Assembly (NCBI GenBank): GCA_019115445.1
Contig: DXDP01000136.1
Coordinates: forward strand, 1-32,026
From: Candidatus Nocardiopsis merdipullorum
GTDB taxonomy: Bacteria > Actinomycetota > Actinomycetes > Streptosporangiales > Streptosporangiaceae
Direction: 5' to 3'
Length of the DNA: 32,026 nucleotides
The position numbers were made by a program, and so were the translations under genes. A model generated the notes under the pieces. It was not told where the DNA came from and ran no database searches. It saw nothing but the letters and a program-made list of their open reading frames with translations. Of the stretch, positions 1 to 32,026 are shown piece by piece; position 1 is the first letter of the stretch, and the number at the start of each line of letters is the position of its first letter.

Positions 1-2
1 CT

Positions 3-1088
3 TCCCTGTACTCGCGTAGCGTGCGGGACCGGCGTACCTGGGACATCGCCCGTTCGTGGGCGTTGGGTCGGACGACGGAGATGTTGCCCGGTGTCCTGTC
101 CGCTCTCATGGTCCCGGTGGCGGCCATGGCGGTGTTGACCGTCCACGCGATGCTCACCGGCGCTCTGGAGGCCGGTCCGTCCCCCGCGGCCGGTGCCGTG
201 ACCGGTGGTCTGCAAGGCATCGCCCAGGGGGCCGTGTCGGTCCTGACCCGGCTCGGTTCTTTGCTGAGCGGGGTCGCCCTGGTGGTGTTGGCCTGGATCG
301 GCCGTAGCGCCTACCGTGACCGACCCACCCGTAACGCAGTGGGCGTTCTGTGGGACATCGGGACGTTCTGGCCGCGCGTGGCACATCCTTTGGCCCCGCC
401 CTCCTACGCCGAGCGGGCCGTGCCCCAGTTGACCGCGCGTGTGGCGCACATGGCGGGCGAGGACACCAGAGTGGTGTTGTCCGGGCATTCCCAAGGTTCT
501 GTGCTGGCCGCAGCCACGGTGTGGCAGTTGCCCACCGATTGCAGGGACCGGGTCCTGCTCCTCACCCACGGTTCGCCGTTGGACCGCCTCTACTCGCGTT
601 ACTTCCCTGCTTACTTCGGGCCGGAGCCGTTCGCCGATCTGCGCCGGCGTGTGAAGGAGTGGAGCAACCTGTGGCGGACCAGCGACGCGATCGCCGGGCA
701 GGTGTACATGCGCGACGATTCCGCGCCGGACGGTCTTCTACCGGTCGATCCGGGGCATCCTCTGCCCGACCCGAGTTCCTACGACGCACCTCCCGGGGAG
801 GCCCGCAGGCCGAAGGTCCTGGGGCACTCCTACTACACCTACGACCCGGCGTACGCGGAATCTTTGTGGACCGTGCTGTTTGCCGAAAACATCGGCAAGC
901 ACGGTGAACGGAAGACCGCCGCGCCCGCAGGGTCGAGACAGGAGGAACTACCAGGGCCCATAAGGACCGTCGTTGCTCCCGTTACCGGCACCCTTGACCG
1001 CAGGGCGCACGTCGAGAAGGTAGATGAGGATCACGACCAGGCACATGACGATGAGCACGCCTCTGCCGGTGAACACCGCGATCCCTGA
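3..1088 (+). CDS. Membrane-associated alpha/beta-hydrolase-like protein, 5' truncated by window edge
   Basis: Open frame runs from the window edge with no stop before the GTG at 21; two hydrophobic segments; nucleophile-elbow motif VVLSGHSQGSVLAA. Confidence 0.65.
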   Translation, partial: SLYSRSVRDRRTWDIARSWALGRTTEMLPGVLSALMVPVAAMAVLTVHAMLTGALEAGPSPAAGAVTGGLQGIAQGAVSVLTRLGSLLSGVALVVLAWIGRSAYRDRPTRNAVGVLWDIGTFWPRVAHPLAPPSYAERAVPQLTARVAHMAGEDTRVVLSGHSQGSVLAAATVWQLPTDCRDRVLLLTHGSPLDRLYSRYFPAYFGPEPFADLRRRVKEWSNLWRTSDAIAGQVYMRDDSAPDGLLPVDPGHPLPDPSSYDAPPGEARRPKVLGHSYYTYDPAYAESLWTVLFAENIGKHGERKTAAPAGSRQEELPGPIRTVVAPVTGTLDRRAHVEKVDEDHDQAHDDEHASAGEHRDP

Positions 1089-1292
1089 CAGCCCGGTCGC
1101 CACGCCGGTGAGGATGACCCACAACTTCTTGGTCTGCTTGTCCATCAGTTCGAACGCGGAAGCCGGCGTACGTACCGCCTCGACCAACGCGTACAGGCCG
1201 GCCACGAAAGTGACCAAGTAGATGAGCATCCAGATCAAAAAGATCACACTCCCGAGCGCGTGGTGGGCGGGGGACTTCCGCCCGCTCTCCAC
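948..1292 (-). CDS. DUF2516-like small membrane protein
   Basis: 114 aa with three hydrophobic segments (FLIWMLIYLVTFVAGLYALVEAV..., LWVILTGVATGLSG, GVLIVMCLVVILIYLLDVRP). Confidence 0.7.
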   Translation of the reverse strand: MESGRKSPAHHALGSVIFLIWMLIYLVTFVAGLYALVEAVRTPASAFELMDKQTKKLWVILTGVATGLSGIAVFTGRGVLIVMCLVVILIYLLDVRPAVKGAGNGSNDGPYGPW

Positions 1293-1360
1293 GATAAACG
1301 CATGGGAGGTGACAAACGTGCCCGAAGGAAGCGGCGGTCACGTATTTTGTGACATCGACC

Positions 1361-2302
1361 TCACAGCGGAATGTGCCAAAGGCAGATCACCGAGGCCAGG
1401 AGAAAAGCAGACGAACCCATGATGAAGGCGCCTGCGTGATAGGAGAGTTCGTCGGGGCGCAGAAGACGGTCGACCCGATGCATCACTCCACCTTGTGCTG
1501 CGGCGATCACGGCCATCGCGCCCTCGGGCACCGGTGCGGGTCCGGCCGCACCGAAACGCAGCAACGCGGTGGCCAGTTCACGCGGGGAACTCGTACGACG
1601 TGCCTGGTCGTCGGCGCACATCTCGATGAGCAGCGCGACGGTCTCGTAGTAGGTGTTGATCAACCGTACGCGCGGGAAGGCACGTTTGAGGGAGGAGAAC
1701 GGCAACAGCACCAAGTCGTGTCGTTGACGTAGGTGCGCCTGTTCGTGGGCCAGGACCGCGGCCAGTTCCCGTTCGTCCAACACTTCCAGGGCCCCTGCGC
1801 TGATCACGACCTGCGAACGCAAAATCCCGGGCAGACAGTAGGCAGCGGCCACCGGGTGATCGACCACCCGGGCCCCGGGTACATCGGGGTGTTCGCTGGC
1901 CACCAACTCCAAAAGATCGTGGTGGCGTCGGCGGACCCGTACAACCTGCACGAACGAGGAGATCAGTCCATAAAGGAGCACAAGGGTCAGGGTCACGGCC
2001 AGGATCACCGCCACGATGTGGCTGATCCCCTCGGGCCCTTGGGACAACTCGGCCAGGAACAGCCGACCGGAGAAAAGGTCGGCGGCCAACGCCAACGAGC
2101 CGCTCGCGGCACCCAGCTGGTAGGAGGACAGTCCGAAGGACAACAGGGTTCCGATGGTGGACACGCCCCAGGCCAATCCCAGCGCCTGCCATGCGATGAC
2201 GGCAGTGTAGGGCCCCCGGAACGGCCACGAAGCCTTGTGCAGAAGCTGCATGGCCACCAGACAGCCAACCGATACGAGGGAGAGGAGGGCTGCACTGACC
2301 AT
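1361..2302 (-). CDS. M56/BlaR1-like membrane metalloprotease
   Basis: Zinc protease motif AAVLAHEQAHLRQRHD with flanking TM helices; directly downstream of a BlaI-like repressor. Confidence 0.85.
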   Translation of the reverse strand: MVSAALLSLVSVGCLVAMQLLHKASWPFRGPYTAVIAWQALGLAWGVSTIGTLLSFGLSSYQLGAASGSLALAADLFSGRLFLAELSQGPEGISHIVAVILAVTLTLVLLYGLISSFVQVVRVRRRHHDLLELVASEHPDVPGARVVDHPVAAAYCLPGILRSQVVISAGALEVLDERELAAVLAHEQAHLRQRHDLVLLPFSSLKRAFPRVRLINTYYETVALLIEMCADDQARRTSSPRELATALLRFGAAGPAPVPEGAMAVIAAAQGGVMHRVDRLLRPDELSYHAGAFIMGSSAFLLASVICLWHIPL

Positions 2303-2307
2303 TCGGA

Positions 2308-2670
2308 CTAGTCCTTTGGCTGCTCGATTTCCGCGAGTGCGCGCCGAAGCGCTTCAGCCTCCTGGCCGTCCATGGATTGGACGAAGGCGGCCAGGGCTGC
2401 GTCACGGTCTCCCGTCTGCCCCAGCGCGTCGAACATCAACTCGGACACATACGCCTCGCGGCTGGCTGCCGGACGGTACCGCCACGCACGCCCGTCACGT
2501 GCTCGAGCGACAACCTTTTTCTTGGCGAGACGGTCGAGCACGGTCATGACGGTTGTATGCGCCAGGTCACGCTCGGCAAGTGCCTTGCCCACCTCGCGAA
2601 CCGTCATCGGTTCTTTCCGTGCCCACAGTACATCCATCACCGCGCGTTCGAGTTCGCCGAGCCGATTCAT
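2308..2670 (-). CDS. BlaI/MecI/CopY-family transcriptional repressor
   Basis: MNRLGELERAVMDVLWARKEPMTVREVGKALAERDLAHTTVMTVLDRLAKKKVVAR is the typical BlaI winged helix. Confidence 0.9.
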   Translation of the reverse strand: MNRLGELERAVMDVLWARKEPMTVREVGKALAERDLAHTTVMTVLDRLAKKKVVARARDGRAWRYRPAASREAYVSELMFDALGQTGDRDAALAAFVQSMDGQEAEALRRALAEIEQPKD

Positions 2671-2840
2671 GCGTCCAAGTTTACCGGGTGTCGTACGACC
2701 CGGCGTAGTACCCCCTGTGTTAGAGCTGCTTCACCTTTGGGCAAGGGTGTTCACATGCCCGGACGGGGCCCGAGGTTCTGTGCGTACGGACGGGTTTTGC
2801 CGCAGGCGTCTTGCCCCGTCCCCTCGGGTACAGAGAGGGC

Positions 2841-3371
2841 ATGGGCAACGAAGACCACACAGGCATCACCTTGATTCAGGGCGACATCACCGGGCAGTCC
2901 GTGGACGCGGTCGTCAACGCGGCCAACAGTTCTCTCCTGGGCGGCGGAGGTGTGGACGGGGCGATCCATCGGAAGGGCGGCCCGAAGATTCTCGAGGAAT
3001 GTCGGGAGTTGCGCGCCTCTCGGTACGAAGAGGGACTTCCGGCCGGGCAGGCGGTGGCCACCACCGCGGGTGACCTTCCCGCGCGTTGGGTGATTCACAC
3101 CGTCGGACCGGTGTACAGCACCTCCGAGGACCGCAGCGGCATCCTGTCGTCGTGTTTCACCGAGTCGTTGCGTGTGGCCGGGGAACTGGGGGCCGGGTCC
3201 GTGGCCTTCCCCGCGATCTCCACTGGTGTGTATCGGTGGCCTCTGGACGATGCCGCACGCATCGCCGCCCAAGCGGTCATGAACTCGTCCGCACAAGTGC
3301 CGGACATCCGTTTCGTACTTTTCGACGAGCGTGCTCTGTCGGCCTTCCAGAAGGCCTTCGACACCGCTTGA
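2841..3371 (+). CDS. Macro-domain protein, O-acetyl-ADP-ribose deacetylase-like
   Basis: ITLIQGDITGQSVDAVVNAANSSLLGGGGVDGAIHRKGG and AFPAISTGVYRWPLDDAA; start trimmed to the ATG at 2841. Confidence 0.9.
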   Translation: MGNEDHTGITLIQGDITGQSVDAVVNAANSSLLGGGGVDGAIHRKGGPKILEECRELRASRYEEGLPAGQAVATTAGDLPARWVIHTVGPVYSTSEDRSGILSSCFTESLRVAGELGAGSVAFPAISTGVYRWPLDDAARIAAQAVMNSSAQVPDIRFVLFDERALSAFQKAFDTA

Positions 3372-3560
3372 TCAGTAACCACGGTCAAGGGTGAACCCTT
3401 CCGATCGGCCCCACTGCGGGCCATCGGTGGGGTATGACGGTCGTCACCCTCGGCTCTCGTGGCGGGCACGACCCCACACCCCTGGAAACACGCTTTTTCC
3501 GACGTCACAGACTTTCTGGTCTGCGGGAGGAACCCCCGTCGTGATCACTCCGATATCGAG

Positions 3561-3584
3561 GTCGGGCCCCTCGAGCGGCCCGAC
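3561..3584. repeat. Inverted repeat upstream of mshA (GTCGGGCC-8 nt-GGCCCGAC)
   Basis: Perfect 8-bp stem read directly from the sequence. Confidence 0.5.
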
Positions 3585-3652
3585 CGGGAACAGTGTGTAC
3601 CTTCGTCGCTGTTGGCAACAGCGGTGACACACACGATCGGAAGGGGCCCCCG

Positions 3653-4951
3653 GTGGATGGAATCGTTCCCTGCGAAGAACTGGCGACGCCCCCTTCTCGT
3701 GTTGCGACCGTCAGTCTGCACACCTCTCCACTCGACCAGCCCGGTACCGGTGACGCCGGTGGGCTCAATGTCTACGTGGTGGAGGTCGCCCGGCGCATGG
3801 CCGAGCGGAACGTGGCCGTGGACGTGTTCACCCGGGCCACCAGCCCGGACCTGCCCCCGGTCGTCGAACTCGTCCCCGGCGTGAACGTCCATCACGTTCC
3901 GGCGGGCCCCTACGGCCTCTTGGACAAGGACATCCTCCCCGAGTACCTGTGTCCGTTCCTCTTCGGAATGTTGCGTACCGAAGCACAGGGCCGACCGAAC
4001 CACTACGACCTCGTCCACGGCCATTACTGGTTGTCCGGAAGTGCGGGTGTGGTCGCTGCCCGCCGGTGGGGCGTGCCCTTCGTCCAGAGCATGCACACCA
4101 TGGCCCGCGTCAAGAACGCCGCGCTGGCCGAGGGTGACTCTCCCGAACCCGAACTCCGCGTACGGGGCGAGGATCAACTGGTCCGCCAGGCCGACCGACT
4201 CATCGCCAACACCGACCACGAGGCACACCAGCTCAGAAAGCACTACGGGGCCTGTGAGAACCGGATCAGCACCATCCCGCCCGGTGTCGACCTGGAGAAC
4301 TTCACACCCGGTGATCGACGGGCCGCGCTGAAACGTATCGGCCTGCGGGAGGACACCGAACTCCTCCTGTTCGTCGGTCGCGTGCAACGACTCAAAGCTC
4401 CCGACGTACTCATTCGTGCCACCGCCGAGTTGCTCGAACGCGACCCCTCGCTACGTTCACGGCTCGTCGTGGGCGTGGTCGGCGGCTTGTCCGGGGGTGG
4501 GATGCACGAACCCGGCATGCTCACAGATCTCGCCCGCTCTCTGGGGGTGGCCGACATCGTACGCCTCGAGCCGCCGCAGTCCCGCGAACGGCTCGCCGAC
4601 CACTACCGGGCTGCAACGGCGACGGTGGTCCCCTCGTACTCGGAATCCTTCGGCCTGGTGGCTGTGGAGTCACAGGCCTGTGGAACACCCGTGGTGGCCG
4701 CCCACGTGGGTGGGCTGAGCACCGCGGTGAACAACGGTGTGTCCGGCATCCTGGTGGAAGGTCACAACCCGGTGGACTACGCCGCAGAACTGCACCGACT
4801 GATCACCGAACCCTCCTGGCGCGCGAAGTTGGCGCGGGAAGCACCCCGTCACGCCTCGACACTGAACTGGTCACGCACCGTCGACGAATTGTTGGCCGTG
4901 TACAGCGAGAGCATCACCCCCCGGTCCTTGGCGTTGGCGGCATGTCGTTGA
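3653..4951 (+). CDS. mshA: D-inositol-3-phosphate glycosyltransferase (mycothiol biosynthesis)
   Basis: GT4 protein with VATVSLHTSPLDQPGTGDAGGLNVYVVEVARRMAERNV, FVGRVQRLKAPDVLI and SESFGLVAVESQACGTPVVAA; likely GTG start at 3653. Confidence 0.92.
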   Translation: MDGIVPCEELATPPSRVATVSLHTSPLDQPGTGDAGGLNVYVVEVARRMAERNVAVDVFTRATSPDLPPVVELVPGVNVHHVPAGPYGLLDKDILPEYLCPFLFGMLRTEAQGRPNHYDLVHGHYWLSGSAGVVAARRWGVPFVQSMHTMARVKNAALAEGDSPEPELRVRGEDQLVRQADRLIANTDHEAHQLRKHYGACENRISTIPPGVDLENFTPGDRRAALKRIGLREDTELLLFVGRVQRLKAPDVLIRATAELLERDPSLRSRLVVGVVGGLSGGGMHEPGMLTDLARSLGVADIVRLEPPQSRERLADHYRAATATVVPSYSESFGLVAVESQACGTPVVAAHVGGLSTAVNNGVSGILVEGHNPVDYAAELHRLITEPSWRAKLAREAPRHASTLNWSRTVDELLAVYSESITPRSLALAACR

Positions 4952-4973
4952 GGAAGGAGAAAGGAGAAACGAG

Positions 4974-5501
4974 GTGACCGCGAACACGGCCCGTGAGAGC
5001 GCGACCGAGGCGATCATCACGGCTTTGACCCAGGCCGAACTGGAGTACGAGTGTCCGAGGGAAGGGTCCTTCCTGATCACTCTTCCGGGCAGAGCCAAAC
5101 TCAGGACTCTTGTGTGGTTGGAGGCAGGGCCGCACAGTCTCACCCTGACCTCGTTCTTCTGCCGCCGACCCGACGAGAACCACGCCGAGTTCTACCGCCG
5201 GCTCACGCAACTCAACAGCGACATGTTCGGTATGGCTTTCAGCTCGGACGAGGTCGGTGATGTGTACCTACGCGGTCGGCTTCCCCTGTCGGGGGTCACC
5301 CCGGAGGAGATCGACCGGCTTCTCGGCTGCGTGCTCACCTACTCCGACGAGAACTTCAACGCCGCCCTGGAGCGCGGTTTCGCCTCGGCGATCCGCAAGG
5401 AATGGCAGTGGCGCACCTCGCGTGGACACGACACCAGGAACCTGCGTGCGTTCACCCACCTCATGACGCCCGAGACCGAACGGGCACAGTCGGATGGCTA
5501 G
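4974..5501 (+). CDS. YbjN-domain protein
   Basis: 175 aa following msh[65 protein letters not shown] resembles YbjN/TY3S-chaperone-like proteins. Confidence 0.8.
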
Positions 5502-5511
5502 GCTTGTGCGT

Positions 5512-6258
5512 ATGGGAACTCTGGTACTACTGCGACACGGCGAGAGTGTCTGGAACTCGAAGGGACTGTTCACCGGCTGGGTGGACGTCGACCTCTCCGC
5601 GGCCGGTGAGGAGGAAGCCCGAAGAGGCGGTGAACTGCTGAAAGAGGAGGGCCTGACCCCGGACGTCTTGCACACCTCCCTGCTCAAGCGCGCCATCCGC
5701 ACCGCAAATCTCGCGCTGGAGGCCGCCGACCTGCTCTGGCTTCCGGTCGAGCGCTCCTGGCGGCTGAACGAGCGCCACTACGGTGCTCTGCAAGGCAAGG
5801 ACAAGGCACAAACCCGCGAGGAATACGGCGAAGAGCAGTTCATGATCTGGCGCCGCTCCTACGACACCCCACCGCCGCCCCTGGCCGACGACGCCCCGTA
5901 CTCCCAGGCCGATGATCCCCGTTACACGCAGCTGCCACCAGAGCTGTTGCCGCGCACCGAATGCCTCAAGGACGTGCTCGATCGTGCCCTGCCGTACTGG
6001 TACGACCACATCGTCCCGGAGCTCGCCGACGGAAAGACGGTGCTTGTCACCGCGCACGGCAACTCGTTGCGTGCCCTGGTCAAGCACCTGGACGGTGTCG
6101 GCGACGAGGACATCGCCGGGCTGAACATCCCCACCGGTATCCCCCTGGTGTACGAATTCGACGACAACCTTCGGCCGACCACCCCGGGTGGGAAATATCT
6201 CGACCCGAAGGCCGCCGAGGCCGCCATCCAGGCCGTCGCGGCCCAGGGCAAGAAGTAA
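5512..6258 (+). CDS. gpmA: 2,3-bisphosphoglycerate-dependent phosphoglycerate mutase
   Basis: [34 protein letters not shown] and [20 protein letters not shown] at 5512 preferred. Confidence 0.95.
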
Positions 6259-6394
6259 GCGGAAAAAGGCTTCCCTCACCGGGCCCGTCGCATGTCGGCG
6301 GGCCCTTGGTCCAGGTCGGGGGTGGATGTCGGGCTCGAAGTCCCCACAGCATCCTGTTGATCACCGTTGTCCATCGAAGAACCGGCCCTGGTGA

Positions 6395-7255
6395 TCAACC
6401 CGTCGAAAGCCCCACGAGGAGCAGCACCGTCCCTGCTGTCGCGCAGACGACGAAAACCGTGGGCACCAGCATCTTCGTACGTCGGGCCGGGGGGTACACC
6501 GGTTGGGCGTCCACACCGTGTTCGATGGTGAGAGGACCGTCCTCGGGAGCGGCCACGACCATTCGCCCGTTCCGTTTCCGCAGGACCCCGCTCACCCGGA
6601 GGCGGCTTCCCGGACGGATGACCCACTCTCGGTACTCGAATTCGATGGTCTCCCCTCGGAAGACCCCGGATATACGCCCTCGCACTCGTGGGAGCAGGTC
6701 GTCCACCACCTGCGCAGAACCAGGTTGGGGAGGACCCACCAGGCGTTTGAGGCACAGCTCGGCGTCGACGGGTTCGGTACCGGCGGGGTCCACGTGGATC
6801 TGGCCCCCGTCGTCGGTGCGCCCTTCGGTGGTCAGGCCGAACAGTTCCTCCGCCCTGTGGTCGGCGATGGTGTCGCAGGCTCGCTCACGCACCTCGGTGT
6901 CACCATCGCCTCGGTTCAGCGGCCGGTAGTGGCGCAGCACTTCGTGTCCGTGCCAGACACATTCGACCTCGGCCAGCCCGGACCTGAGGGGCCCTTCCGG
7001 CCCCGGTACGGCTGTGCCGACCAGGGTCACCGGCCTGCCTTCTCCTGCACGCAGTGTCGATGGACCCAGGAGGGTAGGACTTCGCTGATACAGCCGGCGA
7101 CGCAGGGTGATGACAGTCAGTGGCAGAAGTACCATCGCCACGACGAGCAGCACCGAACCGATCACCAGTAACACAGGTCGCCCCTTCGGATGCGTCGGAG
7201 GTCGTACGGCGGCGATGAGCTTTTCACCCCTTGGCCACACCGCTTCCGTTGACAA
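6395..7255 (-). CDS. GIDE-like (E3 ubiquitin-ligase-fold) membrane protein
   Basis: N-terminal TM, central GIDE-like region (GLAEVECVWHGHEVLRHYR), C-terminal TM (MLVPTVFVVCATAGTVLLLVGLSTG). Confidence 0.6.
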   Translation of the reverse strand: MSTEAVWPRGEKLIAAVRPPTHPKGRPVLLVIGSVLLVVAMVLLPLTVITLRRRLYQRSPTLLGPSTLRAGEGRPVTLVGTAVPGPEGPLRSGLAEVECVWHGHEVLRHYRPLNRGDGDTEVRERACDTIADHRAEELFGLTTEGRTDDGGQIHVDPAGTEPVDAELCLKRLVGPPQPGSAQVVDDLLPRVRGRISGVFRGETIEFEYREWVIRPGSRLRVSGVLRKRNGRMVVAAPEDGPLTIEHGVDAQPVYPPARRTKMLVPTVFVVCATAGTVLLLVGLSTG

Positions 7256-7372
7256 TCTTTACCAGTTCTTCGGAAATGCGAAGCCGGTCGGGCATGCTCG
7301 GACGGTGGTTCTCGTCGCAACCGTGCCCGCACGGTCACCGGCATCGTCCGAGCGCCACTAGGCTCGTGGGTC

Positions 7373-7936
7373 ATGGACGCTGAGGTACACCCCGATCTGG
7401 CGAAACTGTCCTTCCTGATCGGCCGATGGGAGGGCGTCGGTGTTGCCGGCTACGCCGAAGAAGAAGAGTTCCAGTTCGGGCAGAAGGTCGTGTTCTCCAC
7501 CCGGGAGGGGCTGCCCTACCTGGATTACAGCAGTAAGGCCTGGCGGTTGAACCCCGATGGCACGCTCGGCGAACTCATCACCGAGGAATCTGGTTACTGG
7601 CGTGCCCTTTCGAAGGAGGACACCGCCCAGTACGCCAAGGACGACGAGAAGAACATCGTCCACGTCGAGGTCCTCATTTCCCACAACGAGGGCTTCATCG
7701 AGTCGTATCTGGGCAACGTTTTCGCCAACCGTGTGGAGATGGCCACCAATGCGGTCATGCACACCATCACGGGCCTGGAGGTGACCGCTTCGCACCGCCT
7801 GTACGGCCTGTTCGGTGATGATCGGGAGACTTTGGGTTATGCCTGGGATCTGGCTGCCCGCGGCCACGATCTGCGTTCCTACATGTCCGCCCAGCTCAAG
7901 CAGGTCGGCGGGGGAAATGCCAAGAGCGGCACCTAG
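7373..7936 (+). CDS. Nitrobindin / FABP-family heme-binding beta-barrel protein
   Basis: HPDLAKLSFLIGRWEGVGVAGY...EEFQFGQKVVFSTREGLPYLDYSSKAWRL is the nitrobindin signature. Confidence 0.9.
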   Translation: MDAEVHPDLAKLSFLIGRWEGVGVAGYAEEEEFQFGQKVVFSTREGLPYLDYSSKAWRLNPDGTLGELITEESGYWRALSKEDTAQYAKDDEKNIVHVEVLISHNEGFIESYLGNVFANRVEMATNAVMHTITGLEVTASHRLYGLFGDDRETLGYAWDLAARGHDLRSYMSAQLKQVGGGNAKSGT

Positions 7937-8038
7937 TTCGCAGTTCGGTGAGGTCGGTGATCCGATCCATCAGGGGGTCTCGGGCTCCGTGTGGGGCTCG
8001 AGTCCTCCCCCGGAAAAGGGGCAGACCCCAGGCTCTCT

Positions 8039-8052
8039 CCCTCCGCGGAGGG
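8039..8052. repeat. 14-bp perfect palindrome CCCTCCGCGGAGGG
   Basis: Seen directly in the nitrobindin-ygfZ intergenic region. Confidence 0.6.
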
Positions 8053-8140
8053 GCCGGTCGGACGAGTTCCGGCAGCCCGGGGTCCGGGTGTCCGTCTGGT
8101 ATTCGCGTCGGGCTCAGCCGCGCGAACGCATGGCGTCGCC

Positions 8141-8179
8141 CTAGCGGACGGCCACCTCGCAAGTCCTGAGATCACTCAT
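8141..8179 (-). CDS. Candidate 12-aa small ORF (MSDLRTCEVAVR) behind a near-perfect Shine-Dalgarno
   Basis: Minus strand reads AAAGGAGGTGG (8188-8198), TCCAGAAG, then ATG AGT GAT CTC AGG ACT TGC GAG GTG GCC GTC CGC TAG. Confidence 0.45.
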   Translation of the reverse strand: MSDLRTCEVAVR

Positions 8180-8317
8180 CTTCTGGACCACCTCCTTTCC
8201 TGCGTGCCCCTGACAGTACGCCCCGGGGAACACGTGGGGCAAATGTTTTTCTCTCGACGAAATGGCAGTTCAGCACCGTACTCTCGACCGGTTTCCGGGG
8301 CGGCTAGTCTCGGGAGT

Positions 8318-9340
8318 ATGACTTCGCCGCTGTTGATCACACCGGGTGCCGTGACCGCCGAGTCGACCGACAATGGAGTGGCCGCCCACTACGGGAACCC
8401 TGCTCACGAAGGTCGAGCCATCGACCGTTCCAGTGCGTGGGTGGACCGGAGCAACCGAGGGGTTGTGCGGGTGAGCGGCCCTGATCGTCTTGGTTGGTTG
8501 GACGACCTGACCAGCCAACTCACCAAGGATCTGGCCCCCGGCACCGCCACCGAATCACTCATTTTGGACACCAGGGGGCATCTCCGACATCACCTGTCCT
8601 TGGTCGACGACGGTGAGGCCGTGTGGATCCACACCGAGCCCGGCGACGGCCCCGCGCTGGCCGCGTTCTTGGACTCGATGCGTTTCATGCTGCGGGTGGA
8701 AGTCACCGACCTCAGCGAGGAACGCGCGATCCTGACCGTGCTCGGCCCGGACCGGGACAAGGTCGTGGCCGCCCTGGACCTCGACGACGTGCCCGTACGG
8801 GCAGCAGAGAGCGAGACCGACCTGTTCCTGCCCGTGGACCGTCTGGTGTCGACCGCGGAGGCGCTGACCGAGGCCGGTACTCGTCCCGCCGGAATGTGGG
8901 CATACGAGGCACACCGGATCTCCGAGCACCGAGTGCGTCCGGGGCTGGACACCGATGAACGTACGATTCCGCACGAGGTCGACTGGGTCGGCCGCGCCGT
9001 CTACCTGGACAAGGGGTGCTACCCGGGGCAGGAGACGGTCGCACGTGTGCACAACCTGGGACGCCCACCGCGTCGTCTGGTCATGCTGCACCTGGACGGT
9101 ACCGCCGAGCGTCTTCCCGAGATCGGTGCCGACATCGAGCTGGGTGAACGCAGGATCGGCCGTGTCGGCAGCTCGGCCCGGCACCACGAGCTCGGCCCGA
9201 TCGCCCTGGGCGTGGTCAGGCGTAACTCTCCCACCGACACCGACCTGGTCGTCGACGGTATCGCCGCCGGTCAAGAGGTTGTGGTGGATCCCGACACGGG
9301 GGCCAACGCGCAGATCGACCTGCGCCGCCGTCCTCGATAG
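8318..9340 (+). CDS. ygfZ: Folate-binding YgfZ/GcvT-like Fe-S cluster protein
   Basis: YgfZ signature KGCYPGQETVARVHNLGRPPRRLV; ATG at 8318. Confidence 0.9.
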   Translation: MTSPLLITPGAVTAESTDNGVAAHYGNPAHEGRAIDRSSAWVDRSNRGVVRVSGPDRLGWLDDLTSQLTKDLAPGTATESLILDTRGHLRHHLSLVDDGEAVWIHTEPGDGPALAAFLDSMRFMLRVEVTDLSEERAILTVLGPDRDKVVAALDLDDVPVRAAESETDLFLPVDRLVSTAEALTEAGTRPAGMWAYEAHRISEHRVRPGLDTDERTIPHEVDWVGRAVYLDKGCYPGQETVARVHNLGRPPRRLVMLHLDGTAERLPEIGADIELGERRIGRVGSSARHHELGPIALGVVRRNSPTDTDLVVDGIAAGQEVVVDPDTGANAQIDLRRRPR

Positions 9341-9370
9341 TGCCGCACCGGGTGACGACTGCCTCCTTTG

Positions 9371-9407
9371 TGCCGTGCCGCCCGGTCGTTGCGGCCGAGC
9401 GGCACGG
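9371..9407 (+). terminator. GC-rich hairpin downstream of ygfZ (GCCGTGCCGC / GCGGCACGGC)
   Basis: Perfect 10-bp stem 30 nt after the ygfZ stop, between convergent genes; no clear T-run. Confidence 0.45.
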
Positions 9408-9544
9408 CGCCGCCGTGATCACCCCGTGGCACAGTGGGTGCGTGTCCACGAGGGAGTCGGGGGCGCGGTCGAGGCAGTGGGTGGGTTCCTTGCGCCCTGT
9501 TGCCGCAGCAGCACCCACTCAGCACACGAATCGACGGAAAAGTA

Positions 9545-10261
9545 CTACTGGCGCAGTGCAGCTGTCAGACGCTCGTCGTGCAGCCGTTCGCCCCAGGACG
9601 GGGGCAGTGGGGCGAGCTGGCCCACACGCCGGCCGAGCAGCTGGTCGGCGAGCTGCGGATTACGCGGCAGTGCGGGCCCGTGCAGGTAGGTACCCAGGAC
9701 CTGCCCCTGGTAAGCACCTTCCGTCCGTTCGTCATTGCCGATGCCTCGCACAAGGGTCGACAGAGGACGGGCCGAGGGGCCGATGGTGGTGCGGCCCTGA
9801 TGGTTCTCGAAGCCGGTGATCCGGCCGCCCCCGAGCTCGGGGGCGACGTCCGCGACGAGTTCACCGACCGCCCGGGTCCGGCCACGGTCACTACGGACGT
9901 CGAGGATCCCCACCCCCGGGAGGGGGTTGGACTCGTTGTCGGCGTATGTTTCACCGATGATCTGGTAACCGGCACAAACCGCGAACACGCATGCGCCGTT
10001 ACGGACGGCACGGGCCAGCCCACCCTGGGCACGCAGACGCTCGGCCGCCAAGATCTGTGGTCGGTCCTCGCCCCCGCCCAACAGGTAGATGTCACCGTGC
10101 TCGGGTACCGGGTCACCGGAGTTGACGTGCACGATCTCGGTGGGGATCCCGCGCAGTGCGGCACGCCGTCGGAGGACCAGGACGTTGCCCCGGTCACCGT
10201 AGGTACTCAGCAGGTCGGGGTAGATCCACACGATCCGTAGGGCGCTGCTGGTGTCGGTCAC
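9545..10261 (-). CDS. gatD: Lipid II isoglutaminyl synthase glutaminase subunit
   Basis: Class I glutamine amidotransferase: YLLGGGEDRPQILAAERL, GACVFAVCAGYQIIGETY, GTYLHGPALPRNPQLAD; paired with murT. GTG start at 10261. Confidence 0.9.
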   Translation of the reverse strand: MTDTSSALRIVWIYPDLLSTYGDRGNVLVLRRRAALRGIPTEIVHVNSGDPVPEHGDIYLLGGGEDRPQILAAERLRAQGGLARAVRNGACVFAVCAGYQIIGETYADNESNPLPGVGILDVRSDRGRTRAVGELVADVAPELGGGRITGFENHQGRTTIGPSARPLSTLVRGIGNDERTEGAYQGQVLGTYLHGPALPRNPQLADQLLGRRVGQLAPLPPSWGERLHDERLTAALRQ

Positions 10262-10274
10262 TTCGAATACTCCC

Positions 10275-11531
10275 CTACTGGACTCGGCCGTACGCCGTGC
10301 GGATCTGTTGGAAGGCCGTGTAGTTGGCGATGACGTCGACCTTGGTGATGTCGGGGCTCTCGGCCTTGAGTCGTCCGAGGATCTCGTCGATCCGGTCGGC
10401 GACCTGGAAGGGCACCTCGTCGACCTCCAGGCGTAGTGCCAGGTCGGTACGGCGCTCACCCGTGACGAACACACTGCGGTCACGCAGTACTCGATAATCG
10501 ATGTCCCACAACCAGGAGGTGTCCTTGCCGTCGGGGATCTGGGCGTTGACCGCAAGGATCACGGGGACACGAGGTGGATCGAGGACGGCGAAGGACTCCA
10601 GCCACCCCGCCGGGTTCTTGGCCAGGAGCAGTCGTACTTCGACCCCCATGGTGACCACGGAGGTGTACCGACCGGCCACCGAAGTGATCTCCCGAAGACG
10701 TTCCACGGCCCGCTCCGGGTGGAGCCCGTACCCGGCGGCGGTGGCCGCTGCGATCACCGCATTGGACCGGTTGGCGTCTCCGGGAAGGTTCAGCCGCAGC
10801 TTGATGTTTCGGCCTTCCGGTGTGGTGAGGGTGTCGCTGTCGTTCTCCACCGACCAACTGGTTTCCGGGCGGGCCAGACCGCACTCGGGACACTTCCAGT
10901 ACGGGTCCTGGTCACGTTCGAGATGGCCGCCGCACTCGGGGCAGCACAAGGAGTCCTCTTGCCAACGCTGTCCGGCCGACACCCAGGTGGCATTGGGTGC
11001 GCCAAGGCCGGCCCAGGCCACGAGCGGGTCGTCGGCGTTGGCGATCACGTGGGTGTCGGTCTTGCCCAGGGCGGTGCGCCACTTCTTGGCGAGGAGGTTG
11101 ATCTCCGAGGCGCGGTCCATCTGGTCGCGGCTCAGATTCATCAGGACCACGAACGAGGGTTGTGTGGCCTCGATCACCTGAGGCAGGTACTTCTCGTCCA
11201 CCTCGAGCACTCCGTTGACCGCACCCTTGGCGTTGGCCAGCGCGGTGATGTGCCCGGTGGGCATGTTCGCACCGTGCTCGTTGGTGGCCACGTTGCCGAA
11301 CTCGCGCAGTGACTGCGCGATGAGCCGGGTCGTGGTGGTCTTGCCGTTGGTGGCGCTGACCAGTGCCAGGCGCCGTCCCCGGGAGAGCTTGGTGAGCAGT
11401 TCCGGTTCCACCTTGAGTGCGACCCGTCCACCGATGACGGAACCGTCTCCCCGCCGAGTGGCCCGGGACAGGCCGGCTGCGCCCCTACCCAGTACCGACG
11501 CCAGTTGGGCGCGCAAGGGAAGCTCGCTCAT
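10275..11531 (-). CDS. murT: Lipid II isoglutaminyl synthase Mur-ligase subunit
   Basis: Mur ligase P-loop LALVSATNGKTTTTRLIAQSL and zinc ribbon CCPECGGHLERDQDPYWKCPECG typical of MurT. Confidence 0.92.
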   Translation of the reverse strand: MSELPLRAQLASVLGRGAAGLSRATRRGDGSVIGGRVALKVEPELLTKLSRGRRLALVSATNGKTTTTRLIAQSLREFGNVATNEHGANMPTGHITALANAKGAVNGVLEVDEKYLPQVIEATQPSFVVLMNLSRDQMDRASEINLLAKKWRTALGKTDTHVIANADDPLVAWAGLGAPNATWVSAGQRWQEDSLCCPECGGHLERDQDPYWKCPECGLARPETSWSVENDSDTLTTPEGRNIKLRLNLPGDANRSNAVIAAATAAGYGLHPERAVERLREITSVAGRYTSVVTMGVEVRLLLAKNPAGWLESFAVLDPPRVPVILAVNAQIPDGKDTSWLWDIDYRVLRDRSVFVTGERRTDLALRLEVDEVPFQVADRIDEILGRLKAESPDITKVDVIANYTAFQQIRTAYGRVQ

Positions 11532-11621
11532 CTACTCTCCACGATCGGTCGATCACCCGTGAGCACCCGGTGTGGGCGATGACGAGTGATGGTTCGGATC
11601 AAGTTTAGTGCCCACCGGTGG

Positions 11622-13784
11622 TCAGGATCTCCAGTCCAGCCGTTCGGGCGGTGGCCCGAGATTGGGCGGGACCTCGTCCAAGAAGCGCCCGGTGTCGGCC
11701 CCCACACGAGCCGGGGGTTCAGCGCTTCCCGTTGCCTTCGTGGCCACGCCGGAGGCAGTACCCGGGGGGTTCACGGGGACGACCCGGTGCCGGCGTTCTT
11801 CGGTGGTTCCTCCGTGCCCGGGAACTTTGCCGGACTCACGGTGTTTGACGTCTGTGTGGTGGCCGGTGTGGCGAGAATCGTCCACCGTTGCCAAGGTGGC
11901 GGTGGGCAGGGTGAGAATACCCGGATTGGTGTCGATGAGAACGGGACCGTCGGGGCCCAGGACGAGCGCTGCGGTGATCGGTAGTTCACGGAGCGACTCG
12001 CTTCCCAGGTCAATGTTGCGCAGGGGTGCGCCGAAGTGGTTTTCGGTTGTGGAGACAGGACCGTCTTCCTCCACTTGCGCGGTTGTCCGCCCCCAGGTCG
12101 TGGTGGACTTCACATGCCGTACCAGGTCCAGCGGGGGCACCGCCGCGGCCGCGTCACGGATCACCGCCCCGGACTCTGTGTGTGGGGAGGGGAAGAAACG
12201 GCTTTCGTCGACGATCTCGGAGTCGGGGTCTTCCTTCTGCTCGGTCGCGGCCGCTTGGACCATGTCCTCGACGGCATCGCTGAGTCGGTGTACCCGCAAC
12301 TGCGTGTCCTTGGCCGTTCCGGGATGGTCGGCGATGGCCTGTGCGATGTCTTCGGCCTCGGTCCCGGACTGGCGCATCACCACGGGCAGGAAGGCCGGGT
12401 CGGTGAAGCGGGACAGCGCTGCGGGCACACCGGTGCGAAACATCAGCACGACCTCGACACCGCTCTCCTTCGCTGCCGTGAGTACCTGGGCGATCTCCTC
12501 CTCCGGCAACACCTCGGCGCCCGACACCACCACCGTGCGGGTGCGGTCGGGGCGTACACGGGGTGCTCGGCCACCCGTCGGGCCATCGGGCACGCGCGCC
12601 TCCAGGAGTTCACTGAGCGCCGCGACGGCGTAGGTGCCGTACACGCGGGCGGCGTCCTCGCCCGAGGCCCGGTCGGTGGAGATGATCTTGATCTGGGCGT
12701 AGCCGTCCTCCCCGCCGCGGGTGCCGACCGCTTCGAAGGGTGCCAGGAGGCGTTCGAGTTCCCATGCACGGCCTCGTACCTCGGGGGTCTGTCCACAGCG
12801 TTCACGCACTCGCGTCCGTTGCTCGTCGGTGAGCAGAAAGAGTGCGGGGTCGTCCTCTGCGGAGTCGTCCTTGCTGGTCAGCAGGGTGCGCAACCCCCCG
12901 ATGATTTCGTTGATCCCGGCGTGTGGTCCCAAGACCTCCAGCAGGCGCAACAGGAGTGTCTCGTCGGCGTCCACGTCCTCCCCGCCGGCCGCCGCGGCCA
13001 CTGCGGACAGGATCCGGGCGCGTTGCCCGGCGTCCAGGTTGGTGCCCAGCGTCAACCGGGGCAGATCGGCCGGCAACACCCAGTGGCGTGGTGCCACCGT
13101 GCACCGTCTGGCCAGTCGGGCCAATTCACCGCAGACCGCTCGCCCGGTCAGGTCCACAACGGTCAGGTCACCGCCCTCGCGTAACCGTGACATGCCGATC
13201 GTGTTCAACAACGCCGACCACCCCATGTCGGTACCACCGATCACCAGGGCGGCCTCCGCCTGTTCCGGTACGGTCACCCCGTACCAGCAGGGTTGGGCCT
13301 CGTAGGCGCGTACGGCCGCCCGCCACTCGGTGTACCTACGAGCATGTTCTCGTTGACGTTCGTGCAGGACGCGGTCGCGTTCCTCCCGCTCGGCGACCAG
13401 CCGTTCCTGTGCCCGCGCCAAGCGTTCTGCCACGACCTGACGGCTCTGAAGGAGGGCGACGACCACGGGGGCGGCGATGGCCACACAGGCGAACACCCCG
13501 CCCAGGGCGAGGTTGCCCGGAAGGATGCGCAACGTCCACGACAGGGGAAACATCAGGGCGAGCAGGGCGAGCCCGCACAGGGCGATGTGGAGCGGCCTGT
13601 TGGTCTGCGCCTCGCTGTCACGTTCGGCGGCCGCCCACTCCGTACCGGTGTTGTCGACATCTTCCGGGGCTGGGCGGCGAGGTGCGGAGCCGGGGTGGGA
13701 CAGGAGCACCTCGTACCGCCAGCCGATGTAGGTGCGTGAGACCTCGCCTCGGGACGACGTGCCACCGGAGCGTGGGGCGGGCAT
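11622..13784 (-). CDS. Large membrane protein with degenerate VirD4/FtsK-like ATPase region, uncharacterised
   Basis: Two TM helices, basic/acidic coiled region, then ALVIGGTDMGWSALLNTIGMSRLREGGDLTVVDLTGRAV (P-loop-like without GK[ST]) and RTVVVSGAEVLPEEEI. Confidence 0.55.
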   Translation of the reverse strand: MPAPRSGGTSSRGEVSRTYIGWRYEVLLSHPGSAPRRPAPEDVDNTGTEWAAAERDSEAQTNRPLHIALCGLALLALMFPLSWTLRILPGNLALGGVFACVAIAAPVVVALLQSRQVVAERLARAQERLVAEREERDRVLHERQREHARRYTEWRAAVRAYEAQPCWYGVTVPEQAEAALVIGGTDMGWSALLNTIGMSRLREGGDLTVVDLTGRAVCGELARLARRCTVAPRHWVLPADLPRLTLGTNLDAGQRARILSAVAAAAGGEDVDADETLLLRLLEVLGPHAGINEIIGGLRTLLTSKDDSAEDDPALFLLTDEQRTRVRERCGQTPEVRGRAWELERLLAPFEAVGTRGGEDGYAQIKIISTDRASGEDAARVYGTYAVAALSELLEARVPDGPTGGRAPRVRPDRTRTVVVSGAEVLPEEEIAQVLTAAKESGVEVVLMFRTGVPAALSRFTDPAFLPVVMRQSGTEAEDIAQAIADHPGTAKDTQLRVHRLSDAVEDMVQAAATEQKEDPDSEIVDESRFFPSPHTESGAVIRDAAAAVPPLDLVRHVKSTTTWGRTTAQVEEDGPVSTTENHFGAPLRNIDLGSESLRELPITAALVLGPDGPVLIDTNPGILTLPTATLATVDDSRHTGHHTDVKHRESGKVPGHGGTTEERRHRVVPVNPPGTASGVATKATGSAEPPARVGADTGRFLDEVPPNLGPPPERLDWRS

Positions 13785-13901
13785 CGTTCGAACACCTCCT
13801 GATCGACCGTCGTGAAGTGCGGGAAGAAGGACCGTCCGTCACCTCATGGTCGTCACAAGTGAAGCAGGCCCCGCCACCGGCTGCCAGTCCCACGTAAAAC
13901 A

Positions 13902-13948
13902 GTGCGGCGCCGGTGTGGACGAATCGATTGTCCACACCGGCGCCGCAC
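13902..13948 (-). terminator. 19-bp perfect hairpin, intrinsic terminator of the sseA-DUF1416 operon
   Basis: GTGCGGCGCCGGTGTGGAC-GAATCGATT-GTCCACACCGGCGCCGCAC, followed on the minus strand by TGTTTTACG; starts 20 nt after the DUF1416 stop. Confidence 0.85.
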
Positions 13949-13968
13949 ACGTTGAACTCGGGGTTGTC

Positions 13969-14274
13969 TCAGGCGTTGACCTGGATGTCCACGACCTTGC
14001 CGACCTCGGCGGTCACCGGGAACTCGCCGGTGTAGCCCTTCGAGGCAAGAACCCGTACCTTCCACGCGCCATCGGTGGCGAAGAAGCGGAAGGTTCCTTC
14101 ATCACCTGTGGCGACCTCACCGACGAAGTCGTCGGAGTCGCTCAACAGGCGAGCGTAGGCTCCGCGCAGCGGTTGTCCGTCACGTGTCACCGTGCCCTGG
14201 ATGACGGCCTGGTTGCCCGCGTTGACATCGGCCAGTGCGACGCCGCCCTCGGGTGCTCCACAACTGTCACTCAC
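13969..14274 (-). CDS. DUF1416 (SseC-like) protein
   Basis: 101 aa: NAGNQAVIQGTVTRDGQPLRGAYARLLSDSDDFVGEVATGDEGTFRFFATDGAWKVRVLASKGY; stop/start overlap with sseA (GTGA). Confidence 0.88.
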   Translation of the reverse strand: MSDSCGAPEGGVALADVNAGNQAVIQGTVTRDGQPLRGAYARLLSDSDDFVGEVATGDEGTFRFFATDGAWKVRVLASKGYTGEFPVTAEVGKVVDIQVNA

Positions 14275-15116
14275 TTGGCTTCAGCCTCCCCCACCTCGAC
14301 CGGGACACCTCGAAGAGAACCGTACTCGGACCAGGAACCGTCGTAGTTCTTGACGTTCTCCAGGCCCAGGAGCTCACGCAGAGCGAACCAGCTGTGCGAG
14401 GAACGCTCACCGATACGGCAGTAGGCGATGATGTCCTTGTCCAGGTCCACCCCGGCCTCGGTGTACAGCTCGCGCAGTTTTTCGGGGCTCTTGAAGGTGC
14501 CGTCCTCATTGGCGGTCTTGGCCCACGGGATGTTGCGCGCGGTCGGAATGTGCCCGCCGATCTGCGCCGCCTCCTGGGGCAGGTGTGCCGGGGCCAGCAA
14601 CTTGCCGGTGAACTCGTCGGGGGAGCGGACGTCGACCAGGGCCTTTTCGCCGATCGCTTCGACGACCTCGTCGCGGAAGGCTCGGATCGAGGTGTCCTGC
14701 TCCTTGGCCTTGTAGTCGGTGGCGGCCCGCTCCGGAACCTCGGTGACGAGCTCGCGGGAGTCCAGCTCCCACTTCTTGCGTCCACCGTCCAACAGGCGAA
14801 GGTTCTCGTGACCGTAGAGCTTGAAGTACCAGTAGGCGTAGGCCGCGAACCAGTTGTTGTTGCCTCCGTAGAGGATCACCAGATCGTCGTTGGCGATGCC
14901 CTTGGTGGACAGCAGCTTCTCGAAGCCGGCCTTGTCCACGAAGTCGAAACGGACCGGATCCTGGAGGTCCTGTTTCCAGTCGATCTTGACGGCACCGCGG
15001 ATGTGGCCCTTGTCGTAGGCGGACGTGTCTTCGTCGACCTCGACAAGGACCACCTTGTCGTCGTCCAGGTGAGCCTCCACCCAGTCGGCGTCCACTAGGA
15101 CGTCGGAGCGGCTCAT
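14271..15116 (-). CDS. sseA: Thiosulfate sulfurtransferase (two rhodanese domains)
   Basis: MSRSDVLVDADWVEAHLDDDKVVLVEVDEDTSAYDKGHIRGAVKIDWKQDLQD and active-site loop YCRIGERSSHSWFAL; AGGAGG upstream of the ATG at 15116. Confidence 0.92.
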   Translation of the reverse strand: MSRSDVLVDADWVEAHLDDDKVVLVEVDEDTSAYDKGHIRGAVKIDWKQDLQDPVRFDFVDKAGFEKLLSTKGIANDDLVILYGGNNNWFAAYAYWYFKLYGHENLRLLDGGRKKWELDSRELVTEVPERAATDYKAKEQDTSIRAFRDEVVEAIGEKALVDVRSPDEFTGKLLAPAHLPQEAAQIGGHIPTARNIPWAKTANEDGTFKSPEKLRELYTEAGVDLDKDIIAYCRIGERSSHSWFALRELLGLENVKNYDGSWSEYGSLRGVPVEVGEAEAK

Positions 15117-15453
15117 GGGGAACCTCCTGTGTTCGTGGTGTGGTGCCGCGTGTACTTGATCGAGCCCGCCGGGCACACGGCTGCCCGGGAGGCGAGGGAC
15201 AGAACTGGGATGTCGGGGCGGTCACCGCGCCGACCCACCGTGCTCGCGATCGTCGAGGGAAGGGCCGAGGTCACCACGCACACGAACGAAACGGTCCCCG
15301 TACGGGTCCGTCGGTGTGATTCGGAAAAGTCGGAGGCGCGTCGGCACCCCCCGGATTCGGTGACCTGCATGGCGTTGTGTCCCCAGCTGCGTGCACGGTT
15401 GTCGAGGGCTTGCTGGCACGGCGGAGGCGCAGACGTTCAGGCGCCCGTCCGCC

Positions 15454-15528
15454 CTATGGACACAGACAGAGCGCGCCGGCGACGCGGCAGAAGTCCACTG
15501 CCCGTCGCTTCGTCAGATATGCGCGCAT
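15454..15528 (-). CDS. Cys-containing leader peptide upstream of sseA (MRAYLTKRRAVDFCRVAGALCLCP)
   Basis: Read by hand on the minus strand: ATG CGC GCA TAT CTG ACG AAG CGA CGG GCA GTG GAC TTC TGC CGC GTC GCC GGC GCG CTC TGT CTG TGT CCA TAG. Matches the actinobacterial leader pattern (R..VD..RVA.ALC). Confidence 0.8.
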   Translation of the reverse strand: MRAYLTKRRAVDFCRVAGALCLCP

Positions 15529-15578
15529 CAAGGAAGTCACGCCTTCGACGGTACCCGCCGCAGCAGTGCGCTGTCACT

Positions 15579-15598
15579 GGTGTGTTTGATCACACACC
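15579..15598. promoter_or_regulatory. Palindromic operator-like site GGTGTGTTTGATCACACACC
   Basis: 7-bp arms around TTGATC, about 50 nt upstream of the leader-peptide ATG. Confidence 0.4.
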
Positions 15599-15638
15599 GA
15601 GGAGCAGCAGACACAGGGCCACCGGACAAGATCCCGTT

Positions 15639-15974
15639 TCAGCGGATCGCTTCGCCCAGGGCCGCGATCACGTCGACCTTCCGGGGTTGTCCGCTCGCTC
15701 TGCGCACCACACGGCCTTCCGCGTCGAGGACGAAGACGGTGGGGGTTTGGGTGATGGCAAGGCGACGCACCAGGTCGAGACGGGACTCGGCGTCCACCTC
15801 CACGGAGGCGACCCCGTCGACCATCTCCGCCACATCGGTCAGGATGCGGCGCGTGGCCCGGCAAGGTTGGCAAAAGGCAGAGGAGAACTGTACGAGCGTG
15901 GCCCGGTGGCCCAACTCGCCCCCGATCTCCTCGATCGTGAGGGCATCACCCACGGTTCCTCCTTCCTCGGTCAT
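15639..15974 (-). CDS. Thioredoxin-family protein
   Basis: LVQFSSAFCQPCRATRRILTDVAEMVDGVASVEVDAESRLDLVRRLAITQTPTVFVLDAEG (CxxC motif CQPC). Confidence 0.88.
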   Translation of the reverse strand: MTEEGGTVGDALTIEEIGGELGHRATLVQFSSAFCQPCRATRRILTDVAEMVDGVASVEVDAESRLDLVRRLAITQTPTVFVLDAEGRVVRRASGQPRKVDVIAALGEAIR

Positions 15975-15979
15975 CCGAA

Positions 15980-16678
15980 TCAGACCGCCTCGGAGCCCAT
16001 GAGCGGCACGTCCTCTCCGGTGCCCGAGATCCGCATCCCGCCGGACACGGCTTCCAGGTCGGTGATCTGCAGCCCGAAGGGAAGTTCGGGGACCTGGACG
16101 CTGAAGGCGAGCATCTGGGTGACGGTCTCGCTCATGGCGGAGGGTGCGTCACCGATCTCGACGTCCACGGGTGTGACGTGCAGGGTGTCGCCGTCGACGG
16201 AGAACTCGGCGCCCGAGGACACCGTGGTGCTGATGTTCATCTCGGGGATGGCCAGTTCGCCGTTGATCCGGGGCTCACCGTCATCATCCGTGGTGATGGT
16301 GATGCCCTCGGGGAGCTGGGAGTTGAGGAAGGTGTAGGGCACCACGGCCGAGCCGTCGAGTTGGCCGGCGGTCACCTCGGGCTGGGAGAGCAGTTCGGCC
16401 AGGGGTGCTTCCACGTCACGGGCGGAGGCATCGATCTGCTCGAAGGTGTGGCCGTCCACGGTCGCGCTGTCGGAGTCGATGTTGATCTCGGAGTAGGTGC
16501 CGCCGAGTGCCTGGGGCAGGAAGGCCCAACCCTCGATGGACACCTCCGGGTCCTCGGACATGCCCAGGTGCTGCGCCGACTGTTCGGCGATGGTGTTCTG
16601 GGCGAAACTTCGCGCGGCGATGTCGGCCACCACCACCACGGCCAAGAAGAACAGGAGAACGACAAGGAACTTACGCAT
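15980..16678 (-). CDS. DUF2993 / LmeA-like phospholipid-binding protein
   Basis: N-terminal TM plus QNTIAEQSAQHLGMSEDPEVSIEGWAFLPQALGGTYSEINIDSDSATV; ATG at 16678. Confidence 0.85.
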   Translation of the reverse strand: MRKFLVVLLFFLAVVVVADIAARSFAQNTIAEQSAQHLGMSEDPEVSIEGWAFLPQALGGTYSEINIDSDSATVDGHTFEQIDASARDVEAPLAELLSQPEVTAGQLDGSAVVPYTFLNSQLPEGITITTDDDGEPRINGELAIPEMNISTTVSSGAEFSVDGDTLHVTPVDVEIGDAPSAMSETVTQMLAFSVQVPELPFGLQITDLEAVSGGMRISGTGEDVPLMGSEAV

Positions 16679-16917
16679 CGGAAATCCCAGCACACTTTCT
16701 CTCGCGCCGGCGCGCCTCTCGGCTGGGTCATCCGGCCGGCCTCGGTCACACGCCTTCGAAACCCCAGCGGGTGGCGGTCATGAAAAACCCGTGGGGAAGG
16801 GTACTTCACCCAGGGTACGACGCTGCTCGACACGTACTTGTTGTGCGTATCGGCACAAATTCATCAGTTCGAGATTCTTCGCCTGAACCGGACGGTTCCA
16901 CCGTTCGGCGGCCTGGT

Positions 16918-18207
16918 TCAGCGTGGAAGCAGTATCCGGGTGAGCTCCTCCTTGGCCGTCACACCGGAAAGGGAGAGTTCGATCACGTTGGTGGCCGCGA
17001 CGAACCCTGCCGTACGCCTTGCGAACTCGAGGATGTGCGGCTGATGCTCGTGCCTCTCCTTGGCCTGCCCGTTCCGGTAGATCGCGTAGATGATGCGCTG
17101 TTGGGGTGCGCTCGGCACGGTGTGGCAGGCGTACAGCAAGGTGTCCGGTTCGTGTTCGGCGACCGCGGCCGCGACGGCGTCGGAGATCTGGTCGAAAGCC
17201 GTTTCGTGGTTGTCGACCAGGGTGTAGATCGTGATGACTCCGCACATCTTCTCGCTCTGCGAACCGGGAGACGGACCACCGTAGAGGGCGTCGTACGGGT
17301 CGGTGTTGCGCGGCCCACGTCGCTCAGGTTCCTGCAAGTGGTCCTCGTTCTCTTCTCGCGGGTCGTCGCCGTGGTCACCGTAGTCGTCGTAACCGTCGTG
17401 GTCGCCGTAGTCGTCGTAATCGTCGTACGGCTCGTCGTCCTCGTAGCCGTCGTCGAACTCGTCATGGCGGGAACGTTCTGCGAGTGCACCCGCCCCCCAC
17501 AGGGCCGAGACCGCGCCGAGCATGAGCAGGGGCCCCATGACCCCGAGTCCGAAACGGCCGACGGCCACGGAGAGCAGCGTGGCCACGGCGATCAGTCCCA
17601 GGACCGACAGGTCGGTTCCGCGGTCGTCGGAGTCGCGCCGGGCCACCATGACCAACGCCGGGACGAGGAAGAGCAGGACCACGAGCAGTACGGCGTTGGC
17701 GAGTACTCGGGGGATGAGGTCGTAGTGGTCGGCAAAGGCCGGGAAGGAGGAACCGAACTGGGCGCTCACCCGGTCCATGCTGAACACGACCAGGGGCACG
17801 ATGGTGAACGCGCTGAGAGCCAGGCGTGCGGAGAAACGGACGCCCGGCGCGCGTATCCCGTACTCCAAAGCGCCCCACGCCATGTACAGGGGGCCGATCA
17901 GACTTGCGCCGATCTGCAGTAGTCGGAAGGTGAGACCACCGAAGTCGAACAACGCCCCGATCACAGCCGCACTCAGGCCCACCGTCAGACCCAGTGCGGC
18001 GATGAGCCAGGCGATCGCTGCCACACTGGGGCGACGTTGGGCATAAGCGGCGAGCGCGGCAGTGCCGCTCCAGGCCACCAACGCACTTATGAATGCCAGT
18101 CCTACCGTCACCATCACGACAATGATGCTCCACGTTGATGGGTGGATGTGCACGGAGTACGCCGATTCGACACCTGAGCCGGGGACGATCCGCAGAACGA
18201 AGGGCAC
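16918..18207 (-). CDS. Polytopic membrane protein fused via an acidic D/Y/G linker to an ABM-like dimeric alpha-beta-barrel domain
   Basis: Single 429-codon frame: several TM helices, DDGYEDDEPYDDYDDYGDHDGYDDYGDHGDD linker, C-terminal MCGVITIYTLVDNHETAFDQISDAVAAAVAEHEPDTLLYACHTV...FVAATNVIEL. Confidence 0.65.
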   Translation of the reverse strand: MPFVLRIVPGSGVESAYSVHIHPSTWSIIVVMVTVGLAFISALVAWSGTAALAAYAQRRPSVAAIAWLIAALGLTVGLSAAVIGALFDFGGLTFRLLQIGASLIGPLYMAWGALEYGIRAPGVRFSARLALSAFTIVPLVVFSMDRVSAQFGSSFPAFADHYDLIPRVLANAVLLVVLLFLVPALVMVARRDSDDRGTDLSVLGLIAVATLLSVAVGRFGLGVMGPLLMLGAVSALWGAGALAERSRHDEFDDGYEDDEPYDDYDDYGDHDGYDDYGDHGDDPREENEDHLQEPERRGPRNTDPYDALYGGPSPGSQSEKMCGVITIYTLVDNHETAFDQISDAVAAAVAEHEPDTLLYACHTVPSAPQQRIIYAIYRNGQAKERHEHQPHILEFARRTAGFVAATNVIELSLSGVTAKEELTRILLPR

Positions 18208-18223
18208 TTACACACCCAATAGT

Positions 18224-18237
18224 GTGACTTTAGTCAC
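18224..18237. promoter_or_regulatory. Inverted repeat GTGACT-TT-AGTCAC in divergent promoter region
   Basis: Perfect 6-bp arms in an unusually AT-rich stretch between divergent genes. Confidence 0.4.
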
Positions 18238-18358
18238 CATATTTCTTGGCTTCTCTGCGTAGTCCCGCAGTGTTCTTCGGTGGTCATAGGCTCGCATGTA
18301 CGCGGGGGCGCCCCCGGTCTCCGGAGCGTCGACCCCCCAACCGAGCCAGGAGAGAATC

Positions 18359-19141
18359 GTGTCACAGTCCGCCGGGCCGGGAGCAGCCTTCTTCGACGTG
18401 GACAACACCCTCATGCGGGGTGCGTCGATCTACTACTTCGCCCGTGGGTTGGCTGCACGCGACTTGTTCACCACTCGAGACCTGATGCGTTTTGCGTGGG
18501 GGCAGGCCGTCTTCCGAATCACCGGCATGGAACGGCCCGATCACCTCGACGCCGCCCGCGACGCCGCGCTGGCCTTCGTGGCCGGGCACGACGTCGACGA
18601 TCTCGTCGAACTCTGCGAGGAGATCTACGACGAGAGCATGGCCGACCGTGTCTGGGAAGGTGCCCGCTCACTGATTCAGGGGCACCTGGACGTGGGACGA
18701 CCCATCTGGCTCGTCACCGCCACCCCGGTGGAGCTGGCACAGATCATCCGACGTCGGCTGGGGCTGACCGGGGCACTGGGCACCGAGGCCGAGACCATCG
18801 ACGGGGTCTACACGGGCCGACTCAACGGAGACCTGTTGCACGGCCGGGCCAAGGCCGAGGCGGTACGCGCACTCGCCCGCAAGAAGGGCTGGGACCTGAC
18901 CGCCTGCTCGGCCTACAGCGACTCCTCCAACGACCTGCCGCTGTTGTCACTGGTGGGGGATCCGCACGCGGTCAACCCGGACGGGGACCTGCGCCGCTAC
19001 GCACGCACCCGCCAGTGGCCCGTGCACGACTTCCGCACACACCGCACGGCGATGAAGGTGGCCGTGCCCGCCGCGCTGGCCGGTGCCGTCGTGGGAGCCT
19101 CGACGATACGCGCAACCAGGCGACGCAGAGCCGGCCGATGA
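18359..19141 (+). CDS. HAD-IB family hydrolase (SerB-like phosphatase)
   Basis: AAFFDVDNTLMRGASIYYFARGL, WLVTATPVEL, AYSDSSNDLPLLSLVGDPHAVNPD; AGGAGA six nt upstream of GTG 18359. Confidence 0.9.
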   Translation: MSQSAGPGAAFFDVDNTLMRGASIYYFARGLAARDLFTTRDLMRFAWGQAVFRITGMERPDHLDAARDAALAFVAGHDVDDLVELCEEIYDESMADRVWEGARSLIQGHLDVGRPIWLVTATPVELAQIIRRRLGLTGALGTEAETIDGVYTGRLNGDLLHGRAKAEAVRALARKKGWDLTACSAYSDSSNDLPLLSLVGDPHAVNPDGDLRRYARTRQWPVHDFRTHRTAMKVAVPAALAGAVVGASTIRATRRRRAGR

Positions 19142-19186
19142 ACGGAACCGGCCGGGAAAACAAGACTCGGGGGTGACTCGATCCGG

Positions 19187-20176
19187 TCAGCGGCCGAGGC
19201 TCGCCCGAGCCAGAGCCAGTACGTGAACGGGGCTCAAACGGCCACCACGTGCCGACGGACCGTCCGAGCGGTTTGCACCACGGCCACGGGTGTCGGCGAA
19301 GTCCTCGAAGGCTTGTGCGGAGCTGTAGGCGGGACTCCACCCCAGGGCGTGCTCCAGGGAACCGATCTTGGAGCCCTCGGCGCTCATCCCCGCACGCGCC
19401 GCGCTGGTGCTGGCGTAGTCGATCCGCCCGTGCTTGGCCGCCCTGCGCAAAACCTTCAGTCCTCGTTCGGGCACCGGCAGACGTTGCCCGCCGACCCTGC
19501 GCAAGCAATGCGACAACGGCACTGCGTCCTGACCCGCGACGTCGAAGTGACCCGATTCGTCACTGAACGCCATGCGCAGCAATGCCTCGGCACCGTCGTC
19601 CTCGTGCAGGAAACGCACCCACGGATCGCTGCCCAACACCGTGGGCACCACGCGCAGGTCGAGGTAACGGGTCAGAGGGGACTCCACGGAGGGACCGATG
19701 AGGTTGGCAAACCTCAGGACGGCCACCGAGATGTCGGGGCGGCGTCGTTGCAGGACACTTGTGTGCTGCTCCACCTGGGCCGCGTCGTCCGCGTCCAGGG
19801 TGGCGTTGGAGCGCACCACCAGTCGGCGGATCGTGGAGGAGCGTTGGGCCGCCGCCAGGACCCGCATCGTGCCGAGGACGTTGTCCTCCCGGTTGGGGCT
19901 TTGCTTTGTGTCCAGTCCCAGGTGCAGGAGAAGATCGGCCCCGGACTCGGAGGCGATCCGGCCAAGACTTCCGTCGTGCAGATCCACGTGGGCGTAGTTC
20001 AGGGTCCCGTCGGCGGGACGTCCTGGTGCGTACTCGTACCAACCCGCCGTCGCCTCCGACGGTGGTGAGGAGTCCGCCCCGATGACCCGGCCCACACCGG
20101 ACTCTTTACTCAGGGTCTCGGCGACCCTGGTGGCCAGGGGACTGGAGACCCCGGTGACGAGTACGACACGATCCAT
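19187..20176 (-). CDS. NAD-dependent epimerase/dehydratase (extended SDR)
   Basis: MDRVVLVTGVSSPLATRVAETLSKE (Rossmann), LLLHLGLDTKQSPN, FLHEDDGAEALLRMAF. Confidence 0.85.
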   Translation of the reverse strand: MDRVVLVTGVSSPLATRVAETLSKESGVGRVIGADSSPPSEATAGWYEYAPGRPADGTLNYAHVDLHDGSLGRIASESGADLLLHLGLDTKQSPNREDNVLGTMRVLAAAQRSSTIRRLVVRSNATLDADDAAQVEQHTSVLQRRRPDISVAVLRFANLIGPSVESPLTRYLDLRVVPTVLGSDPWVRFLHEDDGAEALLRMAFSDESGHFDVAGQDAVPLSHCLRRVGGQRLPVPERGLKVLRRAAKHGRIDYASTSAARAGMSAEGSKIGSLEHALGWSPAYSSAQAFEDFADTRGRGANRSDGPSARGGRLSPVHVLALARASLGR

Positions 20177-20320
20177 GGCGACACGTTCCTTGCCAGGGGA
20201 CAAAAACAATCCCGGACTTCACCGCCGGGGCGGCCCGGGTGGGGACCGTGGTCCGACCGCCCCGGTGGACGAACCGGCGGCCGCGGCCTGTGAGGCACAA
20301 CCACGTCTCGTCCAAAAAAT

Positions 20321-20349
20321 TTCCTATGCCAGATCGAAGATCAGGTCAA
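20321..20349 (-). promoter_or_regulatory. Sigma-70-like promoter TTGACC-17 bp-TAGGAA
   Basis: Minus strand TTGACC (20344-20349), 17-bp spacer, TAGGAA (20321-20326), in a locally AT-rich stretch upstream of the epimerase gene. Confidence 0.5.
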
Positions 20350-20588
20350 GAACAAAGCAATACCTTCGCTTGCCGGGGTGTATCGGCACGGGACGCTCCG
20401 GGGATCGAGGAAGACGGTGTGTGCGGGTGCGTCCTGCTTCTTGTCGTTCTTGTCGTTGCGACGTTCCACACGCGTGGGCGAGGTGGCCGATACGGTCCGG
20501 GGGACGCAACACCCCGGGGGCGGTGGCGTCCATCCGCGCGTACACCACTCCCGGGGCCTCAGCTTATCGGTAGACGTGTGAGTACGGA

Positions 20589-21224
20589 TCAGGCCCCGGG
20601 GACCGTGGGCCCTTCACCGTAGAGCGCCGCAGCGGGTTCCGCGTAGCTGACGCTGGCCAGCCGCTGGTCGGCGAAGGTCAACGATGTCACGCTGGCCAGG
20701 TTGCACTCACGTCGATCCGGGCGGTGCCAAAGACGTTTGCGTTCGGCTGCGCGGCGGGCCATCCAGATGGGCAACTGGTGGCTGACGCACACCGCCTCGC
20801 GTCCCCAGGCAGCACGCCGAACGGCCTTGATGACGTCCACCATCCGGTCGACGACCTCTGTGTAGGCCTCTCCCCAGGAAGGCCGGAACGGGTTACGGAG
20901 CCGGGAGAGCACGTAGGGGTCGCGTACCGATCGGCGCGTCAACGTCATGCCCTCGAAGTGGTTGGTCGCCTCGATGAGCCGATCGTCCAAAGTCACCGGA
21001 AGGTCGAATTTCTTCTGGAGCGGCTCGGCCGTCTCCTGGGTCCGATCCAGCGGGGACGAGAACAGCGCGGCGATGTCGTGACCCTCGAACCAGTCCGCGG
21101 CCAGGCCGGCCATCTGCCGTCCCCGGTCACTCAGGTGGAAGTCGGGCAGACGCCCGTAGAGAAGCTTTTCGGGGTTGTACACCTCGCCGTGCCGCAGCAG
21201 GTGCACGACGGTGGTCGTGGTCAT
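20589..21224 (-). CDS. Histidine phosphatase family protein
   Basis: VVHLLRHGEVYNPEKLLYGRLPDFHLSDRGRQMA and AVCVSHQLPIW. Confidence 0.9.
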   Translation of the reverse strand: MTTTTVVHLLRHGEVYNPEKLLYGRLPDFHLSDRGRQMAGLAADWFEGHDIAALFSSPLDRTQETAEPLQKKFDLPVTLDDRLIEATNHFEGMTLTRRSVRDPYVLSRLRNPFRPSWGEAYTEVVDRMVDVIKAVRRAAWGREAVCVSHQLPIWMARRAAERKRLWHRPDRRECNLASVTSLTFADQRLASVSYAEPAAALYGEGPTVPGA

Positions 21225-21251
21225 CGTGATGATCTTTCTCTTGTGTCGGGG

Positions 21252-22550
21252 TCACCGGTTCTGCGCCTGGGCCGCGGCACGGGCCGCTCCGGGAAGGGCG
21301 GAGAGCACCCGGTCGATGGCCGCTTCGTCGTGCGCCGAGGAGAAGAACCACGCTTCGAAGGCCGCGGGGGGAAGGTAGACACCCTGTTCGAGCATGGAGT
21401 GGAAGAAGGCCGCGAAGACCTCGGTGTCGGTGGTGCGTGCGGTGTCGAAGTCGACGACCTCCTGATCGGTGAAGAACACGGTGAACAGGTTGCCGCCGCT
21501 CTGGACCCGGTGCGTGACCCCTTCGGCACTGAGTGCCTTGGACATCTCGGTCTCGACCTGGGCGGAGACCCGGTCGAGGTGCTCGTAGACCTCGGGGGTC
21601 GCTCCATGCAGTGTCGCCAGCCCCGCCGCGGTGGCGAGCGGGTTGCCCGAGAGTGTGCCTGCCTGGTAGATGGGCCCCTCCGGGGCGAGGCGATCCATGA
21701 TTTCGGCCCGGCCGCCGAAGGCCGCGGCGGGCAGGCCACCACCCATGACCTTGCCGAAGGTCGTCAGGTCGGGTGTGACCTGTTCCAGCCCGTGCCAGCC
21801 GGAAGTACTGACACGGAAGCCGGTGAGGACCTCGTCGAGGATCAGCAGTGCGCCGTGAGCGTGCGCGATTTCCTTGAGACGCGAGTTGAACCCGGCCTTG
21901 GGCGGAACGACACCCATGTTGGCGGGGCAGGCCTCGGCGATGACGCAGGCGATGTCCTCACCGTGTTCGGCGAAGGCTCGCTCCACGGCCTCGATGTCGT
22001 TGTAGGGCAGCACGAGGGTGTCGGCCGCGTTCGCGCCGGTCACCCCCGGGGAGTCGGGCAGCGCGAAGGTCGCCACCCCGGAGCCCGCTGCGGCCAGGAG
22101 CGCGTCGACGTGCCCGTGGTAGTTACCGGCGAATTTGACGATCTTGCTGCGCCCGGTGAAACCCCGGGCCAGGCGGATCGCGGACATGGTCGCCTCGGTA
22201 CCGGAGTTGACCAGGCGGATCTTTTCCACGGCGGTGCGTTCGACGATCAGTTCGGCGAGTTCGACCTCGCCCGGGGTCGGTGCCCCGTAGGAGGTGCCCG
22301 CCGCGACGGCTCGGTGGAGGGCTTCCACCACCCCGGGGTTCGCGTGCCCGAGGATGAGCGGCCCCCACGAGCAGACGAGGTCGACGTACTGCTTGCCTTC
22401 GGAGTCGGTGAGGTAGGGGCCCTCACCCCCGACGAAGAAGGGCGGGGTGCCGCCGACGGCACCGAAGGCGCGAACGGGTGAGTTCACACCCCCGGGAACG
22501 ACGGCGGTGGCCCGCCGGAAGAACTCTGCGGAAGTCTGTTGAGTACCCAC
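21252..22550 (-). CDS. hemL: Glutamate-1-semialdehyde 2,1-aminomutase
   Basis: [67 protein letters not shown]. Confidence 0.95.
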
Positions 22551-22630
22551 CTTCCCAGTGTGTCAGCTGTGCCCGTATGCGCGTTCGGGACCCGCCCTCA
22601 CGAGCACACACCACCGAGCCGTGTGCCGGT

Positions 22631-23200
22631 TCACTTCTGGAGAAGAGTCTGGACCAACCGGTGGATTCCAGTACTGGGGTCGGTACCCTCTGGAAGAGAC
22701 GCGGCCCGGCTGAGGGCGTCCCCCAGACCATCAGCGAAATCGCCGAAGCATGTCCTTCCCTTGGACCACTCGGGCAGGAGACTCTTCAATGTCTTCTCGG
22801 CCTGTTTGCCGGACATGAGAGCGGCGCGATGGTCAACAAGATGAAGGATGAGCCACGTCTCGAAGGTGGGGACAGAGGGTGCTACCTCGATACCGTCCCG
22901 CCGGGCCCGAGAAAGCAGGTCGGTGATGTTCGCACCATCGGTGTCGAAGACTGCCCAGACCTCCGTGTAATCATCTCCTTGTGCTTGAGCAGCGCTACTC
23001 ACCACAGTCTCTTTTTGAGGGTGCTTGGCCATACGGGCACGTACGGTGTGCACTCTGACGCTCGGATGCTTGCGCATCGAATCGAAATAGTACTTCTCCG
23101 TCTGTCCTTCGCAAACAACCAAGTAGACGCGATTTTCTGCGCGGTGAGGATGCCTACGTCTGAGGTCGCTCTCCCGTTTCCTCCTGGAACGCTTGCTCAT
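22631..23200 (-). CDS. RloB-like protein, putative TOPRIM-type effector of an RloAB/AbiL-type pair
   Basis: NRVYLVVCEGQTEKYYFDSMRK, YTEVWAVFDTDGANITDLLSRARRDGIEVAPSVPTFETWLILHLVDH; ATGA overlap with the ATPase. Confidence 0.82.
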   Translation of the reverse strand: MSKRSRRKRESDLRRRHPHRAENRVYLVVCEGQTEKYYFDSMRKHPSVRVHTVRARMAKHPQKETVVSSAAQAQGDDYTEVWAVFDTDGANITDLLSRARRDGIEVAPSVPTFETWLILHLVDHRAALMSGKQAEKTLKSLLPEWSKGRTCFGDFADGLGDALSRAASLPEGTDPSTGIHRLVQTLLQK

Positions 23201-24525
23201 TCGATCGTGTCCTCGGGCTCAGGGAGCGCCCGTCGACGCAGAGCTTCTTGGAAGAGTTCGTCGTCCACGTCGGGAACGGCACCGTAACGTCCGGTCAGGT
23301 AACGACGGGTGCGGTTGTCATCACCCCTGGGTTTGAAGTCACTGAGCGGGTAGATCGTGCTTCTTCCCTGCCTGTCCTTGTCCACGAACCAGATGTGGTC
23401 GCGTTTGAGGGCCTCCTCACCACGAATACGACCCAGCAGGGCAGCATCGTGACTGGTGAACAGCAGTTGAGCACCGTGGGGATTCTGTTCCTCGTCCCGG
23501 AAAAGCGATATGATCCGCGCGGAGAGGTAGGGGTGCAGACTGGTGTCGATCTCATCGACCACCAATACGCCCCCGGTCTTCAGGACTCGCTGGGCCTCAT
23601 AGGCCATCATCACGAATGCTCGCGTGCCGAGGGACTCCTGTTTCCAGTCGAAACCTGCGCCTTCCGAGGCTTCCAGGTGATGGAAGAGAAGATTCGATTC
23701 TGTCGGAAACAACGCGTTTTGAACCGAAACTTCTCTGAAGGCAGCCGCTCGTCCACGTACTTCCCGTTTCCGGGTCGTCGCGATCGATCCGGACCGGGAC
23801 ACATCCGCTTCTGTCCCGCCGTAGCCCTCCTGAAGCTCGAGTCTTCGGATACCGGTATCGGCAGAGGCGAGCATGTCACTCAGAAGCCGTACATCCTCCT
23901 CGGTGATCCAGTTCTTCCGCAGCCATTGAGGCCGGTCCGACGTCCGTTCGTCGGCGAACACCAAGTTCTCCGAAAACCACTGATAGACCTGCTCGACCTC
24001 CTCGTTGGAGGCACGGGCTGCGACGGTGAGGAACAGAACGTTCGGTCCGGTGAGGTCCTCGGCCCGTCGAAGCTTGACCGAGACCGATTCCCCGAAGGTG
24101 AAACTTTCCTCGTCCCGTTCGAACACGACACGTTTGCGTCGCCTCGGGTAGCTGTAGAGCCACTCCTCCACGACACGATCGTCGTCCACAGCGAAACCGT
24201 AGGTGTGACGCACTCCGGAAAGCATCAGGTCGACCACGAAGACCGACGGTTCCTCAGCGGCCTCGTTGCTCAGGGCAAAGGGCTCCCGTCGAACACCTCC
24301 GCCCGGTTCGTTGTCACGCATGGACCAGCGCACGGTTTCCTGCATGAGGCCGAGTGCGTCCAACACGTTGGATTTTCCAGAGGCGTTGGCACCGAAGATC
24401 CCGGTGACCGTCAGCGCCTCCCAGTCCGCTTCTTCTGGGGTCGCGTCATCGTAGACGGGTGTGAGGAGGACCTGCTGCTCGTCACGGATGGACTTGTGGT
24501 TCTCCACGCGAAAACTCAGCAACAC
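23197..24525 (-). CDS. RloA-like AAA ATPase (AAA15/OLD-like)
   Basis: MLLSFRVENHKSIRDEQQVLLTP, Walker A GIFGANASGKSNVLDAL, Walker B GGVLVVDEIDTSLHPYLS, H-loop LLFTSHDAALL. Confidence 0.88.
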   Translation of the reverse strand: MLLSFRVENHKSIRDEQQVLLTPVYDDATPEEADWEALTVTGIFGANASGKSNVLDALGLMQETVRWSMRDNEPGGGVRREPFALSNEAAEEPSVFVVDLMLSGVRHTYGFAVDDDRVVEEWLYSYPRRRKRVVFERDEESFTFGESVSVKLRRAEDLTGPNVLFLTVAARASNEEVEQVYQWFSENLVFADERTSDRPQWLRKNWITEEDVRLLSDMLASADTGIRRLELQEGYGGTEADVSRSGSIATTRKREVRGRAAAFREVSVQNALFPTESNLLFHHLEASEGAGFDWKQESLGTRAFVMMAYEAQRVLKTGGVLVVDEIDTSLHPYLSARIISLFRDEEQNPHGAQLLFTSHDAALLGRIRGEEALKRDHIWFVDKDRQGRSTIYPLSDFKPRGDDNRTRRYLTGRYGAVPDVDDELFQEALRRRALPEPEDTIE

Positions 24526-24615
24526 GGCGTGCTCTTTCCTCGGAATCAGGAGGCTTCACCGCTTTCTTCGCGGAAAAACCACACGGGAAACATACCGTCA
24601 CCACCTTGACACAAA

Positions 24616-24654
24616 CCACGCGCCCCGGGCCGGTCACCGGCACAGGGCGCGTGG
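24616..24654 (-). terminator. GC-rich hairpin downstream of the PAP2 gene (CCACGCGCCC / GGGCGCGTGG with inner GCCGGTCACCGGC)
   Basis: 10-bp perfect outer stem 18 nt past the PAP2 stop; short T-rich tail (TTTGTG) on the minus strand. Confidence 0.65.
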
Positions 24655-24671
24655 AAGGACCGTGTCGGGGA

Positions 24672-25328
24672 TCAGTTCCCCGGGTGGGACCCGTGAGGGA
24701 CGCCGACGTCTTCCCCGGAAGGGTGATCGGCTCGTAGCAGGGGACGCAGGCGCTCGAACTCGGCGAGACGGTCGACCACCGCGGTGAGCGGGCGGGACAG
24801 GGCCAGCGAGACCAGGACTGCGACGGTGGCACCCAGGAGCAGGCCCGCTGTGACGTCATGAGGGTAGTGAGCACCGACGAAGACCCGTGAGAAGGCCTCC
24901 ATGACCGCGATGAGTGCGGCCGGGAACGCCATGCGGTACCAGGTGAGGACGATGGCCGCTGCGGCCGCGCCGGCGATGGTGGCGTGGTTGCTCGGGAAGG
25001 ACCAGTCACCGATCGGGTCACAGGTGGCGATGGTGGTCAGGTCGGTCATCGCCTGGCACGGACGCAGTTGCTCGAAGAACAACTTGACGGTCCGACTGGC
25101 CAGGTAGGCGATGACGGTCGCCGCCGGCGCGAACAGGGCGAGGCCGACCGCCCGTGAACTTCGGGAGCGAGCCCGCCACCAGGCGGCGACGAAGAGGACC
25201 GCGAAGATGACGAGCAGCAGATCCGTGCCCGCCTTCGCGGCGCTCTGCGCCCAGGGGTCGAGCTCGGTGGAGAGCTCGATCATGGCCCTGGACCAGGCGG
25301 AGCTGACGGCGAAGATCTCGGAGATCAT
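24672..25328 (-). CDS. PAP2-family phosphatase
   Basis: KLFFEQLRPC, SFPSNHATIAGAAAAA, RVFVGAHYPHDVTAGLLLGA; start trimmed to ATG 25328. Confidence 0.92.
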   Translation of the reverse strand: MISEIFAVSSAWSRAMIELSTELDPWAQSAAKAGTDLLLVIFAVLFVAAWWRARSRSSRAVGLALFAPAATVIAYLASRTVKLFFEQLRPCQAMTDLTTIATCDPIGDWSFPSNHATIAGAAAAAIVLTWYRMAFPAALIAVMEAFSRVFVGAHYPHDVTAGLLLGATVAVLVSLALSRPLTAVVDRLAEFERLRPLLRADHPSGEDVGVPHGSHPGN

Positions 25329-25622
25329 CTCTCTCCATAGAGGTTGTGCGAGGGAAGGGACGAACGAGCAAGAAAGAACCGGACACCTTCCCGCCACGAA
25401 GTGACGAAAGCCCCATGATGCGGTGACAGGAAAGTCCTGGTCCTGTCATAACTTAAACCGTTCGGGGCCACGGAAGGACCGATGTGCGTGAAGGAGTGGG
25501 ACACAAATCGAGGAGGGGGCCACCGAACCTTGATGAACCGGCCAGTAACTTAGGGGTGTCCCTGGGGTGTGTTCCGCCTCCGGCGAGCACGCCCTGTGTC
25601 CTCTCATAGAACTGGAGCCGAC

Positions 25623-26105
25623 ATGGCCACCGATTTCACCACAGCCGACCTGATCGACGAGCACGGCGACACCTTGCGCAGCTGCGCCACGCAGTTCCGC
25701 GGATACGGTGGGCGCGCCTTCTTCGCCGGTCCGATCCGCACCGTCAAGTGCCACGAGGACAACGGCCTGGTCAAGCAGGTCCTCAACACCCCCGGCGAGG
25801 GTGCCGTGCTGGTCGTGGACGGGGGCGGATCCTTGCGCTCGGCACTGATGGGCGACCTGATCGCCGAGGCCGCCGTGACCAACGGTTGGTCCGGGGTGGT
25901 CATCAACGGAGCGGTACGCGACACCGCCGCTCTTGGTGGTCTCGACCTGGGGGTCAAGGCCCTGGGTTCCAACCCTCGCAAGTCGCTCAAGGACGCCGCC
26001 GGGCGCCTGGACGTGCCCGTCTCCTTCGGTGAGGTCACCTTCGTCCCGGGAGAATGGCTCTACAGCGACCACGACGGCATCGTGGTCAACACCACACGTG
26101 TCTGA
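25623..26105 (+). CDS. rraA: RraA-like protein (RNase E activity regulator / aldolase family)
   Basis: [64 protein letters not shown]. Confidence 0.93.
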
Positions 26106-26136
26106 CCCCTGAACACCCCGTGGCCCCATGTTCCGT

Positions 26137-26787
26137 TCAGTCGGCGAATTCCTCGCTGGTGTCGGAGAGGATGTCCAGGACCGCGATCGGGTCGGGCAGG
26201 ACCACCTGTCCCTCGTCCGCACGGGGGTTACGGATCCAGGTGACACGGCCACCGGGGGACAGCGCCGACGGTGCCCCCAGGACGTAACTGTCTCGGCAGT
26301 GCCAGCGCAGTCCGGGCATCTCGTCGACGGTCTCGGGGACGCAGTCCAGCCGGCAGGACCACCACTCGTCCTCGTCCACCGACGAACGGGTGGCCACGAA
26401 GAACAAATATCGGTCTTCCACAGAAGCGACCGGGCCCGCGGGAAGGCCGGCACGCCCCATCCGGGTCAGGGCCATCACACCTGCTGCTCGGGGGACGTCG
26501 AAAACGTCGAAGACCCGCCCGGTCGGCAGGACGACGTTGGCGTGGGGGTCGGCGGCCCACCAGCGCCGGATCGTGTCGGCGTCGGTGCTCGCCTCCACCC
26601 CCCAGGCAGCGGTGACCGGGTGAGCGGCCGGAGCGGGACAGCCGATCCGGTCACACGTACACGCACGGTCCTCTCCCGGGGCCGCACCGCGCACCACCGG
26701 CCAACCCATCTCCGCGTAGAGCAGCGCGGACTCCATCATGCTGTCCACCGCGTGTCGCCGTTTCCGTCGGCGCAACATGTCCACCAT
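26137..26787 (-). CDS. Stand-alone bifunctional primase/polymerase N-terminal-like protein
   Basis: ALLYAEMGWPVVRGAAPG...CSC-like region, WWAADPHANVVLPTGRVFDVFDVPRAAG, prim-pol-like fold signature without a helicase domain. Confidence 0.75.
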   Translation of the reverse strand: MVDMLRRRKRRHAVDSMMESALLYAEMGWPVVRGAAPGEDRACTCDRIGCPAPAAHPVTAAWGVEASTDADTIRRWWAADPHANVVLPTGRVFDVFDVPRAAGVMALTRMGRAGLPAGPVASVEDRYLFFVATRSSVDEDEWWSCRLDCVPETVDEMPGLRWHCRDSYVLGAPSALSPGGRVTWIRNPRADEGQVVLPDPIAVLDILSDTSEEFAD

Positions 26788-26883
26788 GGGGCCTCTCGCG
26801 AATCATCCTTGTTCTCGGCGCGGCCGGGGCGGGGAAGGGGCCCGCGCCCGGCGGCCGCGACCGGGACGATCAGGCCTGTGATG

Positions 26884-27882
26884 TCACCGGAGCAGACGAG
26901 CGGCCTCGGTCGCCCAATAAGTGAGGATCTGTTCGGCGCCGGCCCTTCGGTAGGAGGTGAGTACTTCCAGGACGGCCCGTTCACGTTCGAGCCATCCCCG
27001 TTCGGCCGCTGCCTCGATCATGGCGTACTCGCCACTGACTTGATAGGCCGACACAGGTACCGGGGAGGACTCGGCGACCTTGGCCACGATGTCCAGATAG
27101 GCCAATCCGGGTTTGACCATCACCATGTCGGCCCCTTCGGCCACGTCCAGGGCCACCTCACGCAACGCCTCGCGGGCGTTGGCGGGGTCCTGCTGGTAGC
27201 CGGAGCGGTCCCCGAACTGGGGGGCGCCCTCGGCCGCTTCTCGGAACGGGCCGTAGAAGACCGACGCGTACTTGGCCGCGTAGGCCAGGATCGGTACCTG
27301 GGTGTGCCCGGTCCGATCCAGGCCGGCCCGGATCGCCGCGACCTGACCGTCCATCATCCCGCTGGGTGCGACCACGGTCGCGCCCGCCTCGGCCTGGGCC
27401 GTGGCAACGGAGGCGTATCGCTCCAAGGTCAGGTCGTTGTCGACGTGACCCTCGGTTTCCAACGGCCCACAGTGCCCGTGATCGGTGTACTCACACAGGC
27501 ACAGGTCGGCCATGAGGACGATGTCGTCACCGACCTCGGCGGACAGGTCACGCAACGCCACCTGCACGACACCGTCGGGGTCGTCGGCCTGGGAACCGGC
27601 GGTGTCCTTGTGTTCGGGGACACCGAACAGCATCAGCCCACCCACACCGGCCTGGGCGGCTTCGGTGGCGGCCTTGCGCAGGCTGTCCCGGGTGTGCTGC
27701 ACCTGGCCCGGCATGGAAGAGATCGGTACCGGCTCGGTGAGCCCTTCCTTGACGAACATCGGCAGGACGAGGTCCTCCGGACGCACCCGGGTTTCGGCGA
27801 CCAGGCGGCGCAACGCCTCACCTCGACGCAGGCGGCGGGGCCGGGCGGCGGGAAATGCGGCGTCGGAACTGAAGGTGGTCAC
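26884..27882 (-). CDS. hemB: Delta-aminolevulinic acid dehydratase
   Basis: RPRRLRRGEALRRLVAETRVRPEDLVLPMFVKEG, DLCLCEYTDHGHCG, MVKPGLAYLDIV. Confidence 0.97.
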   Translation of the reverse strand: MTTFSSDAAFPAARPRRLRRGEALRRLVAETRVRPEDLVLPMFVKEGLTEPVPISSMPGQVQHTRDSLRKAATEAAQAGVGGLMLFGVPEHKDTAGSQADDPDGVVQVALRDLSAEVGDDIVLMADLCLCEYTDHGHCGPLETEGHVDNDLTLERYASVATAQAEAGATVVAPSGMMDGQVAAIRAGLDRTGHTQVPILAYAAKYASVFYGPFREAAEGAPQFGDRSGYQQDPANAREALREVALDVAEGADMVMVKPGLAYLDIVAKVAESSPVPVSAYQVSGEYAMIEAAAERGWLERERAVLEVLTSYRRAGAEQILTYWATEAARLLR

Positions 27883-27929
27883 GTCGAAACTCCCGAGGGT
27901 GTGGTGCGGGTGGAGCTGCGGTGCGCGGT

Positions 27930-29612
27930 TCAGAGCTTGCGGCGTCGGCCACGGCGTTTCTGGCTCGGCTTGAGGACGGGCTTGCCCGCCTCGATCGCTT
28001 CGCGGCGTTTCTCGACACCGTACTGCCCCAGTGCTTTCGCAAGAGCCAGAACCGAAGCTTTCGGTGCCATGACGTCCACGCGCAGCCCGAACTCGATGGC
28101 GGTCTTCTCGGTCTCCGGGCCGATCACGGCGATCGCGGTGGTGTTGTGCGGTTTGCCCGCGATCCCCACCAGGTTCCGGACCGTGGAGGAGGAAGTGAAC
28201 AGCACGGCGTCGAAGGCGCCGCCCTTGATCGCCTCCCGGGTGGGCTGGGGCGGGGGCGAGGCGCGAACGGTCCGGTAGGCCGTGACGTCGTCGACCTCCC
28301 AGCCCTTGTCGACAAGGCCCGCGGAAAGGACCTCGGTGGCGATGTCGGCCCGGGGCAGCAGGACCCGTTCGATGGGGTCGATCTCGGCGTCGTAGGGAGG
28401 CCAGGCAGCGGCCAGTCCAGCACCGGACTGTTGGTCCTCGGGCGGGGCGAGGTCGGGCTCGATCCCGAAGTCACGCACGGCCTGACCGGTGGCCTCCCCG
28501 ACCACCGCGACCTTGACCCCGGCGAAGGCGCGGGCGTCCAGGCCGTAGGACTCCAGCCGTTCACGGATGGCTTTGACGGCGTTGACAGAGGTGAAGGCCA
28601 CCCACTGGTAGCGGCCGGTGACCAGGCCACGGACGGCCCGTTCCATCTGTTGCGGGGTGCGCGGGGGCTCCACGGAGATGGTGGGTACTTCCTCGGGTAC
28701 CGCGCCGTACTCGCGCAGCTGCTCGGACAGGGCCGGGGCCTGTTCCCTGGTGCGGGGAACCAGGACCCGCCAGCCGAACAGTGGCATCGATTCGTACCAG
28801 GACAGTTCTTTCTGACGGTCCGTGGCCCCACCGACGATCATGAGCGCGGGCTGGACGAGGTGGTGGTTCTTGGCGTCCTTCTGCCTCAGTTCCGTCATGA
28901 GCCGGGACAGTGTGGATGTGACGGTGGTCTGGCGCGTGGTGCCGCTCGCACGCACGACCGAGACAGGGGTGGAGCCGGGACGTCCCCCTGCGACCAAGGA
29001 CTTGCACACCACGTCGAACCCGGGCCCTTGGTGTTCGGGGGCCTCTCCGGTCGGTGCATCGGCCCCCAGGATCACCAGGGTGGCGTCACCGGCGGCCGCG
29101 TCCGCCCAGTCGACGGGCTTCTCACCGCGCGCGTTGAGGACACGGATCTCGTTCTCGTCACCGGTCAGCAGGGGCACACCGGCAAAGGTCGGCCCCGCGG
29201 TGATGGAGGACAGGCCAGGGGCGACCTCGACCTCGATGTCGGCTTTTTGGCACGCGGCGACGAGTTCGGCCCCGCGGCACGCGATGAGAGGATCCCCGGG
29301 GTAGAGGCGGGCGACCCGTTTACCTTCCCTGGCGTGGGAGAGCACGATGCCGTTGAGGTCGTCGCCGCAGGTCTCGGCCTCGACCACGGACACGTCCTCG
29401 GAGCAGTGCTTGAGGATTTCGGAGCGAAAACCGGCGAACTCCTCGGATGTCTGTTCACGGAGGGTGATGACCACGTCGGCCTGGCTCAGCAGCTCAGCGG
29501 CGCGCAGCGTCAGCAGGTCGGCGCTTCCGGGCCCTGTACCGACGAGGGTGACGTGCCCCGACCGGGCCACCAGGTGCGGCTCCTCCGGTTGAGGGTTGGC
29601 GTTGGCGTTCAC
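27930..29612 (-). CDS. hemD: Fused uroporphyrinogen-III C-methyltransferase / uroporphyrinogen-III synthase
   Basis: N-terminal SAM methyltransferase HVTLVGTGPGSADLLTLRAAELL and LYPGDPLI; C-terminal HemD-like domain (AFTSVNAVKAIRERL, DAVLFTSSSTVRNLVG). Confidence 0.92.
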   Translation of the reverse strand: MNANANPQPEEPHLVARSGHVTLVGTGPGSADLLTLRAAELLSQADVVITLREQTSEEFAGFRSEILKHCSEDVSVVEAETCGDDLNGIVLSHAREGKRVARLYPGDPLIACRGAELVAACQKADIEVEVAPGLSSITAGPTFAGVPLLTGDENEIRVLNARGEKPVDWADAAAGDATLVILGADAPTGEAPEHQGPGFDVVCKSLVAGGRPGSTPVSVVRASGTTRQTTVTSTLSRLMTELRQKDAKNHHLVQPALMIVGGATDRQKELSWYESMPLFGWRVLVPRTREQAPALSEQLREYGAVPEEVPTISVEPPRTPQQMERAVRGLVTGRYQWVAFTSVNAVKAIRERLESYGLDARAFAGVKVAVVGEATGQAVRDFGIEPDLAPPEDQQSGAGLAAAWPPYDAEIDPIERVLLPRADIATEVLSAGLVDKGWEVDDVTAYRTVRASPPPQPTREAIKGGAFDAVLFTSSSTVRNLVGIAGKPHNTTAIAVIGPETEKTAIEFGLRVDVMAPKASVLALAKALGQYGVEKRREAIEAGKPVLKPSQKRRGRRRKL

Positions 29613-29708
29613 TTACTGGACTCCTCTGTGTGGTTCGTCTCCGCCTCCGGGCACGTGCGGGGGCGACGACGAGCGGCGGGGTGACGGGTGCCCGCCGCTG
29701 GTTCCTGC

Positions 29709-30665
29709 TCAGACTCCGCCTCTCTCGGCGAAAGCCTCGGCGACGATGCGATCGGCGCCCTCCGCGATCATCTGTCGAGCCAGATCACGGCCGAGCCCCG
29801 TGGCCGCCTCGAGGTCGGTCGGAGAGGCGATGTCGATGGTTTTTTCACGGCGTACCGCTTCGCTGCCGTTGGTGGCAACGACCGCGGCACGCAGTCGGAG
29901 ACGGCCGTCCGCGTATTCGGCGTAGGAGCCGACGGGTGCGGCACACCCTGCTTCGAGTTCGGCGAGTACGACGCGCTCGGCGACGACCTCCACCCGGGTG
30001 GCGGGGTGTTCGACCGCCGACAGGTAGGACAGGTCGTTGCTCTCACGCTCCGCCAGACATTCGACGGCCAGGGCGCCCTGCCCCGGTGCGGGCAACATCT
30101 GTTCCGGTTCGAAGACGTCGGTGACGTCATCGCGGCGGCCCACGCGGCCGAGTCCGGCGTATGCCAGCACCACGGCGTCGACCTCACCGGAGGTGACCTT
30201 GCCCAGACGGGTCTCTGCGTTGCCCCGGATGGGCACGTACACCAGGTCGGGGCGCAGGGCCGCCAGTTGGGCGACACGGCGTGGTGAGCCTGTACCGATC
30301 TTGGCCCCGGCGGGCAGGTCGGCGAACTTCAGACCGTCGCGGGCGCACAGGGCATCACGCGGGTCGTCACGTTCGGGGATCGCCGTCAGGACCAGGCCTT
30401 CCGCGGGTGTGGTCGGCAGGTCCTTGAGCGAGTGGACGGCGAAGTCGATCCTTCCGGACATGAGTTCGTCACGCAGCGCGTTGACGAACACACCGGTCCC
30501 ACCGAGCTGGGTCAGGTGGGCTCTGCTGACGTCACCGAAGCTGGTGACCAGTTCCAGTTCGATCTCCTGGCCGGTGCGCTCCGTGATGGTGTCGGCGATC
30601 CCTTGGGACTGAGTGGTCGCCATGGTGCTGCGACGGGTACCGAGTTTGGCGGGCGTGCCGGTCAT
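29709..30665 (-). CDS. hemC: Hydroxymethylbilane synthase
   Basis: DFAVHSLKDLPT, IGTGSPRRVAQLAALRPDLVYVPIRGNAETRL, LPAPGQGALAVE, LEAGCAAPVG. Confidence 0.97.
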   Translation of the reverse strand: MTGTPAKLGTRRSTMATTQSQGIADTITERTGQEIELELVTSFGDVSRAHLTQLGGTGVFVNALRDELMSGRIDFAVHSLKDLPTTPAEGLVLTAIPERDDPRDALCARDGLKFADLPAGAKIGTGSPRRVAQLAALRPDLVYVPIRGNAETRLGKVTSGEVDAVVLAYAGLGRVGRRDDVTDVFEPEQMLPAPGQGALAVECLAERESNDLSYLSAVEHPATRVEVVAERVVLAELEAGCAAPVGSYAEYADGRLRLRAAVVATNGSEAVRREKTIDIASPTDLEAATGLGRDLARQMIAEGADRIVAEAFAERGGV

Positions 30666-32026
30666 GCCTTCTCCTGTGCGGCTATCGCCGCTGTGCTGGT
30701 GCGGTCGGACGCGGTGGACGCATCCGCCGGATTCGGGTCGAGGTCGAACAGTTCGCGCAGGGCGGCCTCGTAGGCGTGGCCGTCGGGTTCGACGGCCAGC
30801 TCCTTGACGCGGACAGTGGGTCTGTGGAGGAGTTTGTCGGCCACGCGGCGCATCGCCCGGCCGATCTCCTCCCGGGAACGGTCGTCGATGTCGTCGGGCA
30901 GGCGTCCCAGCAATCGGGACAGTTCGGAGTCGACGACGCCCTGGCCCTGGGTGCGTAGGGCAACGACGGTGGGTGTGACCTGGTTGGCGCGGCGGGTCGC
31001 GCGAAACTGGGAGACTTCCTCGTCCACGATGTCGCGGACGAGGGTGAGCGCACCAGCGTGGTCGGTCTGTTCGGTGTCGCGGGAGGCCTGGCGCAGGTCC
31101 TCGATGTCCACGACACTGACGTGGTCGATCTCACGGGCCTTGGGGTCGATGTCGCGCGGTAGCGCCAGATCGAGGAACACCAGCGGACGGGTGCGGCCCC
31201 GTGTCTTGGCGGCCACCTGTTCGGCGGTCAGGACAAAGCCTTGGGCACCGGTGCAGGAGATGACGAGGTCGACGTCGGTGAGGACGTCGGTGGCCTCGTC
31301 GAAGGCAACTGCTTCGGCCTGGAGGGAGTCGTAGGCCTCGGTGAGGCACTCGGCCAGGCGTGCGGCGCGTTCGAAGGTGCGGTTGGCGACCACGACCCGG
31401 CCCGCGCCCTGGCGGGCCACGGTGTGGGCCGACAGTGCGCTCATGGAACCTGCGCCCAGGATCAGGGCCCGGGTTCCGGTGAGCGGCCCGGTTTCGGGCA
31501 GCGAAACCTCGTGCGACACCTCGTGCAGGTCCGTGGAGCTCGGCACCGTCGTACCGGACATCGGGCACCCCGCCGGGGGCGTGGCCTTGCTGTCGAGGGA
31601 GGCCCCCGGGATGCTGGCACCGGGTGCGGTGGCCAGGTTCTGCACGGCGTTGTCGAGGCCGAAGCTGACCATGTCGGCGCCGGCGTGGTCCAGGTGGGTC
31701 TCGGTGTGGGCGCGCTTGCCCACGTGCAGTGCCCGCTGGCCCAGGTCGTTGAGCACCCGGCCCACAGAACCGTTCTTCTGACCTTCCTTGAGGGCGTCGC
31801 GTACCTGGCCGAGGATCTGGCCCTCACCGACGACCATGGAGTCCAGACCGCAGGTGACGGAGAACAGGTGTTGGACGGCGCTGTCCTCGTAGTGCACGTA
31901 GACGTGCTCGGACAGTTCACCGAGAGGAACCCCGGTGTGCCAGGACAGGAGTTCGGTCACCGCCGCCACCCCGCCGTGGTAGGTGGACACGTCGGCGTAG
32001 ATTTCTGTCCGGTTGCAGGTGGAGAG
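30662..32026 (-). CDS. hemA: Glutamyl-tRNA reductase, 5' end truncated by window edge
   Basis: Minus strand at the edge reads LSTCNRTEIYADVSTYHGG (catalytic Cys signature), so the ORF-track start at 31990 is internal; HVYVHYEDSAVQHLFSVTCGLDSMVVGEGQILGQVRDA. Overlaps hemC (ATGA). Confidence 0.96.
   Translation of the reverse strand, partial: LSTCNRTEIYADVSTYHGGVAAVTELLSWHTGVPLGELSEHVYVHYEDSAVQHLFSVTCGLDSMVVGEGQILGQVRDALKEGQKNGSVGRVLNDLGQRALHVGKRAHTETHLDHAGADMVSFGLDNAVQNLATAPGASIPGASLDSKATPPAGCPMSGTTVPSSTDLHEVSHEVSLPETGPLTGTRALILGAGSMSALSAHTVARQGAGRVVVANRTFERAARLAECLTEAYDSLQAEAVAFDEATDVLTDVDLVISCTGAQGFVLTAEQVAAKTRGRTRPLVFLDLALPRDIDPKAREIDHVSVVDIEDLRQASRDTEQTDHAGALTLVRDIVDEEVSQFRATRRANQVTPTVVALRTQGQGVVDSELSRLLGRLPDDIDDRSREEIGRAMRRVADKLLHRPTVRVKELAVEPDGHAYEAALRELFDLDPNPADASTASDRTSTAAIAAQEKA

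Follow-up and report, generated by a model that had tools for sequence, protein, structure and literature searches.

In mycobacteria, a leaderless, cysteine-rich small open reading frame (sORF) upstream of cysA2/Msmeg_5788 shows ribosome occupancy and sequence conservation, and a role in attenuation has been suggested for it (Shell 2015, PMC4633059). Cysteine-responsive attenuation by mycobacterial sORFs is credited to Canestrari 2020 in the passages of PMC9031893 that cite this work, and the corresponding passages of PMC13236596 term the attenuation translational. The original prediction for the locus described here, which invoked an Ms5788A-type actinobacterial Cys leader and such attenuation in mycobacteria, agrees with these citations (PMC9031893, PMC13236596) and is right in kind, as the leader occupies the same position as the mycobacterial cysA2 leader (PMC4633059). 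We analyzed this locus within the window, i.e., the whole stretch of 32,026 nucleotides from Candidatus Nocardiopsis merdipullorum. Coordinates of all features are collected in Table 1.

The minus strand of 15454-15528 encodes the peptide MRAYLTKRRAVDFCRVAGALCLCP, exactly the 24-codon translation that had been claimed, and the predicted distance of 337 nt between the leader stop and the sulfurtransferase ATG (15116) was likewise reproduced. The proposed start codon, ATG 15528, had to be given up: at the position of this Met, relatives carry Thr or Leu (TSAYL, LSAYL), whereas an in-frame GTG (15540) four codons upstream is invariant (36/36 sequences) and lies 7 nt behind the end of a -10 hexamer, TACCGT. 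Because of these three observations, the leader ORF most likely starts at GTG 15540, and would comprise 28 codons (15454-15540) with non-contiguous Cys residues at positions 18, 25, and 27. The leader belongs to the Cys leaders of actinobacteria grouped under NF042934 (NCBIfam, putative leader peptide), scoring 35.8 bits in its 24-aa and 35.3 bits in its 28-aa version at a curated cut-off of 27 bits. Scores against NF042933 (Ms5788A family Cys-rich leader, equivalog) amount to 42.2 bits (24 aa) and 43.3 bits (28 aa), just under the curated equivalog cut-off of 45 bits, which only 5/60 relatives pass, none of them within the genus. A run of consecutive Cys codons, characteristic of the mycobacterial cysA2 leader, is absent from the 28-codon leader. 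As it falls short of this cut-off and has no poly-Cys run, the leader was not classed among the Ms5788A equivalogs; it very likely works in the same way. An Rfam scan of the window returned no element at the leader, its only match being located elsewhere, at 8016-8205 on the minus strand (RF02471, Ms_IGR-5 actinobacterial sRNA; 88.1 bits, gathering cut-off 45).

Table 1 Features of the leader region and its operon (positions within the window)
Feature	Position	Strand	Remarks
LmeA-like gene	15980..16693	-	upstream; completes synteny
Thioredoxin-like gene	15639..15974	-	upstream of leader
CRP-like inverted repeat GTGTGATCAAACACAC	15580..15595	-	just upstream of -35
Predicted promoter	15548..15577	-	-35 GTGACA 15572-15577, 18-nt spacer, -10 TACCGT 15548-15553
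Cys leader ORF MTSLMRAYLTKRRAVDFCRVAGALCLCP (most likely extent)	15454..15540	-	28 codons, GTG start, TAG stop; family score and conservation
24-codon version of leader ORF (original prediction)	15454..15528	-	internal ATG; start not conserved
P1 helix, 5' arm	15521..15529	-	within first codons of leader; one mismatch in window
P2 hairpin inside leader (GCGACGGGCAG / CTGCCGCGTCGC)	15479..15508	-	holds Cys18 codon TGC
P1 helix, 3' arm GCGCTCTGTC	15465..15474	-	holds invariant TGT codon of Cys25
Leader end TGTGTCCATAG	15454..15464	-	complementary to relic RBS CTGGGGACACA 15376-15386, one mismatch
Hairpin directly after leader stop	15418..15452	-	without U-tract
Relic RBS and start of lost DUF4395 gene, CTGGGGACACAACGCCATG	15368..15386	-	
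85-codon ORF from relic start	15113..15370	-	TGA overlaps sulfurtransferase ATG
CysA2-type thiosulfate sulfurtransferase (sseA in original prediction)	14271..15116	-	own RBS AGGAGG
DUF1416 gene (PF07210; SseC in mycobacteria)	13969..14274	-	overlaps sulfurtransferase end

The same promoter geometry is found at Streptomyces loci (GGTGACA, TACGAT, 7 nt, ATG). With GTG 15540 only 7 nt past the -10 box, a leaderless transcript is predicted for the 28-codon ORF, resembling the mycobacterial situation. The center of the CRP-like repeat GTGTGATCAAACACAC is positioned ~47 nt upstream of the predicted start, and relatives harbor TGTGATCCAGGCCAC followed by the -35 box; a regulator of the Crp/GlxR type would be our guess for this site.

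Genes are arranged in the order LmeA-like, thioredoxin-like, leader, CysA2-type sulfurtransferase, DUF1416, so that the operon formed by the latter two genes directly follows the leader. This is the arrangement of Rv0817c-Rv0814c in M. tuberculosis. The sulfurtransferase had initially been named sseA; its scores against the PDB are 443 bits for 3aax/3hwi, CysA3 (3aax) and CysA2 (3hwi) of M. tuberculosis, compared with 296 bits for 3hzu (deposited as SseA), which makes cysA2-type preferable as a name. A block at ~15117-15150 on the minus strand (ACACgcGACAcC...CAGGAGGTT), immediately ahead of the sulfurtransferase RBS, is conserved in the genus and is possibly an internal promoter.

Conservation of the peptide in close relatives, on which the original prediction had staked its case, was found throughout: the leader is present in 37/37 genomes of the genus, including that of the window itself. 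Among 80 loci chosen by similarity of the downstream sulfurtransferase alone, with the leader playing no part in the selection, 77 contain LTKRRAVD[LF]CR upstream. Leader-bearing loci span Nocardiopsis, Thermobifida, Actinomadura, Streptosporangiaceae, and Streptomyces, and the three loci lacking a recognizable leader belong to Streptomonospora (L044, L046) and a metagenome assembly (L104). The nearest sulfurtransferase relatives of the window, judged by best matches, are N. kunsanensis and N. alkaliphila. Across the class, the amino-acid sequence of the RRAVD.CRV core is conserved, and leaders ahead of different genes have related cores (VDL.R). The leader is short and the region full of spurious ORFs, as would suit a chance ORF in GC-rich DNA; the family score, genus- and class-wide conservation, promoter spacing, and the codon constraint described below contradict this explanation, and with the NF042934 match and the counts of 37/37 genomes and 77/80 loci we reject it as having a negligible probability. 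Three further leaders of the group are located in the same genome (L003, L004, and L005 on contigs C36, C379, and C401), followed by genes for an FMN reductase, a nitrite/sulfite reductase, and a dicarboxylate/amino-acid-type symporter; TGT is also present in the L003 and L004 leaders, in LC or IC context.

Synonymous conservation across relatives, the check proposed along with the original prediction, is strict at the first two Cys codons. All distinct leaders from these loci use TGC for the first (67/67) and TGT for the second Cys codon (67/67), the latter at a baseline of 8.8% TGT among 148 Cys codons in the neighboring sulfurtransferase and DUF1416 genes. This TGT is preceded by CTC in 60/67 distinct leaders and recurs at the same place in other families of the class, whose leaders were picked by family search. 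Folding suggests a reason for this constraint, as it pairs the leader segment GCTCTGTC with the leader's own 5' part (helix P1). As 5' partner, Actinomadura and Streptosporangiaceae have GACAGAGC, including ACA (0.3% of nearby Thr codons), and Streptomyces has GCGACAG, including CGA (1% of Arg codons); in Thermobifida the partner is TGACAGA, and in Nocardiopsis it is GACGAGCGCG, which pairs with one bulge. Compared with synonymous recoding of the 5' part, P1 reaches lineage medians of p about 0.001-0.015 in Thermobifida, Actinomadura, Streptosporangiaceae, and Streptomyces, the lineages with an uninterrupted Watson-Crick helix of 7-9 bp. The bulged Nocardiopsis version has a mean z of -2.8, with the window's own copy being weak (z -1.0). 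RNAalifold recovers P1 unprompted and independently in two lineages. Very few double compensatory changes were identified, hence the case for P1 is built on complementarity that is conserved although codons and frames differ, and not on classical covariation.

These data also bear on nascent-peptide arrest, in which LTKRRAVDxCRVA itself would act inside the exit tunnel, its ligand being cysteine or a sulfur compound. Class-wide conservation of the RRAVD.CRV core and the occurrence of VDL.R cores ahead of different genes are in line with such a peptide function. The 5' half of the peptide nevertheless varies between lineages while the RNA pairing is maintained, synonymous sites are constrained too, and both the proximity of the Cys codons to the stop and the published Cys dependence favor codon sensing, making arrest by the peptide improbable.

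Further RNA pairings were analyzed inside and downstream of the leader. P2 was not retained as a selected RNA structure, since z reaches a modest value of about -2 in Nocardiopsis and Actinomadura and one of about -1 in Streptomyces, and the stability of the window's whole 5' region is not unusual (z -0.83). The hairpin directly behind the leader stop recurs in Streptomyces and Streptosporangiaceae with arms that change yet stay complementary (GCGGAT/ATCCGC, GCGGAC/GTCCGC, GCGGGC/GCCCGC). Together with the attenuator-like appearance of P1 and the alternative pairings, and with a leader:RBS pairing not being seen in Streptomyces, this hairpin could indicate transcriptional attenuation, where translation of the leader controls termination in a Rho-dependent manner or via the post-stop hairpin, as in trp-type systems. 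Against this stand the Nocardiopsis hairpins, which are no more stable than shuffles (mean z -0.18), the missing U-tract, and the absence of any terminator-like site, i.e., of an intrinsic terminator, on the minus strand of the window; a 2:3 alternative pairing that is visible by eye in Nocardiopsis does not form in the modeled ensemble. We therefore consider control of termination rather unlikely at this locus.

The 337-nt gap behind the leader is explained by a lost gene. In 6/24 genus relatives tested, a gene for a DUF4395 membrane protein (PF14340) is inserted between leader and sulfurtransferase, as it is in most Actinomadura, Streptosporangiaceae, and class-level loci examined, with a start usually 55-140 nt past the leader stop. 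It is missing from 18/24 genus relatives tested and was not found in the window's genome (assembly ~85% complete); in Streptomyces, the leader lies directly ahead of the sulfurtransferase. Both flanks of the DUF4395 gene are left in the window's gap, one comprising start and RBS (99 nt, ~73% identical), the other the end adjoining the sulfurtransferase (55 nt, 89% identical). Naming the sulfurtransferase as the target was thus incomplete, since the ancestral first target of the leader would be the DUF4395 gene, now lost here. The 85-codon ORF opening at the relic start was rejected as a remnant DUF4395 protein, having no DUF4395 similarity left. A similar overlap of stop and ATG is present in some relatives (L016, L121, L124, L126, L130) and lacking in others, which renders coupling through this overlap speculative.

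Complementarity between the leader end and the DUF4395 RBS was detected in several lineages. Where Nocardiopsis genomes contain DUF4395, the RBS of this gene, CTGGGGACA, is complementary to the final leader codons plus stop, TGTCCCTAG; the Streptosporangiaceae leader end GCTGCCTGAGG is likewise complementary to CCTTCAGGAGC, and complementarity extends over 8-9 bp in the lineages L010 and L011. In all four, the leader end pairs better with its own RBS than with those from different lineages, the Nocardiopsis values for leader end plus stop with the own DUF4395 RBS being -16.9 vs -11.4 kcal/mol. No such preference was found in Actinomadura, Actinoallomurus, and several single lineages, and no leader:RBS pairing was seen in Streptomyces. 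The pairing is not general (by-lineage mean 0.51) and, compared with synonymous shuffles, not significant. An anti-Shine-Dalgarno function of the leader tail toward DUF4395 was hence rejected as a general rule and retained for the four lineages, and pairing of the tail with the sulfurtransferase RBS was discarded, being no better than after synonymous recoding (median p 0.49). Partition-function modeling for Nocardiopsis shows the DUF4395 RBS closed in free RNA (mean accessibility 0.08), and a modeled ribosome at the UGU codon raises its accessibility to 0.21. The stop is TAG in all 24 distinct Nocardiopsis leaders and TGA in Streptomyces, Actinomadura, and most Streptosporangiaceae leaders; from the sequences, the choice of stop in Nocardiopsis and Streptosporangiaceae fits complementarity to the downstream RBS.

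Loss of DUF4395 raises the question whether the leader is vestigial here, having regulated DUF4395 and no longer affecting a sulfurtransferase that relies on a separate RBS and perhaps also on a separate promoter. The absence of DUF4395 from this genome and from most genus relatives tested, erosion of the regulated RBS in several genus relatives without DUF4395, and the conserved block just ahead of the sulfurtransferase RBS would be expected if this were so. However, leader, promoter, and P1 are still conserved in species without DUF4395, and the Streptomyces leader directly precedes the sulfurtransferase. A vestigial role thus seems doubtful to us.

We consider it probable that a leaderless, translated uORF senses cysteine supply for the cysA2-DUF1416 operon. 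Transcription would start at GTG 15540, where 70S ribosomes would initiate. Given charged Cys-tRNA, the ribosome would complete the leader and depart, upon which the leader would refold (P1, P2, and leader end with downstream RBS) and close the first downstream RBS. When Cys-tRNA is scarce, the ribosome would stall at the UGU codons beside the stop and occupy the leader end, and the RBS would stay open. The regulated RBS would be that of DUF4395 in most relatives outside Streptomyces, while in the window's genome it would now open the 85-codon ORF, which ends in overlap with the sulfurtransferase ATG. With DUF4395 gone, control of cysA2 would therefore have to proceed via translational coupling or an effect on the transcript. 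It counts against this model that the sulfurtransferase of the window's genome has a strong RBS of its own, 337 nt from the leader, and that the RBS to be regulated is orphaned. The lineage-restricted leader-end:RBS pairing, the ordinary fold of the window's 5' region, its weak P1 copy, and the scarcity of double compensatory changes in P1 speak against it as well. Translational attenuation, as judged from sequence comparison, appears the likeliest mechanism in the DUF4395-bearing relatives; how control would reach the sulfurtransferase in this genome is less evident. Sensing of Cys-tRNA charging and tuning of expression, as originally proposed, would follow by homology to the mycobacterial leaders; by the same analogy, the leader would very probably allow the cell to raise sulfur-gene expression when cysteine is short.

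More tentatively, the actinobacterial cysA2 leader may function as an RNA switch no less than as a peptide. Pairing with 5' codons of the same leader, which differ in codon and frame by lineage while forming the same helix, would fix the second Cys codon as UGU; in several lineages, the last codons and stop would serve as anti-Shine-Dalgarno sequence of DUF4395, the operon's true first target that was repeatedly lost in Nocardiopsis. Constraint on the UGU codon, helix P1, and pairing of the stop codon with the RBS were not found described in the literature searched, a scope that leaves Canestrari 2020 and D'Halluin 2023 aside. These elements are specific and mutable, and lend themselves to deciding between translation and transcription as the level of control; they would also tie DUF4395, an unknown membrane protein, to cysteine-controlled sulfur transfer. 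The range of the cysteine-sensing uORF of mycobacteria would be widened to include Nocardiopsis, Streptomyces, Actinomadura, and those relatives that share the operon.

With respect to known systems, the leader resembles trp/ilv-type attenuators in being short and containing amino-acid codons, in its alternative pairings, and in its post-stop hairpin, and differs from them in that no terminator with a U-tract was found here. The predicted likeness to the ermC/ermB translational attenuators consists in closure of the following RBS by the leader end and its opening by a stalled ribosome; unlike in ermC/ermB, the signal would be Cys-tRNA supply instead of an antibiotic, the transcript would be leaderless, and the pairing is confined to some lineages. 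From NF042934 (cis_reg_atten), the family under which it is to be filed, no difference was found. With the mycobacterial cysA2/Msmeg_5788 leader (NF042933, leader_Ms5788A) it shares the peptide core, the location between a thioredoxin-type gene and cysA2, and Cys codons near the C-terminus, and a leaderless start is predicted for it too, whereas its Cys residues are spaced (C-x-C) without a poly-Cys run, its score of 42-43 bits stays below 45, and a 337-nt gap derived from the lost DUF4395 gene separates it from the sulfurtransferase. The leader is therefore a further example of a known device and the positional equivalent of the mycobacterial cysA2 leader.
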